IMG/VR virus record: IMGVR_UViG_3300042458_000246
Span: 1-62,151 of that record
From: a virus
DNA length: 62,151 nucleotides
Direction: 5' to 3' (one strand)
Shown: piece after piece, positions 1-62,151 of the stretch
Layout of the letters: every line of letters begins with the position of its first letter
Position numbering within the stretch: position 1 is the stretch's first letter
Program-made: the position numbers and the translations under genes
Notes under the pieces: generated by a model
Told to the model about the DNA's origin: nothing
The model's database searches: none
Seen by the model: the letters and a program-made list of their open reading frames with translations, nothing else

Positions 1-91
1 CTTCACGGAAAGGTTCTACTTTGTATTCACCTGTCTCATGATTCATCTTTGGCTTAATCTTCTTTTCAAAGCCACTACGATATTTATCCAT
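1..91 (-). CDS. Partial small virion-region protein (N-terminal 30 residues)
   Basis: Truncated by the left contig edge. The 30 readable residues (MDKYRSGFEKKIKPKMNHE and on) match the start of the complete 120-residue protein at 61166-61528 with two substitutions (K6S, Q10K). It is the same gene in a second strain variant. Function unknown; it lies between portal and scaffold genes. Confidence 0.85.
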   Translation of the reverse strand, partial: MDKYRSGFEKKIKPKMNHETGEYKVEPFRE

Positions 92-99
92 AAATTATT

Positions 100-131
100 T
101 CTAGAAAGACTCCCCCAATTAAGAGGGAGGG
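100..131 (-). terminator. Possible terminator after portal (left variant)
   Basis: On the minus strand a CTCCC/GGGAG stem (110-129) with a 10-base loop is followed by TCTTTCT. It lies directly after the portal stop codon and before the next gene. The stem is short and the T-run is imperfect. The spacer is absent from the right variant, where the EndoVII gene and another hairpin take its place. Confidence 0.4.
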
Positions 132-137
132 TTATTA

Positions 138-2393
138 TTACATCATTGGGTTTTCACCAGCAGCCGCAGGTCCACCCTGTGGTTGTGGTGCTTGACTACC
201 TTGAGGCTTACTTGCATCAATATGTGAGTCAGCATCAATGAAAGACTTAGCCATTGCAAGGAGTTCTTTAATGTCAGGCTTAGGAGGCATTTCAACCCCT
301 TCTTTAGCCGCCTGAATATATAGCTTACCCCACTCTTGATAACTCTTATCCAAAGCAACCATAAGTTGTTTGGTATTATCTTGCATGGCATTTTTAGCTT
401 GTACATTAGTGAGGTCAAGCGTTGCTTGTCTCTGTGCTATGTCAATCATCTTAACTTGTTCTTCAAGTTGTTTCTGTTTTTCTTGAGCCGCTACTTCACC
501 TTCTCTTGACTGCATTGCCTGTTCAATAAACTTAGGGTCTGTATAGTCAACAAGGAAGTCAAGAGGATCCATATCCATAGACTCAATTGCTTTACATGCA
601 ATAGTTACTGCTGCTGAGGGGCTAACAGCTCCACCAGCTCCTGCTTGTTGCAGTGCTGGAATAATCTGTTGACCAATTACATTCATCTTCTTCATGATAT
701 TGCTGTTACTGTTTTCACCAACATCAACATCAACATAGAGCATCAAGTTACTTGGTAATGTACCAGGATCAACAGACTTAAACAAGTCATTCTGATCATA
801 GTAACCAACTTCTTGACCACGGAGTTTATCCCGCATTGTTTTGTAGATACCTTCACACAGACGCTTAAAGCCTGTTTCAGCAAACCTACGTGCCATAAAC
901 TGGATACGTACTTGTGCCGCAGACATAGCTCTCTGCATCTTTTCTTCTGAATTGCCAGAGACATAGAGTGTATCATTAAGACCTTGAGCCGCTTTAGACA
1001 AACCTGTAGCCTGTTCCTTGTGCATTTGTAATAGCTCAAGAATAGGTACTGTACCTGTACTGATAGTGTCAGGTGTCATTGAGGCAACCGCATTGTTAGG
1101 GTTACCATTGGTAGCAATAATCTGTTTAGGCTTCATGTTCTGTAGAGCACTGAAGTCAACAACATTAGGGTCAGCAAGCTTAGGTGAGTAGTTAGTTAAG
1201 TAGACATTCTCAATAAATCCACGCATAATAGCTGTTGAGGCTAGTGTCATGGGTCGAATCATATCTGCTACTGACAAACCAAAGAATTCATGTGGTACTT
1301 CAAAAGGACAAAGAGTCGCCAATGGAATCATATCACAATCTTCTTCCATGAGGATTGTTGAACCAGCAATAATAAAATGCTTTAGTTCAGCAATACCGTC
1401 ACCATCACGGTCTACTCGTAACCAACACTCAATAACAGTGAGTTGTCGATTAGCTTCTGACGGGAATAGCTCCCGTGAATTTCCCCCAAGCCAGTACTCT
1501 TCACCAACCAGACGCTTACGAGCAGCTTGCTCTTCGGTGTACTTGGTAGCCCAATCATAGCTACCGTCTCCAATGGCGTCCCAGTCAATATTCTCTGCTA
1601 TGTCAGGGAAAAACTTTCTAACTTCAGATCGAGTCATATCAATCTGGATACCCACAAATGCCGCATCATCAAGTGAGTGCGCATCCCGTGTAATACGGAA
1701 ACATTCTGGGTGTACATTCTTAATTAAAATTCTTGTCTTGTTCTTTTTCTTTTTAAGGCGAACATCCTTGTATACCATTTTGTATACAGCATTACCTTCT
1801 TCATCGGTGTCTAACTCTTGTTCATATTTAAGATCTCCGATAATTTCTGTGTCATCTTCTGATAACAAGAGATCAAGGTTTTCTTGACTGATAGAATCAA
1901 ACTCTTCAAATTTATAATCAAAGTCTTCAATATATTCCCATCGAACAATACTGTTCTTCCACAGCAATGCTGATTTAACCCATGTATTCAACACTTCCCA
2001 ACCAGGATTCTGCTTAAAAATTCCATAGTTAACAAGGTCAGAAGCTACTTTAGCCTCATGGAAAGCCTTAGGGGAACTTCCAGCAGGAATAAACCTTGCG
2101 ATCTTATTGTTGTTAAACATAAGTTCAGCAAGAATAGCTGTGTATCCTTCGATAGCCTCTACAGTGTCTGAAGAGACAATCTGTGAAGCACCTTGAGGAG
2201 TCAGGTGAAATTGCGGCATCATGCCGTATTCATAGGTAGCCTTCTGTCGTTCACGAGCTAAGTCGGAACTATTCAAGAAGTCACCAACAGAGTTCATTAC
2301 ACCCTGTTCGATCATAGCTAGGAGTTCATTATCTCCTACTGGATCTTTATATCTATCCACAAAGCGGATGACATCTCTACTTGTATCACTCAT
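138..2393 (-). CDS. Portal protein
   Basis: 751 residues from ATG 2393; an in-frame ATG lies 8 codons upstream, but AAAGG sits about 7 bases before 2393, so the shorter start is chosen. The protein forms the dodecameric portal through which DNA enters and leaves the capsid. Support: length, position right after the large terminase and small accessory genes, mixed alpha/beta N-terminal part, a basic KKKKNKT stretch mid-protein, a long helical region near residues 430-560, and a Gln/Pro/Gly-rich C-terminal tail. This fits portals of podoviruses with large (700+ residue) portals. A second, slightly different C-terminus of the same gene lies at 61937-62151. Confidence 0.85.
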   Translation of the reverse strand: MSDTSRDVIRFVDRYKDPVGDNELLAMIEQGVMNSVGDFLNSSDLARERQKATYEYGMMPQFHLTPQGASQIVSSDTVEAIEGYTAILAELMFNNNKIARFIPAGSSPKAFHEAKVASDLVNYGIFKQNPGWEVLNTWVKSALLWKNSIVRWEYIEDFDYKFEEFDSISQENLDLLLSEDDTEIIGDLKYEQELDTDEEGNAVYKMVYKDVRLKKKKNKTRILIKNVHPECFRITRDAHSLDDAAFVGIQIDMTRSEVRKFFPDIAENIDWDAIGDGSYDWATKYTEEQAARKRLVGEEYWLGGNSRELFPSEANRQLTVIECWLRVDRDGDGIAELKHFIIAGSTILMEEDCDMIPLATLCPFEVPHEFFGLSVADMIRPMTLASTAIMRGFIENVYLTNYSPKLADPNVVDFSALQNMKPKQIIATNGNPNNAVASMTPDTISTGTVPILELLQMHKEQATGLSKAAQGLNDTLYVSGNSEEKMQRAMSAAQVRIQFMARRFAETGFKRLCEGIYKTMRDKLRGQEVGYYDQNDLFKSVDPGTLPSNLMLYVDVDVGENSNSNIMKKMNVIGQQIIPALQQAGAGGAVSPSAAVTIACKAIESMDMDPLDFLVDYTDPKFIEQAMQSREGEVAAQEKQKQLEEQVKMIDIAQRQATLDLTNVQAKNAMQDNTKQLMVALDKSYQEWGKLYIQAAKEGVEMPPKPDIKELLAMAKSFIDADSHIDASKPQGSQAPQPQGGPAAAGENPMM

Positions 2394-2428
2394 TGTAAAC
2401 CTTTCTTGGTTATACATTCAATCAATCA

Positions 2429-2485
2429 AAGTCTACAACAAGACTTGTATGGTGCTACTACTTTTTTAATCACCCTGCTAGTAGC
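2429..2485. other. Two hairpins in the 130-base portal leader
   Basis: Between the 48-residue gene and portal there are two inverted repeats: AAGTCT-ACAACA-AGACTT at 2429-2446 and GCTACTA/TAGTAGC at 2454-2485 with a 18-base loop. No ORF with a ribosome site occurs here. They may be RNA processing or attenuation hairpins in the portal mRNA leader; neither has a convincing T-run on the minus strand. Confidence 0.45.
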
Positions 2486-2523
2486 CAACAAAGTAGAAGT
2501 TACCTTCTCTTAGGACACAAGGA

Positions 2524-2670
2524 CTAACTCTTTCGAGGATTAAAATCTTTGGGGATTTTATTACCGATTTTTTCTTGTGGATTTAAAAGCTTACCCGCTT
2601 GTTTAGGCTTGATCATACTTTTAAATTGTTCTTTTTCTTTCCCTGTTAAGGGTACATTCATTTGTGACAT
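2524..2670 (-). CDS. Small hypothetical protein, packaging operon
   Basis: 48 residues beginning MSQMNVPLTGKEKEQFKSMI; lysine-rich with a PQEKIG segment. The start is chosen because it falls 1 base after the preceding stop, with AAGG upstream. It is part of a tightly packed terminase-to-portal string. No family recognised; basic composition would suit a nucleic-acid-contacting or head-assembly helper, which is inference only. Confidence 0.65.
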   Translation of the reverse strand: MSQMNVPLTGKEKEQFKSMIKPKQAGKLLNPQEKIGNKIPKDFNPRKS

Positions 2671-2671
2671 A

Positions 2672-2935
2672 TTACCATTTAACCTTATTAGCCCAGTATG
2701 CCGCAGACAGTGGTCCTTTGGCAATATTAGTTGCATGTCTAGCTTTAAAAGCTTCATTACGCTTTGAACCATCAGGACTACCTGTGGCACCCTGAGCACC
2801 AAAGTGAATAGTCTTAACTTTATCACCAACTTTAGCTACAACAACGTGACTCTTAGTTTTGTGATTAGGTGTTCTCTTAGGTTTATTATAGCCTGATACA
2901 CCAGCTCTCTCTAGTCTTGAATCTTTTTCAGCCAT
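2672..2935 (-). CDS. Conserved small phage protein next to terminase (DUF6321-like)
   Basis: 87 residues, start MAEKDSRLERAGVSGYN, preceded by AGGGGAA. The pattern AGVSGYNKPKRTP, then HVVVAKVGDKVKTIHFG, and a C-terminal AAYWANKVKW is one I recall as a widespread uncharacterised phage family (DUF6321-like) found beside terminase/portal genes. Very basic, no catalytic motif visible. Function unknown. Confidence 0.75.
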   Translation of the reverse strand: MAEKDSRLERAGVSGYNKPKRTPNHKTKSHVVVAKVGDKVKTIHFGAQGATGSPDGSKRNEAFKARHATNIAKGPLSAAYWANKVKW

Positions 2936-2936
2936 A

Positions 2937-3089
2937 CTATTTCCCCTTCTTAGCAGTCTTAGCAGACTCTTTAAAGCTCTTATCAGTAGGCGCACCTTTA
3001 GTACCTACCTTACGCATCTTCTCTCCAGAACCTTTAGCTATACGTTCCCGTTTAGCATGGATATTGTCATATAATCCTTGTTTAGCCAT
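2937..3089 (-). CDS. Small basic conserved phage protein
   Basis: 50 residues, MAKQGLYDNIHAKRERIAKG onward, with GSGEKMRKVGTKGAPT and a lysine-rich tail. This short 'GLY.NIHAKR.RI..GSGEKMR..G.KGAPT' protein recurs next to terminase genes in many environmental phages, from memory; its function is not known. The stop codon is 1 base from the start of the next gene, showing translational packing. Strongly basic, suggesting nucleic-acid contact (inference). Confidence 0.75.
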   Translation of the reverse strand: MAKQGLYDNIHAKRERIAKGSGEKMRKVGTKGAPTDKSFKESAKTAKKGK

Positions 3090-3098
3090 AATGTTACC

Positions 3099-4739
3099 TC
3101 ATATCCATGTTGTTTCTATTTGCTGAAAGTTACCCATACGTTGTGAGAAAGGTACTGTTGTGTTTGTTAACTTGTCTCCGTGTGTCCTGATAACTTCAAG
3201 AGCAATAGCCAAGGCAATAACTGTATCATCATTCTGACCTATGATAGCATTTGTCTTTCCAGACTCGTCTGCTACATAATTCATAAGTTCACCAATGATA
3301 ACCCTAGAAGGTATCCAAATATCTTCCTGTTCAATAGCATTTTTCAGGAATCCAATGATAGCTGGTTTAGAGGCTGAGGTAGTTCTCCAGCCAATCCTTG
3401 TTCCCTCTTCCTTGGATACATTCGCCATCTTTGTCTGATAGTACATATTTAGGTAACCCATTTGAGTTAACCTGTTTAATGTTGCTATACCCATAGAGTT
3501 AGACTCCACTGCTAACAAAGCATTATTATAGTACCTACCTAGATAAAATAATAAATCACCAAACTGACTAGGATCAATCGTGTTACTGCGATAAACTGCG
3601 CACACTTCCCTCTTGGCATTAATGACCACTGCTGTAGAATAATCCTTGCCAACACCCAGAGCAACGTCAGCACCGATAGCAAAGGCATCTTCAAAAGTAG
3701 GATACTTAAATATCTCGATAGACCCATCTCTTAAATCCTCCATCATAGAGGATTCAAAGTTAAACTCTCTCTTGGCTAATATTGGTTGAGGAATTAATTT
3801 ACTTAGCTTCTCAATGTTAAATACATTAGAACCAGAAACAATAAATGCTTCCTCAGGTGTCGCAGGGTATTCTTGTCGAAACTTATTCTCACCACCCTCT
3901 GCAATCTTTAACCTTCTCCAGTATAACTGATCATCACTAAGACTATACCTAGTAACTAATATCTCTTCTTCTGTTGTTCTCTCAAATCCTTCAGGGGCTT
4001 TCCTGACGTACTCTGTCATCAGGTACCATGGAACAAAAATAGCGATATAGTCATTCTCACCTTTTACAGCTCCCTGCCATAACCTGTGAAATGAGTTCCC
4101 CACACCATTAGCAGTACTCTCAAGAATAACTTCAGTTCCTTCAGACTGGGATATTCCTTGGAATAATCCTGCCAGAATCTTTTCATCATGTCCCCAAAAG
4201 GCTACCTCGGATAAGTGAGCAATAGTAGGAGTCGTTCCCCTACCAGCCTCAGGAGCACCAGCTGTATACAGCCTGTACCCTGAATCATTATGCTCAAACA
4301 TAATCTCTTTTGCATTTGACTTCTTTAACATGGGTCTGAATGTATCAGCCATGTTATAAATAATATTCCTGGACATACCAAATAATGCATCACTAGTAGC
4401 CGCATCATGCGCCATAACTACTGACTTGTTGTAAGCATTAAAGTAACTCTTCCAGAATACCCTACCTGTCGTGTATGTACTTAAACCCATCTGTCGAGCT
4501 TTTAATATAATAGCTCTGACTCTCCCTGTTTCCTTGAGTTGTTTTTCAAGAGCTTCATTAACAATCCTTTGAGCTTCATTAAACTCAAAAGATTGGAATC
4601 CCTTAGAGGAGTCCTTGGGTAAGATTTTTAATTGTTCTTTGGCGAATAATTCAAAGTCGCCTTTGTAAGCGTTTAATTTTTCACGCTTCTTTAATTCCCT
4701 CAGAGCCTCTAGCTTATCAGAATTGTTTTGTGTTGTCAT
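3099..4739 (-). CDS. Terminase large subunit
   Basis: 546 residues; the ATPase-nuclease motor that pumps and cuts DNA at the portal. Walker A-type KARQMGLS is at residues 80-87, a Walker B-like IAHLSEVAFW at 173-182, and the nuclease domain shows Asp358 (GADVALGVGKDYS), Glu412 (AVESNSMG) and a C-terminal QNDD acidic pair. Normal length for the family. Preceded on the minus strand by a candidate phage-RNAP promoter (4791-4811) and a GATAGC-TAA-GCTATC hairpin (4756-4770). Its small-subunit partner is probably the separate gene at 7988-8371. Confidence 0.93.
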   Translation of the reverse strand: MTTQNNSDKLEALRELKKREKLNAYKGDFELFAKEQLKILPKDSSKGFQSFEFNEAQRIVNEALEKQLKETGRVRAIILKARQMGLSTYTTGRVFWKSYFNAYNKSVVMAHDAATSDALFGMSRNIIYNMADTFRPMLKKSNAKEIMFEHNDSGYRLYTAGAPEAGRGTTPTIAHLSEVAFWGHDEKILAGLFQGISQSEGTEVILESTANGVGNSFHRLWQGAVKGENDYIAIFVPWYLMTEYVRKAPEGFERTTEEEILVTRYSLSDDQLYWRRLKIAEGGENKFRQEYPATPEEAFIVSGSNVFNIEKLSKLIPQPILAKREFNFESSMMEDLRDGSIEIFKYPTFEDAFAIGADVALGVGKDYSTAVVINAKREVCAVYRSNTIDPSQFGDLLFYLGRYYNNALLAVESNSMGIATLNRLTQMGYLNMYYQTKMANVSKEEGTRIGWRTTSASKPAIIGFLKNAIEQEDIWIPSRVIIGELMNYVADESGKTNAIIGQNDDTVIALAIALEVIRTHGDKLTNTTVPFSQRMGNFQQIETTWI

Positions 4740-4755
4740 ATACCTATAGATTAGC

Positions 4756-4770
4756 GATAGCTAAGCTATC
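4756..4770. other. Perfect 6-bp stem, 3-base loop hairpin in terminase leader
   Basis: GATAGC-TAA-GCTATC is self-complementary with a three-base loop. It lies between the promoter-like motif and the terminase ATG on the minus strand, just after an AAGGAG that is otherwise too far from the ATG; folding would shorten that distance. The 6-bp/3-base geometry is also like that of N4 virion RNA polymerase promoters. Role unproven. Confidence 0.5.
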
Positions 4771-4790
4771 TCCTTATGTAATAAAAATGT

Positions 4791-4811
4791 TTCTCTATTA
4801 TGTACCGACTA
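4791..4811 (-). promoter_or_regulatory. Candidate phage RNA polymerase promoter (packaging operon)
   Basis: Minus-strand AGTCGGTACATAATAGAGA matches the six-copy consensus AGTCGGTACCTAATAGA at all but two positions. It lies about 50 bases upstream of the large terminase and would drive terminase, small proteins and portal. Confidence 0.75.
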
Positions 4812-5071
4812 ACTAGTTGTTTTGTTTATAAAAAAAATTCCAATAATTTTTGAAATGTAATCTTTTGTATACGTCTTTGGGGTACCCCTACCTTTATAGA
4901 GGGTGTCGCTGGGGAATGTCGTGGGTAGATGTCTTTGTGTGTGTTTAAAAGAATCAATGTTTATTTATGTGTACCCTGTTTAGCTTTGGGTACCCCCTTG
5001 TTTCTCTCTGTTGTTTCGGTGCGTTGCGCTGCCCGTCTCAGCTTCCTCTGTCTGCGCTGCTTGGAGCTGTC
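4812..5071. other. Non-coding divergent region between late and early arms
   Basis: AT-rich stretch (T and A runs around 4825-4860) followed by two similar boxes, CTTTGGGGTACCCC at 4875-4888 and CTTTGGGTACCCCC at 4984-4997, each holding a GGTACC-centred palindrome. No convincing long gene. Because minus-strand late genes leave leftward and plus-strand genes leave rightward, this is the natural place for early promoters and perhaps an origin. Short overlapping frames here have no ribosome site. Confidence 0.5.
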
Positions 5072-5230
5072 ATGCCTTCTGTTGTTGCTGGTTTTCTTGT
5101 ATTGTTCTCTTGCCTTGGTTTATTAACCTGTTGTGCTGCTGCTTTGTTAGGTGCTCCCTTGTTCCCGTTGTACCTTGCTTTGTTTACATTTATTGGAACA
5201 TTAGTCTGGGCTATTGTTTCTTCTATCTAA
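5072..5230 (+). CDS. Possible small membrane protein
   Basis: 52 residues, MPSVVAGFLVLFSCLGLLTC onward, almost entirely hydrophobic, with two possible membrane spans. ATG 5072 is preceded by GGAG at a proper distance; longer versions of the frame have no ribosome site. First possible gene of the plus-strand early block. Coding is uncertain because the region is T-rich and such frames arise by chance. Confidence 0.4.
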   Translation: MPSVVAGFLVLFSCLGLLTCCAAALLGAPLFPLYLALFTFIGTLVWAIVSSI

Positions 5231-5245
5231 GGTTTAGATCTCTGC

Positions 5246-5281
5246 CACATGCCTACGGGTATGTGAGAGCGATCTTGCTCT
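5246..5281 (+). promoter_or_regulatory. Tandem hairpins upstream of first early genes
   Basis: CACATGCC-TACG-GGTATGTG (8 bp with one G-T pair and a four-base loop) is followed at once by AGAGC-GATCTT-GCTCT. They end about 25 bases before the ribosome site of the gene at 5308. There is no T-run, so a simple terminator is unlikely. They could be an RNA leader structure or hairpin promoters for a virion RNA polymerase (inference). Confidence 0.45.
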
Positions 5282-5307
5282 GTTTGTCATAGCTCAAGGA
5301 GATTAAT

Positions 5308-5499
5308 ATGACTAAGTTAATGCACATTGTTCTTATACTATTGTGGTCACATCTAATGGTGTGGTGTGTCGATGCAATACAATACGAGGCTATGTATGGA
5401 TGGTTCCATGTTATAGGTCTTATCGTAGCAAGTGTAGTAGCAGGTATCCAGTTCGCTATTCTTATTATTGAAATCAACGAAGCAACATCAGAGGTTTAA
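5308..5499 (+). CDS. Small two-span membrane protein
   Basis: 63 residues with hydrophobic spans at about 5-20 (IVLILLWSHLMVW) and 34-54 (VIGLIVASVVAGIQFAILII), and a polar C-terminus. AAGGAG precedes the ATG at good spacing. Early position suggests a host-takeover or membrane role, but no family is recognised. Confidence 0.7.
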   Translation: MTKLMHIVLILLWSHLMVWCVDAIQYEAMYGWFHVIGLIVASVVAGIQFAILIIEINEATSEV

Positions 5500-5500
5500 T

Positions 5501-5614
5501 ATGTACTTAGTATATTGCAACAAGACAAACAAACTTATCGATAGAGTACTGTCAGCTAAAGACTTACTCAAGTATAAGTCAGATGACGTAACAGTTCACA
5601 TCGTTCATATCTAA
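5501..5614 (+). CDS. Small hypothetical early protein
   Basis: 37 residues, MYLVYCNKTNKLIDRVLSAK onward. GAGG lies just before the ATG and the gene follows the previous stop by 1 base, so translational coupling is likely. No domain recognised. Confidence 0.6.
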   Translation: MYLVYCNKTNKLIDRVLSAKDLLKYKSDDVTVHIVHI

Positions 5615-5696
5615 TCACTACCCTTCTCGGGTTTACGGAGAGACCACTTGGGGTAAGTACCAAGCTTTCATTAACAGTCATTACCAAAGGAATAAT

Positions 5697-5981
5697 ATGA
5701 CTACCTTAACATTCGGTTATGCCACTAAAGGCGACACAACAACAGCTTCATTCACAATGGAGTCATCAGTTCTTATGGCAGTCTACACAGACTCGTCTAA
5801 TAGATACCTGTATGCAGTAGATAGTAACGATATTGTTCGTAAACTGTCTATTACTCGTGATGTTGAACATGCTCGTAAGCAATATAAGATTGCTCGTAGC
5901 TTAATTGGCAAACAAGTGAAGTTCGGTGTAACCTCTGGCTGGTCTTCAGCTAACTGGTTCAATGAAATCGTAGAAGCTTAA
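5697..5981 (+). CDS. Hypothetical early protein
   Basis: 94 residues starting MTTLTFGYATKGDTTTASF; beta-rich with alternating Thr/Val/Tyr and a helical HARKQYKIARSLIGK segment, ending in a W-containing FGVTSGWSSANWFNEIV. Preceded by AAAGGAA. It resembles small single-domain beta proteins common in phage early regions. Function unknown. Confidence 0.7.
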   Translation: MTTLTFGYATKGDTTTASFTMESSVLMAVYTDSSNRYLYAVDSNDIVRKLSITRDVEHARKQYKIARSLIGKQVKFGVTSGWSSANWFNEIVEA

Positions 5982-5991
5982 GGAAATCACA

Positions 5992-6243
5992 ATGAAAACA
6001 CGTTATTTACTCTTAAACCCACTCAAGGCAAGAGACTTTGGGTGTACAACAGCAGAAGTCATTGAGTCAGTACACGAGTTTGGCTGTAAAGTGGTCATGT
6101 CACCAGACACAACAGGGGAAACACTGCTGTATGCTGTGTCAGACAACAAAAGTGTACTAGAAAACATGGTAAATGAGGTAGAACTCAATGGCATCATCAT
6201 AGAATACACAGCAATCTATGATCAAATAGTGGAAGGATACTAA
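5992..6243 (+). CDS. Hypothetical early protein
   Basis: 83 residues, MKTRYLLLNPLKARDFGCTT onward; mixed alpha/beta with an acidic C-terminal half. AAGGAA lies upstream, 10 bases after the previous gene, in the same early operon. No family recognised. Confidence 0.7.
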   Translation: MKTRYLLLNPLKARDFGCTTAEVIESVHEFGCKVVMSPDTTGETLLYAVSDNKSVLENMVNEVELNGIIIEYTAIYDQIVEGY

Positions 6244-6244
6244 A

Positions 6245-6493
6245 ATGGCATACCTAAGACAAGCCTATGGTAGATACTACCTAGATCTCTCAGGAGAAGA
6301 GCTAAATGCACTCACAGACATCATGGAAGAACTCCCTTCTATGACAAAAACAGAGAGAGGTATATGGTATCAGATCACAAAACACAGAGATTACTTAAAA
6401 CAGGAGGAAAAGTGGCACAGGGATATCGATAAGGAGAGGGAAATGGAACAAGAAGTAGAAGCACAGGTTAAAAAGTTCTACAATTCACTGTAA
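6245..6493 (+). CDS. Hypothetical early protein, charged coiled coil
   Basis: 82 residues; an N-terminal YGRYYLDLSGEELNALTDIM segment is followed by a highly charged helix (KQEEKWHRDIDKEREMEQEV) likely to be coiled coil. It follows the previous gene by 1 base and is the last gene before a 168-base structured spacer. Function unknown. Confidence 0.7.
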   Translation: MAYLRQAYGRYYLDLSGEELNALTDIMEELPSMTKTERGIWYQITKHRDYLKQEEKWHRDIDKEREMEQEVEAQVKKFYNSL

Positions 6494-6497
6494 AACG

Positions 6498-6631
6498 TAC
6501 CTTAAAGACATTCTCTCAGGACATTTCGCTGTGAAAAAGGCGAGACCTGAGAAGATTCTTAAAGGATTTCTGTGTGGTAAAAAGCTGAACACACAGTCTA
6601 AAAAGCTACTGCACAGTAATAATATTTACTG
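6498..6631 (+). ncRNA. Structured intergenic RNA: three consecutive stem-loops
   Basis: The 168-base gap holds (a) a long imperfect stem-loop, about 6499-6570, whose arms contain CTCAGG/CCTGAG and CCTTAAAGA/TTCTTAAAGG, with an inner TCGC/GCGA; (b) CTGTGTG (6570-6576) with CACACAG (6590-6596); and (c) CAGTAA (6614-6619) with TTACTG (6626-6631). No T-run follows any of them. The first arm contains a 19-mer repeated at 7956-7974. Could be a non-coding RNA, a processed leader or a weak terminator; which one cannot be told from sequence. Confidence 0.45.
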
Positions 6632-6661
6632 ACCAGTAATAATTTAAACAAGGAGTCTAAA

Positions 6662-6829
6662 ATGTATAAAACATTATACTTTGTCCACTGTGAAAACTGT
6701 TGTCTTGAGTACAACTCAGTAGACGTTAAGATACTGAAGATAACCCATAACCCTTATGGTATCAAGACTGCAGAATTCATCTGCACCAACTGTGAAGAAC
6801 CAACCTTATCAATCGTTAAAGAGGTATAA
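6662..6829 (+). CDS. Small zinc-ribbon-like protein
   Basis: 55 residues with two CxxC pairs: HCENCC at residues 9-14 and CTNC at 41-44, the spacing of a small zinc ribbon. AAGGAG precedes the ATG. Such early zinc-ribbon proteins often bind host proteins or nucleic acid, but the specific role here is unknown. Confidence 0.7.
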   Translation: MYKTLYFVHCENCCLEYNSVDVKILKITHNPYGIKTAEFICTNCEEPTLSIVKEV

Positions 6830-6830
6830 C

Positions 6831-7052
6831 ATGAAGACCATAACCAGAAGAAACAAGCCAATAGCCTTCCAACCATTCGAATTAACCATGTCAATAGACA
6901 CCCAAGAAGAATTCTACGATATGATGTCCTTATTCTCGTTCTACACCAACCTAGCAGACGTCACCCATACAACCAACCCAGACGTACATAAACGTATGAC
7001 GTACATATGTATGTCTATCTATGACGCACTTGAAGCAGAGGATCAATACTAA
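6831..7052 (+). CDS. Hypothetical protein, paralogue of next gene
   Basis: 73 residues from ATG 6831, 1 base after the previous stop; a longer frame upstream is only an overlap with the previous gene. NKPIAFQPFELTMSIDTQEE at the N-terminus matches the pattern DYPIIFQPYTLRISVSNLEE of the next gene, so the two are likely tandem duplicates. Small early phage family, function unknown. Confidence 0.7.
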   Translation: MKTITRRNKPIAFQPFELTMSIDTQEEFYDMMSLFSFYTNLADVTHTTNPDVHKRMTYICMSIYDALEAEDQY

Positions 7053-7053
7053 T

Positions 7054-7263
7054 ATGGAAGTCTCTAAATGCTCAGATTATCCTATAATATTCCAACCATA
7101 CACTCTACGAATCAGCGTAAGTAATCTCGAAGAACATAACATGTTAGCTTCTATCTTCATGAACTCTGAAGTAATCGCCAAAGCACTAACCTACCAAGGA
7201 TACAACCAATATGATGAACTAGTAAAATTCATTGAAACAATCGGATACTACCTAGAAGACTAA
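7054..7263 (+). CDS. Hypothetical protein, paralogue of previous gene
   Basis: 69 residues from ATG 7054, which follows the previous stop by 1 base. It shares the PI.FQP..L..S....EE pattern with the preceding protein, then an alpha-helical C-terminal half. Gene duplication with divergence is the simplest reading. Confidence 0.7.
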   Translation: MEVSKCSDYPIIFQPYTLRISVSNLEEHNMLASIFMNSEVIAKALTYQGYNQYDELVKFIETIGYYLED

Positions 7264-7264
7264 C

Positions 7265-7474
7265 ATGCAAATCTCCAAAGAAACCCAAGTTAACTACACC
7301 ATAGTAATGTCTGAAGAAGACGCATTAACCCTTTTAAACGGCTTAGGCAAGCTTGACTACCATGAGCTAGCCAGACTATCAGATAACCTGATTTTTGGCT
7401 CTGTGATGCATAAACTATATGACGTCCTTGTTAGTAAAATCAAGAGAGGTTCAATACTTAAAGATGAATCGTAA
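7265..7474 (+). CDS. Hypothetical early protein
   Basis: 69 residues, MQISKETQVNYTIVMSEEDA onward. The beta strand followed by SEEDALTLLNGL resembles the layout of the two preceding paralogues, so it may be a third, more distant member. Starts 1 base after the previous stop. Confidence 0.65.
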   Translation: MQISKETQVNYTIVMSEEDALTLLNGLGKLDYHELARLSDNLIFGSVMHKLYDVLVSKIKRGSILKDES

Positions 7475-7490
7475 AAGGAGTATAATTTCC

Positions 7491-7649
7491 ATGTCAAATG
7501 CAAAAGAAATATATGACGACCTTATCCTGAGAATCAAATCAAAGGTAAAGTCTGAAATATCCGTAGTCTTTGATGATACAACAGGTATCCAAAAGGCTTT
7601 CCTTAAAGGCAAACTATTGTGGGTCAAAAAAGTGAGATTAGATAAATGA
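7491..7649 (+). CDS. Small hypothetical early protein
   Basis: 52 residues from MSNAKEIYDDLILRIKSKVK; AAAAGGAG lies about 11 bases before ATG 7491. A start 27 bases earlier (ATG 7464) is possible but has no ribosome site. Basic and helical, no family recognised. Confidence 0.55.
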   Translation: MSNAKEIYDDLILRIKSKVKSEISVVFDDTTGIQKAFLKGKLLWVKKVRLDK

Positions 7650-7846
7650 AAACACCTAATTGGGTATTAGTCGATGAACAATTCTGTACAGAGTTCGGTG
7701 AAACTGTAGCTGACTGTATTGAAAGATACAAAGAATCTATGGATGAATGTGTTGACATCTCATCACTAACCTTCTACGCACTTGAAAAACCGTACGTTGT
7801 TGAAGTATTTTATGCACTAAAGGAAAAAAACCCAATGGAATCATGA
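7646..7846 (+). CDS. Hypothetical early protein
   Basis: 66 residues, MKTPNWVLVDEQFCTEFGET onward; acidic. ATG overlaps the previous stop by 4 bases (ATGA). Last clear gene of the first plus-strand block before the convergent minus-strand gene. Function unknown. Confidence 0.6.
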   Translation: MKTPNWVLVDEQFCTEFGETVADCIERYKESMDECVDISSLTFYALEKPYVVEVFYALKEKNPMES

Positions 7847-7929
7847 ACTTATTTAGCTGGAACCTATTAGAGAACAGTCCCTATGATAGTTAATAATATA
7901 TATTAATAAAGTATATTATTAAAGAGTAA

Positions 7930-7987
7930 TAAAAAAGAGAACATCAATAAGGTATTACCTTAAAGACATTCTCTTAATGACATTCTC
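7930..7987. terminator. Convergent-region hairpin and repeats
   Basis: Between a plus-strand gene ending at 7846 and a minus-strand gene ending at 7988. AAGAGAA (about 7935-7941) pairs with TTCTCTT (7969-7975), enclosing AAGGTA/TACCTT (7949-7961). GACATTCTCTTA occurs twice (7965-7976, 7979-7990), and TACCTTAAAGACATTCTCT (7956-7974) is identical to 6498-6516. A two-way stop signal is likely but lacks a clean T-run. Confidence 0.45.
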
Positions 7988-8371
7988 TTAAAGACCTTCT
8001 TCAGCGATAATTCTCTTAAGATCTTCATCTGAGAGGTCTGCTGTACGTGTAGTAGTAGTCTGATCAATCCTCTGTAGTTTAGGTTGTTCATACTCTGCTA
8101 CCATGTTAGCATACCTAGCAGCATCTTCAAAGTTATCCTGTTGAAGTGCTTGATGCATAGCCATTCTCAAAACATCAAGCGAAGATAGTTGAGGTAAGTC
8201 TTTCATTACTTCTTGAAAGTTCTTAGCATTCAACTTAAATTCTTCTCTGATCTGCTTATTCAACATTCTTGACTGAGTAGCTTTCTTCTGATTCTCTCGA
8301 GCTGTCTCTGAAGTAATTAGCTTTAGGTTAGCAAGAGAGTTAATGTTACGGGTTTTACCACCTGATGACAT
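7988..8371 (-). CDS. Probable terminase small subunit
   Basis: 127 residues. A basic N-terminus (SSGGKTRNINSLANLKLIT) is followed by helical KKATQSRMLNKQIREEFKL, a middle helix pair, and a C-terminal acidic LSDEDLKRIIAEEGL. A 'DLSDEEL..II' tail after a linker is typical of small terminases that recognise DNA and regulate the large subunit. AAGGAG precedes the ATG. It stands alone on the minus strand with its own promoter-like motif (8404-8423), away from the large subunit. Could also be another head-assembly regulator. Confidence 0.6.
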   Translation of the reverse strand: MSSGGKTRNINSLANLKLITSETARENQKKATQSRMLNKQIREEFKLNAKNFQEVMKDLPQLSSLDVLRMAMHQALQQDNFEDAARYANMVAEYEQPKLQRIDQTTTTRTADLSDEDLKRIIAEEGL

Positions 8372-8403
8372 TCCATTCTCCTTGTTTGTTAATAATAATA
8401 TAA

Positions 8404-8423
8404 TATCTATTAGGAACCGACTA
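8404..8423 (-). promoter_or_regulatory. Candidate phage RNA polymerase promoter (small terminase)
   Basis: Minus-strand AGTCGGTTCCTAATAGATA differs from the consensus AGTCGGTACCTAATAGA by one base. It sits about 33 bases upstream of the only gene it could drive, the minus-strand small-terminase-like gene. Confidence 0.75.
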
Positions 8424-8464
8424 GCGAGAAGTATACTTGAAACTTAAATCCATAGGAAAATATC

Positions 8465-8968
8465 ATGACACAAGCAACAAACACACCTAACATCATCATC
8501 AAAGATGTAGCCTTATTCTGGGCTAAGTTAGATAAACCTGTATCACCTTTCGGTGTTGATCAGTATGAGTTACAAATCCAAGGTGACAAGAAACGTGAGA
8601 AAGAGTTCTCTCAATTCGGTAAAGTTAAGCCTATTGAAGGCGGTAAAATCTCTGTTAATCTTAAGAAGAAAGCTTTTAAGAAAGATGGTACTGATGCCGC
8701 CAAAGTAAGGGTTGTTGACTCTGGTAAGAAAGAACTTAATCCAACATTAATCGGTAATGGTTCTATCGGTAATGTCATGGTATATTGCTCACCTTATGAG
8801 ATCAAACTTCCTAACGGTAAAGTTAGTAAGTCTGGTATCTCTACCATGTTAGTAGCTGTTCAAGTTACTGATCTTGTTCGCTATGAACGTAAATCTGAAA
8901 ACTTTGTTGACTTTGATGTTGAAGGTGCTTCAGTTGATACAGATCAATCTGAAGAAGCAATGTTCTAA
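8465..8968 (+). CDS. Single-stranded DNA-binding protein (T7 gp2.5-like)
   Basis: 167 residues. Coats single-stranded DNA at the replication fork and recruits the polymerase and helicase. The OB-fold-like core includes FWAKLDKP, YELQIQGDK and the NPTLIGNGSIGNVMV segment seen in phage SSBs of this class; the C-terminus is acidic and ends in an aromatic residue (EEAMF), the hallmark of gp2.5-type SSBs. AGGAA precedes the ATG. A strong terminator follows, so the gene may form its own transcript. Confidence 0.85.
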   Translation: MTQATNTPNIIIKDVALFWAKLDKPVSPFGVDQYELQIQGDKKREKEFSQFGKVKPIEGGKISVNLKKKAFKKDGTDAAKVRVVDSGKKELNPTLIGNGSIGNVMVYCSPYEIKLPNGKVSKSGISTMLVAVQVTDLVRYERKSENFVDFDVEGASVDTDQSEEAMF

Positions 8969-8975
8969 ATAAACT

Positions 8976-9021
8976 AATCCCTTGTGATAGTCTCTAACGA
9001 GTCTGTCATGAGGGATTTTTA
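8976..9021 (+). terminator. Rho-independent terminator after SSB gene
   Basis: AATCCCT-TGTGA on the left arm pairs with TCATG-AGGGATT on the right arm, followed by TTTTATTTTA. The stem starts within 8 bases of the SSB stop codon. Confidence 0.8.
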
Positions 9022-9033
9022 TTTTATACTATT

Positions 9034-9234
9034 ATGACACTAATTGATAAATCATGTTTTGAAAGAGGTTGTGCTTGTTATGACAACCGTGATGGGTATG
9101 ATACTGTTGAAGTAATCAGGCGTACATGGATTGGTCTTGATCAAACAACCAAACCAGATATCAGACACCAAACTGAAGCTTTCTTCGCTGGTGTACAATG
9201 GGCAGAAACTAGACTTAAAGAACTTAACACTTAA
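9034..9234 (+). CDS. Hypothetical protein
   Basis: 66 residues, MTLIDKSCFERGCACYDNRD onward; two Cys near the N-terminus and a helical FFAGVQWAETRLKEL end. No clear ribosome site before the ATG; it follows the SSB terminator. No family recognised. Confidence 0.6.
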   Translation: MTLIDKSCFERGCACYDNRDGYDTVEVIRRTWIGLDQTTKPDIRHQTEAFFAGVQWAETRLKELNT

Positions 9235-9252
9235 CAACTTGAAAGATATAAA

Positions 9253-9621
9253 ATGAAACTCAATAAAACACAACGTGACTATGCTGTAAGTCGTCTCTCT
9301 GATAAAATCCGTGAAAAATCAGGTAAAGAAATGCCTGCATTTATCTCATCTAAAAAGTCTGATATGAAAGAAATCTATAAACTGCTGACTAATGCAGGTG
9401 TTCAACTTGTTCCCGAAACTGAATTCGTAAACTCATGGGGTGTACGTAGTATCGGTGATGTTATCATTTTCCCTGTTAACTTTGATAAGGAGTATGAAGA
9501 AAACGTTCGTATCCGTGATGAAATCCGTGTTAAATATGAGAATATCCAACAAGAATTAATGGATAAACTCTACCTGTGTGATGAAGCACAAGAAGCTCTC
9601 GACTTAATCAACTCAATCTAA
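9253..9621 (+). CDS. Hypothetical protein
   Basis: 122 residues; basic helical N-terminus (NKTQRDYAVSRLSDKIREKS), central FPVNFDKEYEENVRIRDEI, and a helical acidic C-terminus. First of a densely packed plus-strand series with few spacers. No family recognised. Confidence 0.7.
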   Translation: MKLNKTQRDYAVSRLSDKIREKSGKEMPAFISSKKSDMKEIYKLLTNAGVQLVPETEFVNSWGVRSIGDVIIFPVNFDKEYEENVRIRDEIRVKYENIQQELMDKLYLCDEAQEALDLINSI

Positions 9622-9631
9622 AGGAAATAAC

Positions 9632-9922
9632 ATGCTAAAACTAAATGAATTCTGGAAATCAAAAATTCAATTTGAAGTTAGTCTTGTTGAAAAAACACCT
9701 AAAGACTACTACACACCCGAAAATTGGGAACAAGGTGAAGGTGTATACTACTCAAAAGAAACTGACTACATTTACTTCGTAGATAAACATTCTGTAAATT
9801 CTATCTACGCACCATTCTCAAAAGGTTTATTCACATTAATTGAAGATGAATACCAATCACCTAAAGTTGAAGAAGACTTGTTCCTTAAATCACTTGCAGC
9901 ACTCAACGGGCATCGTCTATGA
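9632..9922 (+). CDS. Hypothetical protein
   Basis: 96 residues rich in Tyr, Glu and Lys. AAAGGAAA precedes the ATG by a proper distance and the stop overlaps the next start (ATGA). Function unknown. Confidence 0.7.
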   Translation: MLKLNEFWKSKIQFEVSLVEKTPKDYYTPENWEQGEGVYYSKETDYIYFVDKHSVNSIYAPFSKGLFTLIEDEYQSPKVEEDLFLKSLAALNGHRL

Positions 9923-10149
9923 AACCTGATGGCTTTAATTTAGAGCAATCTATCTTAGAGTGTTGGCAAGTATGCGAAGATCTAAAGTATGGTAAAATGG
10001 ATCAACAAATACTTGCCAAATACTATGAAGTTAAGTTTAATCAACTATGGGAAATCTTTGAGGAATTAACACATGACAGATACTTTACTTCTTCTACCAG
10101 AACGACATCGACACCTGATCCGTTCAACAATGAAGCATCTTCTTCATGA
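9919..10149 (+). CDS. Conserved small phage protein
   Basis: 76 residues; FNLEQSILECWQVCEDLKYG and YYEVKFNQLWEIFEEL form two helices of a type I recall in many phages, with no known role. The C-terminal Ser/Thr-rich part (after about residue 52) overlaps the next gene in another frame over 77 bases and looks like sequence gained by read-through. Confidence 0.65.
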   Translation: MKPDGFNLEQSILECWQVCEDLKYGKMDQQILAKYYEVKFNQLWEIFEELTHDRYFTSSTRTTSTPDPFNNEASSS

Positions 10150-10327
10150 ACGTGAGGCTGATCTAGCCTTCTGTAATGATATGATAACAATGCACTGGAA
10201 TTGTTCTAACAAAGACAAACCAGAAAGTGCAAGAGCATTCAAAAACCTTAACCACTACAAGGATTACAAACGTAAACTTCGTAAAGAACTAACCACAATC
10301 CGTTCAATTCTACAGGTAATGAAATGA
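10073..10327 (+). CDS. Hypothetical protein
   Basis: 84 residues; basic, helical, with HRHLIRSTMKHLLHEREADL and a C-terminal YKRKLRKELTTIRSIL. ATG 10073 lies inside the previous gene; GAGG lies about 10 bases upstream. Unknown function. Confidence 0.6.
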   Translation: MTDTLLLLPERHRHLIRSTMKHLLHEREADLAFCNDMITMHWNCSNKDKPESARAFKNLNHYKDYKRKLRKELTTIRSILQVMK

Positions 10328-10560
10328 AATATCACCACTGGTATTATACTGATAATGCAGACTTTGAATGCACTATTGAAGCTGAGAAAGGTAGTTTATG
10401 TCAAATCCGTGATGAAAAAGGAGGCTATGAACCAGACTATGCAGATGAAATCTATGTTACTGAAGTTAAGCACAAAGATACTGATATCATTGATGTTATC
10501 CATCCAGATGTACTACGTGATATCGTATCTCAATTCGTTGAAGTAAATTCCTCACTCTGA
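10324..10560 (+). CDS. Hypothetical protein
   Basis: 78 acidic residues, MKYHHWYYTDNADFECTIEA onward. Start overlaps the previous stop (ATGA), indicating coupled translation. No family recognised. Confidence 0.65.
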   Translation: MKYHHWYYTDNADFECTIEAEKGSLCQIRDEKGGYEPDYADEIYVTEVKHKDTDIIDVIHPDVLRDIVSQFVEVNSSL

Positions 10561-10569
10561 AAGACTAAC

Positions 10570-11013
10570 ATGCAAAATCCCTTAAGTGAATATCGTAGTG
10601 GTCTCTTCGCTACACATAATAACCTTGATGAATCATTCTCATACCTAAACAGTATGATTTCTACTATGTCCAGTAGTGATCAACAAGGTATTAATGTAGC
10701 TGTAAGATGCCTTATCAATACACTTGCAAAAGTTATTGATGATGTATATCACCCAAGTAAAAACATGTCTATCAGTTCTCTTGTAGACAAGTACCTTGAT
10801 GATGTCCTTGCAGTACGTGTTGAAGAAATCGTCAATGATCGTATCAGTACTGCTCTAGATCAATACATGGAAGATGTGTTTGATATCACTGACTATGATC
10901 ATGAAATCGATTGGGAAGATCGCATCAGTTCTAACCTTGATAGAAGTGTTATAGCAGACCTTGTTGAAGAAGCAATCAAAGAAAACATAACATTCGAGGT
11001 AACTGTATCGTGA
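10570..11013 (+). CDS. Hypothetical acidic protein
   Basis: 147 residues, strongly acidic and mostly helical; contains LVDKYLDDVLAVRVEEIVND and a C-terminal DYDHEIDWEDRI. No catalytic motif visible. The acidic composition could suit a DNA-mimic or inhibitor, which is only a guess. Confidence 0.65.
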   Translation: MQNPLSEYRSGLFATHNNLDESFSYLNSMISTMSSSDQQGINVAVRCLINTLAKVIDDVYHPSKNMSISSLVDKYLDDVLAVRVEEIVNDRISTALDQYMEDVFDITDYDHEIDWEDRISSNLDRSVIADLVEEAIKENITFEVTVS

Positions 11014-11243
11014 ACCAACCAGAGTCTAACGGCTACTTTGTCTTCGTAAAGCAAGGTTATGATCGAGCCTACTATTGTGTAGCAGGTCGTGATATCAAAC
11101 TTGAAGACGCCATATGCTATCTATTCCCAAATGAAGCAGCTAAAGTATGTACAACAATGAACATGAGATTTAATGATGAACAACGTCAAAAAGAAACGCT
11201 CAATGAATCCGGAAGTACTAGCCAAGGGCAAAGCAGCTCTTGA
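11010..11243 (+). CDS. Hypothetical protein with GTG start
   Basis: 77 residues, read from GTG 11010 that overlaps the previous stop (GTGA), with GAGG upstream. Conserved-looking part is GYFVFVKQGYDRAYYCVAGR. The Ser-rich end from about residue 55 overlaps the next gene in another frame and may not be functional. Confidence 0.55.
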   Translation: MNQPESNGYFVFVKQGYDRAYYCVAGRDIKLEDAICYLFPNEAAKVCTTMNMRFNDEQRQKETLNESGSTSQGQSSS

Positions 11244-11472
11244 ACAGTGGCGTAAAGAAAAAGCTTATGCTGTAAAGAAAGGTGGTAAGTTCCTTGAAGC
11301 ATGGAATGAAGAACAAGAGTTAAAGAAAGCTCAAAAGCGTACTTCACCCATGCAAGCAATCAAAAACTTTTGTAATGACTGTGTAGGAGGTATTCGATCA
11401 GACATAACCAACTGTACTGCTAAACAATGTTCTCTGTATATCTATCGTCCATACAAGAAAGGTGAAGAATGA
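11173..11472 (+). CDS. Conserved phage zinc-binding protein
   Basis: 99 residues; lysine-rich helical N-terminal half, then CNDCVGG...NCTAKQCSLYIYRPY. The CxxC...CxxxxC layout with a final R-P-Y matches a common phage protein family that probably binds zinc. Role not known. Two adjacent ATGs (11173, 11176) are possible starts. Confidence 0.65.
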   Translation: MMNNVKKKRSMNPEVLAKGKAALEQWRKEKAYAVKKGGKFLEAWNEEQELKKAQKRTSPMQAIKNFCNDCVGGIRSDITNCTAKQCSLYIYRPYKKGEE

Positions 11473-11648
11473 GAGTTCGTATCAGAGAAGATCATCGTGA
11501 AGATCACTGGTGGGTTGAATACACTGAATGGTGGATGCTTGGTAAGTGGCAACATGTAGATGTATTCATTGGTAACAACGCTATGAACCGAGCATTAGCC
11601 TGTGCTAAACGTGTTAAAAACCCTAACATCATTGAGGTTGAATCATGA
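11469..11648 (+). CDS. Small hypothetical protein, Trp/His-rich
   Basis: 59 residues, MRVRIREDHREDHWWVEYTE onward, with five Trp. Starts inside the previous stop (ATGA). Too short to classify; coding supported by exact gene packing on both sides. Confidence 0.6.
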   Translation: MRVRIREDHREDHWWVEYTEWWMLGKWQHVDVFIGNNAMNRALACAKRVKNPNIIEVES

Positions 11649-11791
11649 ATGAGTATTGCTTTCAAATTAGTCGTACATCAACAGTGTGGGTATGCGCTAT
11701 TGATGAAGAAGAAGCCCAATCAAAAGTGTATGAAGAAATCGGCTATGATCCGGGTGAAATGGAACTTGTTGATGTGAACTTTGATATATGA
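11645..11791 (+). CDS. Small hypothetical acidic protein
   Basis: 48 residues, MNEYCFQISRTSTVWVCAID onward; acidic C-terminus. Overlaps the genes on both sides by 4 bases (ATGA), a sign of genuine coding. Confidence 0.6.
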   Translation: MNEYCFQISRTSTVWVCAIDEEEAQSKVYEEIGYDPGEMELVDVNFDI

Positions 11792-12054
11792 AACTCTACG
11801 ACCTACCCCGAGGATCTTACTTCACCTTAATCGGTGATACAATGATACCACCTGAAGCAAGACATCCTAATCTTAATAAAACCTATAAGCTAGGTAACAT
11901 AGATGGTATGTACTCACACTGTTCTGATAACACAGGCGACATATACCATTTTGCCGCATGGTCTGAAATTAATGAGGTAACTGATAATGATAGCATACAA
12001 ACTTTTCAGGAAACGTACAGACAATACCTACGGACCACTCTTTATCAATCGTAA
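11788..12054 (+). CDS. Hypothetical protein
   Basis: 88 residues; MKLYDLPRGSYFTLIGDTMI onward, with a small beta domain feel (RGSYFTL...YKLGNIDGMYSHC). A 4-base overlap with the previous gene. Its C-terminal 20 residues overlap the next gene in another frame. Confidence 0.6.
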   Translation: MKLYDLPRGSYFTLIGDTMIPPEARHPNLNKTYKLGNIDGMYSHCSDNTGDIYHFAAWSEINEVTDNDSIQTFQETYRQYLRTTLYQS

Positions 12055-12286
12055 ACAACGACTAGAAAAAGATGTATGGTACTTCGCTGAAGATCATAAG
12101 ACCAAAGGTTATGCGCATCGTCCAGGATGGCATGCATGTGCTGAACCTATTGCACCACACCTATCTAAAACAGGTCGTGTATGGTGTAAAGTAAAAATCA
12201 ATGATCTTGTACGTCACCAAAGACCTGAGTCTCAAGGCGGTCTCTGGTTTACTGCTAATGTACTTAAAATAATCGAGGAACTATGA
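11987..12286 (+). CDS. Conserved phage protein (RPGWH motif)
   Basis: 99 residues; YKLFRKR...GPLFINRKQRL, AEDHKTKGYAHRPGWHAC, APHLSKTGRVWCKVKI and RPESQGGLWF form a pattern I recall from many phages of diverse hosts. No reaction is known for the family. The His/Trp/Cys-rich centre suggests a binding site. Confidence 0.7.
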   Translation: MIAYKLFRKRTDNTYGPLFINRKQRLEKDVWYFAEDHKTKGYAHRPGWHACAEPIAPHLSKTGRVWCKVKINDLVRHQRPESQGGLWFTANVLKIIEEL

Positions 12287-12432
12287 GTTCAACACTAATA
12301 GCAATCATCGGCATAGTCTATCTAGGTGTATGTATTGATCTATTCCTTAAAGGAAGTCTAGGTCTAAGCATTGCATTCTTAGGTTATGCTATCGGTAATG
12401 TAGGTTTATACTTGGAGACAGTAACTAAATGA
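12283..12432 (+). CDS. Small two-span membrane protein
   Basis: 49 residues with spans LIAIIGIVYLGVCIDLFL and LSIAFLGYAIGNVGLYL. GAGG lies just before the ATG, and it overlaps neighbours by 4 bases on both sides. Unknown role. Confidence 0.65.
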   Translation: MSSTLIAIIGIVYLGVCIDLFLKGSLGLSIAFLGYAIGNVGLYLETVTK

Positions 12433-12836
12433 ATCGTAGAACAATCTACCTTGCGGGTCCAATGGAACACGTATCTACTGAAGAAGCTAAAGGTTGGCGA
12501 TCAACAGCGACCCACCTGTTAGCTCACTCTTCAAACATACTTAACCCATGCAGACGTATTCATGCATTTCAACCTAAGTATATGAAACGTATATTTGAGC
12601 TTGATCTTCGTGATATCCGTGAGTCTGACTTAATCTTAGCAAACTTAAATAATCCAACTGTTCCTAAACACGGTACAGCTATGGAAGTATTCTATGCTGC
12701 TTATGTATTAAAGATTCCTGTTGTAGCGTTTAAAGAAGACAATACAACAATTCACCCTTTCTTTGAATCCCTTGTAACTGAATGGAGGTCTACTGTCGAT
12801 AAAGCTTGTGATACAATTCTTGCGGAGTACTTATGA
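12429..12836 (+). CDS. Nucleoside 2-deoxyribosyltransferase-like protein
   Basis: 135 residues. Family members move deoxyribose between bases or hydrolyse deoxynucleotides. Seen here: IYLAGPM near the N-terminus, DLRDIRESDLILANLN in the middle (acidic active-site region) and HGTAMEVFYAAYVLKIPVVAF, the typical order for the fold. It fits the other nucleotide-metabolism genes of this arm. Which base or nucleotide it acts on cannot be read. Confidence 0.75.
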   Translation: MNRRTIYLAGPMEHVSTEEAKGWRSTATHLLAHSSNILNPCRRIHAFQPKYMKRIFELDLRDIRESDLILANLNNPTVPKHGTAMEVFYAAYVLKIPVVAFKEDNTTIHPFFESLVTEWRSTVDKACDTILAEYL

Positions 12837-12898
12837 TAGGAGTATTAACAATCATAAGCATATACTACATCTGGTACTGCGTTTCATTTAAGGACTAA
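12833..12898 (+). CDS. Possible 21-residue membrane peptide
   Basis: MIGVLTIISIYYIWYCVSFK plus one residue; a single membrane span. The start overlaps the previous stop (ATGA) and the next gene starts 1 base after its stop, so it fills the gap exactly. Size makes coding uncertain. Confidence 0.4.
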   Translation: MIGVLTIISIYYIWYCVSFKD

Positions 12899-12899
12899 T

Positions 12900-13142
12900 A
12901 TGCCATACATAACTGAAGAAGCCCGTCAATCACCACACATGCTCAACTATGAGCCACACTGTGCAGGTGAATTAAACTTCCTGATCACAACATTCATTCG
13001 TGACTACTACAATAAAAGCCCATCATATCAGTCTGTAAATGATATTGTTGGCGCACTTGAAGGAGCTAAACTAGAGTTCTATCGTAGAATTGCCGCCCCT
13101 TATGAAGATACTAAAATCATTATAAACGGAGATGTATACTAA
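12900..13142 (+). CDS. Conserved phage protein (DUF6899-like)
   Basis: 80 residues; begins MPYITEEAR, has GELNFLITTFIRDYY and ends EGAKLEFYRRIAAPYEDTKI...NGDVY. This N- and C-terminal pattern is that of a common uncharacterised phage family (DUF6899, from memory). No reaction known. Only 1 base from the preceding peptide gene. Confidence 0.75.
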   Translation: MPYITEEARQSPHMLNYEPHCAGELNFLITTFIRDYYNKSPSYQSVNDIVGALEGAKLEFYRRIAAPYEDTKIIINGDVY

Positions 13143-13618
13143 TGGAAATCACAATGAAACCAAAACCAGTGCCACAATCACGTATCGACAAAATCCTATC
13201 ACATTGGGATGAAGAAGATTTCTTTGACATTCAATCTAAAAAATTCCTTAAACAAGAACGTAAAGAACTTGACCGAGGTTGGTCTGAAGCTTTCGCTACG
13301 TCATACAATGATGAAATTGATGCTGATGAAAAACCAACATTCCAAACACAAGAGTTTAAAGACTTGGTAAAAGAATCACTATACAAAGATCACATCAACC
13401 CTCCACACTACAAGAACGTAGCCGCAGGTAAACAATACATGGAACTCATGGTTGACATGCTTGAAGGTAAGTCAGGTGTTGAAGCTCACTTGTTCGGTCA
13501 AGTGTATAAGTACCTGATGCGTTGTGGTAATAAAGACCAAGAAGTACAAGAGTTAAACAAAGCTCTGTGGTATCTTCAGGCACTCATCAAGTACAAGTCT
13601 GAAGGTAAAGTCTTATGA
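13142..13618 (+). CDS. DUF3310 family protein
   Basis: 158 residues. The C-terminal half (about 85-158), INPPHYKN...MVDMLEG...HLFGQVYKYLMRCGNKD...ELNKALWYLQALI, is the DUF3310 pattern, a helical domain found in many phages and sometimes labelled nucleotide kinase without proof. The N-terminal part is charged and variable. Confidence 0.75.
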   Translation: MEITMKPKPVPQSRIDKILSHWDEEDFFDIQSKKFLKQERKELDRGWSEAFATSYNDEIDADEKPTFQTQEFKDLVKESLYKDHINPPHYKNVAAGKQYMELMVDMLEGKSGVEAHLFGQVYKYLMRCGNKDQEVQELNKALWYLQALIKYKSEGKVL

Positions 13619-13851
13619 ATGAACCAAAGGTAGTACATTACTTCGGAACTCCAACATTCCATAAAGTTGACTTCAATGATATTACATTAACATTCGCATC
13701 CATTCCACTAGTTCTAGATCATCCTAAACTTGGCAGATGCTTTGATGTAAGATCTTCTGTAGTCTGTTCTAATCTAGACGAAGACGGGTCATTCTATACA
13801 ATGAACACACACTACAAAAAAGCAACTAATGAACCATATCAAGACGATTAA
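13615..13851 (+). CDS. Hypothetical protein
   Basis: 78 residues, MNEPKVVHYFGTPTFHKVDF onward; beta-rich. Four-base overlap with the DUF3310 gene and 23-base overlap with the next. No family recognised. Confidence 0.6.
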   Translation: MNEPKVVHYFGTPTFHKVDFNDITLTFASIPLVLDHPKLGRCFDVRSSVVCSNLDEDGSFYTMNTHYKKATNEPYQDD

Positions 13852-14434
13852 ACGTTTTGTCGCTGGAAGTGTTAAGTTCTTCGACATCTATGAATGCACT
13901 GTAGATGAAGTTGATACTTACACTTCTAGTACTGGCAAATCTATGGTTAAGGTATCCATTGAAGGTAAAGAGTATAATGGTCTCCACAACAAATGGGTCT
14001 TTGAATATCTCTGTGCCAACGAAGGACAGCCATCTTTTGTAGTCTTCTGGAAAGCCCCTAAAGGTGATCCTATGGTAGCCTACGTTAAAGAGATCTGGCA
14101 GAATCACATTGATGGTACTCCACAAGAGACTGTCTATCTAGCAGATGATGCTGAAGCACATAAACAAGAAGGTGACTCTTTCCTGTATATGTGGGTTAAC
14201 AAAGATACCGATAAGAAGTACATTGGTAAACACAGAGGTAAACCTGATGATGGGTATGTTTGTTCGTCTGAAAGCCTTATGACTGAATACAATGAATGTC
14301 CATCAAGATTTATCAGGACAATCCTTGCATATGGTTCTGATCAAGAAATGCTTGAGTTAGAAACTATAATGCTTCTGCAGTTAAAGACTCGTATGAGTCC
14401 ACTGTACTATAACCTTTCAAATAATCTTAGATAA
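13829..14434 (+). CDS. GIY-YIG nuclease-like protein with extra N-terminal domain
   Basis: 201 residues. From about residue 115: FLYMWVNKDTDKKYIGKHRG, then GYVCSSESLMTEY and a helical ELETIMLLQLK, which fit the GIY-YIG nuclease core (here YMW and YIG) with the following Arg/Lys and the conserved Glu. Residues 1-114 form an unrelated beta-rich part with WVFEYLCANEG and WKAPKGDP. Likely a homing-type endonuclease fused to, or inserted into, an older gene. No homing target can be read. Confidence 0.6.
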   Translation: MNHIKTIKRFVAGSVKFFDIYECTVDEVDTYTSSTGKSMVKVSIEGKEYNGLHNKWVFEYLCANEGQPSFVVFWKAPKGDPMVAYVKEIWQNHIDGTPQETVYLADDAEAHKQEGDSFLYMWVNKDTDKKYIGKHRGKPDDGYVCSSESLMTEYNECPSRFIRTILAYGSDQEMLELETIMLLQLKTRMSPLYYNLSNNLR

Positions 14435-14445
14435 GGATAATTGAT

Positions 14446-14703
14446 ATGGCAAAATCACATGCTGTTAAACATGACTTCACTATTAAATTAGGTGGTCAAA
14501 ACTATGAGATTCAAATTAGCCCTAGCACTAACTATGGTTGGTTTGAGCATAATGAACTTGGTGACGAATCAGGTGGAGGTCTCTGGTTTGATCGTGGAAT
14601 GTTCCTGATTGACTATGATGGTGTATATGAATTACCCTCAGAAGTTAAAGATAGTCTAATCAGGTTTGGTTATATTGATCCACTGGAGGTAGAGCAATGG
14701 TAA
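14446..14703 (+). CDS. Hypothetical protein
   Basis: 85 residues; MAKSHAVKHDFTIKLGGQNY onward, with STNYGWFEHNELGDESGGGLWF, a pattern I recall from other phages without a function. AAGGA precedes the ATG. Confidence 0.65.
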   Translation: MAKSHAVKHDFTIKLGGQNYEIQISPSTNYGWFEHNELGDESGGGLWFDRGMFLIDYDGVYELPSEVKDSLIRFGYIDPLEVEQW

Positions 14704-14900
14704 TGATTGAAGTAGACTTTGAATGCGAATGTAATATTGTTTCTCAAAGTATAAGAAATACTTACAATGAAATGTGTGACGCTAAACTAAGTAGCAACCT
14801 ATTTAGTTTAGATGAATGCGAAAACAAAAATAAAGTAAAGAAATTTAAAAAGGCTTTAAAGATGGTATACGAACACTATAGCATTGATAAACTTGATTAA
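14697..14900 (+). CDS. Hypothetical protein
   Basis: 67 residues; Cys-rich start (MVMIEVDFECECNIVSQS), lysine-rich middle. ATG overlaps the previous gene's end; GGAGG lies 8 bases upstream. Last gene before a promoter-like motif. Unknown. Confidence 0.6.
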   Translation: MVMIEVDFECECNIVSQSIRNTYNEMCDAKLSSNLFSLDECENKNKVKKFKKALKMVYEHYSIDKLD

Positions 14901-14914
14901 AATCAACACAACCA

Positions 14915-14934
14915 CAGTCGGTACCTTATAGATA
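14915..14934 (+). promoter_or_regulatory. Candidate phage RNA polymerase promoter (replication block)
   Basis: AGTCGGTACCTTATAGATA, one base from consensus, in the 48-base gap before the gene at 14949. It would drive the nucleotide-metabolism and replication genes from 14949 onward. Confidence 0.75.
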
Positions 14935-14948
14935 CACACGGAGAACCT

Positions 14949-15110
14949 ATGAAAAAGTATGTTGTAACTTGCTGTTTTGAAATCAACTATGAACCTGAAA
15001 CAATGGCTGATATTGATACTATCATCCGAGAGATGGTCAGGGAAGATTACCTTGACATCTACAATGGTGAAATGTTTTATATAGTAGAAGCAGAGGAAAT
15101 CAATGACTAA
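14949..15110 (+). CDS. Small hypothetical acidic protein
   Basis: 53 residues, MKKYVVTCCFEINYEPETMA onward. CGGAG lies at good distance before the ATG; the stop overlaps the next start by 8 bases. First gene downstream of the promoter-like motif. Function unknown. Confidence 0.65.
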   Translation: MKKYVVTCCFEINYEPETMADIDTIIREMVREDYLDIYNGEMFYIVEAEEIND

Positions 15111-15615
15111 AGAAGCATTGAAGCTGGCGCTGGAGGCGTTGGAATACCACACAGCACAGACACGCCCTATAGAGCAAACTAATGAAGCCATCACCGCCAT
15201 AAAAGAAGCCTTAGCCAACGAAGCCCTCGAAAAGATGGCAGAGAACGCCAGAGAATTGGGGCGGGACTATGAGCCAGCACAAAAGCCTTGTGGTAATTGC
15301 AAAGGTTCTGGTTGGGTTACTCGTGACCCTGACATTGGCACAGACCAAGAATGCTTTGTTTGCGGTGGTTCTGGTGCGTACCCTAAAGAGCCAGAACAAG
15401 AGCCTGTAGCTTGGATGAACCAATTAGATGAAAACTTTTTTTCTAAACAAAAGGATACATTTACATATTCAATTCCTCTCTACACAGGACCACAGCGCAC
15501 ATGGGTTGGGCTGACGGATGAGGACTTTTTGGAAGCCTGTCAGATTGCAGAGCGAGGCAACTATCTTGTGGCATTTCAGCGCATACAAGCCAAACTCAAG
15601 GAAAAGAACACATGA
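15103..15615 (+). CDS. Modular phage protein with DnaJ-type zinc motifs
   Basis: 170 residues. KLALEALE...AITAIKEAL helices, then CGNCKGSGWV and CFVCGGSGAY, two CxxCxGxG motifs as in the DnaJ zinc domain, then EPVAWM, PLYTGPQRTWVGLTDEDFL. This mosaic is frequent in phages of Betaproteobacteria, from memory. The first third is visibly richer in G+C than neighbouring genes, suggesting recent acquisition. Function unknown. Confidence 0.7.
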   Translation: MTKEALKLALEALEYHTAQTRPIEQTNEAITAIKEALANEALEKMAENARELGRDYEPAQKPCGNCKGSGWVTRDPDIGTDQECFVCGGSGAYPKEPEQEPVAWMNQLDENFFSKQKDTFTYSIPLYTGPQRTWVGLTDEDFLEACQIAERGNYLVAFQRIQAKLKEKNT

Positions 15616-15890
15616 ACAGAGATAAAGCGTATACACTGTATACAACAGCTGAAGAATGTAATGAAGTTTCTCAGAACATTATGAAGGTACTGAGGTTTGG
15701 TCTTGATACAATTTATCCCAAAGATGGTAAAGAAAGTAATCGAGATAAACTTGAGGAAGAAATGGGTCAATTAATGTTTTGTCTTAATCACTTGATATCC
15801 GATCTGGATTTAAGTGAAGACAATATCATGAATGCCTATAACGAGAAAGCTAATACATGGTTAAAATGGAAAGCCTATTATGTTAATTGA
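15612..15890 (+). CDS. MazG-like nucleotide pyrophosphohydrolase-like protein
   Basis: 92 residues. AEECNEVSQNIMKVLRFGL and a second acidic helix LEEEMGQLMFCLN match the all-helical MazG-like fold in which ExxE and ExxD clusters bind magnesium and a nucleoside triphosphate. Would hydrolyse (d)NTPs or ppGpp-like nucleotides. Overlaps the previous stop by 4 bases. Confidence 0.65.
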   Translation: MNRDKAYTLYTTAEECNEVSQNIMKVLRFGLDTIYPKDGKESNRDKLEEEMGQLMFCLNHLISDLDLSEDNIMNAYNEKANTWLKWKAYYVN

Positions 15891-16041
15891 TACAGCACAA
15901 GAGGGTGTAGTACGAGTTACTATTGACTTCTTTACCCCACTAACAGATGAGCTTGAGTATAAGCTACACTATATTCTAGATAGTATAGCTGAACTTGAAT
16001 ATGACTATGACAGAGAGGTAGAACTTGAAATCGCAAAGTGA
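15880..16041 (+). CDS. Small hypothetical acidic protein
   Basis: 53 residues, MLIDTAQEGVVRVTIDFFTP onward. It bridges the MazG-like and deaminase genes, overlapping them by 11 and 17 bases in other frames. Unknown. Confidence 0.5.
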   Translation: MLIDTAQEGVVRVTIDFFTPLTDELEYKLHYILDSIAELEYDYDREVELEIAK

Positions 16042-16480
16042 CTGGGATCTGTTCTATATGCGTATTGCTAACCTGATTTCTCAGCAATCATACGCAGAAG
16101 ATCGTAAAGTAGGTGCTATCATTGTCAAAGATGATAACATCATTTCATTCTCATACAACGGTACACCACGAGGAACTAACAATGATACCCAAGTATACGA
16201 GGTTCTCCATGCAGAAACTCAGGCAATTGCCAAGGTTTCCCGTTCTAATCAATCTACTCTGGGTGCTACTCTGTATAGCACTCTTTCCCCTTGTATTGAT
16301 TGCGCTAAGCTTATATACGCTGTTGGGATTCATCGAGTGGTTTTTAGAGACAATTATAAATGCTCTAGAGGGACTGAGTTCTTAACTAATCAAGGTGTTA
16401 TAATTAATAACACACAACTACATGAAGCATTCATTGATCCAATGTTGCTGATTAACACAGGACTATATAATAATGACTGA
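16025..16480 (+). CDS. Deoxycytidylate deaminase
   Basis: 151 residues. Converts dCMP to dUMP for dTTP supply. Zinc and catalytic residues: His62-Ala-Glu64 and Cys90-x2-Cys93 (PCIDCAK). The start is TTG 16025, chosen because GAGAGGT lies 7 bases upstream and the conserved N-terminal W-D-L-F-Y-M segment would be lost by starting at the first ATG (residue 12). Works with the ribonucleotide reductase downstream. Phage thymidylate synthase was not found here. Confidence 0.9.
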   Translation: MKSQSDWDLFYMRIANLISQQSYAEDRKVGAIIVKDDNIISFSYNGTPRGTNNDTQVYEVLHAETQAIAKVSRSNQSTLGATLYSTLSPCIDCAKLIYAVGIHRVVFRDNYKCSRGTEFLTNQGVIINNTQLHEAFIDPMLLINTGLYNND

Positions 16481-16673
16481 AACAACAGCATTACTTGCTA
16501 TTAGTTTAGTAGCTTTAGGTGCGTATAACTGGCACCTCCATACAATCATTCAAGGGCTTAACGATCAAATTGATAACTTCCTTGAGATGGTCATGGAGAT
16601 GGCTAAAGAACTACAAGAACTTGGGTCACCTAATGCAAAGGTAGTTGATGACAAAATCAAAGAAAACCTATGA
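16473..16673 (+). CDS. Small membrane-anchored coiled-coil protein
   Basis: 66 residues: an N-terminal span (TALLAISLVALGAYNWHL) then a coiled-coil-like helix (LNDQIDNFLEMVMEMAKEL). Overlaps the deaminase gene by 8 bases. Spanin- or anchor-like architecture, but role unknown. Confidence 0.6.
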   Translation: MTETTALLAISLVALGAYNWHLHTIIQGLNDQIDNFLEMVMEMAKELQELGSPNAKVVDDKIKENL

Positions 16674-17145
16674 TAGACCTAAGAATATCCGTGTGACAGT
16701 AGCTTGTCTACCTGATGCTGAAAAAGATGTAAGGCAAATGTTCTTCGATTGCCTTAATGATTACAGCAAACGTTTCAAGGTACCTATCACGGATAAAAAG
16801 TTTGTAGTGCATATCTGCTTAATTGAATATGAAGAAAACTGTAATGAACAAGGATTAACCATATACAATGATGTAGATAGACGTATTCTTATTCAGTTAA
16901 GAGACCCACTACTAAACGAATGGGGTCCAAACCACTATGTCATGGATAAGTTTATTAACATTCTTGCCCATGAAATTGTACATGCATGTCAGTACCTATG
17001 CAATCGTAAGATACCTAAGTTTAATAAACTAAGTTACGATAAAAAAGATTTAAGAGAGCAATACTTCTTTGATCCCTCAGAAATGGAGGCTCGAATGTTA
17101 GAGGCTCCATACACATCATTCTACGGGGGTATTCTTAATGAATAA
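16648..17145 (+). CDS. Putative HExxH metallopeptidase
   Basis: 165 residues from ATG 16648 (AAAGG upstream). His108-Glu-Ile-Val-His112 in ILAHEIVHACQYL is a zincin motif, followed about 33 residues later by FDPSEMEARML, whose Glu could be the third zinc ligand. SprT- or ImmA-like peptidases have this form. Cytoplasmic, as no signal peptide is seen. The target is unknown; a role in switching off a host factor is a guess. Confidence 0.6.
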   Translation: MTKSKKTYDRPKNIRVTVACLPDAEKDVRQMFFDCLNDYSKRFKVPITDKKFVVHICLIEYEENCNEQGLTIYNDVDRRILIQLRDPLLNEWGPNHYVMDKFINILAHEIVHACQYLCNRKIPKFNKLSYDKKDLREQYFFDPSEMEARMLEAPYTSFYGGILNE

Positions 17146-17404
17146 AGAAGATATTATTCGCATGGCACAAGAGGCACAAATGCCTTTTTATTGGCGCACT
17201 GGTGAAATTACTTATCTAGACAAGCTTGAACGCTTTGCCGCCCTTGTCGCTTCTGCCGAGCGTGAGGCGTGTGAAGCCCTGCATGACCACGAAGATGTGC
17301 AAGCGCCTGTTGGCAACAGTTCATGGGGTGAGGCGTATCAAGAAGGTTGGGGTCAAGGTACAGCCGCATATCGTGATGCCATCCAAGCGAGGGAACAAGC
17401 ATGA
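17138..17404 (+). CDS. Conserved phage protein, paralogue of next gene
   Basis: 88 residues; MNKEDIIRMAQEAQ at the start, ALVASAEREACEAL in the middle, and AYRDAIQAREQ at the end, a pattern frequent in Gram-negative phages. It is plainly richer in G+C than its tandem neighbour, which shares the same start and end pattern. Function unknown. Confidence 0.65.
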   Translation: MNKEDIIRMAQEAQMPFYWRTGEITYLDKLERFAALVASAEREACEALHDHEDVQAPVGNSSWGEAYQEGWGQGTAAYRDAIQAREQA

Positions 17405-17643
17405 ACAGAGAAGACATCATTAGTAAAGCTAAACAAGAAGATGAGATTGAACTAATTGACTTTGTTAAGCTAGCTATACTAGAAGAACGTGCAGCATGTT
17501 TAAAAGCAGTTGAACATTCATTAACACATCACTTTATTTGGTATCCTAAAGGCTATTCAATTAATGCTAACAAAATAAGTGATATCTACAAACACCAACA
17601 TGATCGTTGTGTTGATGCTATTAAAGCAAGAGGACAAGTATAA
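17401..17643 (+). CDS. Conserved phage protein, paralogue of previous gene
   Basis: 80 residues; MNREDIISKAKQED, ILEERAACLKAVEH and CVDAIKARGQV mirror the preceding protein, but codons are A+T-rich like the rest of the genome. Four-base overlap with the preceding gene. Confidence 0.65.
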   Translation: MNREDIISKAKQEDEIELIDFVKLAILEERAACLKAVEHSLTHHFIWYPKGYSINANKISDIYKHQHDRCVDAIKARGQV

Positions 17644-17879
17644 TGTTTAAAATGACTTGTAGTTATTGTAGTGAAATGTATTATATAGGTGAAGGATGTG
17701 AATGTTGGAAACAAAACGTTAAGACATATGCCTTTCATAAAACACCTTTACCTGTTGGTTATTGGATACTATATGCAGAAGTCACACCAAGTGTATCGTT
17801 TTCTATGTATCACAAACCTACAGATGAACAAATTAAAAACACTGAGAAACTACTTGGTTGGACATGGAGAGATGCATGA
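17643..17879 (+). CDS. Small zinc-binding-type protein
   Basis: 78 residues; CSYCSEMYYIGEGCECW near the N-terminus gives a possible four-Cys zinc site, then an aromatic-rich part ending GWTWRDA. Overlaps the previous stop by 1 base. Unknown. Confidence 0.6.
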   Translation: MFKMTCSYCSEMYYIGEGCECWKQNVKTYAFHKTPLPVGYWILYAEVTPSVSFSMYHKPTDEQIKNTEKLLGWTWRDA

Positions 17880-18073
17880 CTGATGATATATTTCTTGGTT
17901 CATATGAAATGTGGGTAATCACTTGCCCAAAGCATGGTGAACATAAACATGTAATTTATAGTAGCATTAAAGGTTATGAAGGTCAGTGGTGTCAACTCTG
18001 TTGGATTGAAATGCTTGGTGATCCTTTACCAGCAGTGTTAAAGAATGTACCTTATGAGGACAATAATGAATAA
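17876..18073 (+). CDS. Small zinc-binding-type protein
   Basis: 65 residues from ATG 17876, which overlaps the previous stop (ATGA). TCPKHGEH and CQLCW supply possible zinc ligands. It overlaps the DNA polymerase start by 8 bases. Function unknown. Confidence 0.6.
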   Translation: MTDDIFLGSYEMWVITCPKHGEHKHVIYSSIKGYEGQWCQLCWIEMLGDPLPAVLKNVPYEDNNE

Positions 18074-19913
18074 ACTACGTCTATGTGTAGACATTGAGAC
18101 TAATGGTTTCATTCCAGATGTAAATAAGATTTGGTGTCTTGTTGCTGTTGATTCAGACAACGGAAATGTTTACTCATTCTCAGACTATGACGATGAGCTA
18201 CCAAGCTTATCTGAAGGTCTTGACTTCATATCCAAGGCTGATATTGTCTTTGGTCATAACATTATTGGCTATGACTTAGTAGTACTAGACTATATACTTG
18301 GATTCAAACTACCTGAGACAGTTAAGGTAGTAGACACATGGATCTTATCCCAACTAAACCAGTATAAGCGTGAGCATAAACATGGTCTAGAGGGATGGGG
18401 TGCTAAACTAAACTATCCTAAGCTTGACTTCACTGAGTTTAATAACTACAGTAAAGAAATGCTTACATACTGTATCCGAGATGTTGAACTCAATGTTAAG
18501 GTATACAAGGTACTCGCTGAAGAAGCTACTAACTTGATTCGTAAATACCCATTGTACAAAAAAGGTATTGAGGTTGAGACTGAGTTTGCTAAAATCGAAG
18601 CTGACATCAGAGCTAAAGGCTGGATGTTTGATATGGCTAAAGCTCAGACACTGCTAACAGAGATTAACAACAAGTTAGATGCTATTGAGATGGTACTTGA
18701 ACCTAAGATCGGAATGAGGTGTATCAAGACAGATGGAAAAGACGAATTCAAAGAACCCGCATGGCGAAAAGACGGGTGCTATACAGTCGCCACTGTTAAA
18801 CACTTTAATCTACCGCAAGAGTCGGGAAGAACTGAAAGACCTATTGAAGGAGCCTACTGTAGAATCTCCTTTGAACAAGGTAAAGTCGGATCAATCGAAG
18901 TCGTAAAGGACTGGTTGTATTCTATTGGATGGGTACCTGACGAATGGAACGTAGAGAAAATCAATGGTAAGTTTGTTAACAAGTCACCTAAGATTACCGA
19001 ATCTTCTCTTGAGAAGCTTGGTCCTGATGCTATGCTTGTCAGTGAATACTATACTATTAGGAGCCGTAAAGGTATCCTTGAGGGTTGGATCAATGAAGTT
19101 AGAAACAGTAAAGACAATCGTTTACATGGTCGCATGTGGACTATTGGTACACCTACTTTTAGGTGTCGCCATGAAGTTGTTGCTAATCTCCCTTCTGTTG
19201 ACTCTGTATATGGGAAAGAGATGCGAGGACTTCTTGTATCCGAACCCGGAACAACCATTGTCGGTGCTGACTCGGCTGGAAATCAGATGCGTGGTCTTTG
19301 CCACTACATACGTAACGATGAATTTACTAATGAGGTAATCAATGGAGATGTTCACCAGCGAAATGCAGATGCTCTTGGAACTAGCCGCAAGCTTGCTAAG
19401 CCTTTTCTTTATGCTTTCCTGTTCGGGGGTGGTGATGGTAAGCTTGGTCTCATACTTACGGGTAAGACGGATGCGAAGACGGGTAGAACTGCTAAAGAAA
19501 AGTTTGAGAATTCAATCCCAGGATTAAAAGAACTTAAGGATAATCTATCAAGTCTATTTGATAAAACATCTAATACATTTGGTAAGGATAAAGCCTTCAT
19601 CAGAGGTATCGATGGTCGTATGGTATTCGTAAGCTCTCAGCATCAGGTACTTAACTACCTATTACAGACTGCTGAAGGTGTCAGCTGCAAGGCGGCAGCA
19701 GTATATCTCAGAGACAAACTAAAAGAACGTAACATCCCACACTACTTTGTTCTACATTATCATGATGAAGTTGCTGTTGTAACTAAAGATGAGTATGCAG
19801 AAGAAGTAACAGAGCTATCTATCGAAGCATTCACTGAAGCCCCTAAGTGGTTTGGTATCGAGTGCATGGGTGGTGACGCACATACAGGTAAAACATATGC
19901 AGAGGTACACTGA
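18066..19913 (+). CDS. Family A DNA polymerase (T7 gp5-like)
   Basis: 615 residues from ATG 18066 (GAGG upstream). Replicates the phage genome. 3'-5' exonuclease motifs: VDIETNG near the start, HNIIGYDLVVLD, and YCIRDVE. Polymerase motifs: GADSAGNQ (A), RKLAKPFLYAFLFGGG (B, O-helix with Tyr at the position equivalent to T7 Tyr526), and HYHDEVAV (C). T7's enzyme uses host thioredoxin as clamp; a phage thioredoxin-like gene occurs at 26989, but whether it binds this polymerase is unknown. Confidence 0.95.
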   Translation: MNKLRLCVDIETNGFIPDVNKIWCLVAVDSDNGNVYSFSDYDDELPSLSEGLDFISKADIVFGHNIIGYDLVVLDYILGFKLPETVKVVDTWILSQLNQYKREHKHGLEGWGAKLNYPKLDFTEFNNYSKEMLTYCIRDVELNVKVYKVLAEEATNLIRKYPLYKKGIEVETEFAKIEADIRAKGWMFDMAKAQTLLTEINNKLDAIEMVLEPKIGMRCIKTDGKDEFKEPAWRKDGCYTVATVKHFNLPQESGRTERPIEGAYCRISFEQGKVGSIEVVKDWLYSIGWVPDEWNVEKINGKFVNKSPKITESSLEKLGPDAMLVSEYYTIRSRKGILEGWINEVRNSKDNRLHGRMWTIGTPTFRCRHEVVANLPSVDSVYGKEMRGLLVSEPGTTIVGADSAGNQMRGLCHYIRNDEFTNEVINGDVHQRNADALGTSRKLAKPFLYAFLFGGGDGKLGLILTGKTDAKTGRTAKEKFENSIPGLKELKDNLSSLFDKTSNTFGKDKAFIRGIDGRMVFVSSQHQVLNYLLQTAEGVSCKAAAVYLRDKLKERNIPHYFVLHYHDEVAVVTKDEYAEEVTELSIEAFTEAPKWFGIECMGGDAHTGKTYAEVH

Positions 19914-20761
19914 TGATTGAATCAGAAGATCAATTTGACATAGCAATTATTGATGCAGATAGTATTCTGTATCAGATTGCTTACATGCAACCATCTCCAG
20001 CGTTATGTCGTAAAGCTCTTGACGATAAGTTAAAAGAGATTATGACTAACACCGGAGCTATTGCTGGTGCTGTCTTTATTAAAGGTAAAGATAACTTTAG
20101 GTATCAAGTAGATGCCGCCTATAAAGGTAATAGAAAAGATAATATAGAACCTGAAGTTAAGGATCGTATTGAAGACCTATATGAGTATTGTAAAGAGTTT
20201 AGTATACAGTCAGATGGTGGTGAAGCAGATGATTACTGTGGTATTGCCGCTGACTTAGCAGTAGGAGACAACAAACGTTATGTTGTATGCCATATAGATA
20301 AAGACTTAGACTGTATTCCTGGGTGGCACTATAACTTTCGTAAGGATACAATGTACTACGTTGAACCAGAAGAAGGTTATCGATTCCTTATGATGCAAAT
20401 CTTAACAGGAGATGCAACAGATAATATCCAAGGCTTAAGAGGTGTTGGACCAAAGACAGCTGAGAAGTTAATCAATGGTGTACCTAATACCCACTTGTGG
20501 TCAAGGGTTATTGACATCTGGAAAGAAAAATGTGGTGATAATTGGGAACCTTTCTTTTTGAAATGTGCTAACTGCATATACATCAGAGAGAGTGATGAGG
20601 ACCTTAAGCCACTATCATTTGAAGAACTAAAGGAAAGATTATCATGGAAGATTACGGACATTGGATTGCCCTTACAGAGCGACCAGCCAACGCCTTCGGA
20701 TTCATCTATGCCGTCTTCGGACCAACTGGAAGACAATACATCGGAAGAAAGCAACTCATAA
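19913..20761 (+). CDS. 5'-3' exonuclease (T7 gp6 / FEN-like)
   Basis: 282 residues. Removes RNA primers and degrades DNA from 5' ends. Metal-binding acids are visible: DADSILYQ, GGEADDYCG, DKDLD, GDATDNI, followed by the helix-hairpin-helix GVGPKTAEK and the YKGNR helical-arch motif. TGATG overlap with the polymerase gene. From about residue 244 the Ser/Asp/Glu-rich tail is read through the start of the GIY-YIG gene in another frame, suggesting that the original C-terminus was replaced. Confidence 0.9.
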   Translation: MIESEDQFDIAIIDADSILYQIAYMQPSPALCRKALDDKLKEIMTNTGAIAGAVFIKGKDNFRYQVDAAYKGNRKDNIEPEVKDRIEDLYEYCKEFSIQSDGGEADDYCGIAADLAVGDNKRYVVCHIDKDLDCIPGWHYNFRKDTMYYVEPEEGYRFLMMQILTGDATDNIQGLRGVGPKTAEKLINGVPNTHLWSRVIDIWKEKCGDNWEPFFLKCANCIYIRESDEDLKPLSFEELKERLSWKITDIGLPLQSDQPTPSDSSMPSSDQLEDNTSEESNS

Positions 20762-21060
20762 GTGAAACATCTAGACTACCCGCAGGAGCTAAGCGCAGAG
20801 TTAAGACTCGAAGAGAGTCTGATTGGAGAGTTTACAGATCCTCTTGTAGAGAACTACTTGATGATCTTGAACTCTATGGACCTGAAACATTTACTTTTGT
20901 TATCTATGACTGGGTATACGGAAAAGGAATGCTTACGTATAGGGAGGCTCAGGAGCAGTGGCAATGTGAAGTCCTTTCAAGAAATGAAACTCCTGATGGA
21001 GAACGTATCTGGTATAACGGAAACATCGGGGCAGTAAAGTTTTTAAAACCTAAATCATGA
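20644..21060 (+). CDS. GIY-YIG endonuclease (SegE-like)
   Basis: 138 residues. FIYAVFGPTGRQYIGRKQL (residues 20-38) is the GIY-YIG core, followed by a basic segment (KRRVKTRRESDW) and YNGNIGAVKF, as in SegE-like homing enzymes. It starts 118 bases inside the exonuclease gene in another frame. Probable free-standing homing endonuclease. Confidence 0.85.
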   Translation: MEDYGHWIALTERPANAFGFIYAVFGPTGRQYIGRKQLISETSRLPAGAKRRVKTRRESDWRVYRSSCRELLDDLELYGPETFTFVIYDWVYGKGMLTYREAQEQWQCEVLSRNETPDGERIWYNGNIGAVKFLKPKS

Positions 21061-21215
21061 ATAAGAATAAGCCTATTAAACCACTTGAAAAAGAAATCCC
21101 TTCATTAAAAGAAGATTTCAAAAATCAATTCAAACGTAAGAAAGAAACTCAACAAGAAGCTAAAGATCGCAGAGAACGTATTAGAGAGTATAAAGACAAC
21201 AGAGACTGGAACTAA
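21057..21215 (+). CDS. Small highly charged protein
   Basis: 52 residues, almost all Lys, Arg, Glu, Asp, Asn and Gln (e.g. KRKKETQQEAKDRRERIREY). Overlaps the GIY-YIG stop by 4 bases (ATGA). A single charged helix; possible nucleic-acid binding. Unknown. Confidence 0.55.
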   Translation: MNKNKPIKPLEKEIPSLKEDFKNQFKRKKETQQEAKDRRERIREYKDNRDWN

Positions 21216-21218
21216 TAT

Positions 21219-22823
21219 ATGTCAAGGTGGATTCATACCGCTTGTCCTAAGTGCAGCTCATCAGATGCTTTTTCTTATAAAGAAGATGATGAGTTTGGCT
21301 ATTGCTTTTCGTGTTGTAAATCAGCACCAACAGACCCTAACTTTAAACCAACAGTTTACCACAAAGAAAACTACGATATGCACACAATAGAGGAGATCAG
21401 AGAGTATGACACAAGAGGATTCCAAGAAAGAGGTATCACCAAACCCGTATCAGCTCACTACGGTGTTAAGGTTTCGTATGCTGAGGATGGTACTATCAGT
21501 AGCCATTTTTATCCATATACTAAAGACAATGGTATTGTTGCCTATAAAGAGCGTAAACTACCTAAAACCTTTCTTATTCACGGTGAGTTTAAAGGTGTAC
21601 AGTTATTCGGTCAGAATGTTTCAACGGGTGGTAAGCGCATTATCATCACGGAAGGAGAACTAGACGCACTAGCTGTAGCTCAAGCCCAACATGATAAGTA
21701 TGGTAGGTTCTACCCAGTAGTAGCATTACCCTCTGCATCAGCCACATCAATGATCCTTGAACAACGTGAATGGTTACGTAACTTCGATGAAGTCGTATTG
21801 ATGTTCGATCAAGATGATGCAGGAAAGAAAGCTACAGATCAAGCCGCTAAGATCATTGGCTATGATAAGGTTAAGGTAGCATCATTACCTGAAAAAGATC
21901 CTTGTGATGTACTGATTAAGCATGGTTCAGCTATGCTAATGAACTGTATCTTTGATGCACGTACATTCAGTCCAGCAGGTGTTGTTAAAGGCGAGGCTAT
22001 CTGGGAACAATTCATGCGTAAGAAAGAAACTAATTCTTTGCCTTACCCTGAATGCTTGAAGACTCTCAACGACAAGCTACATGGTCTTCGCTTAGGTGAG
22101 ATTGTATTGTTCACATCAGGCACAGGCTCAGGTAAGAGTACAGTCATTAAAGAAATTGTACTTGAAATCTTAGCTAAGACAACTGATATGATCGGTATGG
22201 TATCACTCGAAGAATCCATTGGTGACTCTGCTGAGAAGTTTATTGGTATGCAGTTACGTAAGAACCTTACTACAAACAAAGTAACTGAAGAAGAAATGTA
22301 TGCAGCTCATCAACAAGTGTTTGGTGATGAACGCTTAGTACTGCTTGATCACCAAGGATCTGTAGGAGATGAGTCTCTTATAGACAAACTTGAACACTTA
22401 GCCCTGATGGGTTGTAAATATATCATCCTTGACCACATCACTATTGCTGTGTCTGAGGGTGCTAAGGGTCGTACAGGTAATGAAGCAGTTGACTCAGTCA
22501 TGAGTGATCTACTTAAGATTTGTAAGAAGCATAACGTCTGGTTAGGCGTTGTGTCTCACCTACGTAAGGGTGAAAAGCCTTTTGAAGAAGGTCACTTGCC
22601 AACCATTGATGACATCAAAGGCTCAGGCTCTATTAAACAAATCTCATTTGACATCATTGCTTTCTCACGCAACATGATTGCTGAGACAGAACAGATGCGT
22701 AACACAATTAAGCTTCGTGTATTGAAATCTCGATTCACGGGTATGACAGGTGACTGCGGTAATACTAGGTATGACGCTGACACTGGTCGCTTAATGCAAA
22801 CAACTTTTGTTGACTTTGAATAA
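21219..22823 (+). CDS. Primase-helicase (T7 gp4-like)
   Basis: 534 residues. Makes RNA primers and unwinds the fork as a hexamer. N-terminal zinc ribbon CPKC...CFSC (residues 9-32) reads the primer site; TOPRIM primase motifs ITEGELDALAVAQ and MFDQDDAGK follow; the RecA-like helicase shows Walker A SGTGSGKST, Walker B-like YIILDHI, and VVSHLRKGEKP (H4). Full length, slightly shorter than T7's 566. Directly followed by the RNA polymerase gene without a gap. Confidence 0.95.
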   Translation: MSRWIHTACPKCSSSDAFSYKEDDEFGYCFSCCKSAPTDPNFKPTVYHKENYDMHTIEEIREYDTRGFQERGITKPVSAHYGVKVSYAEDGTISSHFYPYTKDNGIVAYKERKLPKTFLIHGEFKGVQLFGQNVSTGGKRIIITEGELDALAVAQAQHDKYGRFYPVVALPSASATSMILEQREWLRNFDEVVLMFDQDDAGKKATDQAAKIIGYDKVKVASLPEKDPCDVLIKHGSAMLMNCIFDARTFSPAGVVKGEAIWEQFMRKKETNSLPYPECLKTLNDKLHGLRLGEIVLFTSGTGSGKSTVIKEIVLEILAKTTDMIGMVSLEESIGDSAEKFIGMQLRKNLTTNKVTEEEMYAAHQQVFGDERLVLLDHQGSVGDESLIDKLEHLALMGCKYIILDHITIAVSEGAKGRTGNEAVDSVMSDLLKICKKHNVWLGVVSHLRKGEKPFEEGHLPTIDDIKGSGSIKQISFDIIAFSRNMIAETEQMRNTIKLRVLKSRFTGMTGDCGNTRYDADTGRLMQTTFVDFE

Positions 22824-25025
22824 ATGAATCCATTAAATTATCTTACTGAACGTGTATCGAAGGTTGTCCCCAACTCAGATAAGATCTACAATGAGGGTGC
22901 TCGCCTTCTAGCACACTACCCAACATGGGAATATGAACTTGAAAGATTTATCAACGAATCTTGGGATACCCTCCTTAGATACTGCATTCGTAACAAGAAC
23001 GCAACGCATAGCGCCTCTGTTAAACTCACCTTTGCTTCTGACCTTATCGGAAAAAGAATTGCAAGAGCTATTGGAGCTGACGAACTTGATATCAAGTCAA
23101 CTCTATCGCTTGGAGATCTTCTTCTTGAAACGTTCCTTCAAGATGGACTGATTGACATCTTCAGGGAATATGCAGGATACAAAGCTCCTTATATGGTACG
23201 CATTGTTAACCAAGCAGATGATATTAAGCCAACATTAATTGGTACTTCATTTGAACCCTTGTTACCTATCATGGGTCTATATAGCCCACTAACTAAAGAA
23301 CCTTTTATTAAGGGCTGGACTAACTCTAAGCTATTCCATGATAACCTTAATAAAACATTTGTAAGGTCTCTTGAGACTCTTCGACAACAGTCTTGGAAGC
23401 TTAACATTCCTGTGTTAACTGCTATGCAAGCACAGACTCCTAAGGAAATCCTTGAGTTGGTCGATGAAGATGGTGTTGTAAGAGAATACAATATACACCA
23501 TGAGAACCTAGACTTACCTAAAAAACTGTCTCATACAGATGGTACTAAATTCCTTGGTAAGAAAGATCCTAAGCTACAACGTATGATGAGTAAATACTTT
23601 GAGTACATGCAAGTGCTTAAGAAGGCTGAGATGATTGGTGAAAGAACTTTCTTTCAGGAAGTCTCTTGTGACTACCGAGGTAGAGTATATTATGCAGAAT
23701 CATTTTTAGAGTTCCAAGGTAGTGACCTTGCTCGTAGCTTGTTTATGTTTGCTAACAAAAAGAAAGTTACTGAGAGAGGTTTATTCTGGATTAAAGTGCA
23801 TACAGCAGCTTGCTTTAATAAGTCTTTTATTATCAGTGATATACCTAAGTATTTTAAGACAGACTATAAAGCTTATCTTGAGGGTGAAGGTCTTGATACT
23901 ATATCAGTAGACAAAATGACTCTTGAAGATAGAGTTGCATGGGTAGATAACAACATTGAGTTTATCTATGATGTAGCTCGTACTAAGACTATTCATCCTG
24001 ATGCTGAAAAGTCTTATAGCTTCTTAGCTTGTTGTAATGAGTTGTTAGCTTATAAGAGAGCTAAGATGGAAGGTAAGGAGTTTATGTCTGGACTACCTAT
24101 ACCTATTGATGGTAGTAATAACGGATGGCAACACTTAGCAGCTATGTCTAAGGACAAACAAGCTGGTACGCTGGTTTCACTTGTTCCTACACCTATCCAG
24201 AAAGACTTCTACGTAGCTGTTGCTAAAGAACTCATTGGTATTATGCCTGAGTACTTTGAGATTAAAGATATGCCTATGAAACATATCAGAAAAGGTATAG
24301 CTAAACGAGGCTCAATGACTCGTGCATACAGTGCTGGTAAAATGCGTATAGCAAAAAACATGTATGAAGACTGTCACGTAGAAGGTTATACTGTTAAGTA
24401 CAATATTACTGAGGATCAATGTGATGTATTAGCAGGTAACTTAATCAAAGCTATTAACACTGTCTGTGCAGGACCACTTAAGACAACCAAGTATTTACAG
24501 AAGATTGCAGAACATGAACTCAATTCAGGAAGAAATCAACTTACATGGACAACACCCTCGGGGTTCCCAGTAATATATAAGGCTTACTTACAACATGAAC
24601 GTAAACAAAGAGGCACTATCAAGGGTATTCAAGGAAATAAAGATGGTCGTGTTATGCACGTTATCAAGGTTGATGTCCTTAACAAAGAAACAGGTGAACG
24701 GGTACCGTGCAGGAGAAGCTATGCTTCGGGTATTAGTCCTAATATTGTTCACTCCTATGATGCTGCTCATATGGCTAATACTATTGTTAGCTTCAATGGC
24801 TCTTTTGGTGCCGTACACGACTCCTTTAGCTCACATGCTTCTGAGATTGATTTCCTACAAGAAGTAACTAAAATGACATTCATAGCACAATATGATGTAG
24901 AAAACTTCTTTAACATACTTCAAGATAACCTTATGGATAATAAGGATAGCTTCACGTTTAATCAACCTGATCTAGGTAATTTAGAACTTTCTGATATAAC
25001 TAACTCGGAGTATTTCTTTTGTTAA
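22824..25025 (+). CDS. Single-subunit DNA-dependent RNA polymerase (T7-like)
   Basis: 733 residues, shorter than T7's 883. Transcribes phage genes from its own promoters. Motifs: DYRGRVYY (Asp283-Arg287), motif A PIDGSNNGWQHL (Asp429), motif B KRGSMTRAYSAG (Lys494 and Tyr502, eight apart as in T7 Lys631/Tyr639; AYSAG in place of T7's AYG), and motif C VHDSFS (Asp666). All catalytic residues present. ATG follows the primase-helicase stop directly. The six AGTCGGTACCTAATAGA-like sites are its likely promoters. Confidence 0.95.
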   Translation: MNPLNYLTERVSKVVPNSDKIYNEGARLLAHYPTWEYELERFINESWDTLLRYCIRNKNATHSASVKLTFASDLIGKRIARAIGADELDIKSTLSLGDLLLETFLQDGLIDIFREYAGYKAPYMVRIVNQADDIKPTLIGTSFEPLLPIMGLYSPLTKEPFIKGWTNSKLFHDNLNKTFVRSLETLRQQSWKLNIPVLTAMQAQTPKEILELVDEDGVVREYNIHHENLDLPKKLSHTDGTKFLGKKDPKLQRMMSKYFEYMQVLKKAEMIGERTFFQEVSCDYRGRVYYAESFLEFQGSDLARSLFMFANKKKVTERGLFWIKVHTAACFNKSFIISDIPKYFKTDYKAYLEGEGLDTISVDKMTLEDRVAWVDNNIEFIYDVARTKTIHPDAEKSYSFLACCNELLAYKRAKMEGKEFMSGLPIPIDGSNNGWQHLAAMSKDKQAGTLVSLVPTPIQKDFYVAVAKELIGIMPEYFEIKDMPMKHIRKGIAKRGSMTRAYSAGKMRIAKNMYEDCHVEGYTVKYNITEDQCDVLAGNLIKAINTVCAGPLKTTKYLQKIAEHELNSGRNQLTWTTPSGFPVIYKAYLQHERKQRGTIKGIQGNKDGRVMHVIKVDVLNKETGERVPCRRSYASGISPNIVHSYDAAHMANTIVSFNGSFGAVHDSFSSHASEIDFLQEVTKMTFIAQYDVENFFNILQDNLMDNKDSFTFNQPDLGNLELSDITNSEYFFC

Positions 25026-25075
25026 CAACAGGATTATTAATACTTTTATTACTATGGCTAATAGTAATGCAATGA
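25019..25075 (+). CDS. Possible 18-residue hydrophobic peptide
   Basis: TTG 25019 overlaps the RNA polymerase stop; the frame encodes LTTGLLILLLLWLIVMQ, a membrane-span-like peptide. No ribosome site. It may only be the leader region before the promoter-like motif, which starts at its stop codon. Confidence 0.2.
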   Translation: MLTTGLLILLLLWLIVMQ

Positions 25076-25094
25076 GTCGGTACCTAATACCAGA
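25075..25094 (+). promoter_or_regulatory. Candidate phage RNA polymerase promoter (reductase operon)
   Basis: AGTCGGTACCTAATACCAG shares the first 15 bases of the consensus and differs only around the presumed start (CCA for GA). In the 92-base gap between RNA polymerase and the ribonucleotide reductase gene. Confidence 0.75.
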
Positions 25095-25117
25095 CAACAA
25101 TCAACAATAAGGAATTC

Positions 25118-26992
25118 ATGAACTCTTACCAACAACTTATCGCCAAATCCCGTTATGCTCGATACCTACCCGAACAAAAACGTAGAGAGAACTGGGATGA
25201 AACTTCTACTCGATGGGTAGACTTCTTTAAAGAACAACTTAAAGACAAGATCAATACCCAAGATACTATTTGGGATATCTTAGGAACAAGCATTAATAAC
25301 TTGTCAGTATTACCATCTATGCGTTCTGTTATGACTGCTGGTGAAGCTCTTAAGCGTACTCACGTAGCGGCTTATAACTGTAGCTACCTTCCTGTAGATC
25401 ATAAGCGTTGCTTTGATGAGGCTATGTATATCCTCTTGTGTGGTACTGGTGTAGGCTTCTCATGTGAGCAAGTCTATACAAACAAATTACCTACTGTACC
25501 CACATTAGAAGAATCAGATAAGATTATTACAGTAGAAGACTCTAAAGAAGGTTGGTGTGAAGCATATAAATTGCTTATCAGTCGCCTGTATGCTGGTACT
25601 ATTCCTAAGTGGGATGTATCTTTAGTACGTCCAGCAGGTGCTCCACTTAAGACATTCGGTGGTCGTGCTTCAGGTCCAGGCCCACTAGTAGACTTGTTCC
25701 AGTATACAGTAGATAAGTTTAAAGCGGCTCAAGGTCGTAAGCTTAAGTCTATTGAAGCCCACGATATCATGTGTAAGATCGGTGAGGTAGTCGTTGTAGG
25801 TGGTGTACGTAGGTCAGCCATGATTTCTCTTGGTGACTTAGGTGACTATGATCATGCAACAGCTAAGGCAGGTGCTTGGTGGGAGAACCATGGTGAACGT
25901 GCCTTGGCTAACAACTCAGCAGTATACAACAACAAACCTTCTATTGGTGAATTCATGAAGGAATGGTTAGATATCTATAACAGTCACTCAGGTGAGCGTG
26001 GTATCTTCAACCGTGAAGCCTCACAGAAGCAAGCCGCTAAATGGGGTCGTAGAGATATCAGCACTGACTATGGCACTAACCCATGCTCAGAGATTATTCT
26101 TAAGCCATATCAATTCTGTAACTTGTCTACTATTGTTGTGTCTCCTGATGACAACCTTGCATCTCTTAAAACTAAAGTTCGCTTGGCTACCATCATGGGT
26201 ACAATGCAATCTACACTAACTGACTTCCCTTATCTACGTGACATCTGGAAAAAGAATACAGAACAAGAACGTCTCTTGGGTGTATCAATGACTGGTATCC
26301 TTGATAACCCTTACTTGCGTGGTAGTACACATACTCCATTACGACAGATCCTTGAGACACTTCGTGATGTAGCTCGTGATACAAACAAAGAGTGGGCAGA
26401 GATCTTGGGTGTACCTGAGTCAGCCGCTATCACTTGTGTTAAGCCTGAAGGTACTGTGTCTCAACTTACACAGACATCCAGCGGTATCCATGCAGGACAC
26501 GCACCATACTACATCAGACGTATTCGTCAAGATAAGAAAGACCCACTGACTCAATTCTTGATTGATCAAGGTGTACCTCATGAGGACTGCGTTATGAAGC
26601 CAGACCAGACAGCTGTGTTTAGCTTCCCACAACAGTCACCAGGATTTACCCGTAAGGATATCAATGCTATTGAACACCTTAATATCTGGTTGGCATATCA
26701 ACGTCACTGGTGTGAGCATAAGCCTTCAGTAACTATCTCAGTTAAGGATCATGAATGGATGGAAGTAGGAGCATGGGTATATGAACACTTTGATGAATGT
26801 ACTGGAATTTCTTTCTTACCTGATGATGGTGGTACTTATCGTCAGGCTCCATACGAGGACACCAACTTGGAAACTTACAATAGTCTTGTCAGCACCCTAC
26901 CTGTTGTTGAATGGAATCTCTTTATGGAAGATCGTGACAATGTAGAAGGTGCGCAGACATTAGCTTGTACAGCTGGAGGGTGTGAGATTTGA
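25118..26992 (+). CDS. nrdJ: Class II (B12-dependent) ribonucleoside-triphosphate reductase
   Basis: 624 residues. Reduces ribonucleotides to deoxyribonucleotides with an adenosylcobalamin radical, without oxygen or an iron subunit. AYNCSYLPV, CGTGVGFS, GGVRRSAMISL, the active-site NPCSEIIL (radical Cys and Glu) and a C-terminal redox pair CTAGGCEI are visible. Monomeric triphosphate type, shorter than the Lactobacillus enzyme (739). AAGGAA precedes the ATG. Paired with the thioredoxin-like gene, its likely reductant; it implies a host able to supply cobalamin. Confidence 0.93.
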   Translation: MNSYQQLIAKSRYARYLPEQKRRENWDETSTRWVDFFKEQLKDKINTQDTIWDILGTSINNLSVLPSMRSVMTAGEALKRTHVAAYNCSYLPVDHKRCFDEAMYILLCGTGVGFSCEQVYTNKLPTVPTLEESDKIITVEDSKEGWCEAYKLLISRLYAGTIPKWDVSLVRPAGAPLKTFGGRASGPGPLVDLFQYTVDKFKAAQGRKLKSIEAHDIMCKIGEVVVVGGVRRSAMISLGDLGDYDHATAKAGAWWENHGERALANNSAVYNNKPSIGEFMKEWLDIYNSHSGERGIFNREASQKQAAKWGRRDISTDYGTNPCSEIILKPYQFCNLSTIVVSPDDNLASLKTKVRLATIMGTMQSTLTDFPYLRDIWKKNTEQERLLGVSMTGILDNPYLRGSTHTPLRQILETLRDVARDTNKEWAEILGVPESAAITCVKPEGTVSQLTQTSSGIHAGHAPYYIRRIRQDKKDPLTQFLIDQGVPHEDCVMKPDQTAVFSFPQQSPGFTRKDINAIEHLNIWLAYQRHWCEHKPSVTISVKDHEWMEVGAWVYEHFDECTGISFLPDDGGTYRQAPYEDTNLETYNSLVSTLPVVEWNLFMEDRDNVEGAQTLACTAGGCEI

Positions 26993-27243
26993 AACTACTT
27001 AAATTCTCTGCCGCATGGTGCCAACCATGTAAGCAACTAGATGCATTCCTAGCAGAAGCCTTGTTAGAATACCCTGAGATTGAACTTGTAAGTATGCCTA
27101 TTGAGGATAACAGAGATTCAGTATCATACTACGGTATCCGTACAGTACCTACTATGATTATGGTTGATAACAATGATCAGGTACTCAGGACTTCTGTAGG
27201 CTTTACCCCTACTAAAGTTAAACCTTTCTTAGCAGGTACCTAA
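26989..27243 (+). CDS. Thioredoxin-like protein
   Basis: 84 residues. Active site WCQPCK (Cys11, Cys14) and cis-proline segment TVPTM; a mini-thioredoxin/glutaredoxin-type fold. TTG start at 26989 overlaps the reductase stop and has GGAGGG upstream. Most likely reduces the reductase's C-terminal disulphide. Its last codons GGT ACC TAA form the core of a promoter-like motif. Confidence 0.88.
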   Translation: MKLLKFSAAWCQPCKQLDAFLAEALLEYPEIELVSMPIEDNRDSVSYYGIRTVPTMIMVDNNDQVLRTSVGFTPTKVKPFLAGT

Positions 27244-27250
27244 TAGAAAA
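27231..27250 (+). promoter_or_regulatory. Candidate phage RNA polymerase promoter (tRNA block)
   Basis: AGCAGGTACCTAATAGAAA, two bases from the consensus, spanning the thioredoxin stop codon and ending directly at the 5' end of the tRNA. It would place the start of transcription a few bases before the tRNA. Confidence 0.7.
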
Positions 27251-27320
27251 GCGGAGTAGCTCAGTAGAAGAGCGATGGACTCATAATCCATAGGTCAGGG
27301 GTGCGACTCCCTTCTCCGCA
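27251..27320 (+). tRNA. tRNA-Met (anticodon CAT)
   Basis: Acceptor GCGGAG/CTCCGC, D-arm AGCTCAGTAGAAGAGC, anticodon stem ATGGA/TCCAT with loop CTCATAA (CAT), and T-arm AGGGG-TGCGACT-CCCTT. The seventh acceptor pair is T-T and the T-loop starts TGC rather than TTC. No encoded CCA. Met, or Ile if the CAT is modified to lysidine; the sequence alone cannot separate these. Confidence 0.85.
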
Positions 27321-27400
27321 ACCCTCGGTCCGACTCTACCGTTACGGAGTCACTGAACAATCTGATAGTCAAGTGATTAGGTTCATAAGATATTCAGCTA

Positions 27401-27477
27401 GAGGGGTATAATTCAACTGGTTAGAATCGAGGATGTATAAGCTTCGGGATGTGGTGTTCGAATCCCACTACCTCTCT
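27401..27477 (+). tRNA. tRNA-like element, anticodon uncertain
   Basis: Acceptor arms GAGGGGT/ACCTCTC (one G-T), D-arm ATTC-loop-GAAT with GG, and a TTCGAAT T-loop are clear. The anticodon stem GAGGA/GCTTC has a mismatch next to the loop TGTATAA (TAT or GTA depending on register, with no proper T at 33), and the T-stem has an extra T (GTGGTG where GTGGG is expected). Either an unusual tRNA or a decaying one. Confidence 0.5.
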
Positions 27478-27499
27478 TCAATAAACATAGGACACAACA

Positions 27500-27832
27500 A
27501 TGGCTAAAACAAAACACCCTAAATACTATTCAAGGAAATTCCTTAATAAGACTCAAGGTACTGCAATGATTGAAATCAGAGCAGATATCAGTGCTTATTC
27601 TATGGATGGTACTATATGTATATCTGATTGTTATCGTAAATCAGAATTAGATATGCACATATATGATAAGAAATCATTAAAAGAAAAGTATGATAAATTA
27701 GAATTATTAATTAAAGAATTAACTTTATTTAAAGAGTTTATAGATACTAATGCTGATTATTATTTTGAATTAAAAGCTAAAAATAAAGATAAAAGCTTAT
27801 TAGCATTATTAAATGAGGATGAAGATGATTAA
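27500..27832 (+). CDS. Hypothetical protein
   Basis: 110 residues; basic start (MAKTKHPKYYSRKFLNKTQG), beta-rich middle, and a helical, very A+T-rich C-terminal half ending NEDEDD. AGGACA lies before the ATG. No family recognised. Confidence 0.65.
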   Translation: MAKTKHPKYYSRKFLNKTQGTAMIEIRADISAYSMDGTICISDCYRKSELDMHIYDKKSLKEKYDKLELLIKELTLFKEFIDTNADYYFELKAKNKDKSLLALLNEDEDD

Positions 27833-28022
27833 TCAACATGATATTGAGGACTTGTGTCCTGACTACTACAAATCTCAGGAAGAAATCCTGCATGATGACA
27901 GAGCCTATTGGTACGACATTGAGCTACAGGGCTTAAAACTCCCTGAGGTATGGGGTAAGTATATCTTAGGTGAAAACGTTAGATCCTACGAGTTTAATAT
28001 TAGCAAAGGCTATTATGGGTAA
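27825..28022 (+). CDS. Hypothetical protein
   Basis: 65 residues from ATG 27825, preceded by GAGG and overlapping the previous stop by 8 bases. MINQHDIEDLCPDYYKSQEE onward, acidic. Unknown. Confidence 0.6.
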   Translation: MINQHDIEDLCPDYYKSQEEILHDDRAYWYDIELQGLKLPEVWGKYILGENVRSYEFNISKGYYG

Positions 28023-28167
28023 AGGTAGTGGTCGTAGACCAACCGATGAAAACAAGTTCCAAAGTAATTATGACCTGATCTTTGGCAAGAAACCACCTGA
28101 AGGTCAGGATAAAGATAAGGAAAAACAAGATGGCAACAATGACACCACCCAAAATGAAAGACAGTGA
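28015..28167 (+). CDS. Conserved small phage protein (MGKGSGRRP)
   Basis: 50 residues; the N-terminus MGKGSGRRPTDENKFQSNYD, then IFGKK and a charged tail, is a pattern common in T7-like and other phages next to late genes. Function not known. ATG 28015 chosen for this conserved start; overlaps both neighbours. Confidence 0.65.
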   Translation: MGKGSGRRPTDENKFQSNYDLIFGKKPPEGQDKDKEKQDGNNDTTQNERQ

Positions 28168-28609
28168 CCTATGTACAATGCTTATGCAATTGTTTGCAGA
28201 CAACTTTGTAACATATTTTAAGTCACATACCTATCACTTCAATGTAGAAGGTCCTATGTTTGCTCAAGATCATGCTTTGTTGCAAGAGATCTATGAGTTT
28301 CTACATGAACAACATGACGGGATTGGCGAGCAGATTCGTCAGCTAAACAAAGGAACACCTTGTTCTCTTAAAGAAGTCCTTAGTATGACTGACATGGTTG
28401 AATGCGATTCACCAAAGAAACCTAGTAAAGAAATGTTTACATGGTTGAATGAAGACTTTGATTCACTATGTAATTCCGCTCAAAAGATCTATGATGAAGC
28501 TGACATGGAATGCTATGGTGGATTAGCTACATTTGTTGGTGACTATATTAGAGACTTGTCTAAGCTTAACTGGAAAGTCAAAGCAACTTTAGGAAAGAGT
28601 TTTAAATGA
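28130..28609 (+). CDS. dps: Dps-like ferritin
   Basis: 159 residues from ATG 28130 (AAGGAA upstream). Dps proteins form 12-subunit shells that oxidise iron with peroxide and may bind DNA. YHFNVEGPMFAQDHALLQEIY and HDGIGEQIRQL carry the ferroxidase residues His36, Asp63 and Glu67, with the same spacing as E. coli His51, Asp78 and Glu82. All are kept, so an active enzyme is likely. Lacks a long basic N-terminal tail. Possible role in protecting phage DNA from iron and peroxide. Confidence 0.85.
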   Translation: MATMTPPKMKDSDLCTMLMQLFADNFVTYFKSHTYHFNVEGPMFAQDHALLQEIYEFLHEQHDGIGEQIRQLNKGTPCSLKEVLSMTDMVECDSPKKPSKEMFTWLNEDFDSLCNSAQKIYDEADMECYGGLATFVGDYIRDLSKLNWKVKATLGKSFK

Positions 28610-28887
28610 AATCATATAACGTACAAGCATTAAGAGGTCATGACTATGATGATCATGACTTTCAAATAGATATGCGGGATGTTGGTATTAATATCCCTGA
28701 TAATGTTCTTTATACTAAAGACCTTGGTCCTTATGTAATCAATGAAGTATATAAACAAAGTTCAACAGGCTTAGTTGATGTTCTTAACGACAAAACAGGT
28801 ATGCCTTATACTAAAACAGAAGCTGAAGAAACTGCTAAGAGTAATAAATCACAAGCATTAGATATGTATAACCAGCTATTAAGCTAA
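28606..28887 (+). CDS. Hypothetical protein
   Basis: 93 residues, MKSYNVQALRGHDYDDHDFQ onward; His/Asp-rich start, polar helical end. Overlaps the Dps gene by 4 bases and is the last plus-strand gene before the convergence terminator. The pairing with Dps is notable but its role is unknown. Confidence 0.65.
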   Translation: MKSYNVQALRGHDYDDHDFQIDMRDVGINIPDNVLYTKDLGPYVINEVYKQSSTGLVDVLNDKTGMPYTKTEAEETAKSNKSQALDMYNQLLS

Positions 28888-28938
28888 AAAAAAAAAATAA
28901 CCCCTACTAGGATAATTCCTAATAGGGGTTTTTTTATT
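28885..28938. terminator. Bidirectional Rho-independent terminator
   Basis: AACCCCTA (28899-28906) pairs with TAGGGGTT (28923-28930), with inner AGGA/TCCT pairs. A-run on the left and T-run on the right make it work on both strands, ending the plus-strand middle genes and the minus-strand late operon, which meet here. Confidence 0.9.
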
Positions 28939-28940
28939 TG

Positions 28941-31900
28941 TCAGGTAAAGAAATAAATCATTCCCTTGTTGCCTCGTGCTTTAAGTTCTTTTAAGAATGC
29001 ATCACGTTTGTCTTTATATTTTAAGCTATCCCAAGCATATATGCCTGAATATTTTGAATTAAAATTATAATACATATACATATTATCTGCTAAAGATTTT
29101 GCCTGTTGTTTTGTAATACGAGTAGACTCAGGTCTATCAGGACCCGGAGGTGTATAACCTGAAGATTTACTTTCAAGAAATTCTTTTAATTTCTTTTGAT
29201 AATCTGCTAACTCATTTGGTTTTTTATCTTTTAGATATTTGTATTCACGATCAATAGTAGTAAACATACCTTTGTAAGGTGATCCTGGACCAACTACAAT
29301 TTCATCATTACGCATCATTTCAGGAACAGCTTCTCTGAGTTGCTTCATAAAGTCAGTAGTAAAACCTTTAGCCATGTTCCACTCAAACACTTTAGGAGCT
29401 ACAATATTGTTAGCTACATAGTGAACAAATGGATAACTCATAGAGTCAACAATAAAGTTATCAAACACAGGAATAATAAAGCTAGAGTCTGCTGGTGTCT
29501 TATTACCATTAAGTAACCTTGCTGTCTCAGCAATAATAATTGACTCACGGTATTGACCGAATGTAGGACCAACTTGGTTAACTGCTCCAGAACCTTCTTC
29601 AGGTGTAAACAAAGATCCATCGTCTAACCTTAAGCCCTTAGCTTTAGCTGGTGCTAATGGGTTAAACATTCTGGCAGTCTCCATTATACGTCTTCGTATA
29701 CCTTCTGTACCTTTAATCTGAACAATATTGCCTGTAGGTTCAGTACCAAATCTACCAATAGAAATGTTTTCATTATAGTAACCAATTGGCTTAGGCACTC
29801 GACCAAACATTTGTAAATACCTAACCATCTTTTTAGGTAATACATATTGCCAAGAGTCAGTTGTTTGTTTTAGAGTTGATTTATAAATTTCATTAATGTC
29901 TTTAGCTAAAGCATTAACGTCACCATTATAAAACCTTACTGCTTCATCTCTAAATTCAGGATGACTCTTTAAGAAAGCTTGGGCTTCTGCAATGTGGTAA
30001 TTAGCTGGCTTACCATAGTCGGTAGTCATCAAGACTTTCTTTGAGAAGTCTTTATTGAATTGTTTATTACCAGCAACTCCTGCACCACCATATTTAGCAA
30101 GTAGAATTTTAAAGTTTTCAACCTTATCTGGTTGGCTATCTCCAAATGCAGAAGCAATACCTTGATCTAGAGCTACTGTTGTAAAGTAATATCGTGGATC
30201 ACCTTTCTCATTAGGTAATGTATCGGTAAATAGATCACCAACTTTATCAATAAACTTATCCCATACCAAACCAACACGGCTTAAAATATCCATGTTACCA
30301 ACATCAGAAGCTAAGAAAGAACGACCAGCAGAATTCATATCAAGAGCTACAGTAACCCTTGGAGTAAAAGGAGTTCCATTTAACTTAGAATCTAAGTAAT
30401 TAGCGGCATCAAGATAAGCCTGAAGTTTGTAACCCCAGTCATCTCTATCTGCTTCTTTAAGGAAATTATCTAATGCACCCTTTTGAGCAGGAGTAAGTTT
30501 CTCAATAAGACCTTCTGGTTTGCCAAGAGCATTAACAACTTCACGAGTATTGTTAGGCACAATGCTACGCAACAATCTACCCTTTGCAGCAGCCTCAGCA
30601 ATAAACTCTGGTGTTACTGTTTGTAACAAGTCAGGCAACAAAATAGATTCAGATGACATACCCGCAGATCTACTTGAGTCAAGCACACGACCAAGAGTTG
30701 TAAGGAAGCTTAACTCTTTTTCATCTGATGACAAAGAAAAGTTATTGTTACGAGCTTTACCTGCAATCCTGTTAAAGAAACCTTCAGCAGTTGCTTTGTT
30801 AACACCTGTATTATGGAAGTTACTATTAAGCATAATAGGAGCAGACTTACCTACTGTTAATGCACGAGTCCACTTATTACGTTGTGGATTAAAGTCAGTT
30901 GCATCCTGATACATTCGGTGTGTTGCATAGTCTTCCCAGTAAGTAGAGAACTGCGGACCACCATAAGCTACATGTTTTGCCATGTCACCTAGTTCAGTCT
31001 GAAGATTGTTTACTTTTTGATCAATCACTTCTGCCGCTGTTTTGTTTCCATTAACAGAAGCATCTTGAATGTCTTCTTCAGATACCTTTAACAAGCCCAT
31101 AACATTTAATTGTGCTGGACTAGTTGGATTCATTACATGACCGAGAATAGCTTCATTAAACAAAGCAGCAAAGTAAGCTTTAACAGGAGAAATAAATAAG
31201 GGTACTTTAGCTACAGCACCTTTGGCTTCCGCCATTTCTTTGGTAGCAGTATACTCTTGCTTTTTCTTATCCATTTCACGGACGTCTTGCAACGCACCTT
31301 GATAAGCACCTGTCTCTGTTGGAGGAGCCTTTTGAGCTTTACCTGACAATGCACCAGTAACACTACGTTGCATGCCTTTGCTTTTGTATCTCAACTCAGC
31401 ACCTAAACCAGGACTTAACCGAAGAATCTCAGTACCTTGTGGATCAACATCCTCAATTAGATATCCTTTATCAACTAGTGCTTGGCTAATAGTTGCACCA
31501 GCCGCTTCATTAGAAATGTTTTGATTAATAGCTTGGGAGTCACCAACAAAGGTTTCTTCTCCTGCACCTTTAGATAACTTCTTAAACAGACGACCTAGGT
31601 TCTTTTCAACCATGTCCCGTTTAAGACCACCGTTAACAGCTACCTTACTTAGCGGACCATCACCATCATCCATTAACATTTGATCTAAACCACTGATATC
31701 AGAGTTGTCTTCAGCAGACATAATCTCACCGTCTTTTTGATTTGCAGCACCTGACAACATAGGGGCTAACAAAATAAAAGAAGTAGTAGCCGCATTACCA
31801 ACTTGTTTAGTATCTAAACCAGTACCTTGTTTAAGGTAAGTAAGACCATTGAGTTGTGCATTAGAAGTTGTTCCTTCTTTATACAAGCCAACACTTAAAT

Positions 31901-32444
31901 CGTTTAAACCATTAGCAATATTCATAGCAGTACGAACAATAGCACCTGCTTCAGTAGCTTGAACTGCACCATCACCATAAGCAGTCCTAATGCCTTCTTC
32001 ATTTTCCCAACGAGAAGGATCAAGGATTTTCCTTGCTTCCATTTGACTGTTACGTTCTTCTTGAAGTTTACTATAGTAGTCTTCGTTAGTACTTTCACTA
32101 GCAAAAGTATCCATACCAAAGCCACCATCCTCTTGAGGGGCTTCAGTCATCTCTGGCATGTCATCAATGGGTTGTTCGTTAAGAATTAACTCAGGAGGAA
32201 CAGGCTGGCGAACATCAGTACCTGCTAGTAGCCTTGCATCAGGAGGTAAACCAGAAAGCCTTCTTGGAGGAACAAATGCTTCTTCTTCACCAAACATTGC
32301 AGATGGATTAGGAACTACTTGTTGCTCAGGTGGTGGAGGAGCATTCATACGAGCATTAGCTTCGTTGATTTGCTGTTGAAGTAAATCGTCTGCAATACGT
32401 GGTATTGTAGGTACGTTAACCTTTGTATTAATATTAATCGCCAT
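28941..32444 (-). CDS. Virion-block protein with divergent single-subunit RNA polymerase domain
   Basis: 1167 residues, last gene of the late operon, after the ejection proteins. Residues 1-110 are Pro/Glu-rich. The DxxGR region is recognisable at 507-530 (ATHRMYQDATDFNPQRNKWT), where the FNPQ-x-N...T pattern is the one following GRVY in T7 polymerase. Motif A: VALDMNSAGRSF (Asp702). Motif B: KDFSKKVLMTTDYGK, with Lys798, Lys802 and Tyr810 at the spacing of T7 Arg627/Lys631/Tyr639. Motif C: PVFDNFIVDS (Asp995; His replaced by Phe). Distances A-B and B-C (100 and 185) are close to T7's (94 and 173). Most likely a virion-carried polymerase in the manner of phage N4, but about one third the length. 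Biochemical activity is not shown. Confidence 0.8.
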   Translation of the reverse strand: MAININTKVNVPTIPRIADDLLQQQINEANARMNAPPPPEQQVVPNPSAMFGEEEAFVPPRRLSGLPPDARLLAGTDVRQPVPPELILNEQPIDDMPEMTEAPQEDGGFGMDTFASESTNEDYYSKLQEERNSQMEARKILDPSRWENEEGIRTAYGDGAVQATEAGAIVRTAMNIANGLNDLSVGLYKEGTTSNAQLNGLTYLKQGTGLDTKQVGNAATTSFILLAPMLSGAANQKDGEIMSAEDNSDISGLDQMLMDDGDGPLSKVAVNGGLKRDMVEKNLGRLFKKLSKGAGEETFVGDSQAINQNISNEAAGATISQALVDKGYLIEDVDPQGTEILRLSPGLGAELRYKSKGMQRSVTGALSGKAQKAPPTETGAYQGALQDVREMDKKKQEYTATKEMAEAKGAVAKVPLFISPVKAYFAALFNEAILGHVMNPTSPAQLNVMGLLKVSEEDIQDASVNGNKTAAEVIDQKVNNLQTELGDMAKHVAYGGPQFSTYWEDYATHRMYQDATDFNPQRNKWTRALTVGKSAPIMLNSNFHNTGVNKATAEGFFNRIAGKARNNNFSLSSDEKELSFLTTLGRVLDSSRSAGMSSESILLPDLLQTVTPEFIAEAAAKGRLLRSIVPNNTREVVNALGKPEGLIEKLTPAQKGALDNFLKEADRDDWGYKLQAYLDAANYLDSKLNGTPFTPRVTVALDMNSAGRSFLASDVGNMDILSRVGLVWDKFIDKVGDLFTDTLPNEKGDPRYYFTTVALDQGIASAFGDSQPDKVENFKILLAKYGGAGVAGNKQFNKDFSKKVLMTTDYGKPANYHIAEAQAFLKSHPEFRDEAVRFYNGDVNALAKDINEIYKSTLKQTTDSWQYVLPKKMVRYLQMFGRVPKPIGYYNENISIGRFGTEPTGNIVQIKGTEGIRRRIMETARMFNPLAPAKAKGLRLDDGSLFTPEEGSGAVNQVGPTFGQYRESIIIAETARLLNGNKTPADSSFIIPVFDNFIVDSMSYPFVHYVANNIVAPKVFEWNMAKGFTTDFMKQLREAVPEMMRNDEIVVGPGSPYKGMFTTIDREYKYLKDKKPNELADYQKKLKEFLESKSSGYTPPGPDRPESTRITKQQAKSLADNMYMYYNFNSKYSGIYAWDSLKYKDKRDAFLKELKARGNKGMIYFFT

Positions 32445-35400
32445 TTGATTTTCCTAACTCTTTTTGTAAGTATTTAGCGAAAGCGGGACTTGTTCCAACT
32501 ATGGGAAGCAGCTTCGCACCCTGTTCAATCTTTTTACCTTCCGGTGCCTCCAAAGCTCTTTTAACCTTATTAAGGTATGAAAGCTGTGCAGATTGATCGG
32601 CAATCTTATCTATAATATCTTTCTTTCTGTTGTCTTCCATCAACGGGAACATCTGATCAAACACTCTTTGTCCAGAACCTAAGATACCCATCTGATTAAT
32701 AACTCTTAAAAACTCTTTGTTTTCTTTAATCCATTTAGGTGGGCTTTCTCCGTACTTGATCATGTCTTTAATATACAAAGCAATCATAGACAAACCAATC
32801 ATCATAGCAATAACAGCTGCAGAATTCTTTTGGTCTTCTGATCCTGCTTTACGCAAATCGCCTAACAACCGTGGAAGAATATTAGCGGTAAATGCTGATG
32901 TGTATCCTGTAAATTGAGTAAACAATTTTAAATAAGGATCGCTATAAAACTTAGGTCTATTAAGAGTGCTAGGTAAAACAACAGCTTCATTAACAAAGTT
33001 GTAAGTAGCTTGTTGTAAGTTATTAACAACATAATCTTCTTTAGACTTTGTATCAGCATCAATAGCCATCATGTATTCATAGTCAACATTTATTCTTCTT
33101 AAATGATCTTTAGCATCTGTTATCTCTTGCTCTGTACCTGTACCTTGAGTAACAACATCTAACCAATTCTGAATAGCATCAGCTGCAATAGCTAAACGAG
33201 CATTACGGGTAATAGCAGTCACAGAAGTAAGACCAGTTATCTTAAAGAAACCATCAGTCCACTTTGAATAGTAGGAAGTTAATATATCATTACGATGTCC
33301 AATACCACCTTCCCTAAGGTATCCTGCTTCAGATAGTTCTGTTCTTATTCTAGCGTTCTTGATAAGAACCCTATCAGAAACTTTATTGCCAAGCTCTCGA
33401 TATATAGCACCCATCTCACTGCCTGTACTTTTAAGTAATGCAAGAGTAGCTTTAGCAGCTTGTGGTCTATTTAGATTACGATATATCTGAGCGAACTCTA
33501 CAGTAGAACTAATAGCGGCTAATGGTAATGCAGTAATAGTAGACAAAAAGTTAAGAGTATTCAAACCACCTTTTAAGTAAGGGTTAGTAATAGCTTTGTA
33601 CTCTCCATTACGTATTGCTAATACGTCTTGAATTTCTTTAGCTATAAATCCTGCTTGTTCAGTATCTATATCACCGTTGTCTAACATCTTTTGAACTAAT
33701 GCTGCAAGCTTAGAACCATTTTCTCCAATGAGTTCTTTATTAGTATTATATGCTGCTGCAGATGCCGCCAAAGAGTAAGCATTGTCTAATATATTATGAG
33801 ACATGTATTGACTAAATAAACTTTTAAATCCTGGTTGAGCTATCTTAGCTTCTAATTCTTGTTTACCTTTAATCTTTTCAGCATTACCATTAAGCATTGC
33901 ATCAAGAGAATCTTCAAAGCTATTTACTTGTTTGTTATCAAGTATTGCATTAGTTAATTGTGTTGCATCTGCATAATTCATATTCAAATGCTGTTGTAAA
34001 TCTTTAACAAACTTAGCAGAGTTTCTTGATACAAGTGCTTTATCTAATGGTTTGTGTTCTAAGAATTGTTGGACAGATAAATCTTTGCCTGTTGATTCAT
34101 TATATGCTCGAGTTAAATTACTTATTCTATCTGCATAATCAATAATAGAGTCTTTGTATTCACCAAATTTACCATAGTCAATAGCTATTTTATCAGCAAT
34201 ATCTCTGGTAGAATCAGCAAACAAATCTTTTTTAATACGAGTTAATTCTTTTATAGCGTTAACAACAGTAGGATTAGAGATAATACGAGAGGCTTCTGTA
34301 GCAGACACCCCACTAAAAGAAGAAATAAAGTTTTCACTATTACCGAAGTTCTTAAAGATGTTTGATTCCATCATAGCCTGATGGTTCTCAATAGACGTAC
34401 CATTAACAGCATTAGAACTACCTAATAATGTAGCTAATGTAGCTGAATAAATGCTCTTATGATTAGTATCACCAGTTATAATGTTAGAAAACTTAGAGAA
34501 TAATCCACCAATACCTTTATCTTTTATAGCTGAATACGTTTTAGCAACAACACCTTCAGTACCTCTTTTAGAAATTTCAGGCTCTGCTAAAACATCTAAC
34601 GATGTCTTAACATTATTCTTTAATTGTGATGTTTCTGTTTCATTAATAACTTGTTTAGTTGAGGGCATTGTAACAAGAGGTTGATCTCCTGCTGCAATAC
34701 GTTGCTCATTAACATCACTAAGATATTTCTCTCTGAACTCAACATCTGTTGATGATCTAGGTATCTGATCACTAGTTGTTAATGCTGAATAAGTTTTAAT
34801 ACCACCAGCTAATCCACCACCTAATACAGCACCGCCAGCACCTGCATTCATTAGTCTAGACTTTAACTTTGTCATTTCTTCTGGTGAAGAAGGTAATTCA
34901 AAACCACCTTTCTCACCAAAATAACTAGTTAACTCTTGTCCTGTTTCTGTTAAGCCCTCAACAAAAGCTCCTGCTCCTGTAGCTAAACCAATATCCTTTA
35001 GTTTACCCATCTTACTACCAGAAATTGCTTTAAAAGCAGTACTAACTTCTTTAACTGATTCAGTCATAGACTTACGAACTAGCTCTTCAGCCGCTTCTTT
35101 AGTCATTGTTTTTTGTAATTCTTTTACAACTAAATCTTGAGTAGATTTCTTAGCAATATTTAAACCAGTATTTTTAAATAAATATCCTAAGGATAATTTA
35201 TCTAATACTGTCATAGTAAATCCAGCGGCAATAGCAGCTGTTGCATTCTTATTCTTTTGATCATTGTATACTTGACCTGTATACATACTAAAAGGAACTG
35301 TTAAAGAAACACCATAAGTTAATGGTGCCGCCATTGTAGCAACAATACTAGTTAACATTTGTGGTGCAGAAGCAGCAGCACTTCCTACTGTCCAATCAAA

Positions 35401-36243
35401 GAATTTGCCTAGAGTATCTAGTTTCCAGTTACCTTTTTCATCAAACGCTTCTGCGCTTCTTAACTCAGGTATGTCTGTTAACATTGAATTTTTAGTATTG
35501 ATACCTGATTGTGCAAAACTTTTTATTGCTTCACTACCAGTCTTGTCAGCAATAAGATCAAAGGTACCATATACGCTTTTAGAAGCTTGTAATTTACCTT
35601 GATCCCAACCACTATCCCAGTTAGAAGTAGCTTTACCAAATTTATCTTCACCAGTTCTAATAATAGATGGACCAGAAAAATAATCGCTGTTGCCTGAATC
35701 ATCAACAACACTACCAAATTGACCAGCAGTATCTGTATAACGCTTAGCCATAATACCACTAGCATTACGTTCTTTATTTAATGAGTTAAGAATGTTGTCT
35801 GCTAATGTAGGTTTATTATCAGCTCTTCGTTGGGCACGTTCTAAATTACCCATATACATAGAAGTATATTGTTCAGCACTTGTAGAAGTAGTTGGATCAA
35901 CATAACCTAATTCAAGGGCTTTATTAGTAAGACGTTTTCCAGAGGGATCTAGTAGATCTCCAACTTCCCGCTTATAAGATTTGTCTCCTGTAAAAACAGG
36001 TGTAGTATAATTACCTTCACTAATTAAATTTTCCATAATAGTAGTTTGGAAATCAGCTCCTAATTGAGCACCTTTAATTAAATTAGGTTGAAACTTAGCA
36101 GTCTCTCTAGCGTTAATACCTTGAAGACGGATAGATTCCCCTGTGGGGGTTACCGCAGTATCAGCATCTTTAAGTGAAATACCTCCCGGTAAATCGGATT
36201 TCCTCGAAAAAATCTGTCGAAGTTCTTCGTCTAATCTATCCAT
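32434..36243 (-). CDS. Large internal virion / ejection protein with SNase-like N-terminus
   Basis: 1269 residues. Residues 22-117 look like a degenerate staphylococcal-nuclease fold: DADT (26-29), SIRLQGINARE (37-47), GAQLGADF, and SYKREVGDLLDPSGKRL (89-105), keeping Arg39, Glu47 and Arg92 in the expected order but with Asn in place of the Asp of GIDAPE. The middle has hydrophobic glycine-rich stretches around 270-330 and 460-490, and a possible span near 1155-1175 (AAVIAMMIGLSMIALYI). Position and size match T7 gp16-type ejection proteins that form the channel through the envelope. AAGGAAA precedes the ATG. Confidence 0.7.
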   Translation of the reverse strand: MDRLDEELRQIFSRKSDLPGGISLKDADTAVTPTGESIRLQGINARETAKFQPNLIKGAQLGADFQTTIMENLISEGNYTTPVFTGDKSYKREVGDLLDPSGKRLTNKALELGYVDPTTSTSAEQYTSMYMGNLERAQRRADNKPTLADNILNSLNKERNASGIMAKRYTDTAGQFGSVVDDSGNSDYFSGPSIIRTGEDKFGKATSNWDSGWDQGKLQASKSVYGTFDLIADKTGSEAIKSFAQSGINTKNSMLTDIPELRSAEAFDEKGNWKLDTLGKFFDWTVGSAAASAPQMLTSIVATMAAPLTYGVSLTVPFSMYTGQVYNDQKNKNATAAIAAGFTMTVLDKLSLGYLFKNTGLNIAKKSTQDLVVKELQKTMTKEAAEELVRKSMTESVKEVSTAFKAISGSKMGKLKDIGLATGAGAFVEGLTETGQELTSYFGEKGGFELPSSPEEMTKLKSRLMNAGAGGAVLGGGLAGGIKTYSALTTSDQIPRSSTDVEFREKYLSDVNEQRIAAGDQPLVTMPSTKQVINETETSQLKNNVKTSLDVLAEPEISKRGTEGVVAKTYSAIKDKGIGGLFSKFSNIITGDTNHKSIYSATLATLLGSSNAVNGTSIENHQAMMESNIFKNFGNSENFISSFSGVSATEASRIISNPTVVNAIKELTRIKKDLFADSTRDIADKIAIDYGKFGEYKDSIIDYADRISNLTRAYNESTGKDLSVQQFLEHKPLDKALVSRNSAKFVKDLQQHLNMNYADATQLTNAILDNKQVNSFEDSLDAMLNGNAEKIKGKQELEAKIAQPGFKSLFSQYMSHNILDNAYSLAASAAAYNTNKELIGENGSKLAALVQKMLDNGDIDTEQAGFIAKEIQDVLAIRNGEYKAITNPYLKGGLNTLNFLSTITALPLAAISSTVEFAQIYRNLNRPQAAKATLALLKSTGSEMGAIYRELGNKVSDRVLIKNARIRTELSEAGYLREGGIGHRNDILTSYYSKWTDGFFKITGLTSVTAITRNARLAIAADAIQNWLDVVTQGTGTEQEITDAKDHLRRINVDYEYMMAIDADTKSKEDYVVNNLQQATYNFVNEAVVLPSTLNRPKFYSDPYLKLFTQFTGYTSAFTANILPRLLGDLRKAGSEDQKNSAAVIAMMIGLSMIALYIKDMIKYGESPPKWIKENKEFLRVINQMGILGSGQRVFDQMFPLMEDNRKKDIIDKIADQSAQLSYLNKVKRALEAPEGKKIEQGAKLLPIVGTSPAFAKYLQKELGKSNGD

Positions 36244-36253
36244 TTATTTTCCT

Positions 36254-38698
36254 TTATTTTAACTGCTTTTCTAATCTTGATTTTAAGAATTGGGCAAATG
36301 CGCTTTCAGTGTCTGTACCTTCAAATTCTTTGCGATAATTTTTACCGTTAGGTCCATTCCATTCTTTAGCTATTGCATTTACACCTAAAGCTATAGCTGA
36401 TTGATCTGCATTACCTTCTTTGTCAGAAGCAACCCGTCTGGCTAATGAGTAAATTTCACTAATCTTTTCGGGAGGCATTGCTTTGTTACCAATATTAAAC
36501 AAATTAGGATCAGTACCTGTAAGACCCATCCGATGAGTAACAATATCACGAGCCAAATAAGGTGCTATATTTGGAATACTACTAACCCTACCAGATTGTT
36601 TATCAGCAATCATTGCTTCAGTTGCTTGATTAATAAGTGCTGTAGCTTCTTGATACACATCTGCGTTTGTAATATCAAAACCTGAACGTTTTAAATATTG
36701 AAGAGTTTGTTGGGTAGCTACTTCAGGTGTTGGCATACCAGCTCTTTTAAGATTAGGTTCACCACTCTTAAGTGTTGTACCACCAAGCTTATTTTCATAA
36801 ATGCTTGAAACAGCATTTGCAGCTTTAGTAGTATGTTTTTCTAAACGCTCAATTTGAGCTTGAGGGCTATTCTCTTTAAAATTTTCACGAGCAATCATCA
36901 TAGCAAATTGATTACCAAAAGCAGTAGTTAAACGTTTATCTGCGGCTGCTTGATTTGACGCCATCATTCTTAATTGTTGTTCAAAACGCTTTTCGTCTCT
37001 TGTGCGATTATACTCATCTTTAATCTCAGCCATTTTAACTTGTTGAGCCGCAATAAAACGGTCATGCTCTCTACGGGCTTCTTCACGAGTTACAGTTCTC
37101 TTTTCAAGAGCAGCTGCATTATCTTCTGCACGAGCATCTTTAACTTCTTGACCACGAATTTGAACGGCAGCTGCACGAATAGCTTTGTTTTCGGCTTGTT
37201 GTAAAGCATTACGCTTAGATGAGTCTTCAAATGCTTGTTTACCTGCAAAGGCAAGAGCACGATTAACACCAAACTTTTTAGCACCAACAGCCGTTGATAT
37301 AGCCATACGAATAATGTCTTGATTATTTAAACCAAGTTCTTCTTTAAAGCCACTGGCAGTAAACAAGTTAGCTAATGAATCTGTAAAAGATTTTTCTGTC
37401 TTTTGTGTTCCAGACAACTCTTGAACAATCTCTGCTACACTACGAATTTTCCTAGATGCTTTAACAGGGTCTGTTTCATAATCTTTTCTTACACCAGAAA
37501 CAAAAGTAGGATCTGTACCTTCTTTAGGAGGAACTGTAGGAACAGCTACTGCTACAGGTGTATTTTGAGTATTAGCTTTATCACGTTCAATTAGTTGTTC
37601 TGTAGTCATTTGCGCTGGAGCAGCTGCAAGAGATGCAACAGGAACGGGTACTTCAGCTACTTGAGTAGGTACATTAACTGTTTCTGATTGTACTTCAGGT
37701 GATCCTAATGGATTTTTCATAATCCTATCAGGAATTGCAGGTACAACTGAAACATTAGGAGCAGGAACTGATGTATCTAAGTTTACTGGTGCAACCTCTC
37801 TTGATGTTATAACAGCATTAGAAGGAGGAGAATCAACAACAATAGAAGGTACTGCCGGAGTAGGCGGTCTCTTATCAATAGCAATTGCATTAGCAAATTC
37901 TTCAGCTTTATCTTTAGGATAACGCTCATCCCACACAGGAATTGTTGGTTGAATAATCATTGGCACTGCACCTTGACGTTTTCTTTCTTCGTCAATATCT
38001 GCATCGAGAGTACCATTATAGTACCCTGCCGCAGACTGTACTTGTTGAGGTACTACACCATATGTACCGTTATTATAGTTAGCTTGGGCAGAAGAACCAC
38101 GGCTAAAGTCAGGTACACTCATTGTGCCATGCATGAATGAAGACCCGGGTACGTCTGGATGACGATATGCTAATGATGGTACACCACTAGTACCATCTGC
38201 ATTATACATTGGAGCATCTGAATTACGTATGTTTACTGCACCGTCACGCATGTTAGCCTTACGACCCTCTTGCACCATACGCTTAATAGCTTTTTTATTC
38301 TTAGGATTCTGTGCGGCAGGTTGTGGTATAACTGCTTCTCCGGGAGTAAGCATAGCAGGAACTGTATCAGTGCCTCGTGCTTGGAACATAGGAGATTGAG
38401 GAAGACTACGCTGACCTTGTTTAAACATACCAGTACCTGCTAAAGGGTTCTGAGTTGGAATACCCAACTTTTGTTTGTTCATTTTAGGAGGAGGAATACC
38501 CATATCCTTAAGTTTAGCATTGTTAACTTGTTCTTTATGACCTAAACCTTGATTAGCTTTTGCAGCTGCTTCTTTAAGTTTAAGCTCATGTAATTGTTGT
38601 TTACGCATTTCATCAAGTCCCATTTTAGAAACTTCACGAGCTTCTTTATTTTGGAACTTAAGATATTCTCTTTGTTGTTTACCTGATAAGGGTGCCAT
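36254..38698 (-). CDS. Internal virion / ejection protein, coiled coil
   Basis: 814 residues. Basic helical start; a VPAMLTPGEAVIPQPAAQN motif near residue 120; a Pro/Val-rich linker around 250-400; and a long charged helical part (about 520-650) with ARREHDRFIAAQQ and DEKRFEQQLRM. Likely a gp15-type core protein ejected with the DNA. Two short motifs (GTMSVP and EAVIPQ) also occur in the next gene product, suggesting shared partners or shared ancestry. Confidence 0.65.
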   Translation of the reverse strand: MAPLSGKQQREYLKFQNKEAREVSKMGLDEMRKQQLHELKLKEAAAKANQGLGHKEQVNNAKLKDMGIPPPKMNKQKLGIPTQNPLAGTGMFKQGQRSLPQSPMFQARGTDTVPAMLTPGEAVIPQPAAQNPKNKKAIKRMVQEGRKANMRDGAVNIRNSDAPMYNADGTSGVPSLAYRHPDVPGSSFMHGTMSVPDFSRGSSAQANYNNGTYGVVPQQVQSAAGYYNGTLDADIDEERKRQGAVPMIIQPTIPVWDERYPKDKAEEFANAIAIDKRPPTPAVPSIVVDSPPSNAVITSREVAPVNLDTSVPAPNVSVVPAIPDRIMKNPLGSPEVQSETVNVPTQVAEVPVPVASLAAAPAQMTTEQLIERDKANTQNTPVAVAVPTVPPKEGTDPTFVSGVRKDYETDPVKASRKIRSVAEIVQELSGTQKTEKSFTDSLANLFTASGFKEELGLNNQDIIRMAISTAVGAKKFGVNRALAFAGKQAFEDSSKRNALQQAENKAIRAAAVQIRGQEVKDARAEDNAAALEKRTVTREEARREHDRFIAAQQVKMAEIKDEYNRTRDEKRFEQQLRMMASNQAAADKRLTTAFGNQFAMMIARENFKENSPQAQIERLEKHTTKAANAVSSIYENKLGGTTLKSGEPNLKRAGMPTPEVATQQTLQYLKRSGFDITNADVYQEATALINQATEAMIADKQSGRVSSIPNIAPYLARDIVTHRMGLTGTDPNLFNIGNKAMPPEKISEIYSLARRVASDKEGNADQSAIALGVNAIAKEWNGPNGKNYRKEFEGTDTESAFAQFLKSRLEKQLK

Positions 38699-38707
38699 AG
38701 TATTTCC

Positions 38708-39811
38708 TTAAAATATTCCTAGCTTCTTAGCTAATAGAGCGCCACCAATAACCATACCTACAGGACCCATAGCGGCTAATGCGGCTTCACCACCTGCCAT
38801 TGCAGCACTAGATCCTGCAGCAGCTATACCAGCACCTTCAGCCGCAGCCGCAGGTAAAGCAGCACCAATACTAGCACCAATAGGAGCAACAGATGCAGTA
38901 CCAACGCCTTGAACAGCACCACCAATAGTAGCAGGAGCATTTAAAGCATATAAACTAGTAGATGCAGGAGCTGATAAAGCACCAACATTAGTTAATGCAA
39001 CAGGAGCGCCACTAGCAGTAGTACCCATAGTACCAATAGCATTAGATGTTAATGGTGCGCTATATGATTTGTATGCGGCATTAATTCCTTTTGCAGCGGC
39101 ATTAGTACCCATAGACGTAGCTTGATTACTCAGGTATTGTTCTGTTTGATCAGAAACGGCTTGAGGAATAACTGCTTCAGAAGGTTTAATAGATGCATTT
39201 AATGGAGCTACTTGTTCTTTCTTAGTCCAATTCCAAGGGTCATCTTCTTCTGCACTCATTGTACCTTGTGCATAACCTGATACAGATGTACTACCATAAG
39301 CGTATCCGGGAACTGACATAGTGCCGTTAGCCCAACCGGGAGAACCACTTGTAGCGGCACCAGCAGAACCATCATTACCATCAGTGTCACCAGCAGAAAC
39401 AGAAGCAGCAAGACCCTGATCAGCAGCAACAGCAGCAGCAGCATTGGCGGCATCAGATACTGCATCAGAAACTCCAATACTAGCGTTTACAGGAGCCGCT
39501 AAACCAGTAATACTGTTTGCTGTATTGTTATCTGACACAGTGTTACTACCAGAATTTGTTCCACCATCATTACCATCACCACCAGAGCTTCCACCGTCTG
39601 TTACAGTTGTATCTTTAGAAAGAGGTGCTACATAATTTTTTGTATAGTTATCTAAATATGTTTTACCATAAACAATAGGTGTGTTCATAGCAGTAGTTAA
39701 TGGTCTACCCATAGCATCTACTGTTGTACCACCACCTTTTCCACCGCTTGCTTGTTGAAGGGCGGCTTCTTTATTATAAGCATCTGCTGTTGCGCCTTGA
39801 ATACCAGCCAT
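38708..39811 (-). CDS. Low-complexity virion protein (ejection block)
   Basis: 367 residues, rich in Ala, Gly, Ser and Thr. Has GWANGTMSVPGYAYGSTSV and KPSEAVIPQ, echoing the 814-residue protein, and a hydrophobic glycine-rich C-terminus (GPVGMVIGGALLAKKLGIF) able to enter a membrane. Its start overlaps the previous stop by 1 base. Probable ejection protein; no family recognised. Confidence 0.6.
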   Translation of the reverse strand: MAGIQGATADAYNKEAALQQASGGKGGGTTVDAMGRPLTTAMNTPIVYGKTYLDNYTKNYVAPLSKDTTVTDGGSSGGDGNDGGTNSGSNTVSDNNTANSITGLAAPVNASIGVSDAVSDAANAAAAVAADQGLAASVSAGDTDGNDGSAGAATSGSPGWANGTMSVPGYAYGSTSVSGYAQGTMSAEEDDPWNWTKKEQVAPLNASIKPSEAVIPQAVSDQTEQYLSNQATSMGTNAAAKGINAAYKSYSAPLTSNAIGTMGTTASGAPVALTNVGALSAPASTSLYALNAPATIGGAVQGVGTASVAPIGASIGAALPAAAAEGAGIAAAGSSAAMAGGEAALAAMGPVGMVIGGALLAKKLGIF

Positions 39812-40500
39812 TACTTACCTCCAGTCGCCTGTTGTCGTGCAGGATTACCATAAATAGTTGATGCATAACGTTGCAGACCTTGGAATGTAGCGTCAAGACC
39901 TTGTTGATCAATACCACGTTGTTGATTACCAAGGTTAGCAAGGCTAGATACACCGCCTGATGCAATACCAGAAGCTGTTTGAGCACCTGACTGTAATGCA
40001 GACTCAGCTGCAAGACGGTTCTTAAACATATTAGACTCATAGTCAGCATCAACTTTAGCAAGTTGACCTGTAGTCTCAGCGTTCTGAGCACCTTGCATAA
40101 CTGCTTGTCGTGCTGATCCTAAGGTACCAGCTGAACCAAAGCCTGTATTTAATCCTGCTACTTTCTTTTGTGCATCCTGAACAATACCTGCTTTAGTAGC
40201 GGCTAATGTTTCAGCACTAGGAGCCATAGCCATAGTAGATAATCTTTTATTTTGATCACCTAAAGAACTAAGAGCAGTAGAAGTAGTAGCACCAAGCATA
40301 TTAGCACCTTCACCAAATGCTTTTTGTTGTAGTGTAGATGCACCAGCAACTTTGCTTAATTCACCTGCACCATAAGATTGTTCAGCGGCATTACCAACAT
40401 TCTTCATATACGGAGCAGCCCATTCAGGAATACTACTTACTGTATTGCCACTACCGCCACCGTAGTTCTTCTTTATAGAACCATTAATTTTATATTTCAT
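39811..40500 (-). CDS. Internal virion protein (gp14-like by position)
   Basis: 229 residues, Ala/Gly/Ser/Gln-rich and mostly helical (e.g. STLQQKAFGEGANMLGATTS, LGSARQAVMQGAQNAETTG). Small alanine-rich protein at the head of the ejection block, as T7 gp14 is. The assignment rests on composition and order, not on clear similarity. Confidence 0.55.
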   Translation of the reverse strand: MKYKINGSIKKNYGGGSGNTVSSIPEWAAPYMKNVGNAAEQSYGAGELSKVAGASTLQQKAFGEGANMLGATTSTALSSLGDQNKRLSTMAMAPSAETLAATKAGIVQDAQKKVAGLNTGFGSAGTLGSARQAVMQGAQNAETTGQLAKVDADYESNMFKNRLAAESALQSGAQTASGIASGGVSSLANLGNQQRGIDQQGLDATFQGLQRYASTIYGNPARQQATGGK

Positions 40501-40916
40501 TATAAATCCTTTCGCATTACTACGTAAGCTTCTTTAAATCCGGGTACATACTTTGGTAGTACCTTTGCCCATCCTGGACGACCCCATTGTTCAATGGCTT
40601 TACAACCAGAATCACGGGCAAACTGTTCTACAGTAGGAAAAACCTTAGACTGTTCTTCAAAGTTATCACCAGCAAAAGCAATAATATGAAGGGTTTTATG
40701 TTGTGAATATTGTAGGTATTGAGTTAAACCAGCACCAATAATATTTAGATCATCATCTACTAACGCCCAACATTGAACGTACTCATTAAGAATCTTTTTA
40801 AGATAGTCTGTTAATGTAGATTCTCCTTGTCCATGATCAATTACTTTTTGTAATAATACAGAGAGTGTTGACCAGTGTTGTACGGTTTGTTCGGGTGTTA
40901 GTAGAATGATTTTCAT
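40500..40916 (-). CDS. GNAT-like protein of the virion operon
   Basis: 138 residues. An N-terminal helix, then WALVDDDLNIIGAGLTQYL, THIIAFAG-like strands and CKAIEQWGRPGWAKVLPKY form the layout of a GNAT acyltransferase-like domain that many podoviruses carry between tail and ejection genes. The acetyl-CoA loop (R/QxxGxG/A) is not obvious, so an active enzyme is not certain. Substrate unknown. Confidence 0.6.
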   Translation of the reverse strand: MKIILLTPEQTVQHWSTLSVLLQKVIDHGQGESTLTDYLKKILNEYVQCWALVDDDLNIIGAGLTQYLQYSQHKTLHIIAFAGDNFEEQSKVFPTVEQFARDSGCKAIEQWGRPGWAKVLPKYVPGFKEAYVVMRKDL

Positions 40917-40931
40917 TTGTTTTATTTTAAG

Positions 40932-43900
40932 TTACATTGCAGCAATTACAAAAGCTAATAGCTCTTCATATCGCAGACCAAGTGTTGTTTTACCTTCTTC
41001 AGATGTATCAGAACAGAACAGTCCATAATGATTAGCGTTAAGACCTTCTGCAGTAAAAGCATCTTGTACTTCTTGAGCAATAGCTCCTACGTGAATACGT
41101 GCTTGACTACCTTTGCTTTGTACTGCATCTTTAAATCTAAACTTTTTAATTAAAGATTTAATACGTCTTGCAACAGCTAACTCAGCTAAAGATAACTCTT
41201 CAATATCTTGCTTTTCATTCCTGTCTGATGTGTTAATAGTACCTGTAGTAGCATATATAACTGTCCATCTAAAAGAAGAAAATCCACAAGAATAAGCATT
41301 ATCAGTTGTTGGTGATAAAGTAGGAGGAGAACTTGCTCCATTAAAGAAAACACCATTACTTGAACTATTAACTAACGCAGCTGTTGTAGCATTAGATTTT
41401 AAACCTACAATAGTACCAACTAAAACAGTTTGATAATTACTAGTAGCATCTCCAACCTTAGCACTTGTTCCACTTGAAGTAATGTATCCACTAGGATTAG
41501 CATTACTATAAGGAGTAAATCCAAGAGCTGTTGTAACATTACTACTTGTTAATGATAATGTACCACCAAGAGTAATAGTTCCAGATGTGGTAATTGGACC
41601 ACCAGTTAAAGTTAAACCAGAAACACTACCACTTGTAGAAACAGATGAAACACCTGTTCCTGCAGTCCATATGCCATCTTGTCTAAGATAACCAGTACTA
41701 CCTGCAGTAGGCGCAGGAATAGATCCATCCCCCCAATTAAATACTCCCCAAGGTGCAAAATTAGTACCAAGATTCATCCTTACACCAGCAGTTGAAGAGT
41801 TACCTGAAAAACTTGGTCCTGAAGTTGTTCCTAAAGTTAAAGCACTAATCAGAATACCAGCAGTATAAGTAGTAACCCCATTATAACCAGCCATAAGAAC
41901 AATATTAGAACCGTTAGAGGCAATACCCGGAGCATTAACTGTAGTAGGTGCTAAACTATAAGACATTCTTACATGAGTTGTACCTAATTGATTTAAAAAG
42001 AAATCACCAGTATCTAATGTAAGTAATGATGCTCCACTTAAAGTATTACCATTAGCCGCATAATAAGCAATCTGGTTAGCGGTTCCACTGTTAATAGCAG
42101 TAGCAGAAGGTGTGTAAGTTAATACACCAGTAGATGAATTATAGCTAATAGCACCTGCACCTGAAGAAGCAGCGTTAGTAGTACTAAACGGGTGTACGTG
42201 GTTTCCTCTAGAAAACTTAGCAGATGATCCAGCAGATGCTGTTCCTCCTGCAATAGGTACTGATGTAAAACCATAATCATTACCAGATAAATCTAACAAT
42301 GAAGGTGTTTGTAATCCACTCTCTAAACGGTTGTTAGAATTAGAAGAATAAGCATCTGTTGCGCTATCAAAAGAACACCCAACAAGATCTATTTTACAAC
42401 GACTTCCTGTGTTACCAATAGTCATACGACTTGGATCAGGAACATAGCTGTTAAGACCTTTAAATCCACAACCTGAAATTGCAGCAGTAAAACCATTACC
42501 TGCGGTTGCATCTAAAAGAATACTGTTAGTAGTATATGGTGAACCGAATCTTACAAAAGAACATCCTGTAATAGAATTACTAACACCTGCTTTAGACTGA
42601 GTACTTGTTACATATATGTCTGCAATACCTGCATTACCCTCAAAGTAAACACCTGTAAGAGTAAATCCATCAGCACCTTCAATAGCAGTTGAACCAGATG
42701 GTTCTGCAATACGTAAACCCCAGTTACTAGATGACCCTGATGTTGTGCCATTAGATTCAATAGCACCACCAACAACGTTAAATGTACTACATCCTAATAT
42801 ATAAATACCATATTCTGAATTAGCACCTACTTCACAATTAAGAAGTGTAATAGCGTTAGGTGAACTGGCGTTTGTTGTTCCAATTCTTTCAAACAACATA
42901 CCACGAGTATTAAACCTGAATTGACAGGATACAAGGGTAGATGTTAAGAAGTTAGAACCATACATACCAAACAACCAACCAGTAAACTGACATGATTCAA
43001 TATGAAGAAAAGCACCACCAGTAACTGAAAGACCTTGTCCTACAGTACCAGAATTATTAACAAAAGCAAGTCCTTTAATATTAGTATATACATTAAGGTT
43101 AGTACCAGCAATAGTAAGACCGTTAGCATTAGTTGTTTGTAACAATATAGATGCACCAATACCTTCACCTAAGAAGTGGACTCTTTGTCCAGGATCTAAG
43201 GATGGCGCTGTGTATGTTAATGAACTTGTTAACCTATAAAGACCATTAGGAAAATATACTGTTCCACCTGTAGAAACAGCAGAATTAATAGCAGACTGAA
43301 TAGCAGCAGTATCATCTACTGCGCCATCACCTACTGCACCATAATTTTTAACATTATATTTACGATCAGTAACAGCCCATGTACCATCCCCTCTTAAATA
43401 GGTTGATGATGTAGGTACTCCAGTAGCAAGGGATGACGTAGGTATTTGTCCACTATAAGTAATACCCATTGTTCCATTAGAAGTTAATGGTGAATTACTT
43501 ACGGCAAAGCCTGTAGGTACAGTTATACCAACACTGCTTAATCCACCAGTGCCTCCTGCAACACCCCATGTACCATCACCACGTAACACTTTGGTTACAT
43601 CATTAGGCGGAGGTTGAACTCGTACTGTTCCTAATGTTCCTGAGTATACAGGGTTAGTACCATTAGTAAATGATCCAGTATTAGAACCAATAATAACCGT
43701 GTTTGTTCCTGATACAGGACCAACAACTGGTTTTCTAAATGTTATAGAAGCAGCAGTTACAGAACCTGATACAGATACTGTCCATTGATTATTAATATTA
43801 GTAGATATAGCCGCTGAAAGCTCTTGGATAGTAGAAAGAAACTCAGGCTCATACTCAAGAACAAATATATAGTTTGTACTCTCAAGAGTAATATTATAGG

Positions 43901-46289
43901 TTAATGCACCAGAAGATTGAAAGTTAAATGTTGGAACTAAAATACTTGCGTATGTTCCGGGTGTAACAATCGTACTTGTGTTAGTAGGAAAATCTAATCC
44001 CCTAAAATAACCAATACCTGATTTAGTCCCTGCTGTTCCTGCTGTACCTGTCACACCATCAAAAGCATAACCATCACCAGTACCACCAGCAAAGAAAGCC
44101 GCACCAGTGCTTGAACCAGTAAGAGCCATAAAAGCAGGATTAGTGTGACCTGAACCTACAACGTCAATCCTAAAGCCAGCATCTGGATTACTACCAGAGT
44201 TAATAGCACCATAAAATAATCTACCATTAGCATTAGATACAGCAGAAAAACCATTACCTGTTCCACTAGTGTTAGCAGTAACACCTGAACCAATAGTCCC
44301 TGAATACTCTAACCATATAGGGTTAGTAATATTTGAAGTACCACTGATACCAATAACAGCACTGTTAACGTCTGCACCACCAGTACCGCCTAATGTAAGA
44401 AACTTATTGTTACTTGAATCATAAGCTGTAATACGATTATCTCGTACTGTGGTTGATGGAGGCACAAGACTATTAATCTCAATACGTTGTCCTGTTGTAC
44501 CTGTTTTAAATCCTGAAGTCTGAATTTCACCTGCTGTTACTGTACCAATATTAGCAGTAATAGATGACAAAGAAGAAACAGAAAGTTTACTTGCAGTAAT
44601 TGTGTTCTCTACAATAAGAGAACCAGTAATATATGTTGTAAATAATGTCCATGAAACTACATAGCGATATACAACAGCATTATTAAAGTTGTTATAGCTT
44701 ACTGTTACAATATCGCCTGACACAGGGTCACGACCAATAGCCGCATTCACTTCAACATTTGTAGGAGCACTACTATCATTAGCTACACGAGTAATAACAA
44801 AGGTAGCTGAACCCGCAGAGCCAACAGCACCATTAGCACCATTATAAGCAATACCCCTAATAGGATAAGCTACATTAGTCCAGTCAAGAGTAGATGTGGT
44901 TACAGTAGCCGCTTCATTAAGCGGTACAGTAATACTCCACAGATAATATCCTGGAGTTGTTTCACTAGGGGCTGATGTAAACCATCCAGTAGGTGGCGTG
45001 TATGCACCTGTAGACCATGTATATGTAGACGTAGTTGAAGGTCTTGCTGGAGGAGTTGAGTTAGCTGTCCATCTATAAATAGCTGGAAAGGCAGACATAA
45101 CACCGTTAGCACCTGCTACACCCGGAACACCATTGTACACAATAGGCATACTAATGACTTTAACTACGGGACTTGTAAGATTAGAACCATTAACAGTTAA
45201 TGTTACGTCTACTTTAGTTGCAGCTGACAGAGGTGTAATAAGTACAGAGCTTGTTGTAGCCGTAGCTGGTGTAGCACCTGATATAACCCAACTGTATGTT
45301 GGACTTGTGATATTACTTGTTATAGCCGCAAGAGTAGCATTAGGTGGAGTGAATGCACCACTAGATGCTTGAACAAAAGAAGTGTATCCTGAAATGTCTA
45401 CAGTAGGACCACTAGAGCCTGTTGCTCCGGGATCCGCAAAGACTAATTGAACAGTAGCAACACTAGCCTGTGTAACTGCACCTGTACTATTCTTAAACCT
45501 GATAGGTACTGTAATAGAAGCAGGGCTACTAGCCATAGCAGATGGTGCTGACCAAGCAGCATAGTCACCCGCATCTGTAGGAGCACTGAAAGTTACATTA
45601 GTATAACCAATATCACCATTACCACTTGAAGAGCTGTTACCAATACGCCAAGTGTTATTAACAAAGCTTACATCAGAGTCTGTTTGAGCCGCAACAAATG
45701 GAACTAACACATTAGCATTAGCCGCATACAGCTTAGGTGTTATACCTGTAAACACAGGGGCTAATGGGTTACCTGTACGTGGTACCTGCATAACAGCAGG
45801 AGTAAAGAAAGATGAGAATGAATCAACAACAACTGTATTTGTTCCTGATGTAACAATATCAGAATCAATAGCTGTTCCGGGGTCAATCAGCCAACCTGAA
45901 GCAGGTGCCGCAGTAGATACCGCAAAGTTAACTTTACGACCACCTACTGTTTGATAGAACAAGAATTTAGTTACACCAAATCCACCAGTAACCTGATACC
46001 AAGTGTAAGCTGCTGGGTTGTTTGACTCGCTTGAATCATCTGAGTTATATACACCATAATAAGCTTTGTTAGTAGGCACATTAGAAATGTTAGTACCAAC
46101 AGTATCATCAGCATATTTAATAGCAAGGTATCTATAGAGATATCCTACAATCTTACCAAATTTATCACTGATAATACCTGTAGCAGGGTCTACGGTTAGC
46201 CCGTCAGTAGCTCCAGATGTACCTTCAAGTACAAGCTGTGCTAGGAAAGCATCAAGCTCTCTGTCACCTGTAATAGGTGGATTAAACAT
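40932..46289 (-). CDS. Tailspike/fibre with beta-helix domain and S74 chaperone end
   Basis: 1785 residues from ATG 46289, chosen for the GGAGGT 4 bases upstream; an earlier ATG would overlap the nozzle gene. The N-terminal half is Thr/Ser/Gly-rich with Ig-like strands. About residue 978 starts NVKNYGAVGDGAVDDTAAIQ, the signature of pectate-lyase-type right-handed beta-helices that cut surface polysaccharide. The C-terminal 100 residues (from NTSDRNEK) are a peptidase S74 intramolecular chaperone that trims itself after trimerisation. The catalytic residues of the depolymerase cannot be named. Confidence 0.85.
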   Translation of the reverse strand: MFNPPITGDRELDAFLAQLVLEGTSGATDGLTVDPATGIISDKFGKIVGYLYRYLAIKYADDTVGTNISNVPTNKAYYGVYNSDDSSESNNPAAYTWYQVTGGFGVTKFLFYQTVGGRKVNFAVSTAAPASGWLIDPGTAIDSDIVTSGTNTVVVDSFSSFFTPAVMQVPRTGNPLAPVFTGITPKLYAANANVLVPFVAAQTDSDVSFVNNTWRIGNSSSSGNGDIGYTNVTFSAPTDAGDYAAWSAPSAMASSPASITVPIRFKNSTGAVTQASVATVQLVFADPGATGSSGPTVDISGYTSFVQASSGAFTPPNATLAAITSNITSPTYSWVISGATPATATTSSVLITPLSAATKVDVTLTVNGSNLTSPVVKVISMPIVYNGVPGVAGANGVMSAFPAIYRWTANSTPPARPSTTSTYTWSTGAYTPPTGWFTSAPSETTPGYYLWSITVPLNEAATVTTSTLDWTNVAYPIRGIAYNGANGAVGSAGSATFVITRVANDSSAPTNVEVNAAIGRDPVSGDIVTVSYNNFNNAVVYRYVVSWTLFTTYITGSLIVENTITASKLSVSSLSSITANIGTVTAGEIQTSGFKTGTTGQRIEINSLVPPSTTVRDNRITAYDSSNNKFLTLGGTGGADVNSAVIGISGTSNITNPIWLEYSGTIGSGVTANTSGTGNGFSAVSNANGRLFYGAINSGSNPDAGFRIDVVGSGHTNPAFMALTGSSTGAAFFAGGTGDGYAFDGVTGTAGTAGTKSGIGYFRGLDFPTNTSTIVTPGTYASILVPTFNFQSSGALTYNITLESTNYIFVLEYEPEFLSTIQELSAAISTNINNQWTVSVSGSVTAASITFRKPVVGPVSGTNTVIIGSNTGSFTNGTNPVYSGTLGTVRVQPPPNDVTKVLRGDGTWGVAGGTGGLSSVGITVPTGFAVSNSPLTSNGTMGITYSGQIPTSSLATGVPTSSTYLRGDGTWAVTDRKYNVKNYGAVGDGAVDDTAAIQSAINSAVSTGGTVYFPNGLYRLTSSLTYTAPSLDPGQRVHFLGEGIGASILLQTTNANGLTIAGTNLNVYTNIKGLAFVNNSGTVGQGLSVTGGAFLHIESCQFTGWLFGMYGSNFLTSTLVSCQFRFNTRGMLFERIGTTNASSPNAITLLNCEVGANSEYGIYILGCSTFNVVGGAIESNGTTSGSSSNWGLRIAEPSGSTAIEGADGFTLTGVYFEGNAGIADIYVTSTQSKAGVSNSITGCSFVRFGSPYTTNSILLDATAGNGFTAAISGCGFKGLNSYVPDPSRMTIGNTGSRCKIDLVGCSFDSATDAYSSNSNNRLESGLQTPSLLDLSGNDYGFTSVPIAGGTASAGSSAKFSRGNHVHPFSTTNAASSGAGAISYNSSTGVLTYTPSATAINSGTANQIAYYAANGNTLSGASLLTLDTGDFFLNQLGTTHVRMSYSLAPTTVNAPGIASNGSNIVLMAGYNGVTTYTAGILISALTLGTTSGPSFSGNSSTAGVRMNLGTNFAPWGVFNWGDGSIPAPTAGSTGYLRQDGIWTAGTGVSSVSTSGSVSGLTLTGGPITTSGTITLGGTLSLTSSNVTTALGFTPYSNANPSGYITSSGTSAKVGDATSNYQTVLVGTIVGLKSNATTAALVNSSSNGVFFNGASSPPTLSPTTDNAYSCGFSSFRWTVIYATTGTINTSDRNEKQDIEELSLAELAVARRIKSLIKKFRFKDAVQSKGSQARIHVGAIAQEVQDAFTAEGLNANHYGLFCSDTSEEGKTTLGLRYEELLAFVIAAM

Positions 46290-46290
46290 G

Positions 46291-47841
46291 TTACCTCCGA
46301 TCAGCAGGTTTAGCGTCAAGAGCTATCATAGCCAGACGCCAATAATTCGTTGCAGTAATTCTGTAGTTAAGTACACGACCATTAACCCGTGGGTCAACCT
46401 TATAGCCTTGTGACTTTTCATTGTTAGGAAGAAATGTAAATGTATCTTTTAATGCTGCATCATCTACAGATAAGTCTACATTCTTAACATAATTGTTTTG
46501 TCCTACAACTCTGATAGTAATATTAGAGTCATTAGGTACTGTATCAAACACAGGATACAAAGAAGTAATTAAAGAACTTCCTGTAACATCACCTGAGTTA
46601 AGTTTCTTTTTCTCTACATACGAAGTAAAAGAAGCTAATGCAGTACCATTCCACAATTGGAAGGCATCAGACTCTACTAATGTTGTAGTTGTTGTAGTTG
46701 TAAAGTATACTACTTCTTTACCATACTGAAATGCGTTAGATACATTAGATGGACCAAAGAAAGAATAAGTCATGTTAGTAGCTTGACGTTTAGACCATGT
46801 ATTATTTTTATAATTATAGATCAATACTTCATTGCATACTGTAGAACTTCCTTTAGGATAATTAATCCAGACTTCTTTGTAGTAAGCATGTCTTGTCACG
46901 TGTACTTTATCAATAGCATTTTTATTTAAGTTATTAAAGAAATACTTTTTAATTCTGAAGTCAGCAAGAGATTCAATACTACCTGAACCATTGTGAATGT
47001 AAATGTCATTACGGTCAACAACTAAGTGTTTACCATCAAACTCGCATACACAATCTACAGATAAAATTCCATAAGACCGACTATAAGGAACAACTCGTGT
47101 TCCATTAATTCCAATAGACAATATACTGATACTGTCTGAGGAATATATAAACATATTACCTCTCAACTCAGCCATATCTAATATGGGAGATGTAGAGTTA
47201 ATTTCAAATTCATCTGCGGTATCTGTTGTGGTTCCGGGTTGCCATACAGTAGGTATAGCTCCAGTAGCCGCTTGTACAGACACTCGTACAGTACTTGGTG
47301 CGTATGTTGTAACTCCTGTACTACTGTCTGCAATAGTAAGGTTAGCCGCAATAAGTGAGTAATTAAGTGATCTAACTACTTTAGCGGTAACAGTTAAGTT
47401 ACCAAGATAATTCCAGTTAGGAAGTGGGAGAAATGCTGATCCAGCATTAATGTCTCCATACAAACAATATATAGGTGTTGTTCTACCATTGTTAAGTACA
47501 ATAGCAAAACCACCATTAAACAAAGTTCCTTGCCAATCACTGTTTGTGTATGAGCCACCAGTACCAGTAAACATAGTTGACTGATTACCAGCAGCATCTA
47601 CACGAACAATGTTACCATCTTTAGCAAAGATGTTATATCCTTGATCAGGACGCCTCCAATGAATGCCATAGTCAGGGGCAATAGAAACTGTCCTATAAAT
47701 AGATTCACCTGTAATTGTTGATACTGCTTCGTCATCAAAGCGTACATTAAGTACGTCTGTAAATGTATTCTGAGGTACAATCATAGGAGGTAAGTCTGTA
47801 TTGAGACCGCCTTTACCTAGCTGTTCGATTGGGATTGCCAT
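46291..47841 (-). CDS. Tail nozzle / stabilisation protein
   Basis: 516 residues, beta-strand rich, MAIPIEQLGKGGLNTDLPPM onward. The start (GGLNTDLPP) and the later VDCVCEFDGKHLVVDRNDIY, propeller-like strands, resemble P22 gp10/SU10 nozzle proteins that close the short tail. AAGGA precedes the ATG. First gene after the late promoter-like motif at 47859-47876. Assigned by order and pattern. Confidence 0.7.
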   Translation of the reverse strand: MAIPIEQLGKGGLNTDLPPMIVPQNTFTDVLNVRFDDEAVSTITGESIYRTVSIAPDYGIHWRRPDQGYNIFAKDGNIVRVDAAGNQSTMFTGTGGSYTNSDWQGTLFNGGFAIVLNNGRTTPIYCLYGDINAGSAFLPLPNWNYLGNLTVTAKVVRSLNYSLIAANLTIADSSTGVTTYAPSTVRVSVQAATGAIPTVWQPGTTTDTADEFEINSTSPILDMAELRGNMFIYSSDSISILSIGINGTRVVPYSRSYGILSVDCVCEFDGKHLVVDRNDIYIHNGSGSIESLADFRIKKYFFNNLNKNAIDKVHVTRHAYYKEVWINYPKGSSTVCNEVLIYNYKNNTWSKRQATNMTYSFFGPSNVSNAFQYGKEVVYFTTTTTTTLVESDAFQLWNGTALASFTSYVEKKKLNSGDVTGSSLITSLYPVFDTVPNDSNITIRVVGQNNYVKNVDLSVDDAALKDTFTFLPNNEKSQGYKVDPRVNGRVLNYRITATNYWRLAMIALDAKPADRR

Positions 47842-47858
47842 GAGATATCCTTTTTATT

Positions 47859-47876
47859 ACTATTAGGTACCAAGTA
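47859..47876 (-). promoter_or_regulatory. Candidate phage RNA polymerase promoter (tail/ejection block)
   Basis: Minus-strand ACTTGGTACCTAATAGTAA keeps the GGTACCTAATAG core. It spans the stop codon of the lysozyme gene and lies 18 bases before the nozzle gene, so it would boost nozzle, spike, ejection proteins and the second polymerase. Confidence 0.65.
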
Positions 47877-48309
47877 AAGCGCATTCAGCCTTACGTCTTT
47901 TGTTAAGACCAGACAACACTTTACCACCACCTTTATTCCATTTCATTAGCTCTGTCTTAGCGGCTTCCCAGTCTTGTTCATTAACCTTACGTCTTAATGT
48001 ACTCGTTTGAAGCCTACCAACTCCTAAGTTATAACAGAAGTCAACAATGGCATTTAATTTCTTTTCATCTGTGACCAGCACAGGACAATACTTAAGTACT
48101 CCGGGTAAATAAGTATGATGTAATTCTCTGAGAAGTAAATCATAAGCCTCAGGCTCACTCATATGAGGATCCTGAAGCGTTACTTTTTTACCGTCAGCAT
48201 AATATGTACTACCATAACCTATAGTAGCCACATTAGCAGGACACATGTAAGGCTTAGAGCTAAAGCCTTCAAAATGTTTACACAAGTCTGCGGCTAATGT
48301 TAAGTTCAT
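47863..48309 (-). CDS. Endolysin, GH24 lysozyme
   Basis: 148 residues. Cleaves the sugar backbone of peptidoglycan. Glu14 (HFEGF), Cys23 and Thr29 (ATIGYGST) make the E-8-C/D-5-T triad, with Cys in the place of T4's Asp20, as in several phage lysozymes. CYNLGVGRLQTSTL is the conserved helix. No signal peptide or SAR segment, so it needs a holin, supplied by the genes just upstream. Its last codons form part of a promoter-like motif. Confidence 0.93.
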   Translation of the reverse strand: MNLTLAADLCKHFEGFSSKPYMCPANVATIGYGSTYYADGKKVTLQDPHMSEPEAYDLLLRELHHTYLPGVLKYCPVLVTDEKKLNAIVDFCYNLGVGRLQTSTLRRKVNEQDWEAAKTELMKWNKGGGKVLSGLNKRRKAECALLGT

Positions 48310-48803
48310 AGCCCACGCTTGCTGAGTGTACGATCAAGGAACCAGTAGTTAAGAGTACCAGATACAAGAGCCGCAAAGTCTGCTGACATCATTACCTTGA
48401 ATACTTCTACTGGAGGCATACCATTAGTCCATGAGTTATAAGCTAACCAGATATGAACAAATGACCATAGTGCTAGGATCCAATATGTCACTACAGGGCG
48501 TACTGAAGCTGACAATGCGGCTACCCATCCACCACCAGCGGCTTTAACCATTTCTGTTTGTTGTTCAATAGCAGACTGGAAAGCACCCATAACACCTACA
48601 TCAATAGCGGCTTCACGTTGAGCACCAATCTCAGCTAACTTCTGTTGACCACGTTGAGCCTCAAGGTCACACTGAAACTTAAACATATTAAGTTCATGTG
48701 AACGTTCATTCTTCTTATCTAACCACTTGAGTACTTCAGGGGCTAATCGGAATATACCACCGAATAGTGAACCCAGAATACCACCACTTAAAATATCTAA
48801 CAT
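48306..48803 (-). CDS. Putative holin, GTA-holin-like
   Basis: 165 residues. Glycine-rich hydrophobic start (LSGGILGSLFGGIF), charged helical middle, then SASVRPVVTYWILALWSFVHIW and FAALVSGTLNYWFLDRTLSK. The 'RP..TY' with C-terminal spans resembles the gene-transfer-agent 3-TM holin family. Overlaps the lysozyme start by 4 bases, so it is the best holin candidate, though a spanin-type or virion role is possible. Confidence 0.65.
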   Translation of the reverse strand: MLDILSGGILGSLFGGIFRLAPEVLKWLDKKNERSHELNMFKFQCDLEAQRGQQKLAEIGAQREAAIDVGVMGAFQSAIEQQTEMVKAAGGGWVAALSASVRPVVTYWILALWSFVHIWLAYNSWTNGMPPVEVFKVMMSADFAALVSGTLNYWFLDRTLSKRGL

Positions 48804-48804
48804 A

Positions 48805-48954
48805 TTATAATCCTATCTTACCTAGTAATAAAGCAACAATCTTATTAGAAAGATCATCAGGAAGAAATTTAAGAAAACCTAAAAACCATAGAGCTACACA
48901 TCCATATATGAATATTTTTAAGCACAAGTCAAATGTCTTCTGATATTCATTCAT
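48805..48954 (-). CDS. Small membrane protein of lysis cassette
   Basis: 49 residues, MNEYQKTFDLCLKIFIYGCV onward, with one span (IFIYGCVALWFLGFL). Start overlaps the previous stop (ATGA), and it ends 2 bases before the next start. Holin or antiholin candidate. Confidence 0.6.
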   Translation of the reverse strand: MNEYQKTFDLCLKIFIYGCVALWFLGFLKFLPDDLSNKIVALLLGKIGL

Positions 48955-49445
48955 CTGCCACACCTACGTGTAGTGTTACAGAAGTCTATTAATTCGCTGA
49001 CACCAACAAAGAGTAAAAACAAAATGAAAAATGATCCACCTATAATCATAGCTAGTTCATTCATCTCTTGTTCTTTTGCCTTAGCTGCTTTCTCTGATTT
49101 CTGTAAAGATCGAAGCTCTCTGGCATCATCTATGTCCATCTGGTCTTGACGGGCTTTAATCTTATTCCAAACGTCAACCTTACCTGTAGCCATAAAGAGC
49201 ATTTTAAGTTCTTCTTCAAAAACTCTGGCTTGTTCAAGAGCCATCTCAATCTGAAGAGCAGTTCCCATATTAGAACCTTTGTTTTTCTTTGTTTCAATCA
49301 ACGCTTTAGTAGCAGTTGATTTAGCATCAAACATTTTGCCTATCATAGGGGCAAGAGAGCCAAGGTCATTAGCTACTTTACTAGCTTTCTTGACCATATT
49401 AATCGCATTCTGTATGCCAGCTAGTGCTGTTAGAGGATCAATCAT
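48951..49445 (-). CDS. Membrane-anchored helical protein of lysis cassette
   Basis: 164 residues; helical, basic, with ALEQARVFEEELKMLFMATG and a C-terminal span (IIGGSFFILFLLFVGVSELI) followed by CNTTRRCGR. Related proteins occur beside lysis genes in environmental podoviruses, from memory, without known function. Topology could suit a spanin-like or holin-regulating role. Confidence 0.6.
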   Translation of the reverse strand: MIDPLTALAGIQNAINMVKKASKVANDLGSLAPMIGKMFDAKSTATKALIETKKNKGSNMGTALQIEMALEQARVFEEELKMLFMATGKVDVWNKIKARQDQMDIDDARELRSLQKSEKAAKAKEQEMNELAMIIGGSFFILFLLFVGVSELIDFCNTTRRCGR

Positions 49446-49585
49446 TTCTTATCTTTCCTTTTCCATTCTAAACAAACAACCTTTCGATTATACACATCAC
49501 CTGACCATGACCATCTAACACATCTATATTCTTCTTTAACAGGAAGACTTAATGCAATAAGGAGGCTAACAGCAGAAAGAAACAT
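49442..49585 (-). CDS. Small secreted or anchored protein of lysis cassette
   Basis: 47 residues: N-terminal hydrophobic MFLSAVSLLIALSLPV, then RCVRWSWSGDVYNRKVVCLE. The CxRWxWxGDVYxRKVxCLxW pattern recurs in phages next to lysis genes, from memory. Two conserved Cys could form a periplasmic disulphide. Overlaps neighbours by 1 and 4 bases. Confidence 0.65.
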   Translation of the reverse strand: MFLSAVSLLIALSLPVKEEYRCVRWSWSGDVYNRKVVCLEWKRKDKK

Positions 49586-49824
49586 TACTTATGTATCTTA
49601 CTATCTATAGCTAACCATATTGCACCAAACAAAGCACCAAGAATAATAATTGGCTTAACTGCTCTAGCAAACCATTCAAGAACTGTGAATGCACCCTGAG
49701 CTGCATTGAAAGCCTTGACGACTTCTTCTGTACTTTTATCCAACTTATCTACTTTAACTTCTACTGCTAGAAGTCGTTCATATATTTGTGAGTGACTTAC
49801 TTCATTATCTTGAATGGTATCCAT
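49585..49824 (-). CDS. Holin-like membrane protein
   Basis: 79 residues; N-terminal coiled coil (YERLLAVEVKVDKLDKSTEE), then a C-terminal span (VKPIIILGALFGAIWLAI) and a short basic end. Size and form fit small phage holins or antiholins with one span. The family pattern 'AFNAAQGAFTVLEWFARAVKP' occurs beside lysis genes in other phages. Confidence 0.6.
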   Translation of the reverse strand: MDTIQDNEVSHSQIYERLLAVEVKVDKLDKSTEEVVKAFNAAQGAFTVLEWFARAVKPIIILGALFGAIWLAIDSKIHK

Positions 49825-49826
49825 TA

Positions 49827-50078
49827 TTAACTTTCCTTTATTTGTACATCTTGAACACCAGTGTCTGGTTGAACAATCTTTTCTAGTTCTTGTTTTAGCA
49901 TTGTTACGAATGCTTGCTTGCCAACCATAAGTTGATCCAGATTAAACTGGGTAGATCCAATCTTACGATCAAGGTCTGCTACGTGATTAACCAAAATCTT
50001 TTGTTGGTCAGTCATGTCATCAAAGTTGTATTCTTTGTCATCAATAATGATCTGAGGTTTGTTTGTTTCTTTACTCAT
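49827..50078 (-). CDS. Small coiled-coil protein (DUF6447-like)
   Basis: 83 residues from ATG 50078; an ATG two codons earlier lies too near the AAGG. IIIDDKEYNFDDMTDQQKIL then VNHVADLDRKIGSTQFNLDQ, a short beta hairpin and a coiled coil, like the DUF6447 type found beside tail and lysis genes. Role unknown; possibly a chaperone. Confidence 0.65.
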   Translation of the reverse strand: MSKETNKPQIIIDDKEYNFDDMTDQQKILVNHVADLDRKIGSTQFNLDQLMVGKQAFVTMLKQELEKIVQPDTGVQDVQIKES

Positions 50079-50110
50079 TTTCATTTTCCTTTTATTTAAG
50101 TTAAGTTAAT

Positions 50111-50449
50111 TTAAATTGTACTTGTAGTAGCCCACGGGAGTGGGAGCTGTACTACAGGCGGGTTAATAAGAGAATCGATTTGGCTTTGAATAGCCGCCTC
50201 AGTTGCCTCTTGGTTGACACCATTAGCCCACACCCACTCAAGAACTTGTTCCTGAGTAAGGTCGGCATAAGGGATGTATGTTGTAGACTCAGGGTCTAGT
50301 GTGAATGATGCTGTACTGTAGATAGAAGTATTGTGTGTATCTTGTACACCATTACACCGCCATCCAGCAGTAACTACTACATCAGTAAAGGTACCCTCTA
50401 CTGGTTTGCATTGCATCCATTCAATTTTCCATGTGATAGTTGCTGACAT
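50111..50449 (-). CDS. Small beta-rich protein downstream of fibre (DUF7936-like)
   Basis: 112 residues from ATG 50449, overlapping the previous stop (TGATG). TWKIEWMQCKP...GWRCNGVQDTHNTSIYSTASF...YADLTQEQVLEWVWANG and PPLPWA-like end (LPLPWA). Proteins of this form often follow tail-fibre genes. Paralogue of the next gene upstream. Possibly a fibre assembly or attachment accessory. Confidence 0.65.
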   Translation of the reverse strand: MSATITWKIEWMQCKPVEGTFTDVVVTAGWRCNGVQDTHNTSIYSTASFTLDPESTTYIPYADLTQEQVLEWVWANGVNQEATEAAIQSQIDSLINPPVVQLPLPWATTSTI

Positions 50450-50763
50450 CAAGCACTCCAAGGTAATGGGGTGTTTTGAGGTGATACAGGAGGCGTAATC
50501 ATACTATCGATTTGCCCCTGTACACATGCTTGAGCATTTATGAGCTGTGATTCAGGGATCCAGCTAATAACAATTTCTTCAGTTAACTGATCATAAGGGA
50601 TGAAGTTATCTGATTGTTCGGAACTAGACTGAGTGTTCCCTTGAATAGATGCAGTGTGTGTTCCATCTACGCCAATAACTTCCCAGAGGGCGTTCACTAC
50701 GTAGTTAGGGTCAGGCTGTTGCAAGGTGTACATAGCCGTGATGCGAGTTGTAAAAGTTGTCAT
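50449..50763 (-). CDS. Small beta-rich protein downstream of fibre (DUF7936-like)
   Basis: 104 residues; ALWEVIGVDGTHTASIQGNT, IPYDQLTEEIVISWIPES and LPWSA parallel the 112-residue gene, showing tandem duplication. Sits directly after the giant fibre gene. Function unknown. Confidence 0.65.
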   Translation of the reverse strand: MTTFTTRITAMYTLQQPDPNYVVNALWEVIGVDGTHTASIQGNTQSSSEQSDNFIPYDQLTEEIVISWIPESQLINAQACVQGQIDSMITPPVSPQNTPLPWSA

Positions 50764-50773
50764 AATTTACCTT

Positions 50774-53700
50774 TTAAAGTGTTGATATTACAAATGCTAA
50801 TAGTTGGTCATAGCGAATTCCAAGTCGAGTCTTTTCAACTGCATTTGGTGTATTTGCAGAATATGGTCGTTTATCTGCATCAAGTCCTTGACCATCAACT
50901 TCATACCAAGTATCAGAACAAAATAAACCATAGCGTGTTGCATCAAGACCTTCAGCAACAAAAGCGGCATGAACTTCTTGGGCAATTACGCCAATATGGA
51001 TACGTGCGCTATCTCCTTTTTCTGCAACAGAATCATTAAATTTAAACGCTTTAATAAGACTTTTAATCCGTGTAGCAACTGCTTTTTCTGAAAGATTTAA
51101 ATCACGAACTTGTTGTTTAAGATTTGCGTCTGAAGTATTAATTAATGCAGTTCCTGCATAAATGGTTGACATCCTGTATGAAGCACTACCAAGAGTAGTA
51201 ACATTATCATTAAGATTTGAATCACCATAAGCGGGAAGCCAAGCGGATCCACCAAAAGCTATTCCGGAATTATTACCAAGAGGTCCGGGAGCATCACCAA
51301 CAAAAGCATTAGCTATTCTTAGTCTTCGTGATGAACCAAAAGCCCAAAATTGACTTCCATCCCAAGCGGCAGGCGCATTCCCATCCCCATCAGACAGCAC
51401 GATGTAGTTGCTTGCACCAGTAATGTTTAGACTATTTTGATTGCCATTAAACGAACCAAGAATGGTATTTTTAATACCTGATGACATTAAGTAACCAGAG
51501 TTATATCCAACATATGTATTGCCATAACCACTTGTTTGTGTAAACCCTGCGCCTTGTCCAATGCCAGTATTGCCCCCGTTATAAATTCCCGTAATGTTTC
51601 TAAGTGCTTGAAAACCTAAAGCAGTTTGCGAAGACGATACAGTATTTGCATACAACGATTCTTGACCAATTGCTGTATTGCTTGCACCTGATGTGCTTTT
51701 CTGAAGTGCGCCAGCACCTACAGCGGTGTTATATGACGCATTTATATTTTCGGAAAGAGCACCATTACCAAATGCAGTGTTGTAATTACCCGCACTATTG
51801 TTTCCTAAAGCAGAAGCGGCAACTCCAATTACGCCACCGCCTACTGCGGTATTGTACGAACCACCTATATTTTGATACAAAGCTTGAGGACCAACCGCTA
51901 CGTTTTGTGTACCAGTTTGGTTTGTAAAAGCAGCCTGATAACCAACCGCTACGTTGTTGGAAGCCGAGGTGTTAGATGTTAAAGCCTGTAAACCAACTGC
52001 TGTATTGTTTGAACCAGTAGCGGGGTTGCCTGAAGCATATGCTGAACTACCAATCCCTGTGTTATTAACTCCTGTTGTAGCGCTAGCGCCAGCGTTGTAC
52101 CCAACATATGTGTTGTAAGTACTTACCGCAGTTGATGGGTTACTGTTATAGCCAGCGTAAGCTCCCAAAAATACGTTAGCGTTACCTAAAGAATTAAGGT
52201 AACCAGAAAAATAGCCCATACCAATATTGTTATTTGCAACAGTATTCCCTGTAAGAGAATACATACCAACGGCAGAATTAAAGCTTCCTGATGTGTTACC
52301 ACTTAAAGAAGCAATACCTACTGCGGTATTACGTTCACCTGAAGTGAATGAATATAATGCACCGCCACCAACGCCTGTGTTGTACTCACCTGTTGCACTA
52401 CCAGGTGTTCCACGTACCGATTGGTAGCCAACCCCTGTGTTGTAACCGGCTGTTACATATAAGCCAGATTGTCCGCCAATAAAAGTGTTTTGCACTGCGT
52501 TACTAACAGAAGAACCTGCTGAAGCACCAACAAAAGTAGAGCCAACAGAATCTGCAACATTGAATGCGTATCCTGCTTGATAACCAATTGATACTAAATT
52601 ACTTCCTGATTGGTTTAAATAAGCCGACTGATAACCTACAGCAATATTGTTAGAGCCTGTAAGATTAGCATTAAGCGAAGAATTACCAAGGGCAACATTA
52701 TATGAACCAGAAGTGTTGGATGCCATAACAGCATTTCCACCACCAGCGTTATAACTTCCAATGGCTACATTACAAACACCCGTAGTAAGACCCGCTAATG
52801 CTTCGTTACCAATACCAATATTTCTATTGCCAGAAGTAACAATGTTTAGTGCGGAGTTACCAATTGCTGTGTTGTAGGAGCCTGTAACTCCCGCACTAGC
52901 ACCCATAGAATTAGCACCAATTGCAATTGTAAAACTGCCGCTAGTTATTCCCAAACCAGCCTTAGTACCTAAAGCAGTTAAAGATGCCCCATTTGAAGAA
53001 TAAAGAGCCTGATAGCCAACGCCTGTATTGTTAGTGCCACCAACGTTTGTTCTCAATGCACTTGTACCAACAGCAGTGTTGTATGAACCAGTTGTATTGG
53101 CGTATAAAGCCGCATTACCAACGCCACTATGTTGAGTTCCAATTGCAGTATTTCCAATACCACCATTGTTTGTGTACAAGGCATTTGTACCAATAGCCAT
53201 GTTGCCAGCATCTGCTTGTGTGGCACGAGCCGCACCTAAACCTATTGCTACTAAATCAGTTCCTGTGGTATTAGAATAACCCGCCTGATAACCTACAGCA
53301 GTGTTGTTTGATGCTGAGAGATTATTAAAAAGTGCATCCGTTCCAATTGCGGTATTGTTTCCACCCGATGTGTTTAACAGTAAAGTTGCTCTACCAAAAG
53401 CCGCATTATTTGAGCCTGAATCTGTAGACGTTAATGCACTTGTTCCAAAAGCCGAATTCTGCGTTCCAGTTGTTAAAGAAGACATAGCCCCTGAACCAAC
53501 TCGCGTATTGTATAAACCCGAACCACCACCCTTGCCAACAGTTACGCCATTGATAGATGCGTCTGCTGTGCTTGATAGTGTTCCTGTCACTGCAAGACCT
53601 GTAGAAGTAATAGTTGCAACAACTGCTCCAGCAGTAGCAATAATTATGTTACCAGCTTCATAGTTATAAATGTAAGCATCTACACCAATGTTTCCAAAAA

Positions 53701-56617
53701 TAACACCATCAGCTGCGCCTGAGCCAGTAGATCCGTTGGTGTAATGCGTTATAGCCCAACCGCCTACATCGGCAGTATTGATGTGTAGTAAACCTGAAGT
53801 TGATGGTCCATTTGAAATAGGGTTGTTAGTTCCAAGACCTAAATTACCTGAGGCATTAAGGCGCATTTGCTCGGTTGATAACGTATTGTTTAACCACCTT
53901 GTGACGCTAGTAGATGAAAACTGAAGCAAGCCAGTTGCGTCTGTTGCTAAACCACTATTAGAAGAATTAGCAGAGTTAAAAAGTTGTAAATAATTGCCGC
54001 CAAGAAGCCTAACGTTTCCGTTAACAACAAGTTTTTCTGTAGGATTGCTTGTACCAATACCCACATTGATGCCGCTTGCGGTGTATAGCGATGTTCCAGT
54101 TAAAGTCATCCGCAATGTGCTATCAGTAAAAAACTCAAGTGGATAATTACCAGTAGAAAAAAGTGCTGATTGACTACCAAGTGCCGTGCTATTGCGCCCA
54201 AGTGAAAAATACTCACCTGCATCATTTACAACATATATTTTTGCTTGTGATGCTGAATTGTTGGTGGTATTAGTTACTCTAAGACCTGCGTTATAAGCAG
54301 TATCTGCATAAGAAACATTTAGTTGCGAACCATCAAAAGTAAGCGCAGACCCAGTAGCCAATGCACTAGAACTAGATGCGTAAACCACACCGCCTGATGT
54401 GAATGATGAAAGGTTTGTTCCACCATTTGCAGTGGGCAATACACCATTGACACCAGCAGTCAAAGAAACTGTATTCTTTTCCCACAGACTATTACTTGAG
54501 TTGTATACAAGCGTTTGTCCGTTGGTGGGTGATTGGGCAGCCACATCATGTAGCTCATCCATCTCATATCCGTTTTGAATCTTGACTTCAATAGTACCTT
54601 GATTAGCATGCTGGTATGTGACAATACCAACGTACACCAAGTGAATCGGTGCGTAAGGTTTAGTGCTTGTGTAAGTACCCGCAGTAATTCCGCTGAGATA
54701 CAACTGAGTGCCATTAGCAAAAGCAGAGGTATCAAGACCGCTTACCACACCAATAACAACTACATAACCGTTTTGGTTAGTTGGAATGTCGGCTTGAATA
54801 ACACCGTAAGTCTGTGCTGATGTAGCGTCTGCATTAGCCAATGCTTTAGATACAAGAGCTTTGTTGCTTGACGCTCCGCTAACATATACAACAGTACCCT
54901 TGGTAAGTGTTGCACCAGTCTCATTACGAACTTGGCTAATCAATGTAGCAGTGTTAAGAGCTGTTCCTACAGACAGGTCTCTTGTAGTACCTGTAGGACT
55001 AATCACAACACTACCGTCTACAGACGTCAATGTTTGAATTGCTGTGTCTGCTGTTGCACCTTGAGCCGCAGTAGCATACGCAGTACTGTTAGTAGTAGCC
55101 GCAGTACCAAGACCAAGGTTAGCCCTTGCGGTAGTTGCGTCAGCTAAGTCAGAAAGATTGTTTGCTCTAAAGGCATATGTTGTGTCTGCACCTGTACCTG
55201 TAACACCAAGATTAGACCTAGCACCTGAAGCATCACTTGCACCTGTACCACCGTCAGCAACAGCCAAGTCAGTAATACCTGTGATAGATCCACCAGTAAC
55301 AGATACACTATTAGAGTTCTGTACAGACATTGTACCAAGACCAGAGATATCTGTATTAGCTAATACAACATTACCTGTGCGACCAGCTACGGATGTAACC
55401 AAATTAGTCTGATCAATCTTTTGCCAAAAAGAACCATTAAAAATAGCCCAGTCACCAATAGCCCAGTCATTAACACCATCAAGATTAGTACTACCTGATG
55501 TAGATACAACATAGTATCCACCAGTAGTTCCTGTACCAGACGTCAATGTAGGTGTATTGGTAGATGCGTTCCATGTACCAAGGTATACAAGACCACCTGT
55601 AAGACTCACCCAAGTAGTGTCATAGTTTGTGCTACTTAGTTTAGCTAATACTTGTCCAACTGTACCGCCTGTAGCAATACCCGGAGTATTAACCCATGAA
55701 ATTCCTGTGTATACCTTCATCAAGCTTGTTGTTGAATTGAAGTACATTGCACCAGTAATCAATGCGTTACCGTCATTGTCTACTGTTGGATCTGTTGTTT
55801 TAGCACCAAGGTAACGATCATCAAATGAGTCGTATGAGGCTGCAGCAGAAGCAGCACTTGCAGCTGCATCTGTAGCCTGAGCAGTAGCAATACCTGCTTG
55901 AGTAGTTGCAGTGGTAGCACTAGTAGACGCACTAGAAGCAGATCCTGCGGCAGATGTTGCTGAGTTAGCCGCATTGTTAGCTGATGTGTTAGCGGCAGTC
56001 GCACTGTTAGATGCATTAGTCGCCTGTGTAGTGGCAATACCCGCCTGAGTAGTTGCTGTAGCCGCACTAGCCGCAGAAGCAGTGGCACTGTTAGCAGATG
56101 CCGTTGCACTATTTGCTGAGTTAGTTGCTTGTGTTGTTGCTATACCAGCTTGTGTAGTCGCAGTAGCGGCACTTGCGGCAGAAGCCGTTGCACTGTTAGC
56201 TGAATTAGTCGCTGAAGTAGAAGCACTTGTTGCACTGTTTGTAGCAGATGTTGCTGAGGCAGATGCAGATGTTGCACTGTTAGCCGCACTTGTAGCACTA
56301 GTAGTTGCACTTGTAGCACTGTTAGTTGCAGAGGTAGCTGAGGCAGTTGCAGATGTCGCTGAGTTAGCGGCACTAGTAGCACTGTTAGCCGCATTAGTTG
56401 CAGAAGTACCAGCAGATGTCGCTGAGTTAGCCGCATTAGTTGCGCTTGTAGCCGCAGCTGCTTGACTTGCAGCCGCTTCTTCAGCACTAATATTTGCAGC
56501 TGCAGCACTGCTAGCCGCTATATTTGGATAATTAGCCGATGTTGATTCATCAAAATTATCGTATTCTCCTCCCTTGGAAGGATTACCAGTTGTTCCCGGT
56601 GTACTTGTATATGCCAT
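50774..56617 (-). CDS. Giant tail fibre with adhesin-head-like repeats and S74 end
   Basis: 1947 residues; AAGGAG precedes the ATG. Residues 33-262 are Ala/Ser/Thr/Asn repeats (NSATSA-type) likely to form a trimeric rod; near 267 comes [20 protein letters not shown], a common fibre domain. About 1030-1725 holds many copies of a 14-20 residue NTAVG/NTAIG-type repeat like the left-handed head of YadA-class adhesins. From about 1822 (NTSDANLK) is a peptidase S74 chaperone close to that of the tailspike. Host-receptor binding is the expected role. Confidence 0.9.
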
Positions 56618-56627
56618 CTATTACTCC

Positions 56628-57542
56628 TTAAATGAGTCCTTGGGTGTTAAAGTTAACTTGAACATTACCACCCGATGCTCTACGCCACTTCTCTTCTTTA
56701 TTTAATGAAAAGACATTCTCAGTGAATTTCTTTTCGTATCTTAATTCCATTTTCTCATCAAAGAGATATGAGCCTAAATTGTATAATGCACCCCATATAA
56801 GGAGTCTTTCATTTTCATCTCTTAACCAGTTAGATACTTCTTTACCAATATAGTATTTAGTAGTAACTGTTGCATTATATGCTTGAGCCTCTGCTAACGT
56901 AGCAAAACATTTTGTAATAGAATTAGCAGTAGAAAAATACAATGCTGTATCTGTGTTAACACCTGTGAGTGTCAAGAAAGGTTGATTAGCATCTGATAAA
57001 CCAATAAGATAATTAATTGGTGTAACACTGTATGTTGCATCTAATGCAGGAAGTCTACGATAATAACTGATCTCTACAATAGCACCTACTGCTAACTGTG
57101 GATGGATAAACAATTTACCATCTTTCCACATCCAGTTGTATACAGAATACTTTTCACTGTATAAGTCAAAGAATGTACGTGAGTCTGTTACTTCATTGAA
57201 TACTTTACTGACATTCGAAGGGAATGTAGAGTAAGGTGTTTCTAAATTGCTCATTGCCAAAGTACGTACATAAATAAACTGTATTAAATCTTCTGGGATA
57301 TCAAAAGATGTATAGGCATTTCCATAAGGAAGTCCTGCACTATTATCACCTACGTTATCACCTGATTCAACAGTATATGTAACAGTAGTTTCAAGTGGAG
57401 GAATTCTTAGTGTACGATAGCATTCATCGGCAGAATAACTTAGGCAATCTTGAATGACGCTATCTGGAATAGTATTTACTTCGGGTTTGTTTGACCAGTC
57501 ACGTACTTTGTCTACGAGTGCGTCATATCGGGGGGTTGCCAT
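56628..57542 (-). CDS. Head-to-tail adaptor protein (SU10-adaptor-like)
   Basis: 304 residues. Helical start (RYDALVDKVRDWSNKPEVNT, VIQDCLSYSADECYRTL), then a beta part with EISYYRRLPALD, and a helical end (NWLRDENERLLIWGALYNLG). This follows the pattern of adaptor (gatekeeper) proteins bound below the portal in podoviruses with SU10-type capsid proteins. AGGAG precedes the ATG. Confidence 0.7.
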   Translation of the reverse strand: MATPRYDALVDKVRDWSNKPEVNTIPDSVIQDCLSYSADECYRTLRIPPLETTVTYTVESGDNVGDNSAGLPYGNAYTSFDIPEDLIQFIYVRTLAMSNLETPYSTFPSNVSKVFNEVTDSRTFFDLYSEKYSVYNWMWKDGKLFIHPQLAVGAIVEISYYRRLPALDATYSVTPINYLIGLSDANQPFLTLTGVNTDTALYFSTANSITKCFATLAEAQAYNATVTTKYYIGKEVSNWLRDENERLLIWGALYNLGSYLFDEKMELRYEKKFTENVFSLNKEEKWRRASGGNVQVNFNTQGLI

Positions 57543-57561
57543 AGATTATTCTCCTGTAAAA

Positions 57562-57885
57562 TCAGAGTGCCTTTACATTACTTGTTTTAAGTAAAGGATA
57601 GTCTGTTTCAATAATTTGTTTTAATCGTCTTACATTTGTTGGTTCATGCATGAATGTATCTGAATGAATATCAAGACCATACTTAGTCAAGATATCAATA
57701 GCTACAATATCAGGGATAATTGCAAATGAACGGTATGTCCGACCGTTGGCGGCAAATGAATCTAATTCTCTTTGTTGTGCTGCATAATCTTTGTATGCAC
57801 TCACATCTTGTACTAGTTGAAAATTATCTTCGTCAGTTTTAACTTGGAAACTATTTTTGTTTCCGTCTTGTGATAGAAAGCCCAT
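57562..57885 (-). CDS. Small head-region protein
   Basis: 107 residues, MGFLSQDGNKNSFQVKTDED onward; mixed fold with TYRSFAIIPDIVAIDILTKY. AGAGGACA precedes the ATG. Between capsid and adaptor genes, so a head-completion role is plausible. No family recognised. Confidence 0.55.
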   Translation of the reverse strand: MGFLSQDGNKNSFQVKTDEDNFQLVQDVSAYKDYAAQQRELDSFAANGRTYRSFAIIPDIVAIDILTKYGLDIHSDTFMHEPTNVRRLKQIIETDYPLLKTSNVKAL

Positions 57886-57899
57886 GTGTCCTCTTGTAT

Positions 57900-58187
57900 T
57901 TAGTTAGTCATTGCGGCACTAAAAGCACCGTCAATGGTAAAACAACCGTATTCATATTTTGTGTTAGAGCCGTTGAAAGCTGTAACAGCCGCAACAACAA
58001 TAGCTCCCGCAGTAGTGTCAGCACCATCATAATATTTTACCTGAGTAATTTTTCCACGAATAACATTAGGTGCTCGATAGTCTGAACCAGCGTCCAGAGT
58101 ATCAGCAGATGTACTAATATTAACTACGTAATTATCAGGAATATATGTTCGAGTACCGTTTGTCGCAGTAATTCGTAGAAATTCCAT
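57900..58187 (-). CDS. Small beta-rich head-region protein
   Basis: 95 residues, MEFLRITATNGTRTYIPDNY onward; rich in beta-forming residues, with VIRGKITQVKYYDGADTTAG. Could decorate the capsid or form part of the connector. Preceded by AAAGGAAC. No family recognised. Confidence 0.55.
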   Translation of the reverse strand: MEFLRITATNGTRTYIPDNYVVNISTSADTLDAGSDYRAPNVIRGKITQVKYYDGADTTAGAIVVAAVTAFNGSNTKYEYGCFTIDGAFSAAMTN

Positions 58188-58198
58188 TTGTGTTCCTT

Positions 58199-58576
58199 TT
58201 ATATTAAGTCTGAAAAGTGTCTAATCCTATGACAATTAGCACATAGTAAAACACATTTATCAAGTTCTTGTTTAGCTGAATTAGACATTTCATTAGAATC
58301 TCTAAGGAGATGAGTAGGGTCTTTTTCTTTTGTGCTTGGGTTTAAGTGATGAAATTCAAATGCTGCTTGATGGACCACCATTAAACAATCATTGCATTTA
58401 CCACCTTTATATTGTATAGCTTTAGCTTTTAATTGTCTAGATTTTTCTCGTCTAACTTCAGACCTACAAATCTTACAATCACAATTATATTTAATTCCAC
58501 TTTTCTTTTTAGTAGTTAATACTGAAAATTCTGTTAGTGGTTTTTCTTGATTGCATGTTCTACAAATTTTTGTCAT
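58199..58576 (-). CDS. HNH endonuclease
   Basis: 125 residues. Four zinc-type Cys pairs: CRTC, CDCKIC, CNDC (61-64), CANCH (112-116), with His76-His77 (FEFHHLNP) as the HNH core. Likely homing endonuclease; inserted between the capsid gene's terminator and the next head gene and starting 4-10 bases after the terminator's T-run. More A+T-rich than its neighbours. Confidence 0.88.
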   Translation of the reverse strand: MTKICRTCNQEKPLTEFSVLTTKKKSGIKYNCDCKICRSEVRREKSRQLKAKAIQYKGGKCNDCLMVVHQAAFEFHHLNPSTKEKDPTHLLRDSNEMSNSAKQELDKCVLLCANCHRIRHFSDLI

Positions 58577-58579
58577 AAA

Positions 58580-58614
58580 TAAAAAAAAAGGAGAAGGATT
58601 TCTCCCTCTCCTTA
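58580..58614 (-). terminator. Rho-independent terminator after major capsid gene
   Basis: On the minus strand AAGGAGA (pairing 58607-58613) and TCTCCTT (58588-58594), with inner GGA/TCC, followed by eight or more T. It lies 20 bases after the capsid stop and would limit transcription of the tail genes relative to capsid. Confidence 0.85.
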
Positions 58615-58633
58615 TTTTAGGTTAATTAACCAA

Positions 58634-59749
58634 TTAGGCTCCGGACAAACCAAAAATCATTCCGCAACCTTTCGGATTCCTACATTCCAAAGTACCCTCT
58701 TCAACGATCTGACCGATGATAGAGTCACCAAGCTGACCAAGGTCAACTTCTTGCAGAGGACGCAAGCTAGCGTAGCTGAACCACATTGGATCATACAAGA
58801 ACGCTGTAAAGTTAGCCACATCGTTCACACCAGTAACTGCAGTATTAGAAATACCCATTACGTAGTTAGGAACAACCATGATGTCACCGAAGTCAGACAT
58901 GTAGATTTCAACTGACTGACGGAGCTTGCCATCAGCGTCAATATTTCGACGAACGTTAGAATCACCAGTAGAACCTGTAACGGAACCTGCAGACTGAGCC
59001 TTAGCAGAGAACACACGACGGTTAGCAGGAGACAACATCAACTTAGTGGCTTTACCACCGTTTTCATAGATGCCTTGCATAACTGTGTCAACGTGTGACA
59101 GAGCCAAAGATACTTTGTCGCCAGCAATAACGTTAGCGAATACACCGCAGACACCGCCACCAGGATTAGTAGGAGCAGTATAGTCACCGGGAACAGCCAA
59201 CACGTTCAGTGCTGTAGCAGGAGTTGTAGTAGCGGCAGTGTAGTTAACCCAAGATTGGTAACCACCAAAGGTACGAGTACCAGAGCCGTTAGAAGACTTC
59301 CAACCGTTAACCAAGTCAAACTCAACGTCACGACGAAGTTCGGTACCACGCTTTTTGAGCTGGTATGCGTATTCATCAGCAACACCTGCTTGGTCAACAG
59401 CACGCTTAGTGCCAGTAACTGTAACAGTCTTGGAGTTGATTTGTGTGTAGTTACCCAAACGTGTACGGAAGGGTTCTGTTACCTGTGCATCAGCTTGTAC
59501 TGCATAAGAGATACCTTCAGCAACTGGGTTAGATGCAGGAGGAGACAGTTCGTCTGTCTGCCACTCGTGAAACACAGCCGTAGCTTTAGTCTTGCCGATA
59601 GACGACAAGAAAGGTGTCTCATCACGAGAGATCATAGAAATAAAATTCGCTAGGTCTTCACGTTCGCCAGCGTTGACAGCGTTACCGTTGTTAGATGCGC
59701 TACGTGCGGCAGCTTTAGGACCGCCTGTTGCAAATGTTTGAATTGCCAT
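58634..59749 (-). CDS. Major capsid protein (SU10/DUF5309-like)
   Basis: 371 residues. MAIQTFATGG start, NFISMISRDETPFLSSIGK, FHEWQTDEL, GTKRAVDQAGVADEYAYQ, SPANRRVFSA and a C-terminal LRPLQEVDLGQLGDS agree with my memory of the DUF5309/SU10 major head protein, an HK97-type fold. It assembles the icosahedral or prolate shell with the scaffold gene upstream. Codons are less A+T-rich than elsewhere, as expected of the most highly expressed gene. Confidence 0.88.
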   Translation of the reverse strand: MAIQTFATGGPKAAARSASNNGNAVNAGEREDLANFISMISRDETPFLSSIGKTKATAVFHEWQTDELSPPASNPVAEGISYAVQADAQVTEPFRTRLGNYTQINSKTVTVTGTKRAVDQAGVADEYAYQLKKRGTELRRDVEFDLVNGWKSSNGSGTRTFGGYQSWVNYTAATTTPATALNVLAVPGDYTAPTNPGGGVCGVFANVIAGDKVSLALSHVDTVMQGIYENGGKATKLMLSPANRRVFSAKAQSAGSVTGSTGDSNVRRNIDADGKLRQSVEIYMSDFGDIMVVPNYVMGISNTAVTGVNDVANFTAFLYDPMWFSYASLRPLQEVDLGQLGDSIIGQIVEEGTLECRNPKGCGMIFGLSGA

Positions 59750-59775
59750 TTGTTATTTTTCCTTTTAGTGAGAAA

Positions 59776-60915
59776 TTAAAGTTTTTTGCTCACTGAAGAA
59801 ATACGTTTTAGAAAATCTAATTCGTCTTGTTTAGATCCTTGACCTGTTAGAACTTTAGCTCGGTTATTAGTAACGGCTTGCTTCTCTTTTTGAGAACTCG
59901 AAGTTCCCTTCTTTGAGGGTATCGATTTCACGTTTGGAGATGCCTTTCGTTTTGCTTCACCTGTTTCTTTTGCAGTTTTAAGTTTACGGTAATCATTGAT
60001 GAACTTAACTACGTTAGGGTCATAGACCGCTTCTAGTAGTTGTTCAGGGATACCTTCTTTAATAGCGAACTCACGAATATTCTTAGCAACTTTTTCTGAA
60101 TAGTCAGGAATGAGGTTAACAATGTTTTCCTCATACTGTCTCAGTAACGCTTGTTGTTGTTCCATTTGTTGAGCTTGAATCTTTTCGACTACAGCTTTAG
60201 TTTGTTGTTCACGTTTATTGCGTGCATTCCAATACTTTTCCTGTACTTCTTCAAGTTGCTCTTTGAGTTCCCTAGCTGTGTAGGAATCACCTTCTTCTCG
60301 GGCTTTATCGATTTCGCCTTTGACTTTATGATATTCTTGTGCAAGAGTAGATTCAACAGCGGTCAGTTCTTCATTAATAACTGATCCAAGTTGGATAATC
60401 TCTTGTAACTTTTCTGCTCGTTCTTGGTCGATCTGTTTCTTCAGTTCGCCTAGTTCACGCCCCTTTTGAGATAGATGTTGATCAGTAGAATAACCCTTAC
60501 GGATTTCTTCTAGGGTAACATACTCAGTCTTACCGTCAACTGTGACGGGTACTTGGTATTCCCAATCGATGTCATCTTCAGAAGGCAAGTCAGCATTTTG
60601 GGTAGACGTATCATCCTCAGCTGTATTATCTTCTTCTGAATCATTCGATTCTTCTTCTTCATCTAGGTCATTTTCAGACTCGGTATCGTTCTCTTCTTGG
60701 GCTTCTTCTTCCGATACTTCATCTGGACTTGGGACGTCATCGCCTTTTTCTGGTAGAGATTCTTTGTTAAGACCCAACAGTTCTGCTGCTGGAGAATTAC
60801 GTAGAATGTCATCAAGGCTCTTCACTTCCAAGTCTGCACTATTCGATCCGTCATCAAAACTCTGGCTACTGATTTCAGAAGCTGGAGTGCTGGTAGAGAG
60901 ATGTGGTAGATTCAT
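59776..60915 (-). CDS. Scaffolding protein
   Basis: 379 residues: a very acidic N-terminal third (runs of Glu/Asp/Ser, residues 45-110), then VDGKTEYVTLEEIRKGYSTD, a long coiled coil (about 150-270), and a basic C-terminus that would bind the inner capsid surface. Position directly upstream of the capsid gene is typical. Confidence 0.88.
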   Translation of the reverse strand: MNLPHLSTSTPASEISSQSFDDGSNSADLEVKSLDDILRNSPAAELLGLNKESLPEKGDDVPSPDEVSEEEAQEENDTESENDLDEEEESNDSEEDNTAEDDTSTQNADLPSEDDIDWEYQVPVTVDGKTEYVTLEEIRKGYSTDQHLSQKGRELGELKKQIDQERAEKLQEIIQLGSVINEELTAVESTLAQEYHKVKGEIDKAREEGDSYTARELKEQLEEVQEKYWNARNKREQQTKAVVEKIQAQQMEQQQALLRQYEENIVNLIPDYSEKVAKNIREFAIKEGIPEQLLEAVYDPNVVKFINDYRKLKTAKETGEAKRKASPNVKSIPSKKGTSSSQKEKQAVTNNRAKVLTGQGSKQDELDFLKRISSVSKKL

Positions 60916-60936
60916 ATTCTTTTACCTTTGTGTCCG

Positions 60937-61173
60937 TTATTGTTTGGCTTCAGCTTTAGCTTTTTTAGCTACAGCCATACGTTCAGCGAAGTCACCTTTA
61001 GATGGTTCCATCATTCGGTTAACTGCATCAATAGCATTTGTTAGATTAACAAAGGTTGGTGCATAATTCCCTGCTCGACCTACACCGCCATTTGACCCGC
61101 ATTGGACCAATTCACGTAGGATTTCTTCTCGTGCTTTTTCAAGCACATCTTTTGCTTTATCTAAATTACTCAT
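60937..61173 (-). CDS. Small virion-region protein
   Basis: 78 residues from ATG 61173 (GAGGAAA upstream); MSNLDKAKDVLEKAREEILR onward with a helical start, GRAGNYAPTFVNLTNAIDAV, and a Lys/Ala-rich end. Overlaps the preceding gene by 8 bases. Unknown role between portal and scaffold. Confidence 0.65.
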   Translation of the reverse strand: MSNLDKAKDVLEKAREEILRELVQCGSNGGVGRAGNYAPTFVNLTNAIDAVNRMMEPSKGDFAERMAVAKKAKAEAKQ

Positions 61174-61528
61174 TATTTTCCTCAGACCCCTCTTGGGTAT
61201 TGTTTTGTTGTTGGATGAACTTGACGTTATTACCGTACATTTCAATACCAACTAACTTTTCTTTAACACTGCCTAATGCCATAGCGGTATGATACAGGTA
61301 CTCTCGTTCTTTAGAACAATGAGGTTCTGTCTTCAACCACGTAACAAAAAGGTCAGCTAAGATTTCGCTATATGCGTCACCAAAGAATTGTTCACGTTCC
61401 CGTTGAACAAACTCTGCACGACCTAAGGCTACTTGGGCTTCACGGAAAGGTTCTACTTTGTATTCACCTGTCTCATGATTCATTTTAGGTTTGATTTTTT
61501 GTTCAAACCCTTTTCTGTATTTATCCAT
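61166..61528 (-). CDS. Small virion-region protein
   Basis: 120 residues, MDKYRKGFEQKIKPKMNHE onward; helical with AQVALGRAEFVQREREQFFG and LFVTWLKTEPHCSKEREYL. A second strain's version begins at the left contig edge. Follows the portal gene, or the EndoVII gene in this variant. No family recognised. Confidence 0.7.
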   Translation of the reverse strand: MDKYRKGFEQKIKPKMNHETGEYKVEPFREAQVALGRAEFVQREREQFFGDAYSEILADLFVTWLKTEPHCSKEREYLYHTAMALGSVKEKLVGIEMYGNNVKFIQQQNNTQEGSEENNE

Positions 61529-61531
61529 TAA

Positions 61532-61864
61532 TTAATTCTCATTTAAATATTTTGAAAATAAGTCAAACTTCTTTTTGCCATTTTCATAGAATCCCAATTC
61601 AACATTGCATCTAAAACAAAGAATGCCTCTAACCGTACCACTAGTATGGCAATGATCAATACAAAATCTGTTGTTATGAATGTCTGGATTCCACTCTATG
61701 CCGCATATTTCACAGCACTTCATTGAGTTTAAATACAATTCTTTAGCTGTATTCTTATCAACATTGTAAGTCCTAGCTATAAATGAAATAGCAGACTGTT
61801 CTTTATACTCAGGATTTTTACTACGTATTTTATTACGTTCCCTATCATATTGTTTTCTATCCAT
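61532..61864 (-). CDS. Recombination endonuclease VII-like homing gene
   Basis: 110 residues. Zinc pairs Cys51/Cys54 and Cys83/Cys86 around the core CIDHCHTSGTVRGILC (68-83), the EndoVII signature with Asp70 and His71. N-terminal 45 residues form a basic helical DNA-binding part. AGGGAAG precedes the ATG. It is missing from the left copy of the same locus, so it is an insertion between portal and the 120-residue gene. A free-standing homing role is more likely than junction resolution, but resolvase activity is possible. Confidence 0.88.
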   Translation of the reverse strand: MDRKQYDRERNKIRSKNPEYKEQSAISFIARTYNVDKNTAKELYLNSMKCCEICGIEWNPDIHNNRFCIDHCHTSGTVRGILCFRCNVELGFYENGKKKFDLFSKYLNEN

Positions 61865-61871
61865 TTTCTTC

Positions 61872-61906
61872 CCTAAAAGAAAAGGCTAGCTGTGTTAGGG
61901 CACAGC
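61872..61906 (-). terminator. Possible terminator between portal and EndoVII gene
   Basis: GCTGTG (61889-61894) pairs with CACAGC (61901-61906); on the minus strand a CTAGCC then TTTTCTTTT follow. It would cut transcripts before the inserted gene. The short stem makes this uncertain. Confidence 0.45.
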
Positions 61907-61936
61907 AAAGGAGCTACCTCTTTCGCCTTATATTTA

Positions 61937-62151
61937 TTACATCATTGGGTTTTCACCAGCAGCCGCAGGACCAGCCTGTGGTTGAGGTGCTTGACTACCT
62001 TGAGGCTTACTTGCATCCATATGCGAGTCAGCATCAATGAAAGACTTAGCCATTGCAAGGAGTTCTTTAATGTCAGGCTTAGGAGGCATTTCAACCCCTT
62101 CTTTAGCCGCCTGAATATATAGCTTACCCCACTCTTGATAACTCTTATCCA
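61937..62151 (-). CDS. Portal protein, C-terminal fragment of second variant
   Basis: 71 codons plus stop, cut by the contig end. Matches residues near the C-terminus of the portal at 138-2393, with Ile-to-Met and Gly-to-Ala changes (SHMDASKPQ, PQAGPAAAGENPMM). Not a second gene but the same gene from a strain variant. Confidence 0.9.
   Translation of the reverse strand, partial: DKSYQEWGKLYIQAAKEGVEMPPKPDIKELLAMAKSFIDADSHMDASKPQGSQAPQPQAGPAAAGENPMM

What the first reader, a model, noticed from the sequence alone, without database searches (positions are those of the whole stretch)
28130..28609. Phage Dps ferritin with intact ferroxidase residues
His36, Asp63 and Glu67 keep the E. coli Dps spacing exactly. 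An active iron-storage or DNA-protection protein in a lytic phage, next to an unknown His/Asp-rich partner gene, suggests defence against peroxide, iron starvation control, or shielding of phage DNA late in infection.
Basis: partly seen in the sequence, partly recalled or inferred. Interest (0 to 1): 0.55.

Follow-up and report, generated by a model that had tools for sequence, protein, structure and literature searches.

The report
Phage-encoded Dps mini-ferritin beside ribonucleotide reductase
A podovirus genome carries a real Dps-type iron-oxidising protein with all its metal-binding residues; phage Dps is already known, but in this phage group it sits beside the enzyme that makes DNA building blocks, and the residues around its iron site have been changed in a consistent way.

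Summary
Window 28130-28609 encodes a 159-aa Dps protein: Pfam Ferritin, PHROG 3636, and an AlphaFold model that matches solved Dps chains at Z about 21. His36, His48, Asp63 and Glu67 match E. coli His51, His63, Asp78 and Glu82, and are invariant in all phage and bacterial sequences aligned. The gene is under purifying selection (median dN/dS 0.13) and present in 17 of 18 related contigs that reach far enough.

The 'partner gene' is not supported. It persists without Dps in one relative (L069), and a homologue stands in Roseobacter phage CRP-7, where no Dps was found in the stretch read.

The steadier neighbour is ribonucleotide reductase: class II upstream in 27 of 28 informative loci, class I in the remaining one. 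Unrelated phages have Dps near class III. The gene ends the + strand replication/nucleotide block at a bidirectional terminator, not the structural block.

In this clade the ligands are kept but their neighbours are changed: Phe for Trp at 37, His at 62, Gly at 66.

Best reading: a ferroxidase that removes Fe(II) and peroxide during phage DNA synthesis. Activity, dodecamer and DNA binding are untested. Phage Dps is published, so this is a variant of a known kind.

The parts
28130..28609 (+). dps: Dps-family mini-ferritin, 159 aa, stop included
28235..28240 (+). codons His36 (metal ligand) and Phe37 (Trp in all 73 bacterial sequences of the less biased set)
28271..28273 (+). codon His48, metal ligand (E. 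coli His63)
28313..28318 (+). codons His62 (specific to this phage clade) and Asp63 (metal ligand, E. coli Asp78)
28325..28330 (+). codons Gly66 (Ala in 71 of 73 bacterial sequences) and Glu67 (metal ligand, E. coli Glu82)
28115..28129 (+). ribosome-binding-like AAGGA and spacer before ATG 28130
   Evidence: sequence; an AAGGA-like stretch is kept in the ten loci compared
28606..28887 (+). gene 2, 93 aa, overlaps the dps stop by 4 nt; junction gene found with or without dps; no PDB fold match
28899..28930 (.). bidirectional terminator-like hairpin that separates the + strand block from the convergent - strand block
   Evidence: (14-pair stem), sequence
25118..26992 (+). class II (adenosylcobalamin) ribonucleotide reductase
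   Evidence: best NCBIfam model TIGR02505, E 2e-80, below its curated cut-off
26989..27243 (+). thioredoxin
22824..25025 (+). T7-type single-subunit RNA polymerase
27500..28167 (+). three small ORFs between thioredoxin and dps (27500-27832, 27813-28022, ORF ending 28167); function unknown

Best explanation
A functional Dps-type ferroxidase made by the phage together with its replication and nucleotide genes. Twelve subunits would form a shell; at each dimer interface His36 and His48 of one chain and Asp63 and Glu67 of the other would bind two Fe(II) and oxidise them with H2O2, storing Fe(III) inside. This removes both partners of Fenton chemistry while the phage runs ribonucleotide reductase, thioredoxin and DNA replication, and so protects radical and thiol enzymes and new DNA. 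Shown: family, subunit fold prediction, ligand conservation, selection, gene place, recurrent RNR neighbourhood. Inferred: the shell, enzyme activity, oxidant, timing and benefit. The changed residues next to the ligands (Phe37, His62, Gly66) suggest chemistry tuned away from that of host Dps.
For: Dps by Pfam, PHROG, PDB sequence and fold. Ligands invariant in 45 of 45 distinct phage and 153 of 153 bacterial sequences and in 19 of 19 further phage loci. The same four ligands bind iron in P. aeruginosa Dps (H37, H49, D64, E68), which uses H2O2 and not O2 (PMC10002758, passages read). Median dN/dS 0.13 over 45 pairs of ten genes. Present in 17 of 18 contigs with at least 4.3 kb after the RNA polymerase gene; the other 21 loci of that call were too short. 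Class II RNR upstream in 27 of 28 loci with at least 4.2 kb upstream; the 28th (L017) has class I NrdA-glutaredoxin plus NrdB there instead. In five of six Grimontviridae and Lahexavirus records read, Dps is adjacent to a gene annotated as class III RNR (four) or has two genes between it and the RNR activase (LAh_8); the sixth, PKM.Lu.22.1, shows thymidylate synthase. In SU10 the Dps is a middle gene, shared with thioredoxin by all five C3 phages compared (PMC4281155, passages read).
Against: No activity, expression or assembly data. One relative (L069) lives without Dps, and none was found in the CRP-7 stretch read. The Trp that sits about 3 A from Fe1 in Pa Dps and helps trap radicals is Phe here, and acids in the segment that may line the iron pore are fewer (mean 1.9 against 3.5 in bacteria). 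Both could mean lower or different activity. Within the clade the RNR neighbourhood may be one inherited layout, not repeated selection. Class II RNR itself needs no iron (recalled).
Confidence: 0.6

Rival explanations
1. A DNA-binding or virion-associated Dps: it coats or enters the head with phage DNA, and protection is physical more than chemical.
For: Privateer Dps was detected by mass spectrometry in CsCl-purified virions (PMC7881722). BFVD lists Dps-like domains in longer phage proteins named prohead protease. The clade has a conserved short basic C-terminal end, KATLGKSFK, net +3. The window's capsid and portal are of the SU10 type.
Against: Acidic chain, net -8, uncharged N-terminus; the gene stands outside the structural block behind a terminator. 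In the SU10 study, where Dps was also detected, the sample was not CsCl-purified and middle proteins were expected in it (PMC4281155). Dps of Privateer's relatives (P59, GAP52) keeps Trp37 and lies on another branch of the tree.
Confidence: 0.15
2. An iron-capture protein: it takes host iron to starve host enzymes or to feed iron to phage use (for example a class I RNR small subunit in relatives).
For: Dps stores iron; relative L017 pairs it with class I RNR.
Against: 27 of 28 informative loci pair it with class II RNR, which uses cobalamin and not iron (cofactor recalled); no iron transport or siderophore gene was noted among the window genes examined by profile.
Confidence: 0.12
3. A repurposed Dps with weak or no ferroxidase activity, for example binding another metal at a site reshaped by His62.
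For: His62 in 34 of 34 clade sequences against 0 of 73 bacterial, Phe37 in 32 of 34 against 0 of 73, Gly66 in 32 of 34 against 2 of 73; pore-segment acids changed.
Against: All four ligands invariant under purifying selection.
Confidence: 0.1
4. A passenger gene from a host, without selected function.
For: Sporadic presence of Dps across unrelated phages; absent in L069 and not found in the CRP-7 stretch read.
Against: dN/dS 0.13, 17 of 18 contigs, no close bacterial source.
Confidence: 0.03

Closest known systems
Bacterial Dps / NapA-type mini-ferritins (TpF1, HP-NAP, V. cholerae Dps, P. aeruginosa PA0962)
   Same: Same subunit fold (VIA Z 20.5-21.9, rmsd 1.5-2.6) and the same four ferroxidase ligands
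   Different: 24-30% identity; Trp beside the first His is Phe; clade-specific His62 and Gly66; different pore-segment residues
Dps of C3 podophages (phiEco32, SU10, GAP52, Privateer; Grimontviridae and Kuravirus)
   Same: Phage Dps near thioredoxin and nucleotide genes; SU10-type portal and capsid also in the window
   Different: Those read here keep Trp37; their Dps forms another branch of the quick tree, weakly placed; class III RNR or none nearby instead of class II; the window has a T7-type RNA polymerase
Dps of gut phages (Gratiaviridae, Flandersviridae) and Lactobacillus phages
   Same: Published phage Dps read as tolerance to oxidative stress (PMC8008677, PMC6669764; passages)
   Different: Other phage groups and hosts; the published sequences were not aligned here, only two L. 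brevis phage Dps
Roseobacter phage CRP-7
   Same: Nearest isolate for capsid (51.6% identity) and polymerase (31.5%); homologue of gene 2 at the same junction
   Different: No RNR or thioredoxin annotated and no Dps found between its RNA polymerase gene and that junction

Membership tests
Dps mini-ferritin | Ferritin-like four-helix subunit with a short helix between B and C | tested here: met
   Model with helices 12-38, 44-71, 80-85, 99-126, 130-156, mean pLDDT 84; best PDB hits are Dps chains
Dps mini-ferritin | Inter-subunit ferroxidase ligands His, His, Asp, Glu | tested here: met
   His36, His48, Asp63, Glu67 aligned with E. coli His51, His63, Asp78, Glu82; invariant
Dps mini-ferritin | Trp beside the first ligand His (general in bacteria, not a definition of the family) | tested here: not met
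   Phe37; Trp in 73 of 73 bacterial sequences of the less biased set and in 2 of 45 phage sequences; 18 of 19 further phage loci keep it
Dps mini-ferritin | Assembly into a 12-mer shell | not testable with these tools
   Only single chains can be predicted here
Dps mini-ferritin | Fe(II) oxidation with H2O2 | not testable with these tools
   Needs protein
Dps mini-ferritin | DNA binding (not universal in the family) | tested here: inconclusive
   No basic N-tail, net charge -8; short basic C-end conserved
PHROG 3636 (phage Dps-like 'DNA binding protein') | Match to the family profile over its length | tested here: met
   E 5e-24, positions 4-148 of 149
NCBIfam Dps equivalogs (PRK09448, two DpsA models) | Score above the curated cut-off | tested here: not met
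   24.9 bits against 114 for PRK09448, 29.3 against 170 and 21.1 against 300 for the DpsA models

The most novel reading that the evidence does not exclude
In several phage groups Dps is an accessory of the phage's dNTP factory. It travels with ribonucleotide reductase and its thiol donor whatever the RNR class (II in the window clade, I in L017, III in Grimontviridae), guards radical and thiol chemistry from peroxide and loose iron, and in this clade has a rebuilt second shell (Phe37, His62, Gly66) that makes its iron chemistry differ from that of host Dps.
Probability: 0.22. Interest if true: 0.6.

Novelty: new variant of a known kind. Interest (0 to 1): 0.4.

Why it matters
Phage-encoded Dps is scattered through the literature as an oxidative-stress gene; no test of its role was seen in the papers read here. 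In this podovirus group it is nearly constant, under strong purifying selection, and beside RNR. That gives a sharp, testable idea: phage Dps protects dNTP synthesis and replication. The consistent swap of the radical-trapping Trp for Phe, with invariant ligands, offers a natural experiment on what that Trp does in mini-ferritins.

Tried and rejected
Basic N-terminal extension from TTG 28082 (would be a DNA-binding tail): rejected, because the upstream DNA belongs to a different preceding gene and is replaced in three of ten relatives, while the ATG and an AAGGA-like site stay.

Gene 2 as a partner: rejected. Its model is confident (pLDDT 95) but Foldseek gave no PDB match at E up to 0.001; other libraries were not tried.

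Trp loss as a general mark of phage Dps: an early count (2 of 45 with Trp) suggested it, but the sample was drawn mostly with this clade's profile. Of 19 further loci, 18 had Trp (two of the 18 are unverified records, and some loci carry the same sequence). Kept only as a clade feature with a few other losses: V or Q in L034-L040, L in S-EIV1, Y in MT836104 and in the Campylobacter phages.

Donor host: the genome scan with the clade profile found no relative among 130 pattern matches. Profile searches of 249, 117 and 119 genomes of three phyla (Pseudomonadota, Cyanobacteriota and Actinomycetota, by the titles of the centre loci and recall) gave matches in 77, 42 and 10, none better than about 89 bits, against 205-307 bits for most of the podovirus clade and 127-141 for its outlying members L030-L033. 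Quick tree only: phage labels need 6 changes, at least 2 forced; deep forks weak. The careful tree did not finish.

Paper searches for virus-encoded Dps as an auxiliary gene and for Dps with RNR in podoviruses gave no paper that states the RNR link, as far as listings and the passages read show; most subscription papers are not held.

Two viral scans with gut-phage Dps found nothing. Sigma-70 promoter-like sites were no more frequent than in shuffles, and no phage promoter motif was established.

Full report
What is there. Window 28130-28609 (+) is a clean 159-aa gene. Pfam calls it Ferritin (E 7e-9, above cut-off), PHROG 3636 (E 5e-24). By sequence its best solved relatives are Dps/NapA proteins. 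AlphaFold, given 17 phage sequences, predicts the Dps subunit including the short helix between B and C (pLDDT 84, pTM 0.79). VIA-align gives Z 21.9, rmsd 1.5, 149 residues to TpF1, and about 20-21 to many other Dps chains, against the tool's warning level of about 13 for helical bundles.

Ferroxidase site. Aligned with E. coli K-12 Dps, His36, His48, Asp63 and Glu67 fall on His51, His63, Asp78 and Glu82. These four are invariant in 45 distinct phage and 153 bacterial sequences and in 19 further phage loci. In P. aeruginosa Dps the equivalent H37, H49, D64 and E68 bind the two irons, and the protein uses H2O2, not O2 (PMC10002758, passages read). The E. coli Asp67 column is Gln52 here and is variable.

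Changed surroundings. Three residues beside ligands differ consistently between the podovirus clade (34 distinct sequences) and 73 bacterial ones: residue 37 is Phe in 32 of 34 but Trp in 73 of 73; residue 62 is His in 34 of 34 and 0 of 73; residue 66 is Gly in 32 of 34 and 2 of 73. The Pa Dps paper places the Trp about 3 A from Fe1 and says that in Listeria Dps the Trp and a Tyr (Y50) trap hydroxyl radicals. That Tyr is, by position, Tyr55 here (inference), and it is kept in 45 of 45 phage sequences. Residues 129-144, a segment that may line the ferritin-like pore (placement recalled and inferred), are also rebuilt: the common bacterial acids at 129 and 134 are gone, and Asp138 is fixed. The 73 sequences were drawn with the phage profile from three phyla plus plasmids and E. 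coli, and seven lie in genomes reached through a scan biased to HWN; 80 more from that biased scan all have Trp and are not counted. Trp loss is not general in phages: 18 of 19 further loci keep it.

Gene order. In the loci with the junction, the order is family A DNA polymerase, exonuclease, primase-helicase, T7-type RNA polymerase, class II RNR, (thioredoxin), small ORFs, dps, gene 2, then, in the window, a bidirectional terminator, and convergent - strand genes, some of them recognisably structural. RNR is upstream of dps in 27 of 28 loci with at least 4.2 kb upstream; thioredoxin of this type in 17 of those 28; gene 2 follows in 31 of all 33. In the exception, L017, the place is taken by class I RNR: a large subunit fused to glutaredoxin, and the small subunit. 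In L030 a glutaredoxin follows dps. From the polymerase side, 17 of 18 contigs with at least 4.3 kb downstream hold dps; L069 does not, but keeps RNR and gene 2; 21 loci were too short to tell. In CRP-7, the closest isolate found, RNA polymerase is followed by one small gene, a gene-2 homologue (E 1.7e-16) and the convergent block; no dps was found in the 22 kb read. So dps lies in a segment that can be gained or lost, and gene 2 is probably older at the junction.

Other phages. Dps occurs in named phages of Campylobacter, Lactobacillus, Streptomyces, Synechococcus, Aeromonas, Proteus, Cronobacter and others. A few unannotated Staphylococcus, Listeria and Enterococcus records may be host DNA and were set aside. 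In GAP52 the order is thioredoxin, hypothetical, dps, class III RNR; BUCT695 and ECO319P1 have dps next to class III RNR; P59 next to a gene annotated so; LAh_8 has two genes between dps and the RNR activase; phiEco32 has one gene between dps and thioredoxin; PKM.Lu.22.1 is next to thymidylate synthase. Others show no RNR in the short stretches fetched (S-EIV1, CP220, Coruscant, S-SRM01, L. brevis phages, BS162P1, CC_R7). The SU10 paper says thioredoxin and Dps are present in all five C3 phages compared, as middle genes, and detected Dps by mass spectrometry in a sample not CsCl-purified (PMC4281155, passages). The Privateer paper detected its Dps in CsCl-purified virions (PMC7881722, passages). 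Gut and Lactobacillus phage Dps are published as stress-tolerance genes (PMC8008677, PMC6669764, passages). In a Yersinia infection the host's own dps was among the most induced genes (PMC7354516, passages), which fits peroxide stress in infected cells.

Origin and selection. Ten close relatives give median dN 0.13, dS 0.97 and ratio 0.13 over 45 pairs. No bacterial close relative was found. On a quick tree all podovirus sequences group with other phage Dps, apart from bacterial ones, but deep branches are weak; labels need 6 changes, at least 2 forced. The donor cannot be named.

Mechanism. Shown: a Dps subunit with an intact ferroxidase ligand set, selected, nearly constant in its clade, placed at the end of the replication/nucleotide block beside RNR. 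Inferred: a 12-mer that oxidises Fe(II) with H2O2 during phage DNA synthesis. DNA shielding in the virion remains possible because of Privateer, but the acidic chain and gene position argue against it here.

Verdict. Real, well conserved, and a known kind of phage gene; the new points are its near-constant presence in this podovirus group, its RNR neighbourhood across RNR classes, and the rebuilt second shell.

Noticed in passing
window 135-352 and 61934-62151; 1-102 and 61438-61539: The two window ends overlap (98% over 218 nt, 85% over 102 nt); on the right a recombination endonuclease VII ORF (61532-61864) sits between the two matched pieces. The contig may be a whole circular or redundant genome with two variants of one end.
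   Followed up: partly
window 27402-27476: A second tRNA gene missed by ARAGORN but above Rfam's tRNA cut-off (30.5 bits against 29), after the tRNA-Met at 27250-27323.
   Followed up: partly
L017 3977-6914: Class II RNR replaced by class I RNR (large subunit fused to glutaredoxin, plus small subunit) at the same place before dps.
   Followed up: yes
BFVD entries A0A6J7WPK9, A0A6J7XDU5, A0A6J7WIS1, A0A6J5LAB8: Predicted viral proteins named prohead protease or ParB/sulfiredoxin contain a Dps-like fold, that is, Dps domains in longer phage proteins (the last is a weak match, E 3.5e-3).
   Followed up: no
L034, L036, L038-L040: In another phage group a Dps with Val at position 37 follows very long ORFs (up to 1452 aa) and, in L039, precedes a glycosyltransferase; its role there may differ.
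   Followed up: partly
window 138-2417 and 58634-59749: Portal and major capsid of the SU10 type (Pfam E 2e-126 and 3e-74) together with a T7-type RNA polymerase.
   Followed up: partly
window 55848-56459: A run of repeats with spacings that are mostly multiples of 21 nt inside the 1947-aa - strand ORF that carries an endosialidase-type chaperone domain.
   Followed up: no
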